This document shows, piece by piece, positions 1 through 64,000 of a stretch of DNA of 64,000 nt. Origin of the DNA: Aliiroseovarius sp. F47248L (GTDB lineage: Bacteria > Pseudomonadota > Alphaproteobacteria > Rhodobacterales > Rhodobacteraceae); assembly GCF_023016085.1 (NCBI RefSeq), contig NZ_JALKBF010000001.1:1302001-1366000 (forward strand), in the 5' to 3' direction. The notes below the pieces were generated by a model. That model was not told where the DNA came from, searched no databases, and saw only the letters and a list, made by a program, of their open reading frames with translations. Position numbers and translations under genes: made by a program. Within the stretch, counting starts at the first letter, position 1. Each line of letters starts with the position of its first letter.

Positions 1-742
1 CGTGAATGATGTCACCGGGTTCGGCCGCACCGGGCCGCAACTTTTCAATGACGCTGGCATAGTTGCCATCGGGCACGAAACAAATATCCTGACTGTCCGG
101 CTTGTCGGCGACTTCAAGCCCGTATTTGCGGGCAAGCGCACGGGTTTCATCCTTGGTTTCCAGGTGGCCGAGTGGGAACCGCAGGTAATTCAACTGCTCT
201 GGCGTGGTCGAGAACAGGAAATAACTTTGATCGCGGGCGGGATCGGCTGCGCAGTGAAGTTCAGGCCCGGCTGTACCATCCACGCGTTGGATATAGTGTC
301 CCGTCGCCATGCAATCAGCGCCCAAATCGCGCGCGGTTTCAAGCAGGTCTTTGAACTTCACCCGCTCGTTACAACGGATGCAAGGCACAGGGGTGGCCCC
401 GCCCAGATAGCTGTCGGCAAACTCTTCGATCACGGCATCTTGGAAGATGTTTTCATAGTCGAGGACATAATGCGGAAACCCCATACTTTCAGCAACATGT
501 CGGGCGTCGTGAATGTCGATTCCGGCGCAGCACGCACCTTTCTTGGCCAAGGCCGCGCCGTGGTCATAAAGCTGCAAGGTCACACCGATCACGTCATAGC
601 CTTCTTCGGCCAGCATCGCAGCCACGACTGAACTGTCCACGCCACCCGACATCGCGACCACGACACGGGTCTCGGCGGGCGGTTTGGCGAATCCCAGCGA
701 ATTCACCACCGGAGCGTCTTGCATTTTCACGGCCGTGGACAT
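1..742 (-). CDS. mnmA: tRNA 2-thiouridine(34) synthase MnmA (partial, C-terminus beyond window)
   Basis: MnmA thiolates U34 of the Lys, Glu and Gln tRNAs with ATP and sulfur relayed as a persulfide. About 247 N-terminal residues are visible. The ATP-pyrophosphatase PP-loop SGGVDSS lies at residues 32-38. The conserved PCIRCN segment carries a catalytic-type Cys and is followed by VKFKDL, and an ATGHY motif lies further on, all typical of the family. The start at 742 is supported by AAAGGA about 8 nt upstream on the minus strand. The gene is divergent from sciP across a 125-bp spacer. The family is usually about 360-380 aa, so roughly the last third is missing because of the window edge and not because of damage. 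Confidence 0.93.
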
Positions 743-867
743 GACCAAATCCTTTCGAGAAGAATGACGGAATATATGAAAATTCGAACGAACAACAAGG
801 GGCAGCTTCACGTCTCTTTAAGTGTACGGGGTGAAAATTGTCACAGACCAAGACGTGAGGGCTGAAT

Positions 868-1146
868 ATGTTTTTAAAAAAAGTAGAGGGGCCGCGCGCT
901 GTGACCCTACCGGATGGGTCAGTCATGACCCGCGCTGATCTGCCTCCCAAAACCACGCGGCGTTGGGTGGCCAGTCGCAAAGCAGCGGTTGTGCGGGGCG
1001 TGATGTCCGGGTTGATTTCCGAAAAAGACGCGCAAGAGCTTTATGCGTTGTCGGAAGAAGAATTGGCAGAGTGGATCAAGGCAGTTTCCGACCATGGTGA
1101 AGCGGCTTTGAAAGCGACATCGCTACAAAGGTATAGACAACCATAG
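868..1146 (+). CDS. sciP: SciP-type CtrA inhibitor (DUF1153)
   Basis: A 92-aa protein that matches the DUF1153/SciP family in length and sequence: the TLPDGS segment, then RRWVASRKAAVV, and a helical C-terminal half containing LSEEELAEWIKAV. In Caulobacter, SciP is a small helix-turn-helix protein that binds CtrA and represses CtrA-activated promoters late in the cell cycle. A GAGGG Shine-Dalgarno lies about 8 nt before the ATG. It sits directly upstream of ctrA on the same strand with a 99-bp spacer that carries a CtrA-type box. This is the arrangement expected if inhibitor and regulator are kept as one control module. Identification is firm; the regulatory role here is inferred from the family. 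Confidence 0.9.
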   Translation: MFLKKVEGPRAVTLPDGSVMTRADLPPKTTRRWVASRKAAVVRGVMSGLISEKDAQELYALSEEELAEWIKAVSDHGEAALKATSLQRYRQP

Positions 1147-1173
1147 ATTGTTTTCGCTAAAAGTTCTGCATGG

Positions 1174-1192
1174 GTAACGTGTGGTTAACCAT
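1174..1192 (+). promoter_or_regulatory. CtrA-type box upstream of ctrA
   Basis: GTAA at 1174-1177, seven bases, then TTAA at 1185-1188. This is one mismatch from the TTAA-N7-TTAA consensus. The downstream half continues as TTAACCAT (1185-1192), the extended half-site known for CtrA. It lies 54 bp before the ctrA ATG, a position suited to autoregulation. The motif is directly visible; binding is inferred. Confidence 0.65.
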
Positions 1193-1245
1193 TTCACGAG
1201 ATGCTGACTGCGAACTTTAGGACTTTTAAGCGGAGAACCCAAAAC

Positions 1246-1959
1246 ATGCGTATCCTTTTGGTGGAAGACGACCCGACCACATCGCGAAGCATCGAACTGA
1301 TGCTGACTCACGCCAATCTGAATGTCTATGCAACCGATCTGGGCGAAGAAGGGATCGATCTGGCCAAGCTCTATGACTATGACCTGATCCTTCTGGACCT
1401 TAACCTGCCGGACATGAACGGGCACGAAGTGCTGCGCCAGTTGCGCATGGCGCGGGTTGAAACACCCATCCTGATCCTGTCCGGTGCCGATGACACGGAA
1501 AACAAGATCAAGGGGTTTGGCTTCGGGGCAGACGACTACATGACAAAGCCGTTCCACCGCGAAGAACTGATCGCCCGCATTCATGCGATCATCCGCAGGT
1601 CAAAAGGCCATTCGCAATCGGTGATCAAGACGGGGCCAATTGCCGTCAATCTTGATGCAAAAACTGTCGATGTTGACGGGCGCACCGTTCATTTGACCGG
1701 AAAGGAATACCAGATGTTGGAACTTTTGTCGTTGCGCAAGGGCACAACCCTAACGAAAGAGATGTTTCTAAATCATCTTTACGGCGGGATGGATGAACCC
1801 GAATTGAAGATCATCGACGTGTTCATCTGTAAACTGCGCAAAAAACTGTCGACGGCGACTGGCGGCGACAGCCACATCGAAACCGTTTGGGGGCGCGGCT
1901 ATGTTCTGCGCGATCCTGAGCCTGCTGAACTGGACGCAAAGATCGCGATGGGCGCCTAA
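1246..1959 (+). CDS. ctrA: Cell cycle/motility response regulator CtrA
   Basis: OmpR-family response regulator of 237 aa. The receiver domain (about 1-120) has the acidic pair ED at 8-9, phospho-acceptor Asp51 in [11 protein letters not shown] and the conserved Lys in MTKPF. The winged-helix DNA-binding domain follows (about 130-225). The C-terminal [15 protein letters not shown] is characteristic of alphaproteobacterial CtrA. In Rhodobacterales, CtrA is usually non-essential and controls motility, gene-transfer-agent genes and related functions. The start at 1246 (MRILLVEDD) fits the family and has GGAG about 10 nt upstream; an in-frame upstream ATG at 1201 would add a non-homologous tail. 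It follows sciP and is convergent with psuG. Confidence 0.96.
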
Positions 1960-1965
1960 GTCGGC

Positions 1966-1993
1966 ACCGATCCGCTTTGCGTGACGGATCGGT
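1966..1993. terminator. Hairpin between convergent ctrA and psuG
   Basis: A perfect 9-bp stem, ACCGATCCG (1966-1974) with CGGATCGGT (1985-1993), and a 10-nt loop. It lies between the ctrA stop and the psuG stop. Neither flank has a proper T-run, so it is a terminator-like or mRNA-end hairpin that could serve both strands. Confidence 0.5.
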
Positions 1994-2015
1994 AGCCTAT
2001 TAGGGAAAACTCTGG

Positions 2016-2924
2016 TCAGACCTTCAGTTCACTGGCAATGCGCGCAGCAAGGCGCGCATTGTTTTTGACAAGGGCAATATTTGCCACCAAGGATGCGCCA
2101 TCAGTTGCGTGAAAGATGCGATCCAACAGATATGGTGTTACGGATTTGGCCGCGACTCCTTCTGCGGCGGCGGCGGTCAAAGCCTCTTCGATCACCGGGG
2201 TGATCACCTCGGTCGGGATCTCATCCTCTGAAGGGATCGGGTTGGCGACGAAATGCCCACCCGCCAGGTTCATGCTTTGCCGCATTTTTATTGCGCGAGC
2301 GATTTGGGCTGGATCGTTCATCGACAAGGGAGCGGGCAGCCCGGAACTGCGCGACCAAAACGCCGGAAAGTCTGTTTGTCCAAAGGCAATGACCGGCACG
2401 CCGAGCGTTTCCAGAACTTCGAGCGTCTTTGGCAGGTCAAGGATGGCTTTTGCCCCAGCCCCAACAACCGTCACCGGTGTCTTGGCAAGCTCATGTAAAT
2501 CGGCGGAGATATCGAAGCTGTCTTCTGCACCACGATGCACGCCACCGATGCCTCCGGTCGCAAAAACCTCGATGCCTGCCAGATGCGCCGCAATCATCGT
2601 CGCGGCGACCGTCGTTGCGCCTGTGCCCCCGGTCGCGATGCACGCGGCCAGATCAGCGCGCGATAGCTTGGCCACATCCTGGGCCTGACCCAAAGCCTCA
2701 AGCTCGGCATCGGTCAGACCGATATGCAACTGTCCGTCAAGAATAGCGATGGTCGCTGGGACGGCACCATTTTCGCGGATGACGGCCTCAACCTCGCGCG
2801 CAGTCTCAACATTCTGTGGCCATGGCATACCATGCGTGATGATCGTGCTTTCCAGCGCGACGATGGGTTGGCCGGTGCTACGTGCCGTTTCGACTTCGGG
2901 CGAGAAATGCAGGTCTATGGTCAT
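2016..2924 (-). CDS. psuG: Pseudouridine-5'-phosphate glycosidase
   Basis: Cleaves pseudouridine 5'-phosphate to uracil and ribose 5-phosphate, breaking a C-glycosidic bond. The 302-aa length is normal for the family. The conserved VALESTIITHGMP block (Glu25 at the position of the catalytic Glu) is followed by VAKLSRADLA (Lys86, the Schiff-base-type lysine region) and ATGGTGATTVAATM. Later come the IGGVHRGAE and LPKTLEVLETLGVPV segments. Its ATG overlaps the stop of the upstream kinase psuK by 4 bp, so the two are translationally coupled: kinase first, glycosidase second. Together they degrade pseudouridine released from RNA turnover. Confidence 0.93.
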   Translation of the reverse strand: MTIDLHFSPEVETARSTGQPIVALESTIITHGMPWPQNVETAREVEAVIRENGAVPATIAILDGQLHIGLTDAELEALGQAQDVAKLSRADLAACIATGGTGATTVAATMIAAHLAGIEVFATGGIGGVHRGAEDSFDISADLHELAKTPVTVVGAGAKAILDLPKTLEVLETLGVPVIAFGQTDFPAFWSRSSGLPAPLSMNDPAQIARAIKMRQSMNLAGGHFVANPIPSEDEIPTEVITPVIEEALTAAAAEGVAAKSVTPYLLDRIFHATDGASLVANIALVKNNARLAARIASELKV

Positions 2925-3811
2925 GATACTTCTTCTCCGGATACATAATGGGCAGCGGTTTTCTGGGCGTGAGCCAGGGCTTCGATCCGGCTTTTGCCGG
3001 CCGTTTCGGCGGCGATATGGGCGGCCATGAAAGTATCGCCTGCGCCTGTTATGCGACGTACGCGCACAGCAGGGCAGGGGGTTTGGATAACATCTTCTGC
3101 TTTGCTGCCATCCGCGGCAAAACTGCCGCCATCCGTGACCAACACCCGGTTGGCACCTGCAGCAAGCAGCCCCTCGGCGGCCTCCAGCGCGTTGTCGAAT
3201 GCTCTGCCAGCCAGATATCCTGCCTCTTCACGGTTCAGATAGAGCGTGGCGCCGGGATGCGACATCAATGGCAACAAGCGGCGTGCTTTGCCGGGGCTGG
3301 CTGGAGCGATGCGTAAATCTGCCGCCGCAAAGCTGGGCCGTTTGGCAATGTCCGTCAGCAGAGGTGCCGTCAGATTGCCATCAAGCGCGATCAAACCCGC
3401 AAAAGGTGCGTCGGCTGAACCCAACGTGCCATCTTCCAATGGAATCAGGATTGCATCGCCGGCAGCTTCCAACGAATGGGCATCAGCCAGTGCAGAAACA
3501 AGTCCCTGTGGACCTTCAATGGCCATGTAGATATCCGTCGGCAGACCGGAGGGGCGGTAAACGTATGAGGTGATAATCCCGCGTGCGCCGCATTCGGCCA
3601 ACAATTCTTCACCTTCGGCGTCACGCCCGATGGCGGTCAAAATCGCGGGGCGCAGGTTGAACCGCTGCACCGTTTTGGCGATGTTCATCGCGACACCGCC
3701 GGGCAGGCGGGTGATGCGGCCGGGCTCGTCCGAGCCGATATCCATCGGCTGCTGTGTGCGCCCGATCACGTCCCACAAAACGGACCCGATGCAAAGAATA
3801 TCGTGCTTCAT
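2921..3811 (-). CDS. psuK: Pseudouridine kinase, PfkB family
   Basis: A ribokinase/PfkB-fold sugar kinase. It begins MKHDILCIGSVLWDVIG, has an RLPGGVAMNIAKTV substrate-binding segment and ends with the PfkB signature RRITGAGDTFMAAHIAA, whose Asp is the catalytic base. Context assigns the substrate: it overlaps psuG by 4 bp, and psuK-psuG is the standard pseudouridine salvage pair. AGGG lies 8 nt before the start chosen here. An ATG two codons upstream (3817) is possible but leaves almost no spacing, and further in-frame upstream codons look non-homologous. About 296 aa. The gene is divergent from rpsB. Confidence 0.85.
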   Translation of the reverse strand: MKHDILCIGSVLWDVIGRTQQPMDIGSDEPGRITRLPGGVAMNIAKTVQRFNLRPAILTAIGRDAEGEELLAECGARGIITSYVYRPSGLPTDIYMAIEGPQGLVSALADAHSLEAAGDAILIPLEDGTLGSADAPFAGLIALDGNLTAPLLTDIAKRPSFAAADLRIAPASPGKARRLLPLMSHPGATLYLNREEAGYLAGRAFDNALEAAEGLLAAGANRVLVTDGGSFAADGSKAEDVIQTPCPAVRVRRITGAGDTFMAAHIAAETAGKSRIEALAHAQKTAAHYVSGEEVS

Positions 3812-3922
3812 GTTCATATCCCTGTTCTGCCGAGGATTCCGAAGCGATACAAGAGTGGATGCGTCTTGCATCCGCATCACCCCATGCGCCAGCAAAATAT
3901 GGGCAAAACCTTTCTTTTGGGC

Positions 3923-3951
3923 TTGTCAGGGTTGGACCAGACGTCTATACG
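3923..3951 (+). promoter_or_regulatory. Sigma-70-type promoter of rpsB-tsf
   Basis: TTGTCA at 3923-3928, a 17-bp spacer, then TATACG at 3946-3951. With transcription starting near 3958, the rpsB leader would be about 160 nt, which is long for a simple untranslated region. Confidence 0.6.
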
Positions 3952-3957
3952 CCCCCC

Positions 3958-4121
3958 ATCAATCCACAGGCGGGGTTGGGCTGATGAGGGAGAAATCCTC
4001 GGACGTCCGCCGGTTGAGCCGGGGAATGACCAAATGATCCAAGCCGCGAAAGCGGTTTGATTGCAAGGACATGAACCGCTCGTATGGCCCCGTTAAGGTA
4101 GAAACCGGAAAGGAAAAGAAC
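3958..4121 (+). promoter_or_regulatory. Structured 5' leader of rpsB
   Basis: Untranslated stretch between the predicted start site and the rpsB ATG. It contains an 8-bp hairpin (one G-U pair) closed by a GAAA tetraloop: arms 4040-4047 and 4052-4059. A short CCGG/CCGG stem sits near 4009-4025. S2 autoregulates rpsB-tsf through its leader in several bacteria, so this may be the operator. No ORF of substance lies in it. The fold is seen by eye; the function is inferred. Confidence 0.45.
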
Positions 4122-4904
4122 ATGGCGCTGCCTGATTTTTCGCTGCGTCAGCTTTTGGAAGCTGGCGTTCACTTTGGTCACCAGACCCAACGCTGGAACC
4201 CCCGTATGGCTCCGTTCATCTATGGTGAACGCAATGGGATCCACATTTTTGACCTGACGCAAACCTTGCCGATGCTCGACGCCGCGCTGAACGCCGTGCG
4301 CGAGACCGTTGCCAAGGGTGGTCGTGTGCTGTTCGTCGGCACCAAGCGTCAAGCTGCTGGAGCAATTGCAGAAGCCGCTGAGAAGTCGGCCCAGTATTAT
4401 ATGAACCACCGTTGGCTGGGTGGCACGCTGACAAACTGGCAGACCGTATCGCAGTCGATCAACCGTCTGAAAGAATTTGACGAGAAACTTGCAAACGGCG
4501 CTGAAGGCCTGACCAAGAAAGAGCGTCTGGGCATGGAGCGCGAGCAGGCAAAACTGCAAGCCTCGCTGGGCGGTATCCGCGATATGGGTGGCGTGCCTGA
4601 TCTTCTGTTCGTCATCGACGTGAAAAAAGAAGCACTGGCGATCGCTGAAGCCAACAAGCTGGGCATCCCGGTTGTAGCTGTCGTCGACACCAACTGCCCG
4701 CCGGAAGGTGTGGATTACATCATTCCGGGCAATGACGATGCAGCGCGCGCAATTGCTCTGTATTGCGATCTGGTGTCGCGTTCGGCACTGGACGGTATGT
4801 CGGCACAGCTTGGTGCCGCTGGTGTTGATATCGGCGCAATGGAAGAAGCCCCGGCAGAAGAAGCTGTGGCTGAAGCTGCAGAAGAAGCTGCCCCGGCCGA
4901 ATAA
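4122..4904 (+). CDS. rpsB: 30S ribosomal protein S2
   Basis: S2 of the small subunit, 260 aa. It begins [20 protein letters not shown], the hallmark N-terminus, and contains the [11 protein letters not shown] and [14 protein letters not shown] blocks. The C-terminal tail from about residue 240 is Ala/Glu-rich, a common alphaproteobacterial extension. The start at 4122 has AGGAAA 5-10 nt upstream; the in-frame upstream ATG at 4071 has no family support. It is followed by tsf after 126 bp on the same strand, the nearly universal rpsB-tsf pair. Confidence 0.98.
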
Positions 4905-5030
4905 CGACCGCACAAACGCGGGGCAGGGAGACTTGCCTCGCGTATCTGTCACAGAATTGATACGGGGCGCATGAATACAGGGCGGCATGTTAACGCGCCT
5001 GACACCCCCGACACACCAAGGAGCTGAGAT

Positions 5031-5906
5031 ATGGCAATCACTGCTGCACTCGTCAAAGAACTGCGCGAATCCACAGGCGTCGGCATGATGGACGCGAAAA
5101 AAGCACTGGTCGAAAACGATGGCGACATGGACGCCGCTGTCGACTGGCTACGCACCAAGGGCCTGGCAAAGGCCGCCAAGAAAGCTGGCCGCACGGCCGC
5201 AGAAGGACTGGTGGCTGTCGCCGTGTCTGGCGGTAAAGGCGTGGCCGTTGAAGTGAATTCGGAAACTGACTTCGTTGCAAAGAACGCAGAATTCCAACAG
5301 ATGGTTTCAGGGATCGCCAATGCTGCTCTGAACGCGGCTGATCTGGACGCGCTGAACGCGGCTGATCTGGGTGGCAAGTCTGTTGCCGATACGATCACCA
5401 ACAAGATCGCCACCATTGGTGAAAACATGTCACTGCGCCGCATGGCGTCGATCGAAGGTGAAAGCGTTGTTACTTATGTTCACAACGCTGCCGCTGATGG
5501 CATGGGCAAGATCGGCGTTCTGGTTGCGATGAATGGCGGCTCGGAAGAATTTGGACGTCAGGTTGCGATGCACATTGCTGCTGCCAACCCGCAAGCCCTG
5601 AACGAAGCCGAACTTGACGGTGCTGTTGTTGAGAAAGAACGCACGATCCTGACCGAGCAAGCGCGTGAAAGCGGCAAGCCCGAAAACATTATTGAGAACA
5701 TGATCAAAGGCCGCATGAAGAAATTCCTGGCCGAAGTGACCCTGCTGGGTCAGGACTTCGTGATCAACCCCGACCTGACCGTCGAAGCTGCCGCGAAAGA
5801 AGCCGGCGCCGAGATTGTCGGATATGTCCGCATGGAAGTGGGCGAAGGGATCGCAAAAGAAGAAGCCGATTTTGCTGCCGAAGTGGCCGCTGCCGTTCAA
5901 GGCTGA
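5031..5906 (+). CDS. tsf: Elongation factor Ts
   Basis: Nucleotide exchange factor that regenerates EF-Tu-GTP. The 291-aa protein has an N-terminal UBA-like domain with [16 protein letters not shown], the [12 protein letters not shown] core motif (about residues 75-86) and the C-terminal dimerisation region ending in the QDFVINP block. AAGGAG lies upstream of the ATG with normal spacing. It is cotranscribed with rpsB and ends just before a strong intrinsic terminator, so rpsB-tsf is a closed transcription unit here (pyrH is not adjacent). Confidence 0.98.
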
Positions 5907-5932
5907 TCGGGCCTGACCATTGGATTTGGACA

Positions 5933-5958
5933 GGGCCGGGCAACCGGCCCTTTTTTTT
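5933..5958 (+). terminator. Intrinsic terminator of rpsB-tsf
   Basis: A perfect 7-bp GC stem, GGGCCGG (5933-5939) with CCGGCCC (5944-5950), a GCAA tetraloop and eight consecutive T (5951-5958). It starts 26 bp after the tsf stop. Confidence 0.93.
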
Positions 5959-6003
5959 CGTCTGCAGATTGAGCATAGGTCTGATTGGATCGCCAAATGA
6001 ATT

Positions 6004-6139
6004 GCGGCGCCAACGGGAAGGTTGACGCCGCTAAGATTCACACGGGACATGTGTGTTTCTATGTCGATTTCCGGGTATTTAGGTTGCTGGTGTCTCAGGT
6101 AAGAATATTCCTTTGACACCAGCTCCCGGTTTCCCGGAA
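6004..6139. other. Non-coding region with three consecutive stem-loops (candidate structured RNA or operator array)
   Basis: The 5959-6356 gap holds no convincing gene. Its left part has three folds in a row. Hairpin 1: GCGGCGCCAAC (6004-6014) with GTTGACGCCGC (6021-6031), one mismatch in 11 bp. Hairpin 2: CACAC (6039-6043) with GTGTG (6051-6055). Structure 3: TTCCGGG (6069-6075) with CCCGGAA (6133-6139), enclosing GCTGGTGTC (6086-6094) with GACACCAGC (6115-6123). None is followed by a T-run, and I cannot assign a strand. From 6140 to 6356 I see nothing clear beyond a weak 6-bp hairpin near 6220-6240. Confidence 0.4.
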
Positions 6140-6356
6140 GAATGAGACGTTGTCTGAAATCGCAGTACGTCCACCCCTTCAAGTTCCAACGGCTTCAAAG
6201 CCACCACTCACGGAACAAGATCATTATGCCTCAAAATGATGCGAAATGGAAGTCAGGGTTTCCGTACCGTAAGGTCAATAAGACGTGATTATTTGTTCTC
6301 GGACGGTCGACAATTTAGGGATTTTACTGCGGATCAGTTCCTACATGCCGCTCTAA

Positions 6357-7112
6357 TCAACCATGAGGGGAGCGAATCTGATTCAGGTAGGAAATTTTGA
6401 GAATGGCCTGTGCAGTTGTGTCGACCCCAAGTTTCGACCGAGCGATTCGCAAATGCTTCTCAACTGTAGCGGCTGAAACGCCCATGATCGTCGCGATATC
6501 CTGATTGGTCTTGCCGGTGCCTACCCATTCCAAAACCTCACGTTGACGCGCAGACAGTTTCGCACGGTCCGTTTGTTGGGGCAGGGACATGATTTTCAGA
6601 TGCACTACATGGTTCAGTGTCTCGATGATATTCCCGTGCTCGTCCCAGATTTGATCGACCTGATCCTGAGTTAATCCGCTTCTCGCGGTCAAGGCCATCA
6701 ATGCGCGCGTTCGTCTAGAGGATTCTGGAAACGAGATCGTATAGCCCGCAGTCACATTCATTTGCCGGTTGATATCCCGGACCTGCAAACCTTTTTCCGA
6801 CAGTTTATCGACATTTTCATGCACCCAGGACCAACTGCATGCACCGCTGTTCTGCGAGGCCCATTCGATCATCGGTGAATGGCGATAGAGTTCGTCTTCG
6901 GTGTACAGACGCTCAACATACTCGCGCGGATGAGATGACAGGATCAGTGTATCTTCACGCGGGCCCAGAGATGTCGGTGTCGTGAAGTGAGTGCAGCCAT
7001 AGACCAGACGATCGAATTCAAATTCGTTCATGGCCTCACAATGAACATCCCAAAGCTCGGTGACGGACGTGCATTGGCACATACGTGCAACGTAATCGAG
7101 CTTGGGATCCAT
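6357..7112 (-). CDS. LuxR-family solo transcriptional regulator
   Basis: A 251-aa protein with an N-terminal autoinducer-binding-type domain (about 15-165) and a C-terminal LuxR/GerE helix-turn-helix (about 183-245: LSARQREVLEWVGTGKTNQDIA, then VSAATVEKHLRIARSKLGV). No luxI-type synthase is nearby, so it is a solo regulator. In the ligand pocket, the segment equivalent to the W-x3-Y...DP signature reads PREYVERL...RHSPM. The usual Trp and first Tyr are replaced, and the Asp that anchors the acyl-homoserine lactone amide is a Ser. GGAG lies 9 nt before the ATG. The ligand may be unusual or absent. The homologous family is common in roseobacters. Confidence 0.82.
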   Translation of the reverse strand: MDPKLDYVARMCQCTSVTELWDVHCEAMNEFEFDRLVYGCTHFTTPTSLGPREDTLILSSHPREYVERLYTEDELYRHSPMIEWASQNSGACSWSWVHENVDKLSEKGLQVRDINRQMNVTAGYTISFPESSRRTRALMALTARSGLTQDQVDQIWDEHGNIIETLNHVVHLKIMSLPQQTDRAKLSARQREVLEWVGTGKTNQDIATIMGVSAATVEKHLRIARSKLGVDTTAQAILKISYLNQIRSPHG

Positions 7113-7523
7113 TCAGACAGCTCCAGACATTTCAACGATGGTGTCATGCGGCGATGCCAAGCAGGTCGAGTGTCCAATTGGTGCCGACAATTCACGGCGC
7201 GGTGCGTCCAGAACGTGAAACGAAATCATCAATTAAATCCTTTTCTCGACCGTATTCTTTGCTTCTTTAGTAATAATTGTCGAGAAAAAACCTAAGGACA
7301 GGGCAACAACGGTGTTAATCCGTCGCATTTCAGCGAAACAACTGCACCAAGGCGAAGTTGCGACCGTGATTGTGACTGCCAGAAAAGCTTATTGGGCAGT
7401 AGTGAAACGCCCTTAGCGCTGTACATGAACAAGTTACAGGGTGTTGTTAACAAATACATACATCTGCATCAGATACAATTAACATAATACCGATTATACG
7501 CGAATGGTTAAGCGGAGTGTGCC
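7113..7523. other. Intergenic region upstream of luxR solo; contains a 10-bp inverted repeat
   Basis: A 411-bp, comparatively AT-rich gap between the luxR start and the 3' end of phoB, with no credible gene. The clear signal is a perfect inverted repeat: TTTTCTCGAC (7241-7250) and GTCGAGAAAA (7279-7288). Its half-site centres are 38 bp apart, about 130-175 bp upstream of the LuxR start. It could be an operator pair or a long-loop hairpin. The stretch 7430-7510 is AT-rich with TTAAC motifs, but they do not have CtrA-box spacing. Confidence 0.4.
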
Positions 7524-8213
7524 TTACCCCAATGCGTAGCCAGTGCCACGCACAGTTCGCAGCGGATCATCTCCACCCTGTCGACACAGCGCTTTGCGCA
7601 GCCGTCCGACATGTACATCAACAGTGCGAGTGTCGACATAGACATCGCGACCCCAAACACGGTCCAGCAATTGTTCGCGGCTCCAGACCCGTCCGGGCTT
7701 TTCCATCAAGGTGGACAGAAGACGAAATTCGGTTGGTCCCAGTTTTACCGTGGCCCCGGCCCTCGTCACCCGGTGGCTTTCGCCGTCCAGCAGGATGTCC
7801 TGATACTCCAAAAGCTGTCCGACCGCTGCCGGACGTGTGCGCCGCAGTTGGGTGCGGATGCGCGCCATCAATTCACTGACTGAAAACGGCTTCACCACAT
7901 AGTCATCTGCGCCGGTTTCTAGCCCGCGCACGCGGTCCACCTCTTCTGATCGGGCCGATAGCATGATCACAGGAATCGCGCGGGTTTCCTTGCGAGTTTT
8001 CAGGCGGCGGCAGATTTCGATGCCGGACACGCCGGGAAGCATCCAGTCCAGTAACACAAGGTCTGGCTTCACTTCTTCGATCAGGATCAATGCGTCGTCG
8101 CCGTTCTCCGCCATGGTGACATCATAGCCCTCTGCGCTCAGGTTGTAGCGCAGGATTTCCCGTTGGGCCGGTTCGTCTTCAACCAGCAAAACACAAGGTG
8201 CAGTGGCGCTCAT
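7524..8213 (-). CDS. phoB: Phosphate regulon response regulator PhoB
   Basis: OmpR-type response regulator of 229 aa. The receiver (about 6-122) has the acidic pair ED at 12-13, phospho-acceptor Asp56 in LLDWMLPG, and Lys in VVKPFS. The winged-helix domain (about 130-229) ends DPLRTVRGTGYALG, the PhoB-type C-terminus. It binds Pho boxes and activates phosphate-starvation genes. It is the last gene of the minus-strand phosphate operon and its start overlaps the phoU stop by 4 bp. The cognate kinase phoR is at the other end of the cluster. Confidence 0.95.
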   Translation of the reverse strand: MSATAPCVLLVEDEPAQREILRYNLSAEGYDVTMAENGDDALILIEEVKPDLVLLDWMLPGVSGIEICRRLKTRKETRAIPVIMLSARSEEVDRVRGLETGADDYVVKPFSVSELMARIRTQLRRTRPAAVGQLLEYQDILLDGESHRVTRAGATVKLGPTEFRLLSTLMEKPGRVWSREQLLDRVWGRDVYVDTRTVDVHVGRLRKALCRQGGDDPLRTVRGTGYALG

Positions 8214-8941
8214 GCCTTGGCTCCGGCATCGGTGGCGGTCGGAATTTCATAGTTGGGCGCATTGCCTTTCGGGCGTGCCTCGTCCGGCATTTCACCTGTG
8301 ACCAGATAGATCACCTGATCCGCAATCGACGTTACATGATCCCCCATCCGTTCGATATTTTTCGCGATGAAATGCAGATGCATACAGGATGAAATGTTAC
8401 GCGGATCCTCCATCATGAAGGTCAAAAACTCGCGAAACAGAGCGTTGTACATCTGGTCGATCTCAAGGTCGCGCTGGCGCACATCATGCGCCAGATCAGC
8501 ATCGCGGCGTATATAGGCATCCAGCGCGTCCGTAAGCATAGATTGCGCTTCCCCTGCCATGCGTTTGATTGCCCCTGATGCGCCATCAATCGGATGCATA
8601 TGCACCAGAACAGTGGTGCGTTTGGCCATGTTTTTGGCATAGTCGCCAATCCTTTCCAGATTTGCGGCGACTTTCATTACCGTCAGAACCGTGCGCAGAT
8701 CCGATGCAATCGGCTGACGCAAAGCCAGCAAACGCGCGCATTCCTCTTGGATTTGCAAATCCAGCGCGTCAATCTTCTTGTCATTTTTGCGCACGGTTTC
8801 GGCCAGTTCCTCGTCCCGACGCTTCAGCGATCTGGCCCCTTCGCGGATGGCGTCTTCGACCATCCCGCCCATTTTCATCAGGTGGGCCTGGATTTCTTCA
8901 AGGTCGCGGTCAAACGCGGATGCGATATGTTGTTCGGTCAT
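8210..8941 (-). CDS. phoU: Phosphate signalling protein PhoU
   Basis: Cytoplasmic, all-helical 243-aa protein made of two PhoU repeats (about 15-105 and 120-210). Each has the metal-binding-type E/DxxxD patterns of the family: DKKIDALDLQIQEEC in the first and DLEIDQMYNALFREF in the second. PhoU couples the Pst transporter to PhoR and keeps the regulon off when phosphate is plentiful. It lies 35 bp downstream of pstB and overlaps phoB by 4 bp, so it is translated with the regulator it restrains. Confidence 0.95.
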   Translation of the reverse strand: MTEQHIASAFDRDLEEIQAHLMKMGGMVEDAIREGARSLKRRDEELAETVRKNDKKIDALDLQIQEECARLLALRQPIASDLRTVLTVMKVAANLERIGDYAKNMAKRTTVLVHMHPIDGASGAIKRMAGEAQSMLTDALDAYIRRDADLAHDVRQRDLEIDQMYNALFREFLTFMMEDPRNISSCMHLHFIAKNIERMGDHVTSIADQVIYLVTGEMPDEARPKGNAPNYEIPTATDAGAKA

Positions 8942-8976
8942 GTAAGTCTCCTGCCCCAGAGTTGGGCGAACCGTCG

Positions 8977-9774
8977 TCAGCCAATACGGCCAGTGATATA
9001 GCTTTCAGTGCGCGGGTCTGTGGGATTGGTAAATATCCGATCCGTATCCCCATATTCCACAAGGTTGCCCAAATGGAAGAACGCGGTTTTCTGGCTGACC
9101 CGTGCAGCTTGCTGCATCGAGTGTGTGACGATCACCACCGAGTAGTTTTCGCGCAGTTCGTCGATCAGTTCTTCGACCTGCGCGGTGGCAATCGGATCCA
9201 ACGCCGAGCAAGGTTCGTCCATCAACAGCACCTCGGGCTCGGTTGCAATCGCACGCGCGATGCACAGGCGCTGTTGCTGGCCACCGGACAGCCCGGTGCC
9301 GGGTGCATGCAGACGGTCTTTCACCTCGTCCCAGATAGCGCCGCGTCGCAGGGATTTCTCGACGATCTCGTCCAGATCAGCCTTGTTGCGGGCCAGCCCG
9401 TGGATGCGCGGCCCATAGGCAATGTTGTCATAGATCGACTTGGGGAACGGGTTGGGTTTCTGGAACACCATGCCGACCTTGGCGCGCAATTGCACGGGAT
9501 CGACGCGCTTGTCATAGATGTCTTCGCCGTCCAGACGAATATCGCCGTCGACCCGGCAAATGTCGATCGTGTCGTTCATCCGGTTCAGGCAGCGCAGGAA
9601 GGTAGATTTGCCGCAACCAGACGGGCCGATAAAGGCGGTCACGGTGTTGTCCTGAATGTCGACCGATACATCCTTGATGGCGTGGGTGTCACCATAGTGG
9701 ACCTGCACGTTCTTCGCGGTGATCTTGATGTCATGCATCGCTGCGGTCCTTTCAATCTTCGTCATATCGTTCAT
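8977..9774 (-). CDS. pstB: Phosphate ABC transporter ATP-binding protein PstB
   Basis: ABC ATPase that energises high-affinity phosphate import. Length is 265 aa, standard for PstB. Walker A is GPSGCGKST (about 53-61), the Q-loop lies in [16 protein letters not shown] (the PstB-specific form), the ABC signature is LSGGQQQR, Walker B is [13 protein letters not shown] and the switch His is in [13 protein letters not shown]. It lies between pstA (44 bp upstream) and phoU. An internal ATG at about residue 13 (MHDIKITA) could be an alternative start. Confidence 0.97.
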
Positions 9775-9818
9775 GTGTTCGGTCTTTCATCTTGTTTTTG
9801 CGGTTGGCTTCAAGCCGC

Positions 9819-11183
9819 TCACCAGCGACGCTCGAACCGGCGGCGCAGGATGATTGCGATGATATTCATGCTCATGAGGAAAAGAAGCAGGATGATGATG
9901 CCGCCCCATGCCCGTTCATAATACGCGGGATCGGCGCGCTTGGCCCATTCATAGATTTGCGCGGGCATGGCCGAGTTCGGCGCCATGAACCCTTCGATCA
10001 AACCATCGGGGTAGTTCGACGCGATATAGCCCACCATACCGATCAAAAGCAGCGGTGCAGTTTCGCCAAGTGCCTGCGCCAGACCAATGATCGTGCCTGT
10101 CAGGATGCCCGGCATGGCCAACGGCAACACATGGTGGAACACCGTTTGCATTTTAGAGGCTCCTACCCCAAGAGCCGCTTCGCGGATCGACGGCGGGACT
10201 GATTTCAACGACGCGCGGGTCGAGATGATGATCGTCGGCAACGTCATCAGGGTCAGGACCAGCCCGCCCACCAGCGGCGCGGATTGCGGCAAATGCGCGA
10301 ACTGGATGAACACAGCAAGGCCAAGGATGCCGAAAACGATGGACGGGACCGCGGCAAGATTTGCAATGTTGACTTCGATCAGATCGGTGAACCTGTTTTG
10401 CAGGGCAAATTCTTCAAGATAGATGGACGCCGCCACGCCGATTGGTAATGCGCATGCGAGCACCACTAGCATCATATAGAGACTGCCCAACATTGACACA
10501 CCGATCCCCGCCTGTTCCGGGCGGCTTTCCGAGGCATCCGCCCCGGTGATAAAATCCAGATTAAAGGATCTGTTCACCAGCCCGGCCGTTTGCAACGCAT
10601 CGACGATATCTAGATGTGCTGGCGTCAGGTTCTTGTCCCGCGCCAGGCTTTCTCGAGTCACGCGGCCCTTCAGATAGCCATCGACTCTAGACGATGCGAG
10701 CAGTTTGAATTCCACCGTTTCACCGATCTGTTCGGGATGGGCGATGACATGGTCACGAATGTCCGCCGCCGCGCCCGAACTGATCATCTTGCGAAGATCT
10801 TTGCCTTTGGTAAACGGGTTTTCCATACCTGTATCGGCTATGGCGCGGGCAATGGCATCGTCAATCAGCGGGTTGTAACCAAACGTTGTCACCTTCTTGA
10901 TGGCCTCGATGTCACGGGTGCCGGATTTGTCCAGTTTTGCTTCCTGAAGGTCGACACTCAAGGTGATGAAGCTTTGCTGAAACGCGCCCACGCCCTTGAA
11001 AAAAATCGAACTGATCAGAACCACAAGAAAGATCAGTCCAACCGCGATGGCTGCGATGCCATAGGCGCGGAAACGGGCCTCGGCCGTGTTGCGTTTCTTG
11101 GTGCGGGCGTCCTGCGTCAACAGTGACGATGCGGCGTGCGGGGCAGAATTGGGCGCGCCGTCCGAAAATGCTGCGTCGGTCAT
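9819..11183 (-). CDS. pstA: Phosphate ABC transporter permease PstA, long form
   Basis: Inner-membrane permease of 454 aa, much longer than enterobacterial PstA (about 296). The extra length is N-terminal: a transmembrane helix at about 45-65 and then a roughly 150-residue mostly soluble insert (DUF3333-type) before the permease core. The core starts near residue 225 (SMLGSLYMMLVVLACALPIGVAASIYLEEF). The EAAxxxG cytoplasmic loop that contacts PstB appears as REAALGVGASKMQTVFHHVLPLA. It overlaps pstC by 4 bp. The long form is common in alphaproteobacteria. Confidence 0.95.
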   Translation of the reverse strand: MTDAAFSDGAPNSAPHAASSLLTQDARTKKRNTAEARFRAYGIAAIAVGLIFLVVLISSIFFKGVGAFQQSFITLSVDLQEAKLDKSGTRDIEAIKKVTTFGYNPLIDDAIARAIADTGMENPFTKGKDLRKMISSGAAADIRDHVIAHPEQIGETVEFKLLASSRVDGYLKGRVTRESLARDKNLTPAHLDIVDALQTAGLVNRSFNLDFITGADASESRPEQAGIGVSMLGSLYMMLVVLACALPIGVAASIYLEEFALQNRFTDLIEVNIANLAAVPSIVFGILGLAVFIQFAHLPQSAPLVGGLVLTLMTLPTIIISTRASLKSVPPSIREAALGVGASKMQTVFHHVLPLAMPGILTGTIIGLAQALGETAPLLLIGMVGYIASNYPDGLIEGFMAPNSAMPAQIYEWAKRADPAYYERAWGGIIILLLFLMSMNIIAIILRRRFERRW

Positions 11184-12646
11184 TCGTATTGCTCCCTGTA
11201 TTTGCGAACGATCATCAGCGCTAGGATGTTCAGGCCGAGCGTCAGGACGAAGAGCGTCATACCAAGCGCGAAGGCGACAAGCGCCTCAGGGCTGGCGAAG
11301 TCGCTGTCACCGGTCAACTGGCTGACAATCTTGGCGGTGACAGTGGTCATCGCCTCGAACGGGTTCAGGTCCAGCCGGGCTGCGGCCCCTGCCCCCATCA
11401 CCACGATCATGGTTTCCCCGATCGCGCGACTGGCGGCCAGCAGCACAGCGCCGACGATCCCCGGAAGTGCTGCGGGCAAAACCACATGACGCACTGTTTC
11501 CGACTGCGTGGCACCCAAACCGAAGGATCCGTCCCGCATCGCCTGCGGCACCGCGTTGATGATGTCATCGGACAGCGAACTGACAAAGGGGATTAGCATG
11601 ATGCCCATGACCAGACCCGCCGTCATCACCGAGCGTGCGCCCTGCATCCACCCCAGCCCGTCCGCGCCGAATACGCCCACCAGCATTGGCCCAACCACTG
11701 TCAGGGCAAACAAACCGTAGACGATGGTGGGAATACCAGCGAGCACTTCAAGCAACGGTTTGGCGAAGGCACGTGTGGTGCGGCTGGCATATTCCGCCAG
11801 ATAGATCGCTGCAAACAGGCCGATGGGCACCGCGACCAGCAGTGCGACCAGCGATATGTAAAGTGTGCCCCACAGAAGCGGTAGGATGCCCAAATGTTCA
11901 GATCCGCCGCGTCCCTCGGGGCTCCAGACTGTGCCGAACAAGAAATCACTGGCCGGGAACATGCCGAAAAAGCTGATCGTGTTGAAGACCAGTGACAGGA
12001 CGATGCCGATTGTGGTCAGGATCGCAAGGGATGCCGCCCCGATCAGCAACAATTTCACCCCAGCCTCGACCCGGTTGCGGGCCCGGAAAGTTCCCGAGGT
12101 CATGCGCATTGCGGCCAGAAAACCACCCGCTGCGATGATCAGGACAACCACCATCAATGCCAAATTTCCAGTTTCAGTTTTGCTGCGCAGCACTTGCGCA
12201 GCGGCCAGAACGGCGGGGCTGATATCGCCTCCAACGACGACACCGACCTGTGCCAGTTGCCCGCGCAGATCAGTGGAGGCAGCGTCAAGGTTGGTCACCC
12301 CGGCCTCGGTCAGGGAAGTTTGGAGGACCAGTTGGTCCAGCCCGACAGCCACGCGGTTTACGTCGCTCATGATCAGGTTCAACTGACCGCCATCCTCATA
12401 AAGCCCGTCGGGGATCAAACTCGCCACACTGGCGTTGATCGCAATGGGCTGCACGACAACCCACAGCGTTAGAACAAGAAGGGCTGGCACCAGGGCCAGC
12501 ATCGCGACATTGAATCCATAATAATTCGGTAGGGAGTGAAGTTTCCGCCGATCCCCGTCGACCGAGGCCAGCGCGCGGCGGCGTCCAAGGAAAAAACCAA
12601 AAACAGCCAGCGCCAGTATGATCACGAGAAGCCAAAGTGCGGACAT
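11180..12646 (-). CDS. pstC: Phosphate ABC transporter permease PstC, long form
   Basis: Inner-membrane permease, 488 aa from the chosen start (MSALWLLVIILALAV), again longer than the classic about 320-aa form because of an N-terminal extension with several helices. The BPD_transp_1 core (about 250-488) contains the EAA loop as RDGSFGLGATQSETVRHVVLPAALPG. AAGAG lies upstream of this ATG. An in-frame extension to 12724 would run into the hairpins after pstS and lacks family support. It is translationally coupled to pstA by a 4-bp overlap. Confidence 0.94.
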   Translation of the reverse strand: MSALWLLVIILALAVFGFFLGRRRALASVDGDRRKLHSLPNYYGFNVAMLALVPALLVLTLWVVVQPIAINASVASLIPDGLYEDGGQLNLIMSDVNRVAVGLDQLVLQTSLTEAGVTNLDAASTDLRGQLAQVGVVVGGDISPAVLAAAQVLRSKTETGNLALMVVVLIIAAGGFLAAMRMTSGTFRARNRVEAGVKLLLIGAASLAILTTIGIVLSLVFNTISFFGMFPASDFLFGTVWSPEGRGGSEHLGILPLLWGTLYISLVALLVAVPIGLFAAIYLAEYASRTTRAFAKPLLEVLAGIPTIVYGLFALTVVGPMLVGVFGADGLGWMQGARSVMTAGLVMGIMLIPFVSSLSDDIINAVPQAMRDGSFGLGATQSETVRHVVLPAALPGIVGAVLLAASRAIGETMIVVMGAGAAARLDLNPFEAMTTVTAKIVSQLTGDSDFASPEALVAFALGMTLFVLTLGLNILALMIVRKYREQYE

Positions 12647-12671
12647 TGAATAACTCTTACAACAGCGATGC

Positions 12672-12726
12672 AGATCCTTAAGTGGATCTGTGGAATGATG
12701 CGGTGCGGGACCCCTGCCCCGCACCG
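12672..12726 (-). other. Two stem-loops in the pstS-pstC gap
   Basis: On the minus-strand transcript, directly after the pstS stop, there is a perfect 9-bp GC stem (arms 12718-12726 and 12701-12709). A 6-bp AGATCC/GGATCT stem follows (arms 12684-12689 and 12672-12677). Neither has a U-run. Hairpins here commonly protect the pstS 3' end or attenuate, so that the binding protein outnumbers the permeases; that role is inferred. Confidence 0.55.
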
Positions 12727-12733
12727 TTTGGAC

Positions 12734-13786
12734 TTAGTTGGTCAGAACGTCTTCCGCGGCCACCGCGGCTTGTGTGGCGCTCAGCTGGGGATCAGAAACA
12801 AGACCGTATTCCGACAGCGGGCCGTCTGGGCCAGCAATCTCGTCCGCGACGAAGAACTCGGCGAATTCCTTCAGGCCGGGGATCACGCCGATATGCGCTT
12901 TCTTGATGTAGAAATAGAGCGGACGCGACACCGGGTATGCGCCGGTTGCGATGGTTTCAGTCGACGGCAGAACCCCTGACATGGTGGCCACGTTCAGCGT
13001 GTCGGTGTTGTTTTCATAAAACGCCAGCCCAAAGATGCCGATGCCGTCCTTGTTCGAAGAAATCGAAGCCAGCGTCTCTGTATAGTCCCCGTCGATATCG
13101 ACCGATTTGCCATCGGTGCGCACCGCGATACAGGCTTTCTCGGCGGCTTTTGTCTTGGCTTTTTCATCGTCACCTTCGGCTGCTTCAAGATAGAGCTCGA
13201 ATGCGCCCGTGGCCTCGCATCCGGCCAGCAGCACCTTGTCCTCGAACACTTCGCGCGTCCCGTGCTTGGTGCCGGGGATGAAGGCGGCGATGTTGGCGGC
13301 GGGCAGCGTGTCGTTGAAGTCGGCCCACTGATTGTAAGGATTGTCGACCAGCGCACCGTCGACCACGACCTTCGCGCCCAGGGCGTTGAAGATATCGATG
13401 GGTTCGAAGGCGTCAAAATCCGGGCCGTCAATCTGGCTGGCGAAGACGATGCCGTCATAACCGATGCGCACCTCGACAATGTCTGTCACACCAGCGGCGG
13501 CGCAGGCTTCAACCTCAGATGCTTTGATCTTGCGTGAGGCGTTCGCGATGTCGATGGTGTTTTCCCCCACCCCTTCGCAGAACCGCTTCAACCCGGCAGA
13601 CGACCCACCCGATTCGACCACTGGCGTCGGAAAGTCGAAATTTTCCCCGAAGGCTTCGGCCACGATCGACGCATAAGGCAGCACGGTCGACGATCCGGCA
13701 ACCTGCACCTGATCACGGGCAGACGCAGCGGTTGCAGAGGCGGCAGCAATGGCCAGGGTGGAAGCGGTCAGTTTCACGAATGACAT
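12734..13786 (-). CDS. pstS: Phosphate-binding periplasmic protein PstS
   Basis: High-affinity periplasmic phosphate receptor for the PstCAB channel, 350 aa. It has a signal peptide (residues 1 to about 23, ending ATAASARDQ) and then the anion-binding pattern QVAGSSTVLPY, with ESGGSSAGLKRFCEG as the second phosphate-contact loop. A third contact, IPGTKHGTREVFEDK, follows mid-protein. It is the first gene of pstSCAB-phoUB, with a multi-repeat Pho box about 80-105 bp upstream of its ATG, so it should be strongly induced in phosphate limitation. Confidence 0.95.
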   Translation of the reverse strand: MSFVKLTASTLAIAAASATAASARDQVQVAGSSTVLPYASIVAEAFGENFDFPTPVVESGGSSAGLKRFCEGVGENTIDIANASRKIKASEVEACAAAGVTDIVEVRIGYDGIVFASQIDGPDFDAFEPIDIFNALGAKVVVDGALVDNPYNQWADFNDTLPAANIAAFIPGTKHGTREVFEDKVLLAGCEATGAFELYLEAAEGDDEKAKTKAAEKACIAVRTDGKSVDIDGDYTETLASISSNKDGIGIFGLAFYENNTDTLNVATMSGVLPSTETIATGAYPVSRPLYFYIKKAHIGVIPGLKEFAEFFVADEIAGPDGPLSEYGLVSDPQLSATQAAVAAEDVLTN

Positions 13787-13863
13787 GGATAGCTCCTGAT
13801 TAAATACGGCATCGCCCCCTCGGACGACATGTGGCTGTCCTATGGGTGTTGATCAAAGGTTTT

Positions 13864-13892
13864 GTGTAAATTTTGTAAAAGTAATGTGACAA
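13864..13892 (-). promoter_or_regulatory. Pho box (three 7-bp repeats at 11-bp period) upstream of pstS
   Basis: Read on the minus strand: TTGTCAC, 4 bp, CTTTTAC, 4 bp, TTTACAC. These are three direct repeats spaced exactly 11 bp apart, related to the CTGTCAC/T half-site of PhoB. The array lies between phoR and pstS, 78-106 bp before the pstS ATG, where an activator would sit. Confidence 0.75.
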
Positions 13893-13936
13893 ACCGCGTT
13901 GCGCAGAGATTTTTCTGGGAAAGATCGCCAAAAATG

Positions 13937-14974
13937 TCAGGCAGTTTCCGGCATGGGCAGGCTTACAGTGAAGCAACTGCCCGCTCCCGGCGCGCTTTCG
14001 ATCCGCAACCGTCCACGATGCCGGTTCACGATATGCTTAACGATGGCAAGACCCAGCCCCGTACCGCCCAACTCGCGTGATCGATGGTTGTCGACACGGT
14101 AAAACCGTTCGGTCAAACGACCCAAATGCTTGGGGTCGATCCCGTCACCATCGTCTTGCACTGCGACCTCCAGCCCCGGCCCCTTGAAAGCGGACACCTG
14201 CGGCAATGCATTCATTGTAATTCGAACAGTCCCACCTTTGCGCCCATATTTGATCGCATTTTCGATCAGATTGGTGAAAACCTGCGTCAACTGATCGCTC
14301 TCCCCAACAACGATGGTGGGTTGATCAGTTTCAAAGAAGAAACGGAAATCGACATCGCGATCCCTGGCAGAGGGGCTAAGCGCATTAATGACCAACGAAA
14401 TCACCTGATCTAACTCGACCAAGTCGGTGGGGCGCACTCGTTCCAAATCTTCAACCCGGCTAAGCGATAACAGTTCCGTGACCAAACGGTTCATGCGGCT
14501 TGCTTCTTCTTCCATGATGTCCAGAAACCGCGCGCGCGCATCGGGGTCATCGCGTGCCGGGCCGCGTAGGGTTTCAATGAAACCGGACAGCGCAGTCAAG
14601 GGAGTGCGTAACTCATGACTGACATTTGCGACGAAATCCGACCGCATCTGTCCAGCTTCCTCATGGGGCGAGACATCTAGAAAGGTTAGCAGTACACTGT
14701 GGTCCGACACCAACTCAGCCAAATGTACGTCGTAGAGCATATCGCGACCATGTTTGGAAATTACCAGCCGCGCATCGGCGTGGGCGTCGCCGGTCAACAC
14801 AGTTTCGATGGCCTCAAGTAATGAAGGTTGACGGATGGCCGTGGCAACGTGACGCCCAACCAAGTCCACCCCGAAAATGTTCGTCGCGCCATCATTTTGA
14901 CCGGTGACGCGTTGATCACACCCGACCACCAAAACAGGCACGGGAAAGGCTTGCAACACTTCGTCGGACGACAT
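13937..14974 (-). CDS. phoR: Phosphate regulon sensor histidine kinase PhoR, apparently without membrane helices
   Basis: 345 aa from the chosen ATG (MSSDEVLQAF). It has a PAS-like N-terminal domain (about 5-100), an HisKA domain with phospho-accepting His120 in VSHELRTPLTAL, and an HATPase domain with N box (NLIENAIKYG), G1 (DDGDGID) and G2 (GGTGLGLAIVKH). No hydrophobic stretch long enough for a transmembrane helix is seen, unlike E. coli PhoR, so sensing must go through PhoU/Pst contacts. It is upstream of pstS on the same strand, with a 150-bp gap containing the Pho box. An upstream in-frame start at 15025 is possible but adds a Cys-rich non-homologous tail. Confidence 0.9.
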   Translation of the reverse strand: MSSDEVLQAFPVPVLVVGCDQRVTGQNDGATNIFGVDLVGRHVATAIRQPSLLEAIETVLTGDAHADARLVISKHGRDMLYDVHLAELVSDHSVLLTFLDVSPHEEAGQMRSDFVANVSHELRTPLTALSGFIETLRGPARDDPDARARFLDIMEEEASRMNRLVTELLSLSRVEDLERVRPTDLVELDQVISLVINALSPSARDRDVDFRFFFETDQPTIVVGESDQLTQVFTNLIENAIKYGRKGGTVRITMNALPQVSAFKGPGLEVAVQDDGDGIDPKHLGRLTERFYRVDNHRSRELGGTGLGLAIVKHIVNRHRGRLRIESAPGAGSCFTVSLPMPETA

Positions 14975-15202
14975 CAAACAGAAGAACCCTTGGACCAATC
15001 TACACTTGCACAGGGATGGCGGCATTATGTCGCCACGTCAAACACCAAAATTGCGAAATTCATCGTGATGCTAGAATTGCAAACCGCAGGCTCGCCTTAT
15101 ATGTGTGATCCGAAAAAGCGAACGACAGGCGGACAACACGATCCTGCGTCGCTGTGCATATCATAGTTGGGGCCACAAGGTTTGCGAACGAGTGTTGGGG
15201 TG

Positions 15203-15589
15203 ATGACAGACAGCCACACAAAAAAACCGATGCTGCTTGTATTGGGCGACGGAGTGATCTCAGACGACAGGCTGACCCAGTCATGTCGCCTGACCCATAT
15301 GTCATGCGATATGTTTTTTGATCTGACACGCGCAGAATTTGATAAACAAGACATTCAATTGGTCGTGTCAGCTCTGTTTTCCACGCAAACAGATTGCATC
15401 GAGATTGGACAGCATCTTAGCACAATCGGTTTTCACGGTACCTATCTGATCTGTACCGACACGTTGCCCAATCCGAAGGTCATCAAACGCGAACTGCACC
15501 AGCTTTATCCGGACTTACACTGCTTGATTATGACTCCGGACGACCTGATCGATTTTCTAAACAGCGCGCGCCCGGCCGCTGCTCAGTAA
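15203..15589 (+). CDS. Hypothetical protein, alpha/beta fold likely
   Basis: A 128-aa protein I cannot name. It starts MTDSHTKKPMLLVLGDGV and alternates hydrophobic strands and amphipathic helices (LLVLGDGV, IQLVVSALF, GTYLICTDTL, HCLIMTPDDLIDFL), a pattern like a receiver-type or Rossmann-like fold. The receiver phospho-Asp and Lys are not evident. The ATG at 15203 follows GGGG very closely; an in-frame TTG at 15167 is an alternative start. It is divergent from phoR and overlaps the end of the convergent DUF6456 gene by 7 bp. It could be a degenerate signalling domain. Confidence 0.6.
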   Translation: MTDSHTKKPMLLVLGDGVISDDRLTQSCRLTHMSCDMFFDLTRAEFDKQDIQLVVSALFSTQTDCIEIGQHLSTIGFHGTYLICTDTLPNPKVIKRELHQLYPDLHCLIMTPDDLIDFLNSARPAAAQ

Positions 15590-16677
15590 ATCAGATCATG
15601 GTCATCTCCTGTCAATTTATCATAGTGACGCGCTAGATAGCTGAGCGCGACCCGCAGCATGTATTTCCCAGACCGAGCAGGCATCGCCATGTCAGCTTCA
15701 ATCCGCTCCATGCCGCGTTCGTGGCAACAGACGGCCATTGCTACCTGCGCTAGCTCTGGTCCAAGGGCTGTCATCGCTTCACCAAACCGCTTGCGTGCAT
15801 CAAGCTTTCGATCAGACGGGTGCCCAGATGCAGATGTTCCTGAAGACTGAATGGCGGCCTGAACACGGTCCCACGTGTTTAGGCCAGAGACCGCGCACTG
15901 GCCTAATGCGAAATCGCGGTGCAACCGCTCGGCTGCGCGGACCAAATCGGGACCCAGATAGGGATCTTGTCGACCCTTTGCGCGTGCCAGCACCCGCACG
16001 GGGCTGTCAGCGCCAATCGGGCGTTTTGTCCGATTGGCGACATTTTTTTGGATACCGGCACCAAGTTGTTTAGATACCCCCATAAAACTTGCTTGAGATT
16101 CCGCAAATCCAGTCGCGCGGCTTTCCATTTGTGCCAATATACGGTTTAGGGCGATACGACCGTCCGGGGTCATGTGATAGCGACAAATCCGTCCCTTTGT
16201 GCTGCCTTCGATCCATCCGCGTAGCGCCATCACTTCAACAACCTCGGTGGGGCCTTTGGCCAAGGTCGCCGGATCACCATCATCACGAGCAGCCAACACA
16301 ACAGCGGTATCAACGCCCTGACTGACAACCATTACAGCCCGGTCCTTCATCATCGCCCGCAGCAAACGAAGCATATGGGGTGAAACCGGATCATCTTCCG
16401 GGCTGTCCTGAACGTGTTCACCGGCTTCAAGATCGGTCTGACCGTCGCGCACCCCTGCCCCCAAGCGAGTCAGCAGCGCGTCAACCAAGGGATCATCTCT
16501 GCGGGATTCGGTTTTCCGCACCTGCCGCATCACGGTCGAGGCATGAACACCCATGTCGCGTGCAAGTGCCCGGATCGACGTGCCCTTTTCCGTGTGTTTC
16601 AGATACAGGTGAACCTCGTCCGGCAACCAGCGCAGTACAGAGTTGTGTTCGATCCCAGATGGCGTCGCGTTTTGCAT
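15583..16677 (-). CDS. DUF6456 helix-turn-helix protein
   Basis: A 364-aa protein. The N-terminal part (about 15-60) has a resolvase/sigma-like helix-turn-helix: KGTSIRALARDMGVHASTVMRQVRK. The C-terminal part from about 225 (SPVRVLARAKG through LSYLARHY) is the DUF6456 domain, typical of Rhodobacterales and other alphaproteobacteria. The middle (about 100-220) resembles a second winged-helix (EVVEVMALRGWIEGSTKGRICRYHMTPDG). It is probably a DNA-binding regulator; the target is unknown. It diverges from the DUF6477 gene across a 245-bp region with a CtrA-type box, suggesting both belong to the CtrA regulon. Confidence 0.8.
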   Translation of the reverse strand: MQNATPSGIEHNSVLRWLPDEVHLYLKHTEKGTSIRALARDMGVHASTVMRQVRKTESRRDDPLVDALLTRLGAGVRDGQTDLEAGEHVQDSPEDDPVSPHMLRLLRAMMKDRAVMVVSQGVDTAVVLAARDDGDPATLAKGPTEVVEVMALRGWIEGSTKGRICRYHMTPDGRIALNRILAQMESRATGFAESQASFMGVSKQLGAGIQKNVANRTKRPIGADSPVRVLARAKGRQDPYLGPDLVRAAERLHRDFALGQCAVSGLNTWDRVQAAIQSSGTSASGHPSDRKLDARKRFGEAMTALGPELAQVAMAVCCHERGMERIEADMAMPARSGKYMLRVALSYLARHYDKLTGDDHDLIY

Positions 16678-16774
16678 TCAAGCCCCTTCCAATTGGCATA
16701 CCGTGCGTTTCGCGATATTCCACCGCGCAACCGCAGGTTGAATTTTAGCCGGTTAGACCTATCATTTGATTGGT

Positions 16775-16789
16775 TAGCGGTTCGTTAAC
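16775..16789 (+). promoter_or_regulatory. CtrA-type box between DUF6456 and DUF6477 genes
   Basis: TTAG (16775-16778), seven bases, TTAA (16786-16789) followed by CC. This is one mismatch from the TTAA-N7-TTAA consensus, in the divergent promoter region. Together with the box in front of ctrA, it is the second such site in the window. Confidence 0.6.
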
Positions 16790-16922
16790 CTACATTGTCT
16801 GCTGTAAGGATTGTTGCTGAACCAGTAAGATTTGTTAAAGGCTGCGCACGGTGACAACAAGGTTGACGCAACACCCGCTTGGGTTGTGCCACGATCACGG
16901 GGAATCATTGAAAGGATACTCC

Positions 16923-17219
16923 ATGACCGACCCCTTTATCTGTATCAAAGCCCTTCGCCGTCCTCGCATTCTGGTACGCGCTGCACGGTTTGGATTGGTT
17001 GACTACAATCGGGATAGAGATTTGAAAAAGCTCATGAAAACAACGGCAACTCCTTCTCCAACCAAAGCCATTGACGACCTGCTTCAGGAAGAGGCACGGC
17101 TAGAGAATACGCGGACATCGGGGGATGCGTCCTATTCAATCGCCCATCATGTCGAGGTTCTGATCGCGCTGATGTCTGAACTGCGTTTGCTGCCCCAAGG
17201 CCCTCGCGAAGTTCAGTAG
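16923..17219 (+). CDS. DUF6477 family protein
   Basis: A 98-aa protein of a family largely confined to Rhodobacterales. It has an N-terminal LRRPRILVRAARFGLVDYNRDRDL block and a predicted helix KAIDDLLQEEARLENTRT. A second helical segment, YSIAHHVEVLIALMSELRLL, follows. The start at 16923 has AAGGA 6-8 nt upstream. An earlier in-frame start at 16851 lacks a ribosome site and homology. Function is unknown. Its pairing with a DUF6456 regulator over a CtrA-type box suggests a CtrA-controlled role. Confidence 0.75.
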   Translation: MTDPFICIKALRRPRILVRAARFGLVDYNRDRDLKKLMKTTATPSPTKAIDDLLQEEARLENTRTSGDASYSIAHHVEVLIALMSELRLLPQGPREVQ

Positions 17220-17236
17220 TGCCTACACCCGATCAC

Positions 17237-17267
17237 AAAAAGCTAAGGGGGCAGTTAAGCCCCCTTA
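17237..17267 (-). terminator. Terminator of the MttB-family gene
   Basis: A perfect 9-bp stem (arms 17244-17252 and 17259-17267) with a 6-nt loop. On the minus strand, a run of five T follows 3 nt later (17237-17241). It lies 44 bp beyond the stop of the minus-strand gene. The plus strand lacks a T-run. Confidence 0.75.
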
Positions 17268-17310
17268 TCCTGCTGTTAACCGACGAGAACGGATCGCGAA
17301 CGATTCCACC

Positions 17311-18852
17311 TTAGCCGAACGCATCCGGCATCGATGCTTTCTTGCTTTCCACATAGTCGCGCAGACCTTCGGCGATCCCTGGATCCATACCGGGTTGTTG
17401 GTAATCGGTCAGCAACTTCTGCACCCGTGCCGTGGCAAGCGTTTCGGTGTCACGCGCACCTTCTTCTTCCCATGTTTCAAACGGTTTGTAATCCAGAAGG
17501 TCAGACCGCCAGAACGCGGTTTTGAAGTTGGCTTGTGTATGTGCACATCCCAGATAATGCCCACCCGGTCCGACCTCGCGGATGGCGTCCATAGCTTGTG
17601 CGTTCTCGTCCACGGCAATGCCTTTGGCCAGATGATGCAACGCACCCAACTGGTCGGCATCCATCACGAACTTCTCAAAGCTCGCAACCAGCCCACCTTC
17701 CAGCCAGCCCGCGGCGTGCAACATAAAGTTCACGCCGGACAGAAGCCCCATGTTCAGACTATTGGCGCTTTCATACGCCGCCTGCGCATCGGGCAGTTTC
17801 GATCCGTTGAACGATCCGGCAGACCGATATGGAAGGCCCAGTCGGCGGAACAACTGACCCGCGCCATAGGTTACATGGGCAGCCTCTGGTGTGCCGAATG
17901 TCGGCGCGCCCGAGTTCATGTCGATCGACGATACAAACGTCCCAGCCACGACCGGTGCGCCTTTGCGCACCAGTTGGCTATAAGCCACACCGGCCAGAAC
18001 CTCGGCCAGAACTTGCGTCAGCGTACCGGCCACTGACACCGGCGCCATAGCCCCACCCACGATGAACGGCGAAATGATCGAGGCCTGATTGTTGGCCGCA
18101 AACACCTCCATCGCGCCCATCATGACGTCGTCATATTGCATGGGCGAGTTGATGTTGACCAACGATGTCATCACCGTGTTTTGCTGCACGAAGTCTTTGC
18201 CGAAAAGAATCTCGGACATCTCGACGCTGTCTTGCGCGCGTTCAGGTGCCGTGACCGACCCCATATAAGGCTTGTCGGACAGGGTCATGTGGGCCAGCAA
18301 CATGTCCAGATGACGCTTGTTGACCGCAACATCTGTCGGTTCGCACACAGTGCCTCCGGAATGATGCAACCACTTGGACATATAGGTCAGTTTTACGAAC
18401 TTACGGAAATCCTCCATCGTTGCATAGCGACGACCGTTTTTACCGTCGCGCACGAAAGGTGGGCCATAGACCGGCGCAAGCACCAAGTTGTTTCCGCCAA
18501 TTTCGACGTTCCGTTCGGGATTCCGGGCATGTTGTGTAAAGCTGCTGGGTGCGGTCTTGCACAATTCGCGTGCCAATCCACGTGGAATGCGCACCCGTTC
18601 CCCACTGACATCCGCGCCCGCATCTTTCCAGCGTTCAAGAGCTGCCGGATTTTCGACGAAGTTGACACCAACTTCTTCCAGCACGGTTTCTGCGTTGTAC
18701 TCTATGATCTCTAACGCTTCATCGTTGAGGATCTCAAGGTTGGGAATGTTGCGCGAGATGGTCTTGGCGCATTCAATGCGCACGGCGGTGCGTTCTGCGC
18801 GACGTGCTGCGCCTCCGCCTCCGCGACCACGACGTCTGGGTGCCTCGGTCAT
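17311..18852 (-). CDS. Trimethylamine methyltransferase (MttB) superfamily protein, non-pyrrolysine
   Basis: A 513-aa protein with the MttB fold. An Arg/Gly-rich start (RRRGRGGGGAARR) precedes a domain from about residue 40, with conserved blocks LAPVYGPPFVRDG, GTVCEPTDVAVNKRHLDMLLAHM and GGAMAPVSVAGTLTQVLAEVLAG, and the late GPGGHYLGCAHTQ near the active site. The frame is open throughout, with no in-frame UAG, so it is not a pyrrolysine enzyme. Non-Pyl relatives demethylate quaternary amines such as glycine betaine via a corrinoid protein. No corrinoid protein or reductase gene is nearby. GGAGG lies 8 nt before the ATG at 18852; the open frame continues upstream but without homology. The substrate is unknown. 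Confidence 0.85.
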   Translation of the reverse strand: MTEAPRRRGRGGGGAARRAERTAVRIECAKTISRNIPNLEILNDEALEIIEYNAETVLEEVGVNFVENPAALERWKDAGADVSGERVRIPRGLARELCKTAPSSFTQHARNPERNVEIGGNNLVLAPVYGPPFVRDGKNGRRYATMEDFRKFVKLTYMSKWLHHSGGTVCEPTDVAVNKRHLDMLLAHMTLSDKPYMGSVTAPERAQDSVEMSEILFGKDFVQQNTVMTSLVNINSPMQYDDVMMGAMEVFAANNQASIISPFIVGGAMAPVSVAGTLTQVLAEVLAGVAYSQLVRKGAPVVAGTFVSSIDMNSGAPTFGTPEAAHVTYGAGQLFRRLGLPYRSAGSFNGSKLPDAQAAYESANSLNMGLLSGVNFMLHAAGWLEGGLVASFEKFVMDADQLGALHHLAKGIAVDENAQAMDAIREVGPGGHYLGCAHTQANFKTAFWRSDLLDYKPFETWEEEGARDTETLATARVQKLLTDYQQPGMDPGIAEGLRDYVESKKASMPDAFG

Positions 18853-19038
18853 GGATGTCCTCCAAATTATCCTGTTGAATTGTGAATATCCTGCGCCTTC
18901 GTTCAAATCCGCTCGCAAGCGTCCTTCATGAGGCAAAAACGACATCGGGTGAGAAAAGGCGAAAAAAATGTTAGTCAAGCGTGCGAAGTGCCTGTCGCAG
19001 GACTTGCGTTGCACCGGCCCCTGCCCTAATCGGTTTCC

Positions 19039-20598
19039 ATGACAGATCAGAGCCACGACCGCCTTCTTATCATCGACTTCGGCAGCCAGGTGACGCAGCT
19101 TATCGCGCGACGTCTGCGCGAGTTGAACGTCTATTGTGAAATCCACCCCTACCAGAACGTCACGATGGGTTTCGTGCGCGAGATGGCCCCGAAAGCCGTC
19201 ATTCTGTCTGGTGGCCCCGACAGTGTCACGCGTGAAGGCAGCCCCCGCGCCCCGCAAGAGATCTTCGATTATGGCGTGCCGATTCTGGGCATTTGCTATG
19301 GACAGCAAACGATGATGACGCAGCTTGGCGGCAAGGTGGTCAGTGGCCATGGCACGGCCGAGTTTGGCCGCGCTTACGTCACCCCCGAGGCCAAGCTGGA
19401 TCTTCTGGACGGATGGTTCGAACACGGGGTCGAGCAGGTCTGGATGAGCCACGGCGATCATGTGTCTGAAATTGCACCGGGTTTTCAGGTGTTTGGCACC
19501 TCGCCCAACGCGCCCTTTGCGATTACGGCCGATACGTCGCGACATTTCTATGCTGTGCAATTTCACCCCGAAGTGCACCACACGCCGAAGGGCGCAAAGC
19601 TGTATGAGAACTTCGTTAAGATGGCCGGGTTCAAGGGCGACTGGACCATGGACGCCTATCGCGAAGAAGCGATCCGCGTCATTCGCGAACAGGTGGGTGA
19701 CAAGAAGGTCATTTGCGGGCTGTCCGGCGGTGTCGACAGTTCAGTTGCCGCCGTTCTGATCCACGAGGCGATCGGCGATCAGCTAACATGCGTGTTCGTC
19801 GACCACGGGTTGCTGCGCAAGGGTGAGGCCGAAGAGGTCGTCACCATGTTCCGCGACCACTACAACATGCAACTGATTCATGCCGATGAGCAGGAGCTGT
19901 TTCTCGGCGAGCTGGACGGACAATCCGACCCCGAAACCAAACGCAAGATCATCGGCCGGCTGTTCATCGACGTGTTCCAGAAGCACGCCGATCAGATCGA
20001 GGGAGCCGAGTTTCTGGCCCAGGGTACACTGTATCCGGACGTGATCGAAAGCGTCAGTTTCTCGGGTGGGCCGTCGGTCACGATCAAGTCGCATCATAAT
20101 GTCGGTGGCCTACCTGAAAAGATGGGCCTGAAGCTGGTTGAACCGCTACGCGAGTTGTTCAAGGACGAAGTGCGCGCCTTGGGTCGCGAACTGGGCCTGC
20201 CCGACCATTTCATCGGGCGCCACCCCTTCCCCGGACCCGGTTTGGCAATCCGCTGCCCCGGAGAGATCACCCGCGCCAAGCTTGATATTCTTCGCGAGGC
20301 TGACGCAGTCTATATCGACCAGATCCGTAAACACGGGCTCTATGACGAAATCTGGCAAGCCTTTGTGGCGATCCTACCTGTCCGCACAGTGGGCGTGATG
20401 GGCGACGGGCGCACCTATGATTATGCCTGCGCGCTACGTGCTGTGACATCCGTCGATGGGATGACGGCGGATTACTACCCGTTCAGCCATGATTTCCTTG
20501 GCGAAACCGCCACGCGCATCATCAACGAGGTGAAAGGTATAAACCGCGTCACCTATGACGTGACCTCGAAACCACCGGGTACAATCGAGTGGGAATAG
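19039..20598 (+). CDS. guaA: GMP synthase (glutamine-hydrolysing)
   Basis: Converts XMP to GMP using glutamine and ATP. Length 519 aa. The N-terminal class I glutamine amidotransferase domain has nucleophile Cys86 in GICYGQQ and His/Glu in QFHPEVHHT. The ATP-pyrophosphatase domain has the PP-loop [14 protein letters not shown] near residue 230. The C-terminal dimerisation domain ends [12 protein letters not shown], the universal GuaA terminus. It is divergent from the mttB-family gene (186-bp gap) and followed by an unrelated methyltransferase. Confidence 0.98.
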
Positions 20599-20733
20599 CC
20601 GCTCCTCCGCGCTTTCTATCGGCAAATTTAACCGTGCGTGGTGCATTTGCATCTTAGGGTAGTGTTATACTTGATTAACACGCCTGATAGGTGTTGACTG
20701 CTGCGAGGGTTCGGCCATCGTGGGAATGTGCAC

Positions 20734-21657
20734 ATGAAAGAAAACTTGCAGAGGGCCATCACCTTCTTCACTTCGCATTTGCGGTTTCGCCCTGTCCTAA
20801 TCGCGCTGCAGAAATGCTATCATTTCCCGCCTGTGCGCCGTGTCGCGCGATTTTTCGATCCGAATTACATCAGAAAAATCAGACCGTTCCGATATCAACC
20901 CTCCTTGGCGCATATTGATTGGCAGGGCACCCGATTGTTGGTGGACGTCAACGACCATATTGGATTTCAGACCTTTATACGAAACGAACCGTTTGAAATG
21001 GCGGTCTATGCGATTGCCCAAAAGCTGGACCTGTCACGCGGCGACGTCATTCTGGATATCGGCGCCAACATCGGGACTGCCAGCATCCCTATTTGCCGCG
21101 AGCGTGGTTGTGAGCTTGCGGCGGTTGAAGCGTCGAAAGATACGGCGGCACAGCTTCTCAGAAATATCTCGCTAAACGGTGTAAAAGCCCATGTGGATGT
21201 CATCGCTCTCAGCTCTGAAACAGGAGATGACGGCTTTCTGAAATTGCATCTGCACGACGGGAACCGGGGGGCGAACTCGCTTCAGGAAGACTGGGCGGTA
21301 TCGGTTGTCGACAACTTATTCGAATGGGTACCTAGTCAATCGCTTGACGACTACATCGCACGGTCGCCATTCGCTGACCGGATCAGTCTGATCAAGATTG
21401 ATGTCGAAGGCGCTGAGTTGGATGTCCTGCGCAGCGGAGGTATCTTTCTGTCTCACAACACCGCGCCAATCCTTATGGAGTACCGAATAGACGCGAATGA
21501 AAAGACACGGGCGATGCTGCACCAAGTTCTGGATGATCTACACGATTCCTATGAGGTTCATGCATTGGACGAGGATGGAAACAAACAACCCTTTGATCGC
21601 AACACTGCTTATTCAAACGTGTTTTTTGAACGGCGAAAGCAGAATGTAACTGTCTGA
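20734..21657 (+). CDS. FkbM family methyltransferase
   Basis: A 307-aa protein. The SAM-dependent methyltransferase domain spans about residues 95-260: the SAM-binding motif I is VILDIGANIGTASIPI, and the FkbM-specific segment LIKIDVEGAELDVLRSG lies near 220. The N-terminal about 90 residues hold an aromatic/basic region. Family members methylate sugar or polyketide hydroxyls; the substrate here is not deducible. The ATG at 20734 has GGGA 8 nt upstream (a GTG two codons earlier is also in frame). It stands alone after guaA with a 135-bp gap. Confidence 0.85.
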   Translation: MKENLQRAITFFTSHLRFRPVLIALQKCYHFPPVRRVARFFDPNYIRKIRPFRYQPSLAHIDWQGTRLLVDVNDHIGFQTFIRNEPFEMAVYAIAQKLDLSRGDVILDIGANIGTASIPICRERGCELAAVEASKDTAAQLLRNISLNGVKAHVDVIALSSETGDDGFLKLHLHDGNRGANSLQEDWAVSVVDNLFEWVPSQSLDDYIARSPFADRISLIKIDVEGAELDVLRSGGIFLSHNTAPILMEYRIDANEKTRAMLHQVLDDLHDSYEVHALDEDGNKQPFDRNTAYSNVFFERRKQNVTV

Positions 21658-21701
21658 TTGTTTTGGCTTTCAAAACCGAAAGTGTCTGTTAACGTGCCGC
21701 C

Positions 21702-21986
21702 ATGACAAAGATCCGATTGACCGGCTACATTGATGTTCCTGCGGCCCGTCTTGCGATGGTGCAAGCCGCCCTTCCCACCCATATCGCCCTGACGAGGGAT
21801 GAGGTAGGCTGTCTTGAGTTCGACGTCACAGAAGACGAAACCCATCCGGGCCGTTATCTTGTTTCTGAATTGTTTGCTTCGCGCGCTGATTTTGACGCCC
21901 ATCAGGCACGCTCGACTGACAGCCCATGGGCTGCAGTCACAGCGGGCATTCCGCGACATTACACCATAGAAGAGGTTTCGGCGTGA
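21702..21986 (+). CDS. Antibiotic biosynthesis monooxygenase (ABM) domain protein
   Basis: A 94-aa single-domain ferredoxin-like protein of the ABM/YgiN type. The strand-helix pattern starts TKIRLTGYIDVP and continues with ALPTHIALTRDEVGCLEFDVTEDETHPGRYLVSELFASRADFDAHQ, the typical core. Relatives act as quinol monooxygenases or small dimeric detoxifying enzymes. Its stop overlaps the GTG start of the EamA transporter by 4 bp (GTGA), so the two are coupled; the pair may handle the same small molecule, but this is inference. Confidence 0.8.
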   Translation: MTKIRLTGYIDVPAARLAMVQAALPTHIALTRDEVGCLEFDVTEDETHPGRYLVSELFASRADFDAHQARSTDSPWAAVTAGIPRHYTIEEVSA

Positions 21987-22852
21987 CACCCACCTTGCGG
22001 GCTGCGCTCTGGATGACCGGCGCAATTGCCTCGTTCTCGGCGATGGCCATAGCGGGTCGCGCGGTCAGTCACCAGCTCGATACGTTCGAGCTTATGCTCT
22101 ATCGGTCCTGTGTTGGCTTGATCATCGTCCTGTGTATTCTGTTTGTTCATAAACGTCATGACGAAATTACGACGGTCAACGCTCCGCTGCACCTTGTGCG
22201 CAACCTTGCCCATTTCGCAGGACAAAATCTGTGGTTTTTTGCGTTGACAGCTATCCCACTGGCCCAAGTCTTTGCATTGGAATTCACATCGCCTCTCTGG
22301 GTGGCTGCACTATCGCCACTGGTGTTAGGCGAAAGGCTGACGATGACACGGACGATGAGCGCCGCAGTTGGCTTTGTGGGCATTCTGATCATCGCACAAC
22401 CCTTCTCGGGCACAGGGATATCGACGGGGCTTGGTGCGGCAGCGTTGTCTGCAGTGTGTTTCGCCTTTACGGCGATGTTCACGCGGCGTTTGACCCGCAC
22501 TGAAACGACATTGGCGATCCTGCTTTGGCTGACGGCGACGCAGTTGCTATTCGGTTTGATTGCGGCGGGATATGATGCGGACATCACCTTGCCCAGTCTG
22601 GTCACAGCACCGTGGTTGGTTCTGATCGGCTGTGCGGGTCTTCTGGCTCATGCCTGCCTGACCACAGCCCTTTCATTGGCCCCCGCTTCTGTTGTGATCC
22701 CAATCGACTTTACTCGACTGCCTCTGATTGCCCTGATCGGCGCCCTGTTTTATGACGAACCAATCGGCATCGCACTCGTGCTTGGGGCGAGTCTGATTGT
22801 CATCGCAAACCTTGTTAACATTCGTGCAGAAGCAGCGAACAGCGCAAGCTAA
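21983..22852 (+). CDS. DMT-superfamily (EamA) transporter
   Basis: An inner-membrane protein of 289 aa with about ten hydrophobic segments arranged as two EamA repeats (about 8-135 and 145-285), typical of drug/metabolite exporters (RhaT/EamA). Characteristic pieces are LHLVRNLAHFAGQNLWFFALTAIPLAQVFALEFTSPLWVAALSPLVLGERLT, in which the first repeat ends. The GTG start overlaps the upstream TGA; an upstream in-frame start would lie inside the monooxygenase gene. The substrate is unknown. Confidence 0.85.
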   Translation: MTPTLRAALWMTGAIASFSAMAIAGRAVSHQLDTFELMLYRSCVGLIIVLCILFVHKRHDEITTVNAPLHLVRNLAHFAGQNLWFFALTAIPLAQVFALEFTSPLWVAALSPLVLGERLTMTRTMSAAVGFVGILIIAQPFSGTGISTGLGAAALSAVCFAFTAMFTRRLTRTETTLAILLWLTATQLLFGLIAAGYDADITLPSLVTAPWLVLIGCAGLLAHACLTTALSLAPASVVIPIDFTRLPLIALIGALFYDEPIGIALVLGASLIVIANLVNIRAEAANSAS

Positions 22853-22972
22853 ATTCCACTGCACAACCTATGCACTAGAGCGTCGCAGCTAAATTTTGGT
22901 GCAAAATCGTGTCCTTTCCACATCGTTTGTTCGGATAAAAATGGCGCTGAGTTATCTGACCCAAGGTAACGA

Positions 22973-22986
22973 TTGACCAATATCAA
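22973..22986 (+). promoter_or_regulatory. FNR/Dnr-type box
   Basis: TTGAC, 4 bp, ATCAA: one mismatch from the TTGAT-N4-ATCAA consensus. Its centre is about 76 bp before the ATG of the outer membrane protein gene. That fits class II activation with a short leader, although I cannot pick a confident -10 element. Confidence 0.5.
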
Positions 22987-23055
22987 GTGCGACAAATAGC
23001 CTTGTCTTAATGTAACCCATCCAATTCGGACAGTTTGTGGTTCACGGGAGGAATG

Positions 23056-24114
23056 ATGAACAAACTTACACTCACAACGGCTGCGCTTTTCACCGCTGCA
23101 GCAACCACCGCGCAGGCGGGTATCGACAGGTCTGACCAAGACATCTCGATCTTGTTTGAGGAAGGCAACTACCTGTCTTTCTCATATGCGAATGTCAGCC
23201 CGACGATCGAAGGTGTCGGCGCCGGCGTTTTCCCGATCAGCCAATCAGCTGTCGATTTCTCGATGTTCTCGCTTGGGTACAAAACCCAGCTGAGCGACAA
23301 CCTGAGCCTCGCGCTGATTTGGGACCAACCCTATGGCGCAAGCATCGAATATATTGATGCACCTCTTGCACCCGGCATGGCTGAAGTCAAAAGCTCTGCC
23401 CTGACAGGTATTCTGCGCTATGAAATGGGCAACGGGTTCTCGGTTCACGGTGGTGTGCGCGCCCAGAAAGTCTCGGGCGAAATCATTTCAAGCCTTGGCG
23501 CCCTGAGTGCCGAAAGTGGCAATGAATGGGGTGGTCTGGTTGGTGTGGCTTATGAAAAGCCAGAAATCGCATTGCGGGTCGCCCTGACCTATTTCACTTC
23601 GGTTGACCACACACTGACTGGTTTCCGCGCCACACCGTTTGGTGTGGACGCCGTGACCGGTTCCGTGACCATGCCAGAAGCCTTCAACCTTGATTTCCAG
23701 ACAGGTATTGCCGAAAACACGCTTGTTTTCGGTTCGATCCGCCATGCAAAATGGGATGGTATCTCACTTGATACAACTGGCCCGGCCTTTGGCGACGCCA
23801 ACTGGGTAAACTTTGTCGAAGACATCACCTCGTACGAGCTGGGCATCGGTCGCCGCCTGAACGACAACTGGTCTGTTTCGCTTTCGCTGGGATATGAAGG
23901 TGGGGCCGACACCGGAACGACGTTCCTGGCCCCGGCTGGCGCTTCGAAATCTATTGCCGTTGGAGCGAAATACACCCAAGGCAACTATGATATCTCGGCT
24001 GGTGTTCAGTACACCAAGTTTGACAGCAAAACCGTTACATCGGGTGGTCTGCCCGTTGTATATGACGGCGGCAGCGCCGTCGCCATCGGCGTGAAAATGG
24101 GCCTGCGCTTCTAA
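23056..24114 (+). CDS. OmpP1/FadL-family outer membrane transporter
   Basis: A 352-aa outer membrane beta-barrel protein. It has a signal peptide (to about residue 20, TAQAG) and alternating amphipathic strands throughout, ending in an aromatic C-terminus (VKMGLRF) as needed for Bam insertion. Motifs such as NLSLALIWDQPYGASIEY and RLNDNWSVSLSLGYEGG resemble FadL/TodX hydrophobic-compound channels. GGGAGG precedes two adjacent ATGs; I take the second for spacing. An FNR-like box upstream suggests oxygen-responsive expression. A terminator follows. The exact substrate is unknown. Confidence 0.8.
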   Translation: MNKLTLTTAALFTAAATTAQAGIDRSDQDISILFEEGNYLSFSYANVSPTIEGVGAGVFPISQSAVDFSMFSLGYKTQLSDNLSLALIWDQPYGASIEYIDAPLAPGMAEVKSSALTGILRYEMGNGFSVHGGVRAQKVSGEIISSLGALSAESGNEWGGLVGVAYEKPEIALRVALTYFTSVDHTLTGFRATPFGVDAVTGSVTMPEAFNLDFQTGIAENTLVFGSIRHAKWDGISLDTTGPAFGDANWVNFVEDITSYELGIGRRLNDNWSVSLSLGYEGGADTGTTFLAPAGASKSIAVGAKYTQGNYDISAGVQYTKFDSKTVTSGGLPVVYDGGSAVAIGVKMGLRF

Positions 24115-24143
24115 GCAACCTGTTGAGCTATGAAACACTGAAT

Positions 24144-24172
24144 GCCCCGTGCCCACAGCGCGGGGCGTTTTT
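24144..24172 (+). terminator. Terminator after the FadL-like gene
   Basis: GCCCCG (24144-24149) pairs with CGGGGC (24161-24166) and is followed by GTTTTT. It starts 30 bp after the stop codon. Confidence 0.75.
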
Positions 24173-24259
24173 CATTTTCTCTTTCCGTCCCAACCTGATG
24201 CGAACCATTTGACCCGCCCGGCTTCGCCCCTTACCAAGGTGCAAAATGGTGGACGCAAG

Positions 24260-25120
24260 ATGCTGTATCAAAACGCACAAGAATGGTTGAACGCCCCGCA
24301 CAAACGGGTGCTGTTCTTTGGAATGTCCGGGTTGGGCAAGACCTATCTTTCGACCATGCTGCGCGAACAGGGTGATTGGTTTCACTATTCCATAGATTAC
24401 CGGATCGGCACCCGGTACATGGACGAGTTCATCACCGACAATCTGAAAATCGAGGCGATGAAGGTTCCGTTCTTGCGCGAACTTTTGCTGTCGGATTCGA
24501 TCCGCATTGCCCCAAAGATCCGGTTCGATCACCTGACCCCCGTTGCGACCTATCTAGGAAAACCAGGCGCACCCGCCAAGGGCGGTGTGCCGATCGAAGA
24601 ATATCGCAGACGGCAAGATCAGTTCCGAACTGCCGAGATCGCTGCCTTGATGGACACAGGTCATTTCATTGACCGTGCCGAGAACATCTATGGCTATCCT
24701 CATTTCATTTGCGACAGCGGCGGCTCCATTTGCGAATGGATTGACCCGGCCTTGTGTGAAAACGATCCATTGATTGCCGAACTCAGCCAGCACTGCCTTC
24801 TGGTCTGGCTTCGGGGTGACGAGGCTCATACCCAACGATTGGTCGAACGCTTTGACCGCGCTCCAAAACCGATGGCCTATCAACCGGAATTTCTGGCACG
24901 AGTGTGGGAAGATTACTTGTTGAAAAACAGCCTTAAAGCCGATGATGTTGAACCGGATGACTTTATCCGCTGGACCTATGCACAGGCGTTGGCACATCGC
25001 CAACCGCTTTATGAACATATGGCGCGCTATGGTGTGTCGCTCTGCGCCCATGAAGTTGCCGCGATTAAAACACCGGATGATTTCACGGCAATGATCGCCA
25101 CAGCGATTGACGCCGCCTGA
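24260..25120 (+). CDS. P-loop ATPase/kinase-like protein
   Basis: A 286-aa protein. The Walker A motif GMSGLGKT is at residues 21-28, and a hydrophobic strand precedes it (KRVLFF). Further on are [15 protein letters not shown] and LLVWLRGDE, compatible with a nucleotide-kinase-like P-loop fold. I recognise it as a conserved ATPase of Rhodobacterales without a known role. The start at 24260 is preceded by GGTGGA. An upstream in-frame start at 24149 would lie inside the terminator of the preceding gene. It is 46 bp upstream of metA. Confidence 0.7.
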
Positions 25121-25166
25121 TCAGCCTCTATCTGACAGTTCACCCCACAATCCAAGGACATGTGAC

Positions 25167-26105
25167 ATGCCGATCAAGATACCCTCCACCCTTCCCGCAG
25201 CAAACGTGCTGAAGGACGAGGGCGTGATGGTCATGTCTGTGGATCAGGCCGACAAGCAAGATATTCGGCCCATGCGCATTGCGATTTTGAACCTGATGCC
25301 CAAGAAGATCGAGACCGAGACGCAGTTTGCGCGCCTCATCGGGGCTCACCCGCTGCAGATCGAACTGACTTTGCTGCGTCCGTCCGAGCATACCTCGAAA
25401 ACCACCAGTCAGGCGCATATCGGCGCGTTCTACCAACCGTGGGAGGACGTGCGCGATCAGAAGTTTGACGGGTTGATCATCACCGGCGCGCCGATTGAAC
25501 ATATGCCGTTCGAGGACGTCACCTATTGGGACGAGATCAGCCAGATATTTGACTGGACCCAGACCAACGTGCATTCGACATTCGGGGTGTGCTGGGGTGG
25601 GATGGCGATGATCTATCACTTCCACAAAGTGAAAAAGCACATTCTGGATGCCAAGGCCTTCGGATGTTTCCCACAAAAGAACCGCGATCCAGCATCGCCC
25701 TATCTGCGCGGGTTTTCCGATACTTGCGTGGTTCCGGTCAGCCGCTGGACCGAGATGCGGCAAGACGAGATTGATGCGGCAGACGGGTTGACCACTCTGT
25801 TGGGGTCGGACGAGGTGGGGCCTTGTCTGGTTGAAGACACCGCCCATCGTGCGCTCTATATCTTCAATCATTTCGAATATGACACGGGCACCTTGAAAGG
25901 CGAATATGACCGTGATGTCGCGAAGGGCGCTCCGATCAACGTGCCGATCAACTACTATCCCGGTAACGATCCAACCAAGCGGCCCGAGAACCGGTGGCGC
26001 AGTCATGCCCATCTGCTTTACGCCAACTGGATCAGCGAAATGTATCTGACGACGCCGTTCGACATCGACCAGATCGGCGAAAGCAAAGAGGACCGCCGCA
26101 ACTGA
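25167..26105 (+). CDS. metA: Homoserine O-acyltransferase MetA, predicted acetyl-CoA-specific
   Basis: Activates homoserine for methionine synthesis. The 312-aa protein has the MetA-type amidotransferase-like fold: nucleophile Cys142 in GVCWGGMA, and the His-x-Glu pair in FNHFEYDTG. Known work on the family shows that residue 111 sets acyl specificity: Gly gives succinyl-CoA (E. coli), Glu gives acetyl-CoA (Bacillus cereus). Here the segment reads [10 protein letters not shown] with Glu at residue 111, so O-acetylhomoserine is the expected product despite the common name succinyltransferase. The start follows AAGGA. No SAM-II-like element fits in the 46-bp gap upstream. Confidence 0.93.
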
Positions 26106-26179
26106 CCCGACTGATGCAGTGTTCCAATTGCCAACCCGCAGCCTTCACCCCATAATGGCGTGAAATCAGGAGTTTGCGT

Positions 26180-27049
26180 ATGTCTTTGCCGTTCGATGGT
26201 GCCATCTCGAAATTCTTTCAAGAGACCGCGCCAGATGCGGTCCGCGAGGCGATCCAAGACGGTCGCAAGAAGGATATTCTGTCCGACAGCTATCCCTATG
26301 ACGCCCGCATCGACAAGGATATCTATGAAGCCGAGATTGAAGCTCTGCAGCTTGAACTGGTAAAGTTACAGGCCGATGTGAAAGCCACCGGCAAACGCGT
26401 GGTCGTCATCTTCGAAGGACGCGATGCGGCGGGCAAAGGCGGCACCATCAAACGGTTTCGCGAAAACCTGAACCCGCGTGTCGCGCGAGTGGTGGCCTTG
26501 TCCAAACCGTCGGACCGCGAGGCAGGCGAGTGGTATTTTCAACGCTATGTCAAACATTTACCGACCGAAGGTGAGATAGCATTATTCGACCGCTCGTGGT
26601 ACAATCGTGCGGTGGTTGAGAAGGTGTTCGACTTCTGCACTGACCGCGAGCGCGAGGCCTTCTTCCGCCAACTGCCCGAGTTCGAAGATATGCTGGTCGA
26701 CGAAGGCATCCATTTCGTCAAGCTCTGGCTGAATGTGGGACGAGCCGAACAATTGCGCCGATTCCTTGCCCGCGAAAAAGATCCTCTGAAACAGTGGAAG
26801 CTCAGTTGGATTGACGTGGAAGGGTTAAACCGTTGGGATGCCTATACCGACGCGATCAAGGAAACCTTTGATCGCACCCACAACACGCGCGCACCGTGGA
26901 CCATTGTGCGGTCAGACGACAAGAAACGCGCGCGCCTTGCCGCCATTCGCGCCGTCCTTCAAGGCCTTGATTACGCCGGAAAAGATGAGAACGTCGCCCA
27001 TGCGCCTGACGGCACTATCTGTGGCGGTCCAGAGGTTTGGGATGGCTAA
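26180..27049 (+). CDS. ppk2: Polyphosphate kinase 2 (PPK2)
   Basis: Transfers phosphate between polyphosphate and nucleoside diphosphates, usually to make GTP/ATP. 289 aa with the PPK2 core: Walker [10 protein letters not shown] (near residue 78), RWYFQRY-type segment ([12 protein letters not shown]), lid/Walker [13 protein letters not shown], and KLWLNV followed by [22 protein letters not shown] lies 7 nt before the ATG. The 3' end overlaps the TetR gene by 8 bp. It is a class I-like single-domain enzyme. Confidence 0.92.
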
Positions 27050-27659
27050 GCGCGGCTATCATCATGGCAACTTGCGGCAGGCGCTGGTCGATGCGGCGCT
27101 TGAGCTGATCGAGGCGAAAGGCCCGACCGGCTTTACCTTGTCGGAAGCCGCCAAGCAGGCGGGTGTGACACCTGCCGCCGTATATCGCCACTTTGCCGGT
27201 CGTGAAGACCTGATTGCCGAAGCCGCGCGTCAAGGTTATGAGATTTTTGCCGATCTGATGGTCTATGCCTATGACAAGGGGCAGCCCTCTGCACTGGCCA
27301 GTTTCGAAGCAACCGGACGCGCCTATCTGGCCTTTGCGCGCAAGTATCCCGGCCATTACATCTCGATGTTCGAAAGCGGGATTTCAACCAACCATTCTTC
27401 AGATCTGGCCCGTGTCGCAGGGCGCGCGATGGGAGTTCTGGAAAAAGCCGCGGAAAAGTTGGCAGAAAACATTCCTGAGGACAAACGCCCCCCGTCGCGA
27501 ATGGTCAGCGCGCATATCTGGGCAATGAGCCATGGGGTTGTCGAATTGTTTGGGCGCGGCAGTCCGGGTCAGAAAAGTCCTTTTCCGCCCGAAGAATTGT
27601 TGGAAAGCGGGATCGGGATCTATCTGCGCGGACTTGGGTTGATCCGTCCTGACGGCTGA
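27042..27659 (+). CDS. TetR/AcrR family regulator
   Basis: A 205-aa repressor-type protein. The N-terminal TetR helix-turn-helix covers about residues 8-55 ([47 protein letters not shown]). The C-terminal helical ligand domain resembles the TetR_C_33-type region ([18 protein letters not shown]). It overlaps the end of ppk2 by 8 bp, so it may be coexpressed with it. It converges on sufS with a 16-bp gap. The target is unknown. Longer in-frame starts overlap ppk2 extensively and are unlikely. Confidence 0.88.
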
Positions 27660-27675
27660 CGTGGGTCAACTGAGG

Positions 27676-28896
27676 TCAGACCAAAAGGCGGTGACAAAGC
27701 TCCAGCCCGTCGATCAACCGATCAACCTCGTCCTTGGTGTTGTAAAGCCCAAACGAGGCACGCGCGGTTGCCGATACGCCCAGATGCGCCATCAATGGCT
27801 TGGCACAATGATGCCCTGCCCGAACTGCGATCCCCTTCTTGTCCAGAATGGTCGAGATGTCATGCGCATGCGCCGCACCTTCCATCGTTAACGAAAAGAT
27901 CGCGGCCTTACCCGGCGCCGTGCCTTGCACATTAACCCAGTTCAACCCGGCCAGTCGTTCGGATGTATAAGTGGCAAGTGCTGCCTCGTGGGCGGCGACG
28001 TTTTTCATACCCAGCTCCATCAGGTATTCCAACGCGGCGCCCATGCCGATGGTTTGCACGATACCGGGTGTTCCGGCTTCGAATTTCAACGGAGGCGCCG
28101 CATAGGTTACATTTTCTTTCGTCACCTCGTTGATCATATCGCCGCCGCCAAAAAAGGGCTGCATCTCGGCCTGACGGTCCGTGCGGATATAGATCGCGCC
28201 TGATCCGGACGGACCATAGAGCTTATGCCCGGTGATCGCATAGAAATCGCAGCCGATATCCTGCACATCGACTGGCATATGCACAGCGCCTTGTGACCCA
28301 TCCACCAAGACAGGCACGCCCCGGTTTCGCGCTTCGGAGCAAATGGTTTTTACGTCCACCACGGTTCCAAAGACATTCGAACACTGGGTGATGGCGATCA
28401 ATTTCGTGCGGTCCGTGATTGCGCCCAGCACCTTCTGTGGATCGAGCGACCCGTCAGGCTCCGGGTCGACCCATTTCAGAATCACTCCCTGACGCTCGCG
28501 CAAGAAATGCCACGGCACGATATTGGCGTGATGTTCCAGCGTGGACAAAACGATCTCGTCCCCTGCCTGCATGCGCGGGGCAGCCCACGCGTAGGACACA
28601 AGGTTGATGCCCTCGGTGGTGCCAGAGTTGAATATGATTTCGGCCTCGGATCCTGCATTCAGGAACCGCGCAACGGTGCCACGCACCGCTTCGTATTTTT
28701 CGGTCGCGAGGTTGGACAGGAAATGCAGACCCCTATGAACGTTTGAATATTCCTCGGCATAAGCGCGGGTCACTGCGTCAATGACCACCTGCGGCTTCTG
28801 AGCCGATGCGCCATTGTCCAGATAGGTCAGTGGTTGGCCGTTCACTTGCCGGGACAAGATCGGGAAATCGGCGCGGACTTTGTTGATATCAAACAT
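27676..28896 (-). CDS. sufS: Cysteine desulfurase SufS
   Basis: PLP-dependent group II cysteine desulfurase of 406 aa. The PLP-Lys is in AITGHKLYGPSGSGAIYIR, and the active-site Cys in RAGHHCAKPLM, the SufS-type short loop. It supplies persulfide sulfur for Fe-S cluster assembly on SufBCD. It is the last gene of the suf operon and converges on the TetR gene. The operon thus encodes two desulfurases, this one and an IscS-like one near the front. Confidence 0.96.
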   Translation of the reverse strand: MFDINKVRADFPILSRQVNGQPLTYLDNGASAQKPQVVIDAVTRAYAEEYSNVHRGLHFLSNLATEKYEAVRGTVARFLNAGSEAEIIFNSGTTEGINLVSYAWAAPRMQAGDEIVLSTLEHHANIVPWHFLRERQGVILKWVDPEPDGSLDPQKVLGAITDRTKLIAITQCSNVFGTVVDVKTICSEARNRGVPVLVDGSQGAVHMPVDVQDIGCDFYAITGHKLYGPSGSGAIYIRTDRQAEMQPFFGGGDMINEVTKENVTYAAPPLKFEAGTPGIVQTIGMGAALEYLMELGMKNVAAHEAALATYTSERLAGLNWVNVQGTAPGKAAIFSLTMEGAAHAHDISTILDKKGIAVRAGHHCAKPLMAHLGVSATARASFGLYNTKDEVDRLIDGLELCHRLLV

Positions 28897-28910
28897 GACG
28901 CGGGCTCCGA

Positions 28911-29510
28911 TCAGTTGGGAAGGGTCATGGGCACAGGTTCAACACCCAGAATGACCAAAATGAACGACAGGGCGAAGACGGCAAGGATCATAAAGCCCAG
29001 GATTGACGCAAAGACCAATCCGGTCGACGCAAAGCCGTGGCTTTCCGTGGTGAAGTGGCTCAGTATCCAGAAGAACAACACCACGGATCCGATCATGAGG
29101 ATGGCAGCCAAACCCGGTGCAAAAAACGTCAGCACCAGCGTCAGCGCCTGAAACATCAGGAAGATGAACTCCATCCAGACAACGGTAATGATCGCGTCGG
29201 ACAGATAACCCTGCCCTCCGAACATTCTACCAATCGCGTAGATGCCCCACGCCATTCCGAACATGAACACGGCCTCGATCACACCCAGTAGAACCGGACT
29301 GGACAGGATGGCACCCATCTGGGTCGGGTCCAGCGGATACATCATCCCAGCCAGCACGCCCAGTGCGGCATTCACCACGACGACCAGCGCCAGCGCGGTC
29401 CACAGGACTTCGCGTGGAAGGTTCAAGTCGAACAGGTCACGAGCCACCTTGCGCGGTTCGGGCACCGTTTGCAGCGCCATACCAAACAGATAACCGGGAT
29501 CAAACCGCAT
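28911..29510 (-). CDS. YIP1 family membrane protein (first of two)
   Basis: A 199-aa integral membrane protein with about five hydrophobic segments from residue 30 on (for example VLWTALALVVVVNAALGVLAGMMYPL and VVLFFWILSHFTTE). It resembles the YIP1 domain. The stop lies 14 bp before sufS, and the start 3 bp after the next YIP1-like gene, so both are inside the suf operon. Function unknown. Their position between sufD and sufS is a recurring feature in Rhodobacterales, as far as I recall. Confidence 0.7.
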   Translation of the reverse strand: MRFDPGYLFGMALQTVPEPRKVARDLFDLNLPREVLWTALALVVVVNAALGVLAGMMYPLDPTQMGAILSSPVLLGVIEAVFMFGMAWGIYAIGRMFGGQGYLSDAIITVVWMEFIFLMFQALTLVLTFFAPGLAAILMIGSVVLFFWILSHFTTESHGFASTGLVFASILGFMILAVFALSFILVILGVEPVPMTLPN

Positions 29511-29513
29511 GGA

Positions 29514-30002
29514 TCATCCTTCCACCCTACGTTCCGCTTCACGCAGGTTGATGGACCAGAACAGCAAGAAAGCCAACAGCGCAAGCGCACCGGTCAGGGT
29601 CATCTGCACACCTTCGCCAATAAACCCCGCAACCAAACCCCATAAAAGCCAAAGCGGAGTGGCGCAAAGAAGCGCCCAGAAAAGGGCAAAGCGCGCAGCG
29701 AAGGCGGTGCCCTGGCCGCCCACAAGTCGCATCAGGACATGACTGAGCGTTCCGATCACATAGAAGACCAGCGGCATGATGAAGATCCACGCCAGCATGG
29801 TCGCCCCCATCAGCATATTCAGTTCCTGTCCGGTTTCATGCGCGACGCGCGCCAGACGCGGTAGCTGGGCCGCAAAGACCAGAAGGCAAGCCCCCATCAA
29901 GACTGCCAAGGCCTTGTCCTCGCGCGTGCCCATGCTCAACCGATGCCGAAACACTGCGCGAGGCGCGCGATAGCTTCGGATCACATCATCAATCACAGAC
30001 AT
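29514..30002 (-). CDS. YIP1 family membrane protein (second of two)
   Basis: A 162-aa protein with about four transmembrane segments (LAVLMGACLLVFAAQL, MLAWIFIMPLVFYVIGTLSHVLM, FALFWALLCATPLWLLWGLVAGFIG, LALLAFLLFWSINL). The N-terminal RSYRAPRAVFRHRL resembles the start of its neighbour's domain, so the two may be an ancient duplication. It lies 15 bp after sufD in the suf operon. No catalytic residues are evident and the role is unknown. Confidence 0.65.
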   Translation of the reverse strand: MSVIDDVIRSYRAPRAVFRHRLSMGTREDKALAVLMGACLLVFAAQLPRLARVAHETGQELNMLMGATMLAWIFIMPLVFYVIGTLSHVLMRLVGGQGTAFAARFALFWALLCATPLWLLWGLVAGFIGEGVQMTLTGALALLAFLLFWSINLREAERRVEG

Positions 30003-30017
30003 AGCATTGGGCCTTGA

Positions 30018-31307
30018 TCAGCCGCGATGGCGGGCAAGCCACGCATCCAGTCGGTCATTGATCTCGGCGGCGATGGCATCGTCTTCGATTTCTTCAATGG
30101 CATCGGCCAGGAAGGCCAAAACCAGAAGATCGGTCGCGATATGGGCAGGCACGCCGCGCGAGCGCAGATAGAACAATGCCTCGTCATCAATTGCACCCGA
30201 GGTCGAGCCGTGCGAACAGATCACATCGTCGGCATAGATCTCAAGCTCGGGTTTGGCTTGAAAACTAGCGTCTTCGTCTAGCAACAGCGACTGCGACTTT
30301 TGATAGCCGTCGGTCTTTTGCGCATCCGGTTTGACAAGAATTTTACCCTGAAACACACCTTTTGCGCCGTTTTTCAGCACTTTCTTGAACACTTGACGGC
30401 TTTCGCAGGCTACGGCGTCATGAGTGATAAAGACAGTGTCATCGTGATGAAAATCTGCGTCCGCCCCGTCGCCCAAAGCTGCACCGGCCACATGGGCAAT
30501 CGCATCATCACCCAGAAGTTCAAGGACACATTCGTTGCGCGTCAGCTTGCCGTTCACGGTCATGGTAAAGCTCTTGAACACCGATTCTGCGCCAAGACGG
30601 GCAAACAAGTGGGTGATTGCCAGCCGTTCATGATCGCGTCCCTGCGCGCGGATGTGGTGGAACTCGGCTTTGTCGGCCACGTCCACTTCGCAAACATTTG
30701 AAAAACGAGCCGCAGCGGCACCGTTTTCCAGAAGCGTCAGTTTCGCGCCTTCTTCGACACGGATTACATGGTGTAAAACCGCGTCCGAGTTGGTGTCTTC
30801 GTGACGATAGAACAGGCTAACCGGACGATTGACCTGCCCGGTGACGCGGATCACCAGACCATCGGTGGCCATCGCTGTATTATGGGCAGCCAATGGGCGG
30901 GCGACGGGCGTTTGGCCGCGCGCTTCCAAAACACCATAAAGATCCTTAGCCCAATGGATGTCAGCGGCAGCTGCATCCGCCAGACGCTCGATCTCGATCC
31001 CTTCGCCGGACAGATCGTCCGAGGCATCAGCATCGAACACACCATCGACAAAGACGATTTTCAACCGGTCGATCGCATGAAAGACCGGCGGCTCGCCTGC
31101 ATAATCAAAAACCGCGGCAGGAGACGGCGTGGCGTCGATCAGACTGTCAGGACGGGTCCATTTCCAGTATTCGTCGCGGCGTGTCGGCAGACCCATATTT
31201 GCCAAACGCTGTGCGGCGTCAGCCCGCGCCTCTTGCGCCCATGCACCCGAGACCGGGCGCGCATCGGCACTGATCATGGGTGTGGCTTGTTTCGTGGCGG
31301 TGTTCAT
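30018..31307 (-). CDS. sufD: Fe-S cluster assembly protein SufD
   Basis: Beta-helical partner of SufB in the SufBC2D scaffold, 429 aa. It has the TRRDEYWKWT N-terminal pattern, a long repetitive beta region (about 120-330), and the C-terminal CSHGSTSGAIDDEALFYLRSRG block in which the conserved His contributes to cluster formation. It overlaps sufC by 4 bp, which ensures coupled synthesis. It belongs to the minus-strand suf operon. Confidence 0.96.
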   Translation of the reverse strand: MNTATKQATPMISADARPVSGAWAQEARADAAQRLANMGLPTRRDEYWKWTRPDSLIDATPSPAAVFDYAGEPPVFHAIDRLKIVFVDGVFDADASDDLSGEGIEIERLADAAAADIHWAKDLYGVLEARGQTPVARPLAAHNTAMATDGLVIRVTGQVNRPVSLFYRHEDTNSDAVLHHVIRVEEGAKLTLLENGAAAARFSNVCEVDVADKAEFHHIRAQGRDHERLAITHLFARLGAESVFKSFTMTVNGKLTRNECVLELLGDDAIAHVAGAALGDGADADFHHDDTVFITHDAVACESRQVFKKVLKNGAKGVFQGKILVKPDAQKTDGYQKSQSLLLDEDASFQAKPELEIYADDVICSHGSTSGAIDDEALFYLRSRGVPAHIATDLLVLAFLADAIEEIEDDAIAAEINDRLDAWLARHRG

Positions 31308-32068
31308 GACTCGACCTCCATCTCGGCAAGGATGTCGGCGTAGCCGTTGTTTTCCACCTCAAGCGCCAGTTCAGGACCGCCGGATTTCACAATGCGCCCT
31401 TCGGCCATGATATGTACCACGTCCGGTTTGATATGGTCCAACAGACGTTGATAGTGGGTGATAACGAGGAACGCGCGACCCTGATCGCGCAGGGCGTTCA
31501 CGCCTTCCGACACCAGTTTCATCGCGTCCACATCCAGACCTGAATCGGTCTCATCCAGAATGCACATTTTGGGTTCCAGCATTGCCATTTGCAGGATCTC
31601 ATTGCGCTTCTTCTCACCGCCCGAGAAACCCACATTGACAGGGCGTTTCAGCATTTCGGCGTCGATTTTCAGCTCTTTTGCCTTGGCGCGGATGAACTTC
31701 AGAAAGTCGGCGGCCGACATCTCCTCTTCCCCGCGCGCCTTGCGCTGCGCATTTACCGCGGTGCGCAGGAAGGTCATGTTGCCCACGCCCGGTATTTCAA
31801 CCGGGTATTGGAACGCCAGAAAAAGTCCTGCGGCGGCGCGTTCTTCCGGCTCCATCTCTAACAGGTCTTCGCCTTCCAACGAGGCACTGCCTTCGGTCAC
31901 TTCATAGCCATCACGGCCCGACAGGACATAGGACAATGTCGATTTGCCCGAACCATTTGGCCCCATGATCGCATGTACAGACCCGGCGGGCACTTCGAGG
32001 TCGACACCTTTCAGGATTCGCTTATCTTCTTCTTCAAGTTTGACGTGCAGGTTATTGATTTTTAGCAT
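31304..32068 (-). CDS. sufC: Fe-S cluster assembly ATPase SufC
   Basis: ABC-type ATPase of the SufBC2D complex, 254 aa. Walker A is GPNGSGKST, the signature motif is SGGEKKRNEI (SufC-specific), Walker B is MCILDETDSGLD and the switch His is in LVITHYQR. ATP-driven dimerisation of SufC opens the SufB-SufD interface during cluster assembly. It is preceded by ybjQ with a 11-bp gap and coupled to sufD. Confidence 0.97.
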   Translation of the reverse strand: MLKINNLHVKLEEEDKRILKGVDLEVPAGSVHAIMGPNGSGKSTLSYVLSGRDGYEVTEGSASLEGEDLLEMEPEERAAAGLFLAFQYPVEIPGVGNMTFLRTAVNAQRKARGEEEMSAADFLKFIRAKAKELKIDAEMLKRPVNVGFSGGEKKRNEILQMAMLEPKMCILDETDSGLDVDAMKLVSEGVNALRDQGRAFLVITHYQRLLDHIKPDVVHIMAEGRIVKSGGPELALEVENNGYADILAEMEVES

Positions 32069-32079
32069 TATATCTGTCC

Positions 32080-32391
32080 TTACGAAACAGTGACAGCCGT
32101 GCCCGAGGCCGACACCATCAGCATGTTGTTGATCACTTCATAGTCGAGGTCCACGCCCACGACCGCGTTGGCGCCCAAGGACACCGCATGTTCTTCCATC
32201 TCGGCCAGCGCGGTTTTGCGAGCCTTTCCCAGTTCTTCTTCATAAGCGCCCGAGCGGCCGCCCACGATGTCACGCACCTGCGCGAAGATGTCGCGAAAGA
32301 TGTTTGCGCCCAGAATGGCCTCGCCGGTGACGATACCGTGATATTTCACGATGGGATTGCCTTCGACGGAAGGGGTAGTTGTGATGATCAT
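32080..32391 (-). CDS. YbjQ/DUF74 family protein
   Basis: A 103-aa protein with the complete YbjQ (heavy-metal-binding-like) pattern: [27 protein letters not shown], then [23 protein letters not shown] and [13 protein letters not shown]. Structures of the family are pentameric rings; the biochemical role is unproven. Its position between sufB and sufC in the operon suggests it is coexpressed with Fe-S assembly. Calling it a cluster-assembly factor would be speculation. Confidence 0.88.
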
Positions 32392-32419
32392 CTCGTCCGC
32401 TCCTTCAAGTCACGCCGTA

Positions 32420-32632
32420 TCAGCGCCACAGATCCAACAGTTTCATCACACCGCGCGACGTAGCCCATCCCAGAAAGATCCCGAACGGGATCCAGATCAT
32501 CGGGTTCATCTGATCCATCTTGTGAGTGTTGATGTAAATCACTGCCGCCCCGCCACCGATCGCCGGCAACACATAGGGCAACGCCGATTCAACACTGGCC
32601 CAAAATGCCTGACCTTTGTTGTTTTGTTCCAT
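32420..32632 (-). CDS. Small membrane protein within the suf operon
   Basis: A 70-aa protein starting MEQNNKGQAFW, with two hydrophobic stretches (LPYVLPAIGGGAAVIYI and WIPFGIFLGWATSRGVMKLL). No domain is recognised. It lies between sufB (30 bp downstream of it) and ybjQ (28 bp upstream of it), on the same strand. The longer frame to 32650 adds six residues without a better ribosome site. It is likely a real, lineage-restricted operon member of unknown function. Confidence 0.65.
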   Translation of the reverse strand: MEQNNKGQAFWASVESALPYVLPAIGGGAAVIYINTHKMDQMNPMIWIPFGIFLGWATSRGVMKLLDLWR

Positions 32633-32662
32633 GGTCAATCCTCGGATCATTCGGGGCGTTGG

Positions 32663-34186
32663 TCAGCCAACGCTCCCTTCCAGCGAAATCGCCACAAGCT
32701 GTTGAGCTTCCATGGCAAATTCCATCGGCAGCGCTTGCAGCACTTCCTTGGCGAAGCCATTGACGATCAGGGCAACGGCCTCTTCTTCGTCCATGCCCCG
32801 CTGGCGGCAATAGAACATTTGCTCGTCATCCACCTTCGAGGTCGTCGCCTCATGTTCCACGCGCGAGGAATTGTTCTTCACTTCGATATACGGCACGGTG
32901 TGCGCACCGCATTTATCGCCGATCAAAAGGCTGTCGCACTGTGTGTAGTTGCGCGAGTTCTTGGCCTTCGGGTGCATCGACACCAAACCGCGATATGTGT
33001 TCTGCGCCACCCCCGCCGAAATCCCCTTGGAGACGATCCGTGATTTGGTATCACGCCCCAGATGCACCATCTTGGTGCCTGTATCGGCCTGCTGGTGGTT
33101 GTTGGTGATCGCGATGGAATAGAACTCGCCCTGGCTTTCATTGCCGCGGAGCAGGCAGGACGGATATTTCCACGTCACGGCGGAACCGGTTTCCACCTGT
33201 GTCCACATCACCTTGGACCGGTCGCCCCGGCAATCGGCGCGTTTGGTCACGAAGTTGTAGATTCCGCCCTTGCCGTTCTCGTCGCCGGGGAACCAGTTTT
33301 GAACGGTCGAGTATTTCACTTCCGCGTCTTCTTCGACGATGATCTCGACCACGGCAGCGTGCAACTGCGCGGTGTCACGCTTAGGGGCCGTGCAGCCTTC
33401 CAGATAACTGACATACGACCCCTTGTCGGCGATGATCAGCGTACGTTCGAACTGACCGGTATTTTCCGCGTTGATGCGGAAATAGGTCGACAGCTCCATC
33501 GGGCAGCGCGTGTTGGGCGGGATGTAAACAAACGACCCGTCCGAGAACACGGCCGAATTCAGCGTCGCATAGTAGTTGTCCGAGACCGGCACGACCGAGC
33601 CCAGGTATTTCTTCACCAACTCCGGGTGTTCCTTGATCGCTTCCGAGATCGAGCAGAAGATGACACCGGCCTTTTTCAGTTCGGCCTGAAACGTGGTCCC
33701 CACGGACACCGAGTCAAATACCGCGTCCACCGCAACCTTGCGGCCTTCTGCGGGCACGTCTTCGGCGCCTTCGACACCGGCCAGGATCATCTGCTCTTTC
33801 AGCGGAATACCCAGTTTTTCGTATGTTGCCAACAGCTTGGGGTCGACCTCGTCCAGCGACTTGGGCTTGACCTCCATCGACTTGGGACGGGCGTAATAAT
33901 ACTGATCCTGAAAGTCGATCTCGGGATAGCTCAGCATCGCCCATTCCGGTTCGACCATCTTTTCCCAGCGCGCGAAGGCTCCAAGACGCCATTCGGTCAT
34001 CCATTCCGGCTCTTCGTTCTTTTCAGAAATCAGCCGCACGATATCGGTATTAAGGCCCTTGGGGGCATACTCCATCTCGATATCCGTTTCCCAGCCATAC
34101 TTATATTGGCCGGCCAGCGATTTTACCGCCTCGACGGTTTCTTCTTCCACGCCTTCTTTGACGTTCAGTTCATCTACACCGGCCAT
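32663..34186 (-). CDS. sufB: Fe-S cluster assembly protein SufB
   Basis: Scaffold subunit that receives sulfur and builds the nascent cluster. The 507 aa are close to the usual length. Blocks seen: [46 protein letters not shown], with the conserved Cys; [22 protein letters not shown] in the core; and the C-terminal [25 protein letters not shown]. It follows the IscS-like desulfurase by 25 bp in the minus-strand operon. Confidence 0.97.
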
Positions 34187-34211
34187 GTTGTCCTTTCATC
34201 CGGGGATGGGG

Positions 34212-35255
34212 TTATCGGCCCCGCACCCGAAATTTCTCGTATTCTCTGATCCACGCCTTGGCAAAGGCGCGCACCTCATCCTCACTCGTCATGGGGCCAA
34301 GCGAGACACGCATAGCGCATCCCGCATGATCCCGGTCAAAGCCCATTGCCACCAAGGCGGCGCTGGATTTTACCTTCCCGGATGAACAGGCCGAACCTGC
34401 GGAAACCGCAAACCCGGCAAGGTCCATCACCATCACCTGCGTTTCCCCCTTCCAGCCTGGAGTGACGAAACACGAGGTGTTGGGAAGCCTGTTCGCGTCT
34501 TTCCCGACAAAAATAGTCTCTTTTGCCGATTCCGCAATGGTGTTTTCTAGAATCTTTCTAAGTTTTTCGGTGGCGGTCCAGATGCCTGCCTCCAGATCCG
34601 CCTGTGCAGCCTTCGCAGCGGCAGCGAATCCGGCAATGCCGACGACGTTTTCCGTGCCGGACCGGCGGCCCATTTCTTGCCCGCCGCCCTTGATCTGTGC
34701 TTCGATATCGGTGCCGCGTTTGACGATCAGCGCGCCCACGCCCTTGGGTCCGCCCAGCTTGTGTGCCGAGACAATCGCCATCTGCGCCCCGCACCAGTTG
34801 AAGGCAAAGGGGATCTTGCCGAAGGCCTGTGTTGCGTCGGTCAGCGCCAGCCCCTCCGGCAGGGTCTGGATCACCCCGGTTTCCGAATTCGCGACCTGCA
34901 CCGCGCTGCGGGCCGGGTCGGGCACCGAGACCGCGCCGTCGATACCGACGCTCAGGCCTTCATCGCACCAACTGCGCACGGCATCATGTTCGATCCCGGC
35001 GCAGGCGATCCCACGCCCCTGCAAGGCCAGCGCCGCCGCCTCGGTCGCCGACGAGGTGAAGATAATATCGGCCCCCTCGGCCCCCAGAGCCGCCGCCAGA
35101 TCCTTCCGCGCCCGTTCGATCAGACCCTTCGCTGCGCGCCCCTCGGCATGGACAGAAGATGGGTTGCCCACCACATCCATGGCCGCAATCATCGCGTCGC
35201 GCGCCTCAACTCGCAGTGGCGTTGTGGCATTCCAGTCAAGATAGGTTCGTTTCAC
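34212..35255 (-). CDS. IscS/NifS-like cysteine desulfurase
   Basis: PLP-dependent class V aminotransferase of 347 aa, group I-like. The N-terminus TYLDWNATTPLR is typical; the PLP-Lys lies in VSAHKLGGPKGVGALIVKRG; the active-site Cys is in SAGSACSSGKVKSSAAL, the long IscS-type loop. It is shorter than E. coli IscS (404 aa). It follows iscR by 59 bp and leads into sufB, so the operon has an IscS-like and a SufS enzyme, as in other Rhodobacterales. Confidence 0.92.
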   Translation of the reverse strand: MKRTYLDWNATTPLRVEARDAMIAAMDVVGNPSSVHAEGRAAKGLIERARKDLAAALGAEGADIIFTSSATEAAALALQGRGIACAGIEHDAVRSWCDEGLSVGIDGAVSVPDPARSAVQVANSETGVIQTLPEGLALTDATQAFGKIPFAFNWCGAQMAIVSAHKLGGPKGVGALIVKRGTDIEAQIKGGGQEMGRRSGTENVVGIAGFAAAAKAAQADLEAGIWTATEKLRKILENTIAESAKETIFVGKDANRLPNTSCFVTPGWKGETQVMVMDLAGFAVSAGSACSSGKVKSSAALVAMGFDRDHAGCAMRVSLGPMTSEDEVRAFAKAWIREYEKFRVRGR

Positions 35256-35314
35256 CGGCGGGTCCTATTTTGCTTACACGTCTCAGGATGGAAAACAGAC
35301 GGCACTGCCGCCTA

Positions 35315-35776
35315 TCATTCCTCGTCAACCACCGCAAACAGGGTCGGCACCGCAGGGCACGGGGTCAGCTCGTTCTTCACCACATCCGACAGGCGGGTCT
35401 GGTGCAGGAACACATAAACATGGGCCGACAGCCCTTCCCACAGACGGTTGGTCATGGATTGGGCTTTGGAGCCAGAACTGGCGCCCGACGCCCCTGCCCC
35501 CTTGTGCATCGCAGACACGGTTTCATCCACGGCCTCAAGCACTTCTGACACGCGAATATCTGACGCAGCACGCGCCAGTCTATAGCCGCCACCCGGACCA
35601 CGCACGCTGTCCACAAGCCCGGCACGCCGCAATTTAACAAAAAGCTGCTCCAGATATGGCAGGGAAATATCCTGCCGTTTGGCAAGATCGGTCAGCGACA
35701 AAAGGCTATCGCCGTCCTGCAAGGCCAGATCGGCCAGCGCGACCATGGCGTAACGCCCCTTGGTTGACAGCTTCAT
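35315..35776 (-). CDS. iscR: Rrf2-family regulator IscR, single-cysteine type
   Basis: A 153-aa Rrf2 regulator. Its winged-helix begins MKLSTKGRYAMVALADLAL, and the DNA-recognition region reads ISLPYLEQLFVKLRRAGLVDSVRGPGGGYRLAR. The three clustered Cys that ligate the cluster in E. coli IscR are absent; the only Cys is Cys140 near the C-terminus. The R. sphaeroides IscR also lacks the classical Cys set and uses unusual ligation, so cluster sensing is still possible. The start at 35776 follows GGGAGG; the open frame upstream is untranslated leader. It is first in the suf operon with its own promoter. Confidence 0.92.
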   Translation of the reverse strand: MKLSTKGRYAMVALADLALQDGDSLLSLTDLAKRQDISLPYLEQLFVKLRRAGLVDSVRGPGGGYRLARAASDIRVSEVLEAVDETVSAMHKGAGASGASSGSKAQSMTNRLWEGLSAHVYVFLHQTRLSDVVKNELTPCPAVPTLFAVVDEE

Positions 35777-35843
35777 CGCGTAACCTCCCGCAAAAACATT
35801 GACCTTTTGGACTATCACCACTAGGTCACTTAGGACTGGTAAA

Positions 35844-35862
35844 GGCAGGTCTAACACCTGCC
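35844..35862 (-). promoter_or_regulatory. Inverted repeat just downstream of the suf promoter
   Basis: GGCAGGT (35844-35850), 5 bp, ACCTGCC (35856-35862): a perfect 7-bp dyad. It overlaps about +8 to +26 of the predicted suf transcript, so it is a candidate operator for a repressor (IscR or an iron regulator), or a leader hairpin. Confidence 0.5.
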
Positions 35863-35876
35863 AAATCGCCACCCCT

Positions 35877-35905
35877 GTATTATGGTGCGGGTCCGTATGC
35901 GTCAA
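35877..35905 (-). promoter_or_regulatory. Sigma-70-type promoter of the suf operon
   Basis: On the minus strand: TTGACG (35905-35900), 17-bp spacer, TAATAC (35882-35877). This is close to consensus at both hexamers. It gives a leader of about 95 nt before iscR. Confidence 0.75.
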
Positions 35906-35964
35906 GAAAGCTGACAGTGGCAGCCTGACGCAGGATCTGACGAAAAAAAAGAGGCTACGACCGA

Positions 35965-36618
35965 ATGCCCGAAGTGATTTTTCCCGGCCCCGAAGGCCGT
36001 CTTGAAGGCCGCTATCACGCTCAAAAGGAAAAAGACGCCCCCATCGCCATCATCCTTCATCCGCACCCGCAGTTCGGCGGAACGATGAACAACAAAGTCG
36101 TCTACAACCTGCATTATGCGTTTCATAATATGGGCTTCAACGTGCTGCGGTTCAATTTCCGAGGCGTGGGTCGCAGCCAAGGCGAATACGATCAAGGTGT
36201 GGGCGAATTGTCCGATGCCGCATCTGCGCTGGATTACCTGCAATCCATGAACCAGAACGCCAAACATTGCTGGGTCGCAGGCTTTTCCTTCGGCGCTTGG
36301 ATCGGTATGCAACTGCTGATGCGTCGCCCGGAAATCACCGGCTTCATCTCGGTCAGCCCGCCCGCCAACATGTATGATTTCAGCTTTCTGGCACCCTGCC
36401 CCAGTTCCGGCCTGATCATCAACGGCACCGCCGACCGCGTGGCGCCGCCGGCAGATACACATGCGTTGGTGAACAAGCTGCATGAACAGAAGGGCATCAC
36501 CATCACCCATACCGAGATCGAACGCTCCGGTCACTTCTTTGAAAATGACCATATGGACACGATGATCACTCATGTGGATGAATATGTCCGTCGCCGCCTG
36601 ACCGAAACGACACGCTAA
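35965..36618 (+). CDS. Alpha/beta hydrolase
   Basis: A 217-aa hydrolase of the dienelactone-hydrolase-like/CocE-NonD group. It has oxyanion region LHPHPQFGGTMNNKVVYNL, the nucleophile elbow GFSFGAW (Ser near residue 111), acid region in NGTADRVAPPADTH, and His in ERSGHFFEND. No signal peptide, so it is cytoplasmic. It is divergent from the suf operon and 11 bp upstream of a 71-aa gene, which probably forms an operon with it. Substrate unknown. Confidence 0.85.
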   Translation: MPEVIFPGPEGRLEGRYHAQKEKDAPIAIILHPHPQFGGTMNNKVVYNLHYAFHNMGFNVLRFNFRGVGRSQGEYDQGVGELSDAASALDYLQSMNQNAKHCWVAGFSFGAWIGMQLLMRRPEITGFISVSPPANMYDFSFLAPCPSSGLIINGTADRVAPPADTHALVNKLHEQKGITITHTEIERSGHFFENDHMDTMITHVDEYVRRRLTETTR

Positions 36619-36629
36619 ACGGGGCGCGG

Positions 36630-36845
36630 ATGGACCTTCTTGAACAAGTTGCAGACACTCTGGCCAAAGATGTGTTGGAAGCGGTCGAATTGACCGGCAA
36701 CGAGGATCTGGTGGACGAGATCAAGAAAACCATTGGCGCATCCTCAACCACGCTGGAAGAGGCCTTTATGACCGCCGTTCGCATTCGCCGCGCCGAAGCG
36801 CGCGGGCGGGCGCAGCTTAAGCTGTTGTTGCGGAAACTGACCTGA
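36630..36845 (+). CDS. Small conserved protein, hypothetical
   Basis: A 71-aa, highly charged, mostly helical protein (MDLLEQVADTLAKDVLEAVELTGNEDLVDEIKKTIGASS and then RIRRAEARGRAQLKLLLRKL). No domain is recognised. It follows the hydrolase by 11 bp in the same orientation, which supports it being real. It converges on the VOC gene with a 12-bp gap. Confidence 0.6.
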   Translation: MDLLEQVADTLAKDVLEAVELTGNEDLVDEIKKTIGASSTTLEEAFMTAVRIRRAEARGRAQLKLLLRKLT

Positions 36846-36857
36846 AGCCGCTCTGGC

Positions 36858-37268
36858 CTAGTTTGCGTTTTCAGTGCGAGAATCGTCCCATTCACATGGT
36901 TGCCAAAGCTCAATTTTGTTGCCCTCGGGGTCCATGATCCACGCAAAATCACCGTTCTCATGGCGTTCAGGTCCGGCGACGGACTGCACACCCGCCGTTT
37001 TCAGTTGGGCAAGCAAGCCGGCCAGATCGTCGACGCGATAGTTGATCATGAATCTTGCAGAGCTTGGAGCAAACCAATTGCTGTTGCTGTCTGCGGTTGC
37101 CCAAACGGTCAGCCCTCCATCGCTGGCGTTGTCGTCCTGCCATTTCAGAATCGCCCCGCCAAAATCAGAGAGTTCAATCCCCAAATGGTCTCGATACCAC
37201 TTCGCCAGCACCGCACCGTCGCCAGTCGACTTGATGAACACGCCTCCAATGCCAGTTACTTTTGCCAT
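36858..37268 (-). CDS. VOC family protein (glyoxalase/bleomycin resistance-like)
   Basis: A 136-aa single-chain VOC protein with two beta-alpha-beta-beta-beta modules: KVTGIGGVFIKSTGDGAVLAKWYRDHLG and the second from RFMINYRVDDLAGLLAQLKTAG to DPEGNKIELWQP. The C-terminal Glu in IELWQP is a typical metal ligand. The role (dioxygenase, isomerase or binding protein) cannot be told. It stands alone. Confidence 0.85.
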   Translation of the reverse strand: MAKVTGIGGVFIKSTGDGAVLAKWYRDHLGIELSDFGGAILKWQDDNASDGGLTVWATADSNSNWFAPSSARFMINYRVDDLAGLLAQLKTAGVQSVAGPERHENGDFAWIMDPEGNKIELWQPCEWDDSRTENAN

Positions 37269-37489
37269 ATGAAACCCTCCTGATCATCAGTTCTTACCAT
37301 GAATGATGGTTGATCGATTGTCTGCATTGAGCCCGCTTTACTGTTTTTCTGTGGCGCGGCGAATGTCGGTTCCCGCGGCCGGTCAGATACGTCTGCAGTC
37401 TCAAGTGCTGCAGGTGCGTGTGATCGAGGCCTGATCAGTTTTTGGGTTGCTGGAGAAAGCCCTTTTTCAGACGATCCTATCTTGCAGGG

Positions 37490-38251
37490 TCAATTGGCCC
37501 AGGGCGGCACAGCAAGTGCGAAATGTGTAATCGTCGCATCGAGAGCGTAGAATCCCCAATGCAGTCCGTAGGCCCAGCGGAAACCGTGCCGTTTGCGAAG
37601 GTAAAGATAGGGAATGATCAGCCCGAACAGAGTCGCGGCGACGGTAAAGCGGGCGACATAAAGCGGGGTAAACCCGTCCAGCGCCAGCGTCAGGTGAAAG
37701 CCACCAAACAAGATGGCCATGAGGATAGAGATTGTCCGGATTGGCAGTCCAACGACATCTGCCCGGCGGACCATCACGGCGACAAGGACCTGCTGGAAGA
37801 GGATATCAACCGACTTTGGCAGGTAATAACACGCCGAGGCGAACATGAACTCCGGCGGGTTCCGCGGTGCGCGAACAACGGATACATCCGGCAAAAGCGG
37901 CAGCGCGAACGTGACGAAGGCCGCGTAAATCAAGAGAAGCGGAGCCAGGGTGATGGCGTGACCGAAGAACACCGGGCGCGACATCTCGCTCCTTAACGTT
38001 CTGCGAAACAGCCAGAGAGCCAATAGCGTCCAACCAAAGTAGAAACCGGCGAAGAGGACAGGCGCGTCATCATAGCCACTTTCTATTTCGAGCACTTCGA
38101 CCAGCGCATAATAGCCCCAGCTGGAAACGGACCAAAGCAGCGCAATAAGAGCGAAGGTCGGAGCCATCTGCACGAATAGTGAGGCAATAGGCTTGGCGGA
38201 GGCTGTCGCGTTCGATGGGTTGGTGTCGGCTTTCGAAATTCGGTCGGTCAC
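37490..38251 (-). CDS. CPBP-like polytopic membrane protein
   Basis: A 253-aa protein with about seven hydrophobic helices. Near the C-terminal half there are pieces that look like a degenerate CPBP intramembrane protease: a QQ pair (LFQQVLVAVMVRR) where active enzymes have EE, an FGGFH match to the FxxxH motif, and YGLHWGFYAL near the third motif. If this reading is right, the Glu pair is lost and the protein is probably inactive as a protease. The GTG start at 38251 has a weak ribosome site. It diverges from a MarR gene with a palindrome between them, so it is the likely MarR target. Confidence 0.5.
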   Translation of the reverse strand: MTDRISKADTNPSNATASAKPIASLFVQMAPTFALIALLWSVSSWGYYALVEVLEIESGYDDAPVLFAGFYFGWTLLALWLFRRTLRSEMSRPVFFGHAITLAPLLLIYAAFVTFALPLLPDVSVVRAPRNPPEFMFASACYYLPKSVDILFQQVLVAVMVRRADVVGLPIRTISILMAILFGGFHLTLALDGFTPLYVARFTVAATLFGLIIPYLYLRKRHGFRWAYGLHWGFYALDATITHFALAVPPWAN

Positions 38252-38293
38252 GGGAAGGCAATCTTGTTAGGGCTTGTTTATTCCAAATATTTA

Positions 38294-38314
38294 GCATACG
38301 AACTGTTCGTATGC
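38294..38314. promoter_or_regulatory. MarR-type palindromic operator
   Basis: GCATACGAA (38294-38302), 3 bp, TTCGTATGC (38306-38314): a perfect 9-bp inverted repeat. It overlaps the ATG of the MarR gene and lies 43 bp upstream of the divergent membrane protein, so one bound dimer could control both promoters. Confidence 0.75.
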
Positions 38315-38787
38315 AAACTGACTCATTCAAACTTCACTACTTGCTTCATTCCGCCACCCTGCTGGAGGATCATCTGCGCATGCGGCTTGCCGCCCTGTCC
38401 ATTCACCCCAGACAGGCGCGCGTTATTGATGCTTTGTCCCGGATGGAGCCCGCATCGCAGGTTCAGCTTGCCCGGGCATTCGGCACCAAGCCCGCCAGCA
38501 TGAGCACGATGACCGCCCGATTGATCGATGCCGGGTTCATAACGCGCGAGATCGACCCAAAGGAAGCACGCGCTCATGTCTTGCGCCTAACCGATCGGGG
38601 TCGCGGTCTCCTGGCCAACATCCACACCGCCTGGCGCGACATCGACCGTCTGATCGAGGACCGGATCGGAGCGGACAGTGCCGCCCAACTCGCCAATCTG
38701 ACCCGCGATCTGCGCGACTCGCTCGGTGGGCGCGTTCCGGGTGCAGTGCCCGCCAGCACAGCCAATATAGACATTAATAATAGCTGA
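38311..38787 (+). CDS. MarR family transcriptional regulator
   Basis: A 158-aa winged-helix regulator. The DNA-binding core covers about 30-95: QARVIDALSRMEPASQVQLARAFGTKPASMSTMTARLIDAGFITREIDPKEARAHVLRLTDRG. The conserved wing is DPKEARAHVLRLT. The ATG lies inside the operator palindrome and has no Shine-Dalgarno, so the mRNA may be leaderless. The first downstream genes on the strand are the secreted cluster (65-bp gap). The inducer is unknown. Confidence 0.85.
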   Translation: MQTDSFKLHYLLHSATLLEDHLRMRLAALSIHPRQARVIDALSRMEPASQVQLARAFGTKPASMSTMTARLIDAGFITREIDPKEARAHVLRLTDRGRGLLANIHTAWRDIDRLIEDRIGADSAAQLANLTRDLRDSLGGRVPGAVPASTANIDINNS

Positions 38788-38852
38788 CACTGCCAGCAAA
38801 GCGACCGACCCTGACGACCGCATCAACGCCCAACCCCGATCGGAGAAACGCC

Positions 38853-39842
38853 ATGATCCCGAAAGCCACCCTCCTTTGCGCGACTCTGGCCACTCTACCT
38901 GGCTATGTCATTGCGGACACGAATGGCGACAGGCTGCATGACCTCAATCACTTTTTTGAAGCCGCCGACGTTCGTGCGGGTCCAGAGATTGTCGATTGCA
39001 CACTCTCCGAAGGGACCGAGACAACATGTTTCAGGATCACCGTCGCCGCGACCCCGCTGACCTACACGCCCGGTCCGTGGTGTCCGACGCATATCGACGA
39101 AGGCGCCGAGGCGGGCGGTATCTGGTTCCTTGATGGCGAGACCGTGGACGTCGATGGCGATTTCATATCACAGCTGTCGGAGATTTACGGCGACACGAAC
39201 TGGAAACTTTACGATCCCGAAACTGGCGACATCCGCTATACCGGCACGCTGGAGGAATGCGAGGCTGCCGCGCGGCCCGATGTGGACCCCGCTTACCAGA
39301 ATTACTGCGTGCAGTGCTTGCCGGAAACGCTTCCGGAAGAGGCGGTCGTCACCTATGTGGTCCCACTCGAACCTGTCGCGGCGTCCCGGACAGCCCCCAC
39401 GAACATGAGCGGCTCCGGCGTGGCCTATAACGGCGTGCGCCTCGATGGTCCGGCCCCGGTCGATGCAATTCTCGGAGCCTACACCATTGCGCCCTTCGAC
39501 GATTGCGGCGGGCATGTGAACCCCTTCGTGGGCTATCACTATCACGCGGTGACCGATTGTCTGGACGAAGCCCCCGACGTGGCGGAGGCCGACAATCACG
39601 GCGCGCCCATCGGCGTTGCGATGGACGGATTTCTAATCTTGCCACACTTGATGGGCGATGGCGTTGCACCGGAAAACCTTGATCAGTGCAACGGGCACGC
39701 GGGTGAGGACGGCAGCTATCACTATCACGCAGGCGAGGCTGGTTCGAACGCGATCCTCGGTTGTTTGACGGCGCAGGCAGGTTGCACCCTCGATGATCCG
39801 GACGGCACCTGCGACGCCTCGGTCCGTCCGCCACGCCCCTGA
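38853..39842 (+). CDS. Secreted YHYH domain protein
   Basis: A 329-aa exported protein with a signal peptide (to about residue 21, YVIAD). The C-terminal half carries the YHYH domain with two copies of the eponymous motif, at 228-231 (GYHYHAVTDC) and 289-292 (SYHYHAGEAG), and with GAPIGVAMDGF between. His-rich motifs suggest metal binding. It has about fourteen Cys, so disulfides in the periplasm or outside are likely. GGAG lies 8 nt before the ATG. It is first of four consecutive secreted-protein genes. No enzymatic function is established for the domain. Confidence 0.8.
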   Translation: MIPKATLLCATLATLPGYVIADTNGDRLHDLNHFFEAADVRAGPEIVDCTLSEGTETTCFRITVAATPLTYTPGPWCPTHIDEGAEAGGIWFLDGETVDVDGDFISQLSEIYGDTNWKLYDPETGDIRYTGTLEECEAAARPDVDPAYQNYCVQCLPETLPEEAVVTYVVPLEPVAASRTAPTNMSGSGVAYNGVRLDGPAPVDAILGAYTIAPFDDCGGHVNPFVGYHYHAVTDCLDEAPDVAEADNHGAPIGVAMDGFLILPHLMGDGVAPENLDQCNGHAGEDGSYHYHAGEAGSNAILGCLTAQAGCTLDDPDGTCDASVRPPRP

Positions 39843-39886
39843 TATCCAAACCATTTCGATACCGTCATTGCGAAAGGGAATCTGTA

Positions 39887-41080
39887 ATGAACACCTTACC
39901 GCACACCGCACTACTACTCGCCCTTGCTGCGACAGCCAGCCACGCACAAGATCTGACTTATCCGGTCGTCGACACGATGCAGGAGACCTGTTTCGATCTT
40001 TTGGGCGACGCAATTGATTGCCCCACCGAGGGAGAAGCGCTTTACGGCCAGGATGCCCAATATGCGCGGCTGCCCGCATCCTACAACGACAACGGGGACG
40101 GCACGGTTCTGGACAACAACACGACGTTGGTCTGGCAGCAGACGCCACAGGATGATCGTCTGCAATATCTTGACGCCATTGCCTATTGCAGCGCACTGGA
40201 CCTCGGCGGGCGCACAGATTGGCGGGTGCCTTCGATAAAGGAACTCTATTCGCTTGCCGATAATCGGGGCGAATTGCTGACACCCGAGGAAGGCGAGCCG
40301 ACCCCTTATATCGACACCTCGGTCTTTGATTTCGAATATCCGCAAGGTCAGATGGCCTTCGCCGGACAATACTGGAGTTCGACGCTCTACGTGAAAGGCC
40401 CGGTCCAGAACGGGCGCAATCAGGCCGCCTTCGGGTTCAACTTTGCTGACGGGCATATCAAGGCCTATGGCACCGGCCTCGACTTCTTCACTGGCGCCGC
40501 CGCAACCGTCGGTCTGTCAGGGCCGGATGGGCAGGCGCCGGGCAACTATGTGCGCTGCGTCAGCGGCGAGGAAGGTGTTTACGGCGTCAACGCCTTTGTC
40601 GACAATGGCGACGGTACCGTCACCGACGACGCCAGCGGCCTGATGTGGCAGCAATCCGATGACGGCACCCGCCGCGAATGGGCCGAGGCGCTGGCCTATT
40701 GCGAAGCGCTGGACCTTGCGGACTATGACGACTGGACCCTGCCCAGTTCCAAGGAACTGCAAAGCATCGTGGATTACAATCGCACAGGTTTCCCCGCGAT
40801 CGACGAGGACTTCTTCACCATCACCGAAGACTCCGAAACGCTGGATTTCTGGACTAGCACGACTTTTGGCGACTGGAAGAACTACGCCAATGTCATCGCC
40901 TTCGGCCTCGCTCTCAGTAAATCGGGTGAACAGACCGAATACACCGACTGGCACGGCGCGGGGGCGCAGCGCTCCTCGATCAAGACGATCATCGGTCAGG
41001 AGATGACCGAAGATACCACCTGCTAGATCAACGCCTGTGACTACAACCGCTCCGACAACCTCGTGCGCTGCGTGCGCTAG
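39887..41080 (+). pseudogene. Secreted double DUF1566 (Lcl C-terminal domain) protein, interrupted by an in-frame UAG near its end
   Basis: Signal peptide (to about residue 20, ASHAQ), then two DUF1566 repeats (about 65-226 and 234 onward), each opening DNGDGTV-D and LVWQQ/LMWQQ and continuing with WR/WTLPS-KEL. The first repeat ends NYVRCVSG. The frame stops at UAG 41024-41026 after Cys379, but the same frame continues for 17 more codons to a second UAG at 41078-41080 and reads DNLVRCVR, exactly the expected end of the second repeat. A GC-rich hairpin follows 10 nt after the second stop. So the natural C-terminus is at 41080; the first UAG is a recent nonsense change, a readthrough site or a sequence error. 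The protein up to the first stop could still be made. AAGGGA precedes the ATG. Confidence 0.8.
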
Positions 41081-41089
41081 CCACCCATA

Positions 41090-41112
41090 GGCGGGCCGTC
41101 GAATGGCCCGCC
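41090..41112 (+). terminator. GC hairpin after the DUF1566 gene
   Basis: GGCGGGCC (41090-41097) with GGCCCGCC (41105-41112) and a 7-nt loop, followed by GTTTC, a weak T-run. It begins 10 nt after the second UAG and supports that as the true end. It is probably a partial attenuator inside the cluster. Confidence 0.6.
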
Positions 41113-41137
41113 GTTTCATCTGCAAGAAGGACACACC

Positions 41138-41776
41138 ATGACACGCCTCATCGCCGCACTGATATTGGTAGCTGGCCCGACAATCGGACAGGCCGAACAA
41201 TTCACAACTGGCATTTGGGCCGACAACTGGTTCGAAATGCGCGTGGACGGCGTGCAGGTCGCCGAAGACAGCGTGCCGATCACGACAGAGCGTTCCTTCA
41301 ACGCGGAGAGCTTCACCTTCGAGGCGGAGCGGCCTTTCGTCATCGGCCTTGTCGCGCGGGACTTCATCGAAAACGACACAGGCCTTGAATACATCGGCAC
41401 CGGGCGGCAGCAGATGGGCGATGGAGGTGTCATCTTGCAGATCATGGATGCGGCAGGTGGAACGGTCGCCGTCAGCAATGCCGACTGGCAGTGTCTTGTG
41501 ATCCATACGGCACCGCTGGACAAATCCTGCGAGGATGAAACCGATCCGGTTGCGGGCGAAGGTGTCTGCGCCTTTGACATCTTGGACGAACCGGACGGCT
41601 GGGACACCGCAGGTTTCGACGCCTCCGACTGGTCGCAGGCCGATGTCTACACCGCCGCACAGGTCGACCCGAAGATGGGCTACGACGATATCGACTGGTC
41701 AGTTGAGGCCGAATTTATCTGGGGGCCGGATCTTGAACAAAGCAACACCGTTCTTTGTCGCCTGACCGTCGACTGA
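41138..41776 (+). CDS. Secreted protein, galactose-binding-like fold suspected
   Basis: A 212-aa exported protein (signal peptide to about residue 19, IGQAE). The mature part looks like a beta-sandwich: ADNWFEMRVDGVQVAEDSV followed by FTFEAERPFVIGLVARDF in the first half, and WDTAGFDASDWSQADVY, then the C-terminal FIWGPDLEQSNTVLCRLTVD. The W-D-x-A-GFDxSxW spacing resembles carbohydrate-binding jelly-roll modules. I cannot name a family. AAGGA lies upstream of the ATG. It is third in the secreted cluster. Confidence 0.6.
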   Translation: MTRLIAALILVAGPTIGQAEQFTTGIWADNWFEMRVDGVQVAEDSVPITTERSFNAESFTFEAERPFVIGLVARDFIENDTGLEYIGTGRQQMGDGGVILQIMDAAGGTVAVSNADWQCLVIHTAPLDKSCEDETDPVAGEGVCAFDILDEPDGWDTAGFDASDWSQADVYTAAQVDPKMGYDDIDWSVEAEFIWGPDLEQSNTVLCRLTVD

Positions 41777-41818
41777 GACACCGAAACGTTTCCCCACCCA
41801 ACACACAGGAATTTTCCA

Positions 41819-42346
41819 ATGCTCAAATTCGCAACATCTGCCGCACTTCTGCTGACAGCCTCCATGGTCCATGCAGAGACCGTCGAAATCTACGCGATCG
41901 ACCTGCTCGACAACACGCAGAACGGCTATTGTATCGACATCTCCGGCGGACAGGGGGCGCAGGCCGATCCTGCAAACGGCGTGCAAGGGCATACCTGCTA
42001 CAGCCCCTCGGGCGAAATCTTTGTTGATCAGGGCTTTGATAGCGAAGGCTTCGCCGAAGGTGTTCTCTATATGCCCGAGTTCGATGTCTGTGTCGAAGTC
42101 GCCGGAATGGAAGCTGGTTCGGCAATTGGTCTTGCCGAATGCGACGGCAGCGCCGAACAGACCTTTGCCTTCTCAGGCGACGGCACCATCACCCCCGCCA
42201 ACGCCGCCGACATGTGCCTGACATTGGGCGAGGACACGCGCTCAGGCCGCAGCGACACCAACCAGATCAAGGCGCTGTCGCTTGAGGCGTGCAGTGAAGA
42301 CAGTACGGCCTACCAGACATGGAGCCACCGGACCGCCGGAGACTGA
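41819..42346 (+). CDS. Secreted ricin-type beta-trefoil-like protein
   Basis: A 175-aa exported protein (signal peptide to about residue 19, VHAET). The mature chain has three Cys-containing segments, and two end in the Q-x-F/W motifs of ricin-B lectins: EQTFAFSGDGTITPANAADMCLTLGEDT and YQTWSHRT. That points to a beta-trefoil fold, possibly carbohydrate-binding. AGGAA precedes the ATG. It is last of the four secreted genes, 61 bp before arsR. Confidence 0.65.
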   Translation: MLKFATSAALLLTASMVHAETVEIYAIDLLDNTQNGYCIDISGGQGAQADPANGVQGHTCYSPSGEIFVDQGFDSEGFAEGVLYMPEFDVCVEVAGMEAGSAIGLAECDGSAEQTFAFSGDGTITPANAADMCLTLGEDTRSGRSDTNQIKALSLEACSEDSTAYQTWSHRTAGD

Positions 42347-42371
42347 CAGGCCTGATTGCGACCCAAGGGCC

Positions 42372-42400
42372 TTGACCCTCCCTCTATGTATCAATACTTC
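42372..42400 (+). promoter_or_regulatory. Candidate arsR promoter
   Basis: TTGACC (42372-42377), 17 bp, TACTTC (42395-42400). The -10 match is weak, but transcription would begin at or next to the arsR ATG (42408), suggesting a leaderless mRNA, and the -10 lies inside the operator. Confidence 0.4.
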
Positions 42401-42409
42401 AAGAAGTAT
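42394..42409 (+). promoter_or_regulatory. ArsR operator
   Basis: ATACTT (42394-42399), 4 bp, AAGTAT (42404-42409): a perfect 6-bp dyad. It overlaps the first two bases of the arsR start codon. Typical of ArsR-type repression sites. Confidence 0.7.
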
Positions 42410-42775
42410 GGATAAGAAACACGCGCTCGACGCCTTCGCGGCCCTCAGCCAGTCGACTCGTCTCGATGTCTTCCGCCTGCTCGTCAAGGCCGGGGAGGCG
42501 GGTATGTCGGCGGGTGACATCAGCGACACCCTTGGGGTTCGCCAGAACACAATGTCGACCAATCTGGGCGTTCTGGCCCGTTCCGGCCTGATCCACAGCG
42601 TTCGCGAAGGGCGCACCATCCGCTACTTCGCTGACATGGAAGGAATGCGCGGGCTGCTGGCCTTCCTGATGGAGGACTGCTGCGGCGGACGCCCCGAGAT
42701 TTGCCAACCTGCCATCAATGAACTCGCCTGTGTTTGCGAGCCCCAACTTGACCTAACAAGAACCGAAAACCTCAC

Positions 42776-42779
<4 letters not shown>
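42408..42779 (+). CDS. arsR: Arsenic-responsive repressor ArsR
   Basis: A 123-aa winged-helix repressor: [33 protein letters not shown] with the recognition helix [17 protein letters not shown]. The usual CxC arsenite site in helix 3 is absent. A C-terminal cluster, Cys91-Cys92 and Cys99 ([11 protein letters not shown]), resembles the site of Acidithiobacillus ferrooxidans ArsR, with further Cys near residue 110. So it likely binds As(III) at the C-terminus. It overlaps acr3 by 4 bp (ATGA). An upstream extension in frame lacks homology. Confidence 0.88.
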
Positions 42780-43839
<1,060 letters not shown>

Positions 43840-43843
<4 letters not shown>

Positions 43844-44262
43844 GCATCGTCATTCACCACAACCCCGAGTGCGGCACCTCGCGCAATGTGCTGGCGATTA
43901 TCGAAGCGTCGGGCGAGACGCCCGTGGTCATCGAATACCTTCAAACCGGCTGGACCCGCCCGCAGCTTCAGGCACTGTACGCCGCCGCCGACCTGACGCC
44001 ACGCACGGCGTTGCGGACAACGAAATCCCCTGCCGATGAACTGGGGCTGCTCGATCCATCTGTTGATGACGAAACCTTGCTCGCCTCGATGCTGGTCCAC
44101 CCTGTTTTGGTCAATCGCCCGATCGTTTGCTCGCCAAAGGGGGTCCGGCTCTGCCGCCCCAGTGAAACCGTCCTCGACCTGCTTGACCGGCTGCCACCCG
44201 GCCCGATGTCGAAAGAGGACGGCACGCCGCTGATCGACGCGGATGGCAATCGCATTGGCTGA
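43840..44262 (+). CDS. arsC: Glutaredoxin-coupled arsenate reductase ArsC
   Basis: Reduces As(V) to As(III) for export by ACR3. 140 aa with a GTG start overlapping the acr3 stop. The active-site loop [11 protein letters not shown] has nucleophile Cys11. The Arg triad fits (for example TALRTTKS, and [19 protein letters not shown] further on). The length matches the ArsC family of the E. coli R773 type, coupled to glutaredoxin. It overlaps the beginning of the arsH remnant. Confidence 0.93.
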
Positions 44263-44601
44263 CACCCCGAACATAGAAGAGGCGCATTCCCACACCGTCG
44301 ACACGGACCGCCTGTTCTCACCCGCGCGAGCGACACATCTCCCGCACATCCAACTGCTCGGCGGCGTACGCTCGGCACAGGGCAAGACGCTGGCCAACAT
44401 GCCGGTCAGCGGCAGCTGGATGCGCCGTCTGACCATCCGGAACTAGTCCTCGACCCCACGTCGTTCCCACAGTTTGAAGATGCGGGCCGCATGAAACCCT
44501 CGCCGATCTATGACCGGATGGTCGAAGTTATTGAAGCGTTGAAGACGTTTGCGCCGCCCACCCGTGACAACATGATCGAACTGCCAGGTCGTCAAAACTG
44601 A
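44243..44601 (+). pseudogene. arsH: arsH remnant (NADPH-dependent FMN reductase), deleted and frameshifted
   Basis: The fragment starts like Ars[34 protein letters not shown]. It then jumps to GGVRSAQGKTLANMPVSG, skipping the roughly 85 residues that include the FMN-binding core, and on to SWMRRLTIRN, lacking the conserved segment between. A stop lies at 44444-44446. The reading continues in another frame as FEDAGRMKPSPIYDRMVEVIEALKTFAPPTRD to a TGA at 44599-44601, which is the ArsH C-terminus. So at least two internal deletions and one frameshift are needed. The gene sits where arsH is expected, immediately after arsC. ArsH oxidises organoarsenicals, so this function is lost here. Confidence 0.85.
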
Positions 44602-44878
44602 GATCAGCGCGACTGAAGCGAAATGTCGCCATAACCGCGCCTCGTTTGTTGGTCCCGGTTGCGGCGAATGTGCGGCCCCAATTTCACCCGTCAGACTGGC
44701 TTTGAATGGCGGCGCTGGCGACGCTTGCTGCGTATCGGCGACACCTACGCCGCCCCTGCGGGGTTCTGCGTTAGCAATAGCCGCAGCTGCATTGGTCCGC
44801 TTTGTCCGCGCAGCCGCCATAGACTCGTAGTCGCCAAGCCCCGAACTGCACATTGCTAACTCTTTTAGGCCTCTCGCA
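44602..44878. other. Intergenic debris after arsH remnant
   Basis: A 277-bp gap up to the M32 carboxypeptidase stop. I find no gene with supportable homology. A long open frame on the minus strand crosses the arsH remnant and is probably chance. The string GCGGCGAATGT occurs both here (44659-44669) and near 37368 in the gap before the CPBP-like gene, which hints at a dispersed degenerate sequence. Confidence 0.4.
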
Positions 44879-46357
44879 TCATATCCGATAAATCTCGCCA
44901 AACTTCGCTTCCAGATAGGACAGCAGTGGTTCGACCGAGACTGGCCTTCCGGTTGCGCGTTCGATCACTTCTTGCGGCGCATAAAGCGCGCCGTGCTGCT
45001 GGACGTTGGCGCGCAGCCAGTTGGTCGCATAGGTCGCGTTGCCCTGTGCCAGTTGCGCATCCAGATCGGGTCGGTCGTTGCGCAAGGCCGCGTGTAGACA
45101 GCCTGCATAGACATTGCCAAGACTATAGGTCGGGAAATAGCCAAACAGACCCACCGCCCAATGCACATCCTGCAATACTCCGTTTGAGGCGCGGTCGATC
45201 TCGTATCCGAAATCGGCCACGAAACGTGCATTCCAAGCCTCTTCAAGATCGGCGACGTCCAACTGGCCCGCGATCAGGCGACGCTCCAGATCGAAACGCA
45301 GCATCACATGCAGATTATACTGCACTTCGTCCGATTCCGTGCGGATGTAGCCCTTTTCCAGCCGATTCACCGTGCCATAGAAGGTATCCGCATCGCTGGC
45401 AGGCGCATAGCCAAAGCGGCGGTGCATGCGATCAAAAAGCCACGCCGAAAAGGCGCGCGAGCGGCCAAGCTGGTTTTCGTATATCCGTGACTGGCTTTCA
45501 TGAACTCCCATCGACGCTCCGCGCCCGATCGGTGTAAGCAAATAGGCGCGGTCGACATTCTGTTCGTAACAAGCGTGGCCGACTTCGTGGATGGTGGAAT
45601 AGAAACAGTTGAACGGATCGGTTTCGCTGGTGCGGGTGGTGATACGCACGTCCAAACCGGAACCGGAACTGAACGGATGCACCGCCTTGTCGATCCGCCC
45701 ATGGGTCAGGTCATAGCCAAAGGTGCGCGCCAACTTGGCAGACAGCTTCATCTGTTTTTTTGACGGATAGGTGCCGATCACCTTCTCGGGCTGGTGGGTT
45801 GATCCAAGTGCCGCATTCCGCAGCTTGACCAATCGGGGACGCATCGCGTCAAACATCGTTTGAATGTCCTGACCCGATGCACCGGGTTCGTAGTCATCCA
45901 GCAATGCGTCATAAAGATCGCCGCCATCTGCTAGGGCGGCGGCCTCTTCCCTCCGCAGCGCAACGATTTCCTCCAACACAGGGCAAAAAGCGGTGAAATC
46001 ATCCTTGGCTCGCGCATCCGCCCATTTGCGTTGCGCCGCCGAGGTGGCACGGGCGATTGCCATCGACAAATCCACCGGCACCTTCAATGCACGTGCCTGT
46101 GCCCGTTTGATTTCCCGTATCTGGGCCGCATCAGCAGGGGACAATTGGCTGGATTCAATCGACCCCAACCAATCAGCAATCTTGGGATCTATCCGCCGCG
46201 CATGCAGCACGTTTTCAATAGCCGCCATTTCCTCGGCCCGTTGTGGCGCAGCCCCTTCGGGCATAACGGTTTCCTGATCCCAACCAAGGCGACCTGCGAT
46301 TTCGGCCAGCGCCTGCGTGTCGCGCTGAAACCTCATCAACTCGTCAAAAGCTGTCAT
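44879..46357 (-). CDS. Carboxypeptidase M32 (thermostable carboxypeptidase 1 family)
   Basis: Zinc metallocarboxypeptidase of 492 aa, normal for M32. The HExxH motif is in STIHEVGHACYEQ, followed by the family motifs GVHESQSRIYEN, IRTESDEVQYNLHV and GYFPTYSLGNVYA. It removes C-terminal residues from peptides in the cytoplasm. It is followed 9 bp later (toward lower transcription distance) by nothing of its own strand, and preceded by ctaA on the same strand with a 9-bp gap, so the two may be cotranscribed. Confidence 0.95.
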   Translation of the reverse strand: MTAFDELMRFQRDTQALAEIAGRLGWDQETVMPEGAAPQRAEEMAAIENVLHARRIDPKIADWLGSIESSQLSPADAAQIREIKRAQARALKVPVDLSMAIARATSAAQRKWADARAKDDFTAFCPVLEEIVALRREEAAALADGGDLYDALLDDYEPGASGQDIQTMFDAMRPRLVKLRNAALGSTHQPEKVIGTYPSKKQMKLSAKLARTFGYDLTHGRIDKAVHPFSSGSGLDVRITTRTSETDPFNCFYSTIHEVGHACYEQNVDRAYLLTPIGRGASMGVHESQSRIYENQLGRSRAFSAWLFDRMHRRFGYAPASDADTFYGTVNRLEKGYIRTESDEVQYNLHVMLRFDLERRLIAGQLDVADLEEAWNARFVADFGYEIDRASNGVLQDVHWAVGLFGYFPTYSLGNVYAGCLHAALRNDRPDLDAQLAQGNATYATNWLRANVQQHGALYAPQEVIERATGRPVSVEPLLSYLEAKFGEIYRI

Positions 46358-46366
46358 CTGTCACCC

Positions 46367-47515
46367 TCATTTACGAATGGATTGCTCGGCGGGATAACCA
46401 GCCAGGAAACGCGCGTTCAGGATCAAAACCCAAGTCAGGATCGCGCCAACTTGATGGGTAATCGCCACATGCAGGGGTGAGGCCTGCAAGACCGTGGTGA
46501 TGCCCAGCACCACCTGACCCAGCACCATTAACGTGGCAAGGGTGAAACCCGACCGAACCATCTGGTTGCCTGACCGCCGCGAAACGCGCCACGTGACAAT
46601 GGCGAAGACCAACAGCAGATAGCCAGTGATCCGATGCATGAATTGCACAAGCCCCGCGTTTTCAAAGAAGTTGCGCCAGATCGGGGAAAGGTCAAACGCA
46701 TCAGGCGGGAAGAACTGACCTGCCATCCACGGCCAATCAACAAAGCTGCGGCCCGCGTCAATCCCGGCAACCAACGCGCCCAGAAGTATCTGCAACAGCG
46801 CCAGATGCATAAGACCAGTGCTCATCCCGAACAATTTTGCCTCGCGCCCGCGACGCGCGGCCATCAGGCTCGCCTCTTTCCGGCCCAGCATCAGTACATA
46901 CCACGCGATCAGCCCCAAAATGACAAAGGCCAACCCCAAATGTATGGCCAGACGGTAGGACGCGACATCGACGCGATCCCCTGACAAGCCAGAAGACACC
47001 ATCCACCAGCCGATTGCCCCCTGCGCGCCACCAAGCGCGCCTAGAAACAACAACCGCCCAGTCCAGCCATTGGGGATCTTCCGTGCAGCCAAAAGGCCAA
47101 AGAAACCAACCGCCCAGACCAGGCCAATGAACCGACCCAACTGACGATGACCCCATTCCCACCAATAGATGGATTTGAACTCGGCGACGTCCATGCCGGT
47201 GTTTTGCAACTTGAATTCTGGAATTTGCTGGTACTTCTCAAACTCCGTCACCCAATCGGCGTCATTCATCGGTGGCATCGCTCCGGTAATGGGCGCCCAT
47301 TCGGTGATCGACAGACCCGAATCCGTCAGCCGTGTCAGCCCGCCAACGACAACCATCATCGCGACCAACGCAAACAGAAGCATCAGCCACAAGCGCACGG
47401 CCCCACGCGACGCGCCTCCGCCTGAACCCCGTTCAATCGCGCCCGCTTTTGGCGCGGTGCGCGACGCGGTGCTGTCGTCACTGACTTCTTCAAAAATGCT
47501 GCGGGGTTTGGACAT
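46367..47515 (-). CDS. ctaA: Heme A synthase (COX15/CtaA)
   Basis: Converts heme O to heme A for cytochrome oxidase. 382 aa with eight predicted helices. An N-terminal cytoplasmic tail (about 1-38) is followed by the signature VGGLTRLTDSGLSITEWAPITG. The heme-ligand His residues are in WEWGHRQLGRFIGLVW and FMHRITGYLL and the C-terminal THQVGAILTW. No Cys pair is seen in the extracellular loop, as expected for the alphaproteobacterial/mitochondrial type. It is divergent from gyrA. Confidence 0.95.
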   Translation of the reverse strand: MSKPRSIFEEVSDDSTASRTAPKAGAIERGSGGGASRGAVRLWLMLLFALVAMMVVVGGLTRLTDSGLSITEWAPITGAMPPMNDADWVTEFEKYQQIPEFKLQNTGMDVAEFKSIYWWEWGHRQLGRFIGLVWAVGFFGLLAARKIPNGWTGRLLFLGALGGAQGAIGWWMVSSGLSGDRVDVASYRLAIHLGLAFVILGLIAWYVLMLGRKEASLMAARRGREAKLFGMSTGLMHLALLQILLGALVAGIDAGRSFVDWPWMAGQFFPPDAFDLSPIWRNFFENAGLVQFMHRITGYLLLVFAIVTWRVSRRSGNQMVRSGFTLATLMVLGQVVLGITTVLQASPLHVAITHQVGAILTWVLILNARFLAGYPAEQSIRK

Positions 47516-47711
47516 TCGGCTCTCCCATAGGCTTTCGCGCGATACTCGTTTACTTGGTCAAGATTGCCAAGGGGGCAAGCCCTAAGAAAATCCGTGAAAT
47601 TCCGCTGGTTTCCGGGACAAATCCAGTCCTTTCGGTTGCCCCTGCCATCAGGCCGATGATATAGTTTCCCGAACTAGATATAGTGTGAAACGCACCAAAA
47701 CGGCGGACAAC

Positions 47712-50462
47712 GTGACAGACACCCCAGAACCCCCTGAGCAGACAGGCGAATTGCCGCCTGAACGACCCCATTACGACGGTCCCCAGATCTCGATCGAAGA
47801 GGAGATGAAGACCTCCTATCTCGATTATGCGATGAGCGTGATCGTCAGCCGGGCAATTCCTGATCTGCGCGACGGTCTGAAACCCGTTCACCGGCGTATT
47901 CTTTATGCGATGTACGGGACGGGCAACACGCACGACAAACCCTATCGAAAATCGGCCCGCCCAGTTGGCGATACGATGGGGAAGTATCACCCACACGGCG
48001 ATTCAGCGATATATGACGCGTTGGTACGGATGGCGCAGCCGTTTTCCATGTCTCTGCCGCTTTTGGATGGTCAGGGGAACTTTGGCTCGATGGACGGCGA
48101 TAATGCCGCCGCCATGCGATACACAGAAGTGCGGATGGACAAGCCTGCCGCCTCGCTTCTGGCGGATATCGAAAAAGATACAGTCGATTTTCAAGACAAT
48201 TACGACGGCAAAGACCTTGAGCCGACCGTCCTGCCTGCTCGTTTCCCGAACATGCTGGTCAACGGCGCAGGTGGTATTGCGGTTGGTATGGCCACCAATA
48301 TTCCGCCCCACAATCTGGGAGAGGTCGTAGACGCCACGCTCGCGCTGATCGAAAACCCGGACCTGACGTCTGAGGGGCTGATGGAGTATGTGCCGGGCCC
48401 CGATTTCCCGACAGGTGGTATCATGCTGGGCCGGTCCGGTGCGCGAAAGGCGTATCTGGAAGGGCGTGGCAGCGTCATCATGCGTGCCAAGACCCGGATC
48501 GAAGAGATCCGCAAGGACCGTTACGCTATCGTGCTGGATGAAATTCCCTATCAGGTGAACAAGGCCACGATGATCGAAAAGATCGCTGAACTTGTGCGTG
48601 ACAAGCGGATCGAAGGCATTTCAGCCGTTCAGGATGAAAGCGACCGGATCGGGGTTCGTGTGGTGGTCGAGTTGAAGCGCGACGCGACACCAGAGGTCGT
48701 GTTGAACCAACTGTTCCGCTTCACGCCGATGCAAACCTCGTTCGGCTGCAACATGCTGGCCCTGAACGGCGGTCGCCCCGAACAGCTGACCTTGCGCGAT
48801 TTTCTAAGCTATTTCATTAGCTTCCGTGAAGAAGTTGTCACACGTCGCACGGCGTTTGAACTGCGCAAGGCGCGTGAGCGCAGCCATGTGCTGTGCGGTC
48901 TGGCCGTGGCCGTCACCAATGTGGACGAAGTTGTGGCAACCATTCGTGCGTCGCATGACCCGGCAGATGCCCGCGCCAAGCTGATGGAACGTCGCTGGCC
49001 CGCCCATGACATCGCGGAATACATCCAGCTCATTGATGATCCAACCCACAAGATGAACGAGGACGGGACTTATAACCTGTCTGAAACACAGGCCCGCGCG
49101 ATCCTAGAGTTGCGCCTGCAGCGTCTGACTGCCATGGGTGTGAAAGAGGTCACAGACGAACTTCAAGACCTTGCCGCAAAGATCAGAGATTACTTGGATA
49201 TTCTGCGGTCGCGTGAGCGCATCATGGCGATTATTTCGGACGAGCTTACCGAGGTGAAGGAAGCTTACGCCGTGCCACGCCGGACCGAGATCGTCGACTG
49301 GTCCGGTGACATGGACGACGAAGATCTGATCGAACGCGAAGACATGGTTGTGACCATCACCGCTAGCGGTTGGGCCAAGCGAACCCCACTGGCCGATTTC
49401 CGCGCGCAAAAACGCGGTGGCAAAGGTCTGTCGGGAATGCAGACCAAGGATGAGGACGCAATCACAACGCTGTTTGTCGCCAATACGCATACGCAGCTTT
49501 TGTTCTTCACAGATGACGGCATGGCGTACAAGCTGAAGACCTGGCGCCTGCCGCAGGGTGGCCGGACCGCCAAAGGCAAGCCATTGGTCAATATCCTTCC
49601 GATCCCCACGGGGGTTTCGATCGCCGCTATCCTGCCCGTCGACCGGGATGAAAAGGATTGGGACGACCTGCAAATCGTCTTCGCTACCTCCAAAGGTTCG
49701 GTGCGCCGCAACCGTCTGTCAGATTTCACCAACGTGATGCGCAATGGCAAAATCGCGATGAAGTTTGAGGGCGATGACGAAGGAACCCGCCTGATCAATG
49801 CCCGGATTTGTGACGAGAATGATGACGTGATGCTGGTCACCTCTGGCGGGCGCGCAATTCGTTTCCCAGTGACCGATGTACGTGTGTTCAATTCGCGCTC
49901 CTCAACCGGTGTGCGCGGGATCAAGCTTGTAAACGCCGGAGATGAGGTCATCTCGGCTTCGGTTATCCGCCATTTTGAAGCTACTCCTGACGAACGCACA
50001 GCCTTCATCAGACGTTTCCGGACTGAATTGGGCAGTGACGCCGCTGACGAGGAAAACGGTGAGATTTCAGGCGATTTGCCCGAAGAACGCTATCAGGAAA
50101 TGCTTGCGGCAAACGATCTTCTTGTCACGATCAACAAGGGTGGCATCGGCAACCTCAATTCCAGCCATGACTACCGCGTCAGCGGACGTGGCGGCCAGGG
50201 TGTGGCTGCCATGAAAGGCGGTGAGATCATCGCCTGCTTCCCGATTGAGATCGACGACCAGATCATGCTGGCCACCTCGAAAGGCCAGTCGATCCGCTGC
50301 CCGGTCAACGGCATCAGCTTCCGTTCGCGCGGGGCTGGCGGCGTCAAAGTGTTCAACACCGGCAAAGGGGAAGAGGTCGTGTCGGTCGCTCGGATCGCCG
50401 AAAAATCCGAGGATGAAGACAGCGAAAGCGAGACAAACGACGCCACGGGCAGCGAAAGCTGA
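47712..50462 (+). CDS. gyrA: DNA gyrase subunit A
   Basis: 916 aa from the GTG at 47712 ([10 protein letters not shown]). The breakage-reunion domain has the catalytic Tyr in [10 protein letters not shown]. The quinolone-determining loop reads [21 protein letters not shown], with Ser and Asp at the two resistance positions, so the sensitive state. The C-terminal beta-pinwheel includes the GyrA-box [11 protein letters not shown]. An acidic tail ends the chain ([14 protein letters not shown]). A GTG nine codons upstream (47685) is an alternative. It is divergent from ctaA with a nearly 200-bp gap and closely followed by a VOC gene. Confidence 0.96.
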
Positions 50463-50466
50463 TCCC

Positions 50467-50856
50467 GTGGCAAACCGTTTGGCTCTGGTTGCCTTCCTGA
50501 CAGATGACTATGACCGTGCGATTGCTTGGTTCCGCGATGTATTGCGGTTCGAGCTGCTGGAAGATACCGACATGGGCGGCGGCAAACGTTGGGTGCGCAT
50601 GGCCCCGACTTCTGATGCAGACACCGCCTTTCTGATTGCCAAGGCCGCGGGCGAACAAGTAAAATTCATTGGTAAACAGGCGGGCGGTCGCGTCGGCCAC
50701 TTCCTGTTTACCAATGATTTCGACGCGATGGTTGCGCATATACGGACGCAGGGCGTCACCTTCCGTGAAGCTCCTCGCGACGAGCCGTATGGCAAGGTTG
50801 TGGTGTTTGAGGATCTGCACGGCAACCCATGGGATTTAATACAACCAAAGCCGTAA
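50467..50856 (+). CDS. VOC family protein
   Basis: A 129-aa glyoxalase-like protein. It begins with a GTG only 4 bp after the gyrA stop ([30 protein letters not shown]). The second half, [49 protein letters not shown], contains the typical [13 protein letters not shown] motif with a Glu ligand. It is probably cotranscribed with gyrA. The ribosome site is weak. The substrate is unknown. Confidence 0.83.
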
Positions 50857-50899
50857 TCCTGCCCTTCCCTTTGGCTCGATGATCGCCTATCTGCACCCC

Positions 50900-52246
50900 A
50901 TGACTGACAAAACATTGCACATCGTGGGCGGCGGCATGGCCGGGTCCGAGGCCGCATGGCAAGCCGCACATATGGGCGTGGACGTGGTCCTGCATGAAAT
51001 GCGACCAAAGGTTGAAACCTTCGCCCATCAGACCGGCGATTTTGCTGAGATGGTATGTTCGAACTCGTTTCGCTCGGATGATGACGAACAAAACGCGGTC
51101 GGGCTTCTGCACTGGGAAATGCGCCAGGCAAATGGGCTGATCATGTCCAGCGCCGATCAGAACCGCTTGCCTGCTGGTGGTGCGCTTGCCGTGGATCGCG
51201 AAGCGTTCGCGCAATACGTGACGGAAAAGCTGCGCGCCTTGCCAAATGTGCGCGTCGAATATGGCGAGATCAGCACGTTGCCAACAGACGGGCATTGGAT
51301 TTTCGCCACAGGTCCCCTGACCTCACCCGCGCTTGGCGAAGCGATTGCGCGCGAAACCGGCACCGACCGATTGGCCTTTTTCGACGCCATCGCCCCTATT
51401 GTCTATGCAGACAGCATCGACATGGACGTGGTTTGGGCGCAATCGCGCTATGACAAGGGCGAGACGGAAGCAGAGCAAAAGGCTTACCTGAACTGCCCGA
51501 TGACCAAAGAACAGTACGAGGGGTTTATCGACGCGCTTCTCACTGCTGACAAAACCGAGTTTCACGACGGCGAAACCGCCACCTATTTCGACGGCTGCCT
51601 ACCAATCGAGGTAATGGCTGAGCGCGGCCGTGAAACCCTTCGATTTGGTCCAATGAAACCAGTCGGTTTGACCAACGCGTATAAGCCAGAAGACAAACCC
51701 TATGCGGTGGTTCAGCTTCGCCGTGATAACGCATTGGGAACACTGTATAATATTGTCGGATTTCAGACAAAGATGAAATACGGCGCACAGACCGACGTGT
51801 TCAAAATGATCCCCGGTCTGGAGAACGCATCCTTTGCACGTTTGGGCGGAATCCATCGCAATACGTTCATGAACTCGCCCACCCTGCTCGACAGCCAGAT
51901 GCGCTTGAAATCGCGCCCCAACCTTCGCTTCGCGGGTCAGGTGACAGGGGTCGAGGGCTATGTGGAAAGTGCAGCTATGGGTCTTCTGGCAGGGCGTCTG
52001 GCCGCCGCCGAGCTGCTGGGGCTGGACCTGCCCGATGTGCCGCAGGACACCGCCATGGGCGCGCTGATCCATCACATCACCGGCGGGGCCGAGGCAAAAT
52101 CCTTTCAACCGATGAATGTCAATTTCGGGCTGTTTCGCCCGGTCGACGGGCTGAAAGGCGGGCGGCGCGGGCGCAAAGATCGCTACAAGGCCTATACTGA
52201 TCGCGCCAAGGCCGCATGGGTCGACTGGCTTGGAAATCACGCATAA
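50900..52246 (+). CDS. trmFO: tRNA (uracil-54-C5)-methyltransferase TrmFO
   Basis: FADH2- and methylenetetrahydrofolate-dependent enzyme that makes ribothymidine-54 in tRNA. 448 aa from [12 protein letters not shown]. The dinucleotide-binding motif is [14 protein letters not shown] (about 7-20); signatures [11 protein letters not shown], with the conserved Cys, and [16 protein letters not shown], with the second Cys, follow. [22 protein letters not shown] is the FAD-end motif. Its in-frame upstream start at 50879 is less likely. It lies 14 bp upstream of gluQ. Confidence 0.95.
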
Positions 52247-52260
52247 AGTTCTGGGTGCAT

Positions 52261-53103
52261 ATGACGGAATTCATTACACGATTTGCACCCAGCCCCACCG
52301 GACCACTGCATCTAGGCCATGCCTATTCCGCGATGCTGTGTCACGACATGGCGCGCGCAGCCCAGGGTCAGTTCCGTCTACGAATGGAGGATACGGACCT
52401 GCAACGCAGCAAACCCGAATGGGACGCCCTGATCCGCAAGGATCTGATCTGGCTGGATCTCAATTGGGATGGACCAGTGCTGCGCCAATCCGAACAGCTC
52501 ACCTCCTACGACACCTATCTCGCTCAGTTGGAAGCACGCGACCTTCTCTACCCCTGCTCCTGCAGCCGCGCCGACATACGCGCCGCCCTCACTGCCCCGC
52601 AGGAGGGCCACCCGCACGAGGTCTATCCCGGCACTTGCAAAACCCGCGCCATGTCCGACCGAAAGCCCGGTGACGCGCTGCGCCTACACCTTAACCGCGC
52701 GTTGGCCCTGCAGGCCAATGCCCTTCCGACTTTTCACGAGACAGGTGTTAAACATCAAGGCATCCACCTGATCGACCCCGATCAAGCTGTGCAGAAAATC
52801 GGAGATGTGGTCCTGTCGCGCAAGGGCGAAGACATCATTGCCTATTTCCTTGCATCAGCCATCGACGACGCCGCACAAGGCATCACACATGTGATCCGTG
52901 GCGAAGACCTGTTCGACTTTACCGCCATTCAAGTGATCCTGCTCACCCTTCTGAACCTACCGGTGCCCACCTATCATCACCACCGGCTGATCAGGGATGA
53001 AGATGGCAAGCGGCTTGCCAAACGGGATGACGCCCGTGCCATCTCAACCTACCGGGACGACGGAAAGTCACCTTTCGACATTCGCAAGATGGTTGGTCTC
53101 TGA
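52261..53103 (+). CDS. gluQ: Glutamyl-Q tRNA(Asp) synthetase
   Basis: A 280-aa GluRS-like catalytic domain that attaches Glu to queuosine-34 of tRNA(Asp). The HIGH-like motif is PSPTGPLHLGHAYSA, the KMSKS equivalent is GKRLAKRDDA, and a zinc-type Cys cluster appears in CSCSRADI and YPGTCK. It lacks the anticodon-binding domain of full GluRS, which fits GluQ. It follows trmFO closely; both are tRNA-modifying genes. Confidence 0.93.
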   Translation: MTEFITRFAPSPTGPLHLGHAYSAMLCHDMARAAQGQFRLRMEDTDLQRSKPEWDALIRKDLIWLDLNWDGPVLRQSEQLTSYDTYLAQLEARDLLYPCSCSRADIRAALTAPQEGHPHEVYPGTCKTRAMSDRKPGDALRLHLNRALALQANALPTFHETGVKHQGIHLIDPDQAVQKIGDVVLSRKGEDIIAYFLASAIDDAAQGITHVIRGEDLFDFTAIQVILLTLLNLPVPTYHHHRLIRDEDGKRLAKRDDARAISTYRDDGKSPFDIRKMVGL

Positions 53104-53146
53104 CCGCATCTCTGTTTCTTCTGGCTGAAAAATATCCTGCGGGGGT

Positions 53147-53167
53147 CTGGGGGTGCAAAACCCCCAG
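53147..53167 (+). terminator. Stem-loop between gluQ and hisI
   Basis: CTGGGGG (53147-53153) with CCCCCAG (53161-53167) and a 7-nt loop TGCAAAA. It lies between the convergent stops of gluQ and hisI. No T-run, but this kind of C/G-rich hairpin is a common terminator form in Rhodobacterales. Confidence 0.6.
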
Positions 53168-53175
53168 TGCAAAGC

Positions 53176-53535
53176 TCAGATCATGGGCGCCATGATCTCT
53201 ACTTCATCCCCGTCCTGGACAGATGTATAGAAACAACTGCGCCGGTTTGTGTGACAGGCTGGCCCGGTCTGCCGGACCTTCACAAGCAGGCAATCGCGGT
53301 CACAATCGAAGCAGAATTCGACCAATTCCTGCACATGGCCTGATGTTTCGCCCTTCACCCAGAACGCTTGCCGCGAGCGCGACCAATAAGTGACGCGTTT
53401 TGTCGAAAGTGTACGTTCCACAGCCTTGGCATTCATCCAGGCCATCATCAACACATCCCCTGTTTCTGCATCCTGTGCAATGGCAGGTATCAGTTCTTTA
53501 TCGTCAAATTTCAAACTTCCTGTATCGAATTTCAT
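53176..53535 (-). CDS. hisI: Phosphoribosyl-AMP cyclohydrolase
   Basis: Third step of histidine biosynthesis. 119 aa from [10 protein letters not shown], the normal size for a stand-alone HisI. The metal site is in [31 protein letters not shown], with the conserved Cys and Asp residues, and the early [10 protein letters not shown] and [17 protein letters not shown] blocks are canonical. It is divergent from the IscU-like gene by 71 bp. Confidence 0.96.
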
Positions 53536-53606
53536 GGCCTGTCCTTTCCAATCTCCTACCCACACCCTATGTAGACCGGGATACCGCTGCGGAAAAGGCA
53601 GGACGA

Positions 53607-54038
53607 ATGAGCGATAGCGACCTTATCAAACTCTATTCAAAACAAATCCTAGCCTTGGCCACGGAAATTCCTCATCTAGGCACCCTTGAAGACGCCGAGG
53701 GCGAGGCCAAAGCCCGCTCTCCGCTGTGCGGCTCAACCGTGACGGTCGGTTTGGCACTGGCCGATGGAAAAGTTTCCCGTTTTGCACAGAACGTAAAAGC
53801 CTGCGCGCTGGGTCAGGCGTCGGCCGCCGTTCTTGGCAAGGTCGTGATCGGGCTTGACCGCACGACGTTACAACAGGGCCGCGACGCGTTGCATGCGATG
53901 CTGACAAAGAACGGCCCCGTTCCTTCTGCCCCTTTCGATGGATACGAAGTTCTGCTTCCAGCTCGTGATTTTAAAAACCGCCACGCCTCGATCCTTTTAC
54001 CTTTTGACGCCACGCTCAACGCGATCGACGCCTCATAA
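53607..54038 (+). CDS. IscU/NifU-like iron-sulfur scaffold protein
   Basis: A 143-aa protein of the IscU/NifU N-terminal type. The ligand-like residues are the Cys in [11 protein letters not shown] and the Cys in [13 protein letters not shown]; the third ligand position near the end is not obvious (the AIDAS C-terminus lacks the usual HCSxLAxxA), so it may be a diverged scaffold. AGGA precedes the ATG. The stop codon overlaps a minus-strand T-run of a terminator. It is not close to the suf operon. Confidence 0.8.
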
Positions 54039-54072
54039 AAAAAACCGCCGCACTCCTGGCAGGGAGGCGGCG
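54037..54072 (-). terminator. Intrinsic terminator on the minus strand
   Basis: On the minus strand: CGCCGC, CTCC, 6-nt loop, GGAG, 1-nt bulge, GCGGCG (arms 54067-54072/54063-54066 and 54053-54056/54046-54051). Then G-G-T8 (the T-run is 54044-54037). It would end a transcript coming from the small-protein gene at 54227-54349, about 155 bp after that stop. Confidence 0.88.
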
Positions 54073-54226
54073 ACAGTTGCGGCTCGGGATAATCCGTTCG
54101 GGTGCAGGAATGAGGCAGAAGCACCGAAACGAGGGACAGGCGACGGGCAGTGAACCGTCTGGACGCATCGATATTGGGACATGATGCTAAGTCCGGACCC
54201 TGAGCTGGCAGAAACTTGGTTTGGGG

Positions 54227-54349
54227 TCAGATCACCCCCGGCAGATGCAGCGCGCCAAACAGCACGACAAGCAGGGACATACCCCCTATTGCATCCTGCC
54301 AAATGGTGGCGGACGAACGGGCCAATGCGGTTTTCACGTCATTCAACAT
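54227..54349 (-). CDS. Small membrane protein (40 aa), putatively SOS-controlled
   Basis: Too short for usual ORF cut-offs, but well supported. The ATG at 54349 has a perfect AGGAG 7 nt upstream. The 40-aa peptide begins MLNDVKTALARSSATIW and ends with one hydrophobic helix, GGMSLLVVLFGALHLPGVI (about 22-40), a single-pass membrane anchor. It has its own minus-strand terminator (54037-54072), and 92-126 bp upstream stand four GAAC repeats including an exact GAAC-N7-GAAC alphaproteobacterial LexA box. This resembles SOS-induced small division inhibitors such as Caulobacter SidA in size and topology, but no sequence homology is claimed. Confidence 0.72.
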   Translation of the reverse strand: MLNDVKTALARSSATIWQDAIGGMSLLVVLFGALHLPGVI

Positions 54350-54440
54350 GGATCAACTCCTGCTCTCTACTCTGGTGGCATCTTCGCGCTGCCATCCTTT
54401 TGTTGCCCTTTTGTTCGCATATTCCTAACCCGCCTGTAAA

Positions 54441-54475
54441 GAACTTTTTAAGAACATTTGTGAACTTTTGTGAAC
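54441..54475 (-). promoter_or_regulatory. SOS/LexA-type repeat array (four GAAC repeats)
   Basis: GAAC at 54441-54444, 54452-54455, 54462-54465 and 54472-54475. The first pair has the exact N7 spacing of the alphaproteobacterial LexA box (GTTC-N7-GTTC on the other strand); the next two gaps are N6. Repeats every 10-11 bp place them on one face of the helix. They lie between the recG stop and the 40-aa gene. Confidence 0.65.
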
Positions 54476-54482
54476 AAAGCCC

Positions 54483-56573
54483 TTAACCCACTGAAATCAA
54501 ACGAATCGCTTCGTCCTGTCGCATCAGCCACAAAAGCACGCGCGCTGCGTGCCCCCGTGGCGTGGTCAAGTCCGGGTCTTGTTGCAGCAACAGCCGCGCG
54601 TCTTTCTGTGCCACAGCCATCAGCCCCGCCTGATGTTCCAGATCACCGACCCAGAAGCGCGGCAGACCGGATTGCGCCGTGCCCAGCACGTCGCCCGCCC
54701 CGCGCATCTCCAGATCGGCTTCGGAAATCACGAAGCCATCCTCGGTGTCACGCATCACCGCCAGCCGTTTCTCGCCGCCTTCAGTCAGGGGTGGCTGATA
54801 CATCAACAGGCAGGTCGAAGCCGCCTGCCCCCGCCCCACGCGCCCGCGCAACTGGTGCAGTTGCGCCAGCCCGAAGTGCTCGGCCCGTTCGATCACCATG
54901 ATCGAGGCATTGGGCACGTCCACCCCGACTTCGATTACCGTTGTCGCGACCAGCAGCTTGGTCTTGCCCGCGACGAAATCCGCCATTGCCGCGTCTTTTT
55001 CCGCAGGCGGCATCTGGCCATGGACCATGCCCACGATGCCTTCGCCCAAGGTCGCGCGCAGATATTTGAACCGTTCCTCGGCGGCGGTCAGGTCCATGAC
55101 CTCGCTTTCTTCGACCAACGGGCAGACCCAGTAAGCCTGCGCGCCATCGGCCATCGCGCGGCGCAGGCGTTCAACCACCTCGTCGATCCGGCCAGAAGAC
55201 ACCAGAACCGTCTTGATCGGTTTGCGCCCGGGTGGCTTCTCATCCAGGACCGAGACATCCATATCCCCATATTGCGCCAGCGCGAGGCTGCGCGGAATGG
55301 GCGTGGCGGTCATCACCAGAACGTCAGCGGCCTGTCCCTTGGCCCCCAGCTCCATCCGTTGCGAGACGCCAAACCGGTGCTGTTCATCCACGATGGCCAA
55401 CCGAAGGTCATGAAATTCCACGTCTTTCTGGAACACCGCATGGGTACCGACCAGAATGTGAATGTCGCCCTTGGCCAGCGCCTCAAGCTTGGCGCGTCGC
55501 TCGGCCCCCTTGTCGCGCCCGGTCAGGATCTCGACCACGACGCCTGCGGCATCGGCCAGCGGGCGCAGCCCTTCCAGATGTTGACGGGCCAGAATTTCGG
55601 TGGGGGCCATCATGACGCCCTGCCCGCCGGCCTCGACCGCGACCAGCAGCGCCAATAGCGCGACCAGTGTCTTGCCCGACCCCACATCGCCCTGCAACAG
55701 CCGGTTCATCCGCTTGCCCGAGGCCAGATCGGCGCTGATCTCTTCCACCGCGCGGGTCTGGGCGACGGTTGGTTTGTAGGGCAAAGCGGCCAGCACCTTG
55801 GCCTGCAAGTCGCCCGTGCCCACGCTGACCCGCCCTTTGCTGCGCCGCACCTTTGCACGCGCCAGCGCCAGCGTCAGTTGATGGGCGAAAAACTCGTCAT
55901 AGGCCAGCCGGCGACGCGCAGGCGATTGCGGTGACAGATCGTCCGCCCCCTCGGGCGCATGGGCCACCCTGAGTGCCATATGCCAGTCGGGCCAATGTTC
56001 GCGCGCCTTCAATTCCGGGTCGATCCATTCTTTCAGAACGGGCAGCCGCGTCAAAACCTCGCCCACCCCCTTGGCGATCACCCGTCCGGTTACACCGGCT
56101 GTCAAGCGATACACCGGTTCGAAATCTGGAATGCTGGCGGCGTCTTTCGGGGGCACGATGTAATCGGGATGGACGATTTGCAGCTTGCCGTCGAAGCTTT
56201 CGACCTTGCCCGACACCACACGCGTCGCACCTTCCGGCAGTTGTTTGCCAAGCCATGCGCCATTCGCGTGAAAGAACACGAGCTCAAACGTCGTCAGTGC
56301 GTCGCGCACTTCGATCCTGTAAGGCGCGGTTTTTGTGCGTCCCGGCCTGTGCTGCACCACTTCGATCTCGACCGTGGCCATGTCGCCCGGCTGCACCTCG
56401 GTGACCGAGGCGCGGAATTTGCGGTCGATGCCTGCGTGCGGCAGCCAGAACAGAAGGTCGCGCGGCCGTTCAATGCCCAGTGTTTCCATAGCCTTGGCGG
56501 TTTTCTCTCCAATCCCGCCAAGGGTTTCCAGTTCGGCAAACAGGGGAAACAGAATCTCGGGCCGGGTTGCCAT
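54483..56573 (-). CDS. recG: ATP-dependent DNA helicase RecG
   Basis: A 696-aa branch-migration helicase. The N-terminal wedge/OB domain (about 1-180) comes first. Helicase motifs: Walker A GDVGSGKT (near 297), DEQH as VDEQHRFG, TATPIPRS motif III, then motifs IV-VI in VEVGVDVPNASIMVIERAEHFGLAQLHQLRGRVGRG. The C-terminus is typical. It restarts stalled forks and processes D-loops. Its ATG lies 3 bp after the ligA stop, so ligA-recG form an operon. Confidence 0.97.
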   Translation of the reverse strand: MATRPEILFPLFAELETLGGIGEKTAKAMETLGIERPRDLLFWLPHAGIDRKFRASVTEVQPGDMATVEIEVVQHRPGRTKTAPYRIEVRDALTTFELVFFHANGAWLGKQLPEGATRVVSGKVESFDGKLQIVHPDYIVPPKDAASIPDFEPVYRLTAGVTGRVIAKGVGEVLTRLPVLKEWIDPELKAREHWPDWHMALRVAHAPEGADDLSPQSPARRRLAYDEFFAHQLTLALARAKVRRSKGRVSVGTGDLQAKVLAALPYKPTVAQTRAVEEISADLASGKRMNRLLQGDVGSGKTLVALLALLVAVEAGGQGVMMAPTEILARQHLEGLRPLADAAGVVVEILTGRDKGAERRAKLEALAKGDIHILVGTHAVFQKDVEFHDLRLAIVDEQHRFGVSQRMELGAKGQAADVLVMTATPIPRSLALAQYGDMDVSVLDEKPPGRKPIKTVLVSSGRIDEVVERLRRAMADGAQAYWVCPLVEESEVMDLTAAEERFKYLRATLGEGIVGMVHGQMPPAEKDAAMADFVAGKTKLLVATTVIEVGVDVPNASIMVIERAEHFGLAQLHQLRGRVGRGQAASTCLLMYQPPLTEGGEKRLAVMRDTEDGFVISEADLEMRGAGDVLGTAQSGLPRFWVGDLEHQAGLMAVAQKDARLLLQQDPDLTTPRGHAARVLLWLMRQDEAIRLISVG

Positions 56574-56576
56574 GGC

Positions 56577-58781
<2,205 letters not shown>

Positions 58782-58903
58782 TCAGGAAAATGCCTCAGCC
58801 CCTTGAAAACCGCGTGATTCATCGGAATGACCGGCTGTCCCCTATTGCCGACGCCCCGCACAGTGCCTAAGTTTCGCACAGTAACACCGGGGAACGGGTT
58901 TTC

Positions 58904-59647
58904 ATGAACAACCACGACGACCACACGAAGCGCAAGCGGCGCCCATTTGCAGGGCTGCGCAACAACTTCCTTGCGGGGCTTGTTGTTGTGGTGCCGATTG
59001 CCGTGACCATGTGGATGATCTGGACCTTTGTGGGCTGGATCGACAGCTGGGTGCTACCTTTCGTGCCCGCCCGGTACCATCCCGACGCCTTGATCAACAC
59101 ATTTTTCGGCGACAGCGAATGGTTCAAAATGCTGTTTGGCGAAGATGTGCGCATCAACGTGCGCGGGCTGGGCGTCGTGGTGTTTCTTATGTTCACCGTG
59201 TTTGTCGGTTGGATCGCCAAAGGGCTGATCGGACGGTCGTTCCTTGCCTGGGGCGAAAGCCTTGTCGATCGGATGCCAGTTGTGCGGTCGCTGTACAATG
59301 GCATCAAACAGATTGCGGAAACCATTTTCAGCCAATCGACCGAAACCAAGTTCGACAAGGCCTGTCTGGTCGAATATCCCCGCAAAGGGATCTGGGCCAT
59401 CGCTTTCATCTCGACCAAGGCAAAAGGTGAAATCGATAAGCGGATCCCGGTCGACGAAGACATCATCTCGGTCTTTCTGCCAACCACTCCGAACCCCACA
59501 TCAGGCTTTCTTTTGTTCGTGCCACGCCATTCCGTGATCTCTTTGGACATGACGGTCGAGGATGCGGCAAAGCTGGTAATTTCTGCGGGACTGGTCTATC
59601 CAAACGGGAAGAACCCCTCGCAACCCCTTGAATTAAAGCCTGAATGA
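58904..59647 (+). CDS. DUF502 family membrane protein
   Basis: A 247-aa protein. After a basic N-terminus (HTKRKRRPFAGLRNNF) come two helices (about 23-45, LAGLVVVVPIAVTMWMIWTFVGW, and about 85-105, VRGLGVVVFLMFTVFVGWIAKGLIG). Then the soluble DUF502 part: VDRMPVVRSLYNGIKQIAETIF, FDKACLVEYPRKGIWAIAFI, VPVDEDIISVFLPTTPNPTSGFLLFVPR. Function unknown; relatives are conserved in alphaproteobacteria and plants. The stop overlaps the LysE ATG by 4 bp. Confidence 0.9.
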   Translation: MNNHDDHTKRKRRPFAGLRNNFLAGLVVVVPIAVTMWMIWTFVGWIDSWVLPFVPARYHPDALINTFFGDSEWFKMLFGEDVRINVRGLGVVVFLMFTVFVGWIAKGLIGRSFLAWGESLVDRMPVVRSLYNGIKQIAETIFSQSTETKFDKACLVEYPRKGIWAIAFISTKAKGEIDKRIPVDEDIISVFLPTTPNPTSGFLLFVPRHSVISLDMTVEDAAKLVISAGLVYPNGKNPSQPLELKPE

Positions 59648-60279
59648 TCGGATTGGCCGCACCCGCACTGACCGGTTTCGCGACTGGATTCTCCTTGATC
59701 CTTGCCATCGGCGCGCAAAACGCCTTTGTACTAAGGCAAGGCCTATTGCGCCAGCACGTCTTCTGGCTGTGTCTGTTCTGTGCCGCTTCTGATGCTCTGC
59801 TGATCGCTGCAGGAGTGCTTGGCTTTGGCGCATTGGTCGAGGCATGGCCCCGCTTGCCTTTGATCATGGCGCTGGCGGGGGCTGGCTTTCTGATCGTTTA
59901 TGGTGCGATGCGATTTCTGGCAGCCTTAAAAGGCACTTACGCAATGGAGATTGCGGGTAAGTCCCGTTCACTGGGCGCTGTGATCGCTATTGCCGCCGCC
60001 TTCACATGGGCCAATCCACATGTCTATCTGGACACGCTTGGCCTGATTGGCGCTATCTCGACCTCATTTGCTGATTGGACGCAGCGGCTAGCCTTCGGCG
60101 GTGGTGCAGTGACCTCCAGCTTCGTGTTTTTCTTCTCGCTGGGCTATGGCGCAAGATTGCTGGCGCCGATCATGCAAAAACCCGGTGCGTGGCGGGTGTT
60201 GGATGTCGTGATCGGACTGACCATGTGGATCATCGCGGCGGGGCTGATCAAAGGCGTTGTTTCGGGATCAATCGGCTAG
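59644..60279 (+). CDS. LysE/ArgO family amino-acid exporter
   Basis: A 211-aa protein with six hydrophobic segments. The N-terminal GFATGFSLILAIGAQNAFVLRQGLLRQHVFWLCLFCAASDALLIAAGV matches the LysE/ArgO signature (GAQNAFVLRQG). It exports basic amino acids, probably Arg or Lys. ATG overlaps the DUF502 stop. Its end overlaps the end of the convergent patatin gene by 4 bp. Confidence 0.92.
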   Translation: MIGLAAPALTGFATGFSLILAIGAQNAFVLRQGLLRQHVFWLCLFCAASDALLIAAGVLGFGALVEAWPRLPLIMALAGAGFLIVYGAMRFLAALKGTYAMEIAGKSRSLGAVIAIAAAFTWANPHVYLDTLGLIGAISTSFADWTQRLAFGGGAVTSSFVFFFSLGYGARLLAPIMQKPGAWRVLDVVIGLTMWIIAAGLIKGVVSGSIG

Positions 60280-61328
60280 CCAAACATCTCTTCCAGATCG
60301 ACAGTGCCTCGATTGTTCAGATCACCGCGATGGGAGGACAGGAAAGCATCCGCCGCCGCCCGGCCTGCATCTTTCAGGCGATGCAACGTGATTGAAGATG
60401 GCACGAGTTTGGTGGCCGTGCTGAGGTCGCGCATCAGGTCGTCATCCGAAATCATGTGCACCAGCACATCGCGCATCTGACCGGATGACAACTGCCCCGC
60501 TGCAATCAGTCGCTTTACGAAGTTGATCGCGCGCAATTCACGAAGTAGCGATGAATTGAAGCTGATTTCGTTGATCCGGTTTTGGATATCCGCGCCGTTT
60601 CGGGGAACGTCGTGTCGATATAGGGGATTGATGTTCACCACCACGATGTCGGCGGGCAGAGCAGGGTCGAACAGCGGAAACAACGCCGGATTGCCGGTAT
60701 AGCCACCATCCCAAAACGCTTCGTCCGTACCGGTTTTCGGATCGACCATTTCGACCGCTTGAAACACAGTGGGCAAGCAGGCCGAGGCCAGGATCGTATA
60801 GGAGCTGATCTCGTCCCCGCCAAAGACGCGTATCTTGCCGGTGCGCACATTTGTCGCCGAGACATGCAGGCGCGGTCCAATATCGGCGCAGACTTTGTCA
60901 TAATCGAAGGTCGCAACGATATCGCGCAGCGGATTTCTGTAGAACGGTCCATAGGCATAGGGGCTGACCACACGGCTTGCCATATCGGCCCAGATGAACA
61001 TCGGTGACGCTTGAAACGCCTGATTGATCAACTCGTTCTGCGGGGCAAACTGCGCAAACCACGAAGTCAGACGCAAATCATGCACACCGGCTACTTTGTG
61101 CCAAAGGTCATCCAGATTGGCGCGCGCGGTGTCCCGATCCTGCCCTTTTCCATCCGCGACCAACCCGGCCTTCAGGGCTGCACCGTTCAGCGCACCGGCG
61201 GACGTGCCGGAAATGCCCGCAATCTCAATTTCTTCGTCTTCCAGCAGACGATCCAGAACGCCCCACGTGAAGGCGCCATGGGCACCCCCACCCTGAAGGG
61301 CCAGGTTAATGCGTTTTGACTTTGCCAT
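60276..61328 (-). CDS. Patatin-like phospholipase
   Basis: A 350-aa lipid acyl hydrolase with a Ser-Asp dyad. The oxyanion loop is LALQGGGAHGAFTWGVLDRLL (about 8-28), the nucleophile GISGTSAGALNG (GxSxG, Ser near 44) and the Asp in WDGGYTGNPAL. The middle part resembles proteins with the C-terminal DUF3734 extension. No signal peptide is seen. It lies 6 bp upstream of the BDH-type gene's stop and is therefore downstream of it, on the same strand: a probable operon, often seen with 3-hydroxybutyrate/PHB metabolism. Confidence 0.9.
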   Translation of the reverse strand: MAKSKRINLALQGGGAHGAFTWGVLDRLLEDEEIEIAGISGTSAGALNGAALKAGLVADGKGQDRDTARANLDDLWHKVAGVHDLRLTSWFAQFAPQNELINQAFQASPMFIWADMASRVVSPYAYGPFYRNPLRDIVATFDYDKVCADIGPRLHVSATNVRTGKIRVFGGDEISSYTILASACLPTVFQAVEMVDPKTGTDEAFWDGGYTGNPALFPLFDPALPADIVVVNINPLYRHDVPRNGADIQNRINEISFNSSLLRELRAINFVKRLIAAGQLSSGQMRDVLVHMISDDDLMRDLSTATKLVPSSITLHRLKDAGRAAADAFLSSHRGDLNNRGTVDLEEMFG

Positions 61329-61334
61329 ACCTGA

Positions 61335-62120
61335 TTACAGTGCTGTCCAGCCGCCATCGACCGAGATAGTGGTGCCGGTGATCTGTGCTGCAGCATCCGA
61401 ACACAGGAAGACCGCCGTACCGCCCATCTGTTCGACCGTTGCAAACTCTTTCGATGGCTGGCGGGCCAGCATGACATCGCGCACGACCTCGTCCCGGCCC
61501 ATATTGTGAGTCTTCATCTGATCGGGGATTTGCGCCTCGACCAGCGGGGTCAACACATAACCGGGACATATCGCATTGCTGGTGATCGGATCCTCGGCAG
61601 TTTCCAACCCGACCGTCTTGGTCAGACCGACAATTCCGTGCTTGGCCGCGATATAGGCGGATTTATAGGGTGACGCCGTCAATCCATGTGCCGAAGCGAT
61701 GTTGATCACACGCCCCCACCCGGCTTTGCGCATTATCGGCAGAGCTGCAGCGGTAGTGTGAAATGCCGAAGTCAGGTTGATTGCGATGATGGCATCCCAT
61801 TTCTCGGTCGGAAATTCGTCAACGGGGGCGACGTGCTGAATGCCTGCATTGTTAATCAGGATATCGCACCGCCCAGCTTTTTCGATCAACGCGCGGCATT
61901 GATCACCTTTCGACATATCCGCCTGTATATAGCGCGCGGTGACGCCAAATTCATTGGCAATATCGGCGGCCAGCGCATGGTCTTCGTCGTTGTCCGTGAA
62001 CGAGTTAAGAACAACATCCGCCCCCGCCCGTGCCATCTCGCGCGCAATCCCCAGCCCGATGCCCGAATTTGATCCGGTGATAACAGCGGTCTTGCCGTCC
62101 AGCGATGTTGTGATGGCCAT
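61335..62120 (-). CDS. bdhA: 3-hydroxybutyrate dehydrogenase
   Basis: A 261-aa SDR enzyme that interconverts 3-hydroxybutyrate and acetoacetate with NAD. Cofactor motif TGSNSGIGLGIA (about 15-26), NNAGIQHV, and the catalytic SAHG...Y-x3-K (SPYKSAYIAAKHG). The C-terminal PGYVLTPLVEAQIPDQ segment is typical for bacterial BDH. Predicted cytosolic. Its promoter region holds nothing specific, then the minus-strand sRNA terminator lies 172 bp upstream of its ATG. It is probably cotranscribed with the patatin gene. Confidence 0.93.
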   Translation of the reverse strand: MAITTSLDGKTAVITGSNSGIGLGIAREMARAGADVVLNSFTDNDEDHALAADIANEFGVTARYIQADMSKGDQCRALIEKAGRCDILINNAGIQHVAPVDEFPTEKWDAIIAINLTSAFHTTAAALPIMRKAGWGRVINIASAHGLTASPYKSAYIAAKHGIVGLTKTVGLETAEDPITSNAICPGYVLTPLVEAQIPDQMKTHNMGRDEVVRDVMLARQPSKEFATVEQMGGTAVFLCSDAAAQITGTTISVDGGWTAL

Positions 62121-62291
62121 GGTGATCCCTTTCAGAAACTATTGTTGCGACGCAGCATAGCCCAATGTCTTTTGCGCGCCAGTGGTTTCCCACCCGTGTT
62201 CTGGCATGTCTGAAAGGTTGGTTTTGTGACAGTTCCATAACACCGATTCTCTTTTGCGGTCCCACCACAAATTCAACCGGTTCTCAGCCAT

Positions 62292-62367
62292 AAAAAAAAC
62301 GCCCGCACGAAGCGGGCGTTAAGTTATTGAGGCAGGTTTCATACAGGCAAGAAACCTATCGAGCAGT
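62292..62367 (-). ncRNA. Candidate small RNA (about 76 nt)
   Basis: A self-contained minus-strand unit with no ORF. The promoter is TTGGAA (62402-62397), 17 bp, TATAAA (62379-62374), giving a start near 62367. The transcript would contain a perfect 7-bp hairpin (GAAACCT 62351-62357 with AGGTTTC 62334-62340, 10-nt loop), a short linker, and a 9-bp terminator stem (arms 62312-62320 and 62298-62306) with an eight-residue U-run (62292-62299, the first two pairing in the stem). It lies between divergent bdhA and the peptide-binding gene. No plus-strand role explains the terminator. The sequence does not match a tRNA, 4.5S or 6S RNA as far as I can see. Confidence 0.65.
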
Positions 62368-62373
62368 GACCCC

Positions 62374-62402
62374 TTTATAAGCGGTCAAGCGCCGCGTTCC
62401 AA
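62374..62402 (-). promoter_or_regulatory. Promoter of the candidate sRNA
   Basis: Minus strand TTGGAA, 17 bp, TATAAA. The -10 hexamer matches five of six consensus positions. Confidence 0.6.
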
Positions 62403-62411
62403 GCTAAAAGT

Positions 62412-62440
62412 TTGAAAAGACTATTTTACGCCTCTAATGT
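62412..62440 (+). promoter_or_regulatory. Promoter of the peptide-binding protein gene
   Basis: TTGAAA (62412-62417), 17-bp spacer, TAATGT (62435-62440). A start near 62447 gives a leader of about 26 nt. Confidence 0.6.
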
Positions 62441-62472
62441 TTCCCTAAATCAAATGAGGGACGTGAAGGAAA

Positions 62473-64000
62473 ATGACGTTGATGAGAGCAGCCCCCAAAA
62501 TTACGTTTCGCAGGTTGATCGGGGCGGTAACGCTCTCGGTTTTCGCTGCACAAACCGGGTATGCCGAGCCCAAACATGGCATAGCTATGTATGGCGACCC
62601 TGTCCTTCCACCGGATTTTGTGTCTCTGCCCCATGTGAACGCCGATGCGCCCAAGGGCGGCAAGATCATTTTTGCCGAAGCCGGAAGCTATGATTCGCTG
62701 CATCCGGCGATCCGTAAAGGCAGCGCGCCGTGGCAATTGCGCTTTATGCTCTTTGAAAGCCTTATGGGCCGCAGTTACGACGAGCCGTTCACGCTTTATG
62801 GCCTTCTGGCCGAATCGGTCGAGACAAATGACGAACGCACTTGGGTTGAATACACTCTGCGCGAAGGCACCCAGTTTTCCGACGGAAGCCCCCTGACCAT
62901 CGAAGATGTGATGTGGTCTTACGAGGTGCTCGGCACGCTTGGCCATCCCCGATATCATGGGGCGTGGCAGAAGGTCGAAACGATGGAGCAGACCGGTCCG
63001 CGGTCGGTCAGGTTCACCTTCAACACCGAGGATCGCGAATTGCCACTGATTCTCGGGATGCGACCTATTCTGAAAAAGGCGCAGTGGGAGGGAAAGGACT
63101 TCGAAGCCTCCGGCATTGATGTGATCCCGATCGGATCATCGCCTTACGTGATCGGCGATTTCGAACCCGGCCGCTATTTGACCCTGAAACGGAACCCCGA
63201 CTATTGGGGCAAGGATGTGCCCTTCATGAAGGGGCAAGCCAATCTGGACGAGATCCGGTTCGACTACTACGGTGACGGCGACGTGACCTTCGAGGCGTTC
63301 AAGGCTGGCGAAGCCACCACCCACCGTGAAACCAACCTTCAGAAATGGGCGACCCAGTTCGATTTTCCCGCCGTCCAGTCGGGTGATATCGTCCTGTCCG
63401 ACATCCCCCACCAGCGGCCCACCGGCATCATGGGATATGTGATGAACACCCGCCGTCCGGCGTTTGCCGATATCCGGGTGCGGGATGCGATGATCCACGC
63501 GTTCAATTTCGAGTTCATCAATCAAAGCCTGAACGCCGGGGCCAAGAAACGCATCCTGTCTTATTTCCACAACTCGGTATTGGGTATGGAACCCGGCAAA
63601 CCGGCCGAAGGTCTCGTGCGCGATATACTCATGCAATATGATGATCTGCCCGACGGCGCGGTTGAAGGATACGCCCTACCCGTTTCCGACGGGTCGGCCC
63701 GCAACCGAGACGGGTTGCGCCGCGCGATGGACTTGATGGAAGAAGCTGGCTGGACCGTTCAGGACGGCGAAATGAAAAACGCGGATGGCCAGACGTTTAC
63801 ATTCGAAATTTTGCTGAACAGCGGATCATCCGAAAACCGGCAAGAGATCGACATGTTTGCCAGTGCGTTGGAGCGCCTTGGCATCACGCCCACGATCACC
63901 TCGATCGACAGTGCGCAGTACAAGGAACGGACCAATGCGTTCGATTTCGACATGGCCTATTACTGGCGCGGCCTGTCGCTCAGTCCCGGTAACGAACAAA
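62473..64000 (+). CDS. Extracellular solute-binding protein family 5, YejA-like (partial, right edge)
   Basis: Periplasmic receptor for an oligopeptide ABC transporter. The visible 509 residues have a signal peptide (to about residue 31, GYAEP). Then KHGIAMYGDPVLPPDF and HVNADAPKGGKIIFAEAGSYDSLHPAIRKG follow, the YejA-like beginning of SBP_bac_5. Later are YTLREGTQFSDGSPLTIEDVMWSYEVL and SSPYVIGDFEPGRYLTLKRNPDYWG. GAAGGA lies close to the ATG at 62473; an ATG 9 nt on is an alternative. The C-terminus is outside the window. Family members import murein or microcin-type peptides. Confidence 0.92.
   Translation, partial: MTLMRAAPKITFRRLIGAVTLSVFAAQTGYAEPKHGIAMYGDPVLPPDFVSLPHVNADAPKGGKIIFAEAGSYDSLHPAIRKGSAPWQLRFMLFESLMGRSYDEPFTLYGLLAESVETNDERTWVEYTLREGTQFSDGSPLTIEDVMWSYEVLGTLGHPRYHGAWQKVETMEQTGPRSVRFTFNTEDRELPLILGMRPILKKAQWEGKDFEASGIDVIPIGSSPYVIGDFEPGRYLTLKRNPDYWGKDVPFMKGQANLDEIRFDYYGDGDVTFEAFKAGEATTHRETNLQKWATQFDFPAVQSGDIVLSDIPHQRPTGIMGYVMNTRRPAFADIRVRDAMIHAFNFEFINQSLNAGAKKRILSYFHNSVLGMEPGKPAEGLVRDILMQYDDLPDGAVEGYALPVSDGSARNRDGLRRAMDLMEEAGWTVQDGEMKNADGQTFTFEILLNSGSSENRQEIDMFASALERLGITPTITSIDSAQYKERTNAFDFDMAYYWRGLSLSPGNEQ

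Follow-up and report, generated by a model that had tools for sequence, protein, structure and literature searches.

A recG-linked small gene of Rhodobacteraceae with LexA-type promoter boxes, a predicted single-helix membrane protein and a conserved structured 3' RNA

Does the short interval behind recG in Aliiroseovarius sp. F47248L hold a genuine SOS gene, and what might such a gene do? The window, that is, the whole stretch of 64,000 nucleotides that was analysed, had received an initial annotation that proposed here a 40-aa single-helix protein with a Shine-Dalgarno sequence, an upstream array of four GAAC repeats and its own terminator, and that considered an SOS-induced division inhibitor or toxin. 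The ORF, the Shine-Dalgarno sequence (AGCAGGAG) and the four repeats, one pair of them being an exact GAAC-N7-GAAC, were all found where they had been placed. The terminator is present as well; it lies outside the boundaries given to the gene, ~155-190 nt past the stop codon. Beyond the box in the array, the locus carries a second LexA-type box at the expected -10 position and a structured 3' RNA, both of which had been missed. The coordinates are compiled in Table 1.

Table 1. Features of the locus in window coordinates.
Feature	Position	Strand	Basis
ORF of the predicted 40-aa small membrane protein, with stop codon	54227-54349	minus	ATG start, pN/pS, AlphaFold
Shine-Dalgarno sequence AGCAGGAG	54357-54364	minus	precedes ORF start; aligned in relatives
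Structured 3' RNA (3' UTR or processed small RNA)	54036-54229	minus	model R1, covariation, fold z-score
Intrinsic terminator, GC-rich hairpin and T run	54037-54072	minus	helix conserved, with changes on both sides
Box B, LexA-type, GAAC-N7-CAAC	54402-54416	minus	at expected -10 / transcription start
Probable -35, TTTACA	54435-54440	minus	conserved
Box A, LexA-type, exact GTTC-N7-GTTC	54441-54455	minus	directly upstream of -35
Array of four GTTC half-sites (gene strand N6, N6, N7)	54441-54475	minus	
recG, 696-aa ORF, upstream neighbour	54483-56573	minus	conserved

Judged from its substitution pattern, the 40-aa ORF is a real gene under clear purifying selection. Comparison of 20 genus sequences revealed a pooled pN/pS of 0.35, with pN below pS in 190 of 190 pairs, as against 1.03 in the +1 frame, 2.9 in the +2 frame and 0.84 in antisense for the same DNA, which rules out an ORF by chance; the synonymous bias that had been proposed as a check on the reading frame is thus present. 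A search of 5.8 billion proteins yielded 8 matches at E 0.01, one of these being the query itself. Some of the database entries from close relatives are carried as 'hypothetical protein' of Aliiroseovarius, and the earlier view that the protein is not generally annotated is therefore only partly right.

Alignment of 17 sequences that had been found by search alone showed M1, D19, G22, L34 and P37 to be invariant, and D19, G22 and P37 were invariant also in 67 sequences, of which 66 had been pre-filtered for D, [GA] and P. AlphaFold predicted helices at residues 2-11 and 13-39 with a mean pLDDT of 87. The C-terminal half is hydrophobic and contains the one predicted membrane helix (helix 13-39), and insertion of the protein into the membrane is very probable. 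K and R predominate at positions 6 and 11, and the C-terminal tail carries no charge, a pattern that suggests an N-in, C-out topology. The window protein gave no match in Pfam, NCBIfam, PHROGs or PADLOC, the 17 family members gave none in Pfam or NCBIfam, and the 67 family members gave only single weak matches (phrog_1096, E 0.0012; DUF826, E 0.0077). On these searches, a known protein family was excluded, and the family databases yielded no sequence relative with a known function.

The gene is widespread in the family and tied to its place. An alignment-based search detected the 40-aa protein in 169 of 198 genomes, one per Rhodobacteraceae genus, which answers the earlier call for a homologue search across relatives: the ORF is conserved, and so are its boxes (see below). 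With a single protein as query, 35 of 61 relatives matched at E <= 1, a few weak class matches included, as did 33 of the 51 better genomes; when 385 genomes of the class were sampled, 5 matched, all of them Rhodobacteraceae (the family's share of the 385 is not given). The 21-bp core of the first promoter block was scanned in named genomes and found at no fewer than 80 loci; of the 80 matches listed, 78 have recG upstream and 73 have a small ORF that was picked up by a mechanical search. Of the two loci without recG, one (L125) is a Muribaculaceae record and probably a chance match, and the other (L164) has the ORF but is truncated by the end of the fetched stretch. The name recG rests on tblastn of the 696-aa protein against relatives and on loci of the recG family TIGR00643. 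The 78-sequence profile was built from loci chosen by their 21-bp match. For the 29 genomes without a protein-profile match, the recG end was readable in 23, and inspection of these divergent loci by eye revealed a small ORF with promoter still visible in 15 and not visible in 8. Loss of the gene is seen in lexA-bearing genomes too.

Alignment of 29 upstream regions, found via the protein, revealed two conserved blocks, the first reading GTTC-N6-GTTC-N7-GTTC-TTTACA and the second, ~12-13 bases on, lying around GAACAAA...GCAACA. In the window, the plus-strand GAAC copies start at 54441, 54452, 54462 and 54472 with spacings of N7, N6 and N6; only the first pair is an exact GAAC-N7-GAAC, and the outermost copy is absent from some relatives. 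Genome-wide, the exact GAAC-N7-GAAC occurs at 68+64 sites as against 58+67 for the reversed pattern and is not enriched, so that a single box proves little and needs other support. That support was sought in 58 recG-ORF regions, one per genus. The exact box in either orientation was present in 57 of the 58 (GTTC-N7-GTTC in 54, GAAC-N7-GAAC in 9, both in 6), compared with shuffle means of 0.03 loci (GTTC) and 0.19 loci (GAAC); the shuffles, here and for the RNA motifs below, preserved base composition only. The 58-genus set is non-random: it mixes relatives and best hits with genomes chosen for low rank or for lack of lexA and with divergent ones that gave no profile match. Its ORFs had passed a filter for D..[GA] and a hydrophobic stretch that excluded 14 of 95 loci, five of which carry the RNA match described below, and before the count four duplicates were removed and the window's genus was reduced to a single genome. 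The longer pattern GTTC-N7-GTTCTTTAC was present in 137 of the 198 family genomes, in nearly every case as a single copy and with a few of the matches lying elsewhere, while its reversed-pattern control gave 13 matches in 12 genomes. Together, the reversed-pattern control and the conservation in 57 of 58 regions versus shuffles rule out a LexA-type box by chance.

A weight matrix built from the boxes of SOS genes was scanned over the 127,972 window positions and ranked box A 2nd and box B 9th; the rank-1 site, at 61998, lies inside a coding ORF and was set aside. Box B is imperfect in this genome, and its type, GAAC-N7-NAAC, was present in 55 of the 58 regions. It is a perfect GAAC-N7-GAAC in 10 of the 23 divergent loci and in L292, and 8 of these 11 perfect sites agree with GAACA-N6-GAACA, which forms the core of the LexA consensus that was defined experimentally for Caulobacter and is given in PMC13384398. 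Of all the promoter evidence, that from the genomes lacking a protein-profile match is the strongest. Across the divergent loci, the first block ranges from complete (G021, G121) to absent (G077, G134, G169), and box B is perfect even in the three loci that have no upstream array. Among the 15 divergent loci in which the unit persists, 8 read TTGAC (judged by eye) at the place of TTTACA; G077 has TTGACT-N17-TATAAG, which places a good -10 within the box. No canonical sigma-70 promoter was detected at the locus by consensus scanning, as is expected of an operator-covered, activator-like or weak -10. GTTC-N6-GTTC was present in 40 of the 58 regions, all other non-N7 spacings being rare; this N6 spacing beside the N7 pair, in the array of the window and at the aligned loci, is not explained by known LexA boxes.

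The same box type was found at 30 of 30 lexA promoters examined in Rhodobacteraceae and at recA here, which was identified by family search. In the own genome, LexA-type boxes also precede uvrA, uvrD/pcrA and mmcB (L098, L102 and L091; named from the protein sequence). Two further sites of this genome are possible SOS targets, namely GAACATATAGAGAAC at position 1504 of L093, ~13 bases before a 361-aa ORF, and the intergenic GTTCTATATTTGTTC at position 1519 of L094. Given the conservation of the box in the family, SOS control of the small gene, and with it the LexA control of a small membrane protein that the initial annotation had put forward, is well supported at the level of sequence, and repression of the locus by LexA is likely.

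Genomes without lexA were considered separately. No lexA match was obtained in 13 of the 198 genomes, and recA turned up in 10 of the 12 that were searched for it. The exact recA box is kept in five of the ten (G191, G202, G204, G239, G240), so that lexA may simply be missing from these assemblies; one of the five, G239, has lost the small gene. The remaining five have neither a lexA match nor the exact recA box. Among them, G201 retains the ORF without either promoter block, the gene is gone from G028 and G211, and G073 shows no gene match, the recG end being outside the view. G072 (86% complete) retains the array, an observation that counts against LexA unless its gene escaped detection there. 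In G113 and G203, neither lexA nor recA was found, and the array is kept. G113 is listed as 100% complete, and the two genomes represent either an assembly gap or a true loss. A link between loss of lexA and loss of the promoter or the gene is suggestive only.

Downstream of the ORF, a conserved RNA of ~190 nt extends from the stop codon to the terminator, with CUGUCCC/CUGCCU motifs in its loops. When the sequence behind the ORF was scanned for a hairpin followed by a T run, 67 of 74 sequences showed a terminator. At the 53 loci kept by length and terminator, CTGTCCC occurred 55 times versus 2.6 in shuffles and CTGCCTG 71 times versus 1.5, and in the predicted folds TGTCCC, CTGCC and TGCCT were 75-83% unpaired versus 43% for the whole RNA. 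At the same loci, CCTCC (CCUCC in the RNA) is avoided, with 15 occurrences versus 36 expected, although the RNA is C-rich.

RNAalifold supported only the terminator when all 54 aligned sequences were used, and a long closing stem with 18 better-aligned sequences that had been chosen by eye. Hairpins were added to the structure by hand, and the structure derives in part from the same 18-sequence alignment, in which two-sided changes were seen at 28 of the 44 pairs and 81.5% of cells are paired versus 38-46% in a slid control; none of 500 shuffles attained even one of the five covariation measures. The covariation signal comes from the closing stem and the terminator; the three inner hairpins are weaker (59-70% paired). 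The window RNA had a fold z-score of -3.39. The covariance model R1, built from these 18 hand-picked sequences, matched the window at 54039-54229 (67.6 bits, E 3.3e-14). At E 0.01 it matched 58 of 77 sources in total, or 56 of 75 without two exact training copies; in 42 of the 52 matches with a tabulated ORF, it starts <=6 bases from the stop codon. It gave nothing at E 1 in 72 control loci (258 kb), and the RNA was absent at 8 of 8 loci without a visible ORF. One second, weaker R1 match lies off the usual place, on the minus strand of L235 at 608-782 (20.6 bits, E 0.0051).

In Rfam 15, no family reached its gathering score. There were two sub-threshold matches in all (E 0.18 and 2.4), the better one being BcKCsr2 with 17.4 bits versus the required 40, and a known RNA family was excluded on this basis. 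Dual-function small RNAs of the SgrS/SgrT type combine a small ORF and a conserved structured RNA in a single transcript. Unlike these, the locus has an SOS-type promoter, places the ORF first and the RNA after it, and has no Rfam family match. The 3' RNA might act in trans, a proposal that we rate slightly below an even chance.

Building on the gene, the boxes, their conservation and the RNA structure as read from the sequence, our reading is that of a Rhodobacteraceae SOS gene with two products, a membrane protein and a 3' RNA, and we hold it to be somewhat better than evenly supported. LexA would occupy the boxes at the -35 and the -10 of the promoter right behind recG; upon DNA damage, RecA would trigger self-cleavage of LexA and the promoter would fire. 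The transcript would encode the 40-aa protein with its one membrane helix, its N-terminus inside and almost no periplasmic part, which would most likely bind the late divisome at the level of FtsW/FtsI/FtsN and delay septation, as SidA does in Caulobacter. The remainder of the transcript, up to the terminator, would be the structured RNA, probably a small RNA showing its loop motifs to targets. G201, which gave neither a lexA match nor a recA box and whose two promoter blocks are gone, fits this reading. The N6 spacings, the arrays kept in G072, G113 and G203, the imperfect box B of this genome, the disappearance of the gene from some genomes that have lexA and the outcome of the sigma-70 scan count against it, and the divisome is proposed as the target by analogy.

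The role in division is suggested by analogy with SidA and DidA, both of which act on FtsW/FtsI/FtsN (PMC4211646), and by the search for SulA (PF03846), which gave 0 matches in 100 family genomes while the E. coli control was positive. A SidA-like division inhibitor is the most likely function of the protein, with the chances of its being right and wrong in balance. SidA of Caulobacter crescentus, as described in PMC4211646, shares with the protein the tiny single-helix inner-membrane architecture, the LexA box and the alphaproteobacterial host; it has 29 aa compared with 40 in the family here, and the likeness is drawn from its description. Unlike sidA, the locus is fixed behind recG and has a conserved structured 3' RNA. 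DidA is likewise a small bitopic protein that answers DNA damage, but it has 71 aa and is induced by DriD, not LexA (PMC4211646). YneA, SosA and other SOS division inhibitors share the LexA-type control and, for YneA, a membrane segment; they come from other phyla and were compared by description only.

The best-placed alternative to this function is an SOS-induced membrane-active peptide of the TisB/DinQ type, which would enter the inner membrane, lower the membrane potential and slow growth, its expression being tuned by the 3' RNA. TisB (PMC8145889) and DinQ (PMC3567139) of Escherichia coli are SOS-controlled membrane peptides, and LexA-type control, a single hydrophobic helix and an RNA-rich transcript would be common to both cases. 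Their control by antisense or processed RNA was, however, not seen here, where cis pairing only was analysed: in pairing with its own start region, the 3' RNA does no better than the RNAs of other species (a mean fraction of 0.47 over 53 loci), so that no cis-antitoxin is apparent, and the RNA was rejected as an antitoxin of this cis-pairing kind. Nor does a gene that most of the family inherits stably behind recG resemble a mobile toxin-antitoxin pair. We consider a peptide of this type unlikely.

Less probable still is a reading in which the GTTC array serves an OmpR-type activator or some other regulator, the gene belonging to envelope or cell-cycle control with a minor part for LexA. The half-sites form 10-11 bp direct repeats (spacings 10, 10 and 11) with a conserved spacer that end at the adjoining -35, and arrays are present in G072, G113 and G203 without a lexA match, all of which would suit such a regulator. 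Against it stand the perfect LexA-type box B where the array is absent and the N7 pair in 54 of 58 regions, which scores like LexA boxes. CenR (TGA-N8-TGA; PMC9275681) and ChvI (PMC9731502) were rejected as owners of the array, since the motifs given in these papers differ from it. Least probable is that the RNA is the main product, namely a trans-acting multi-loop small RNA made during SOS with the ORF secondary to it. Structure and loop motifs are indeed conserved over much of the family, the motifs lying in loops; against this reading, the ORF is under clear purifying selection and remains recognisable at ten loci without an R1 match at E 0.01.

Returning to the SOS gene with two products, a more elaborate version would be a dual-product SOS checkpoint, in which a divisome-blocking peptide is joined by a multi-loop sRNA acting on mRNAs with GGGACAG or AGGCAG sites; we regard it as a tentative and rather doubtful extension. 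If true, it would couple the braking of division with a post-transcriptional layer in the control of the damage response.

In the open-licence literature searched (subscription papers and supplements were outside its scope), no paper was recognised as describing the gene or the RNA, no experiment on the 40-aa protein was found, no SOS division inhibitor was named for Rhodobacteraceae, and nothing was found on filamentation in a lexA mutant of Rhodobacter. For Dinoroseobacter shibae, predicted LexA sites are reported in PMC6473078, from whose available text recG is absent; the main text of PMC4809877, on trans sRNAs of Ruegeria pomeroyi, has no mention of recG, and the available text of PMC3688512 mentions lexA three times and recG not once.

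As an SOS small-membrane-protein gene, the locus would belong to a known kind, and what is new here is its combination with a conserved structured RNA. The RNA itself is a new conserved RNA with a possible link to DNA damage, and the promoter offers a case in which LexA-type boxes have changed place within a single promoter as it evolved. Abundant marine bacteria as well as laboratory models belong to the Rhodobacteraceae. For this family, the locus provides a concrete and widely conserved candidate for an SOS division inhibitor that is testable in model strains.
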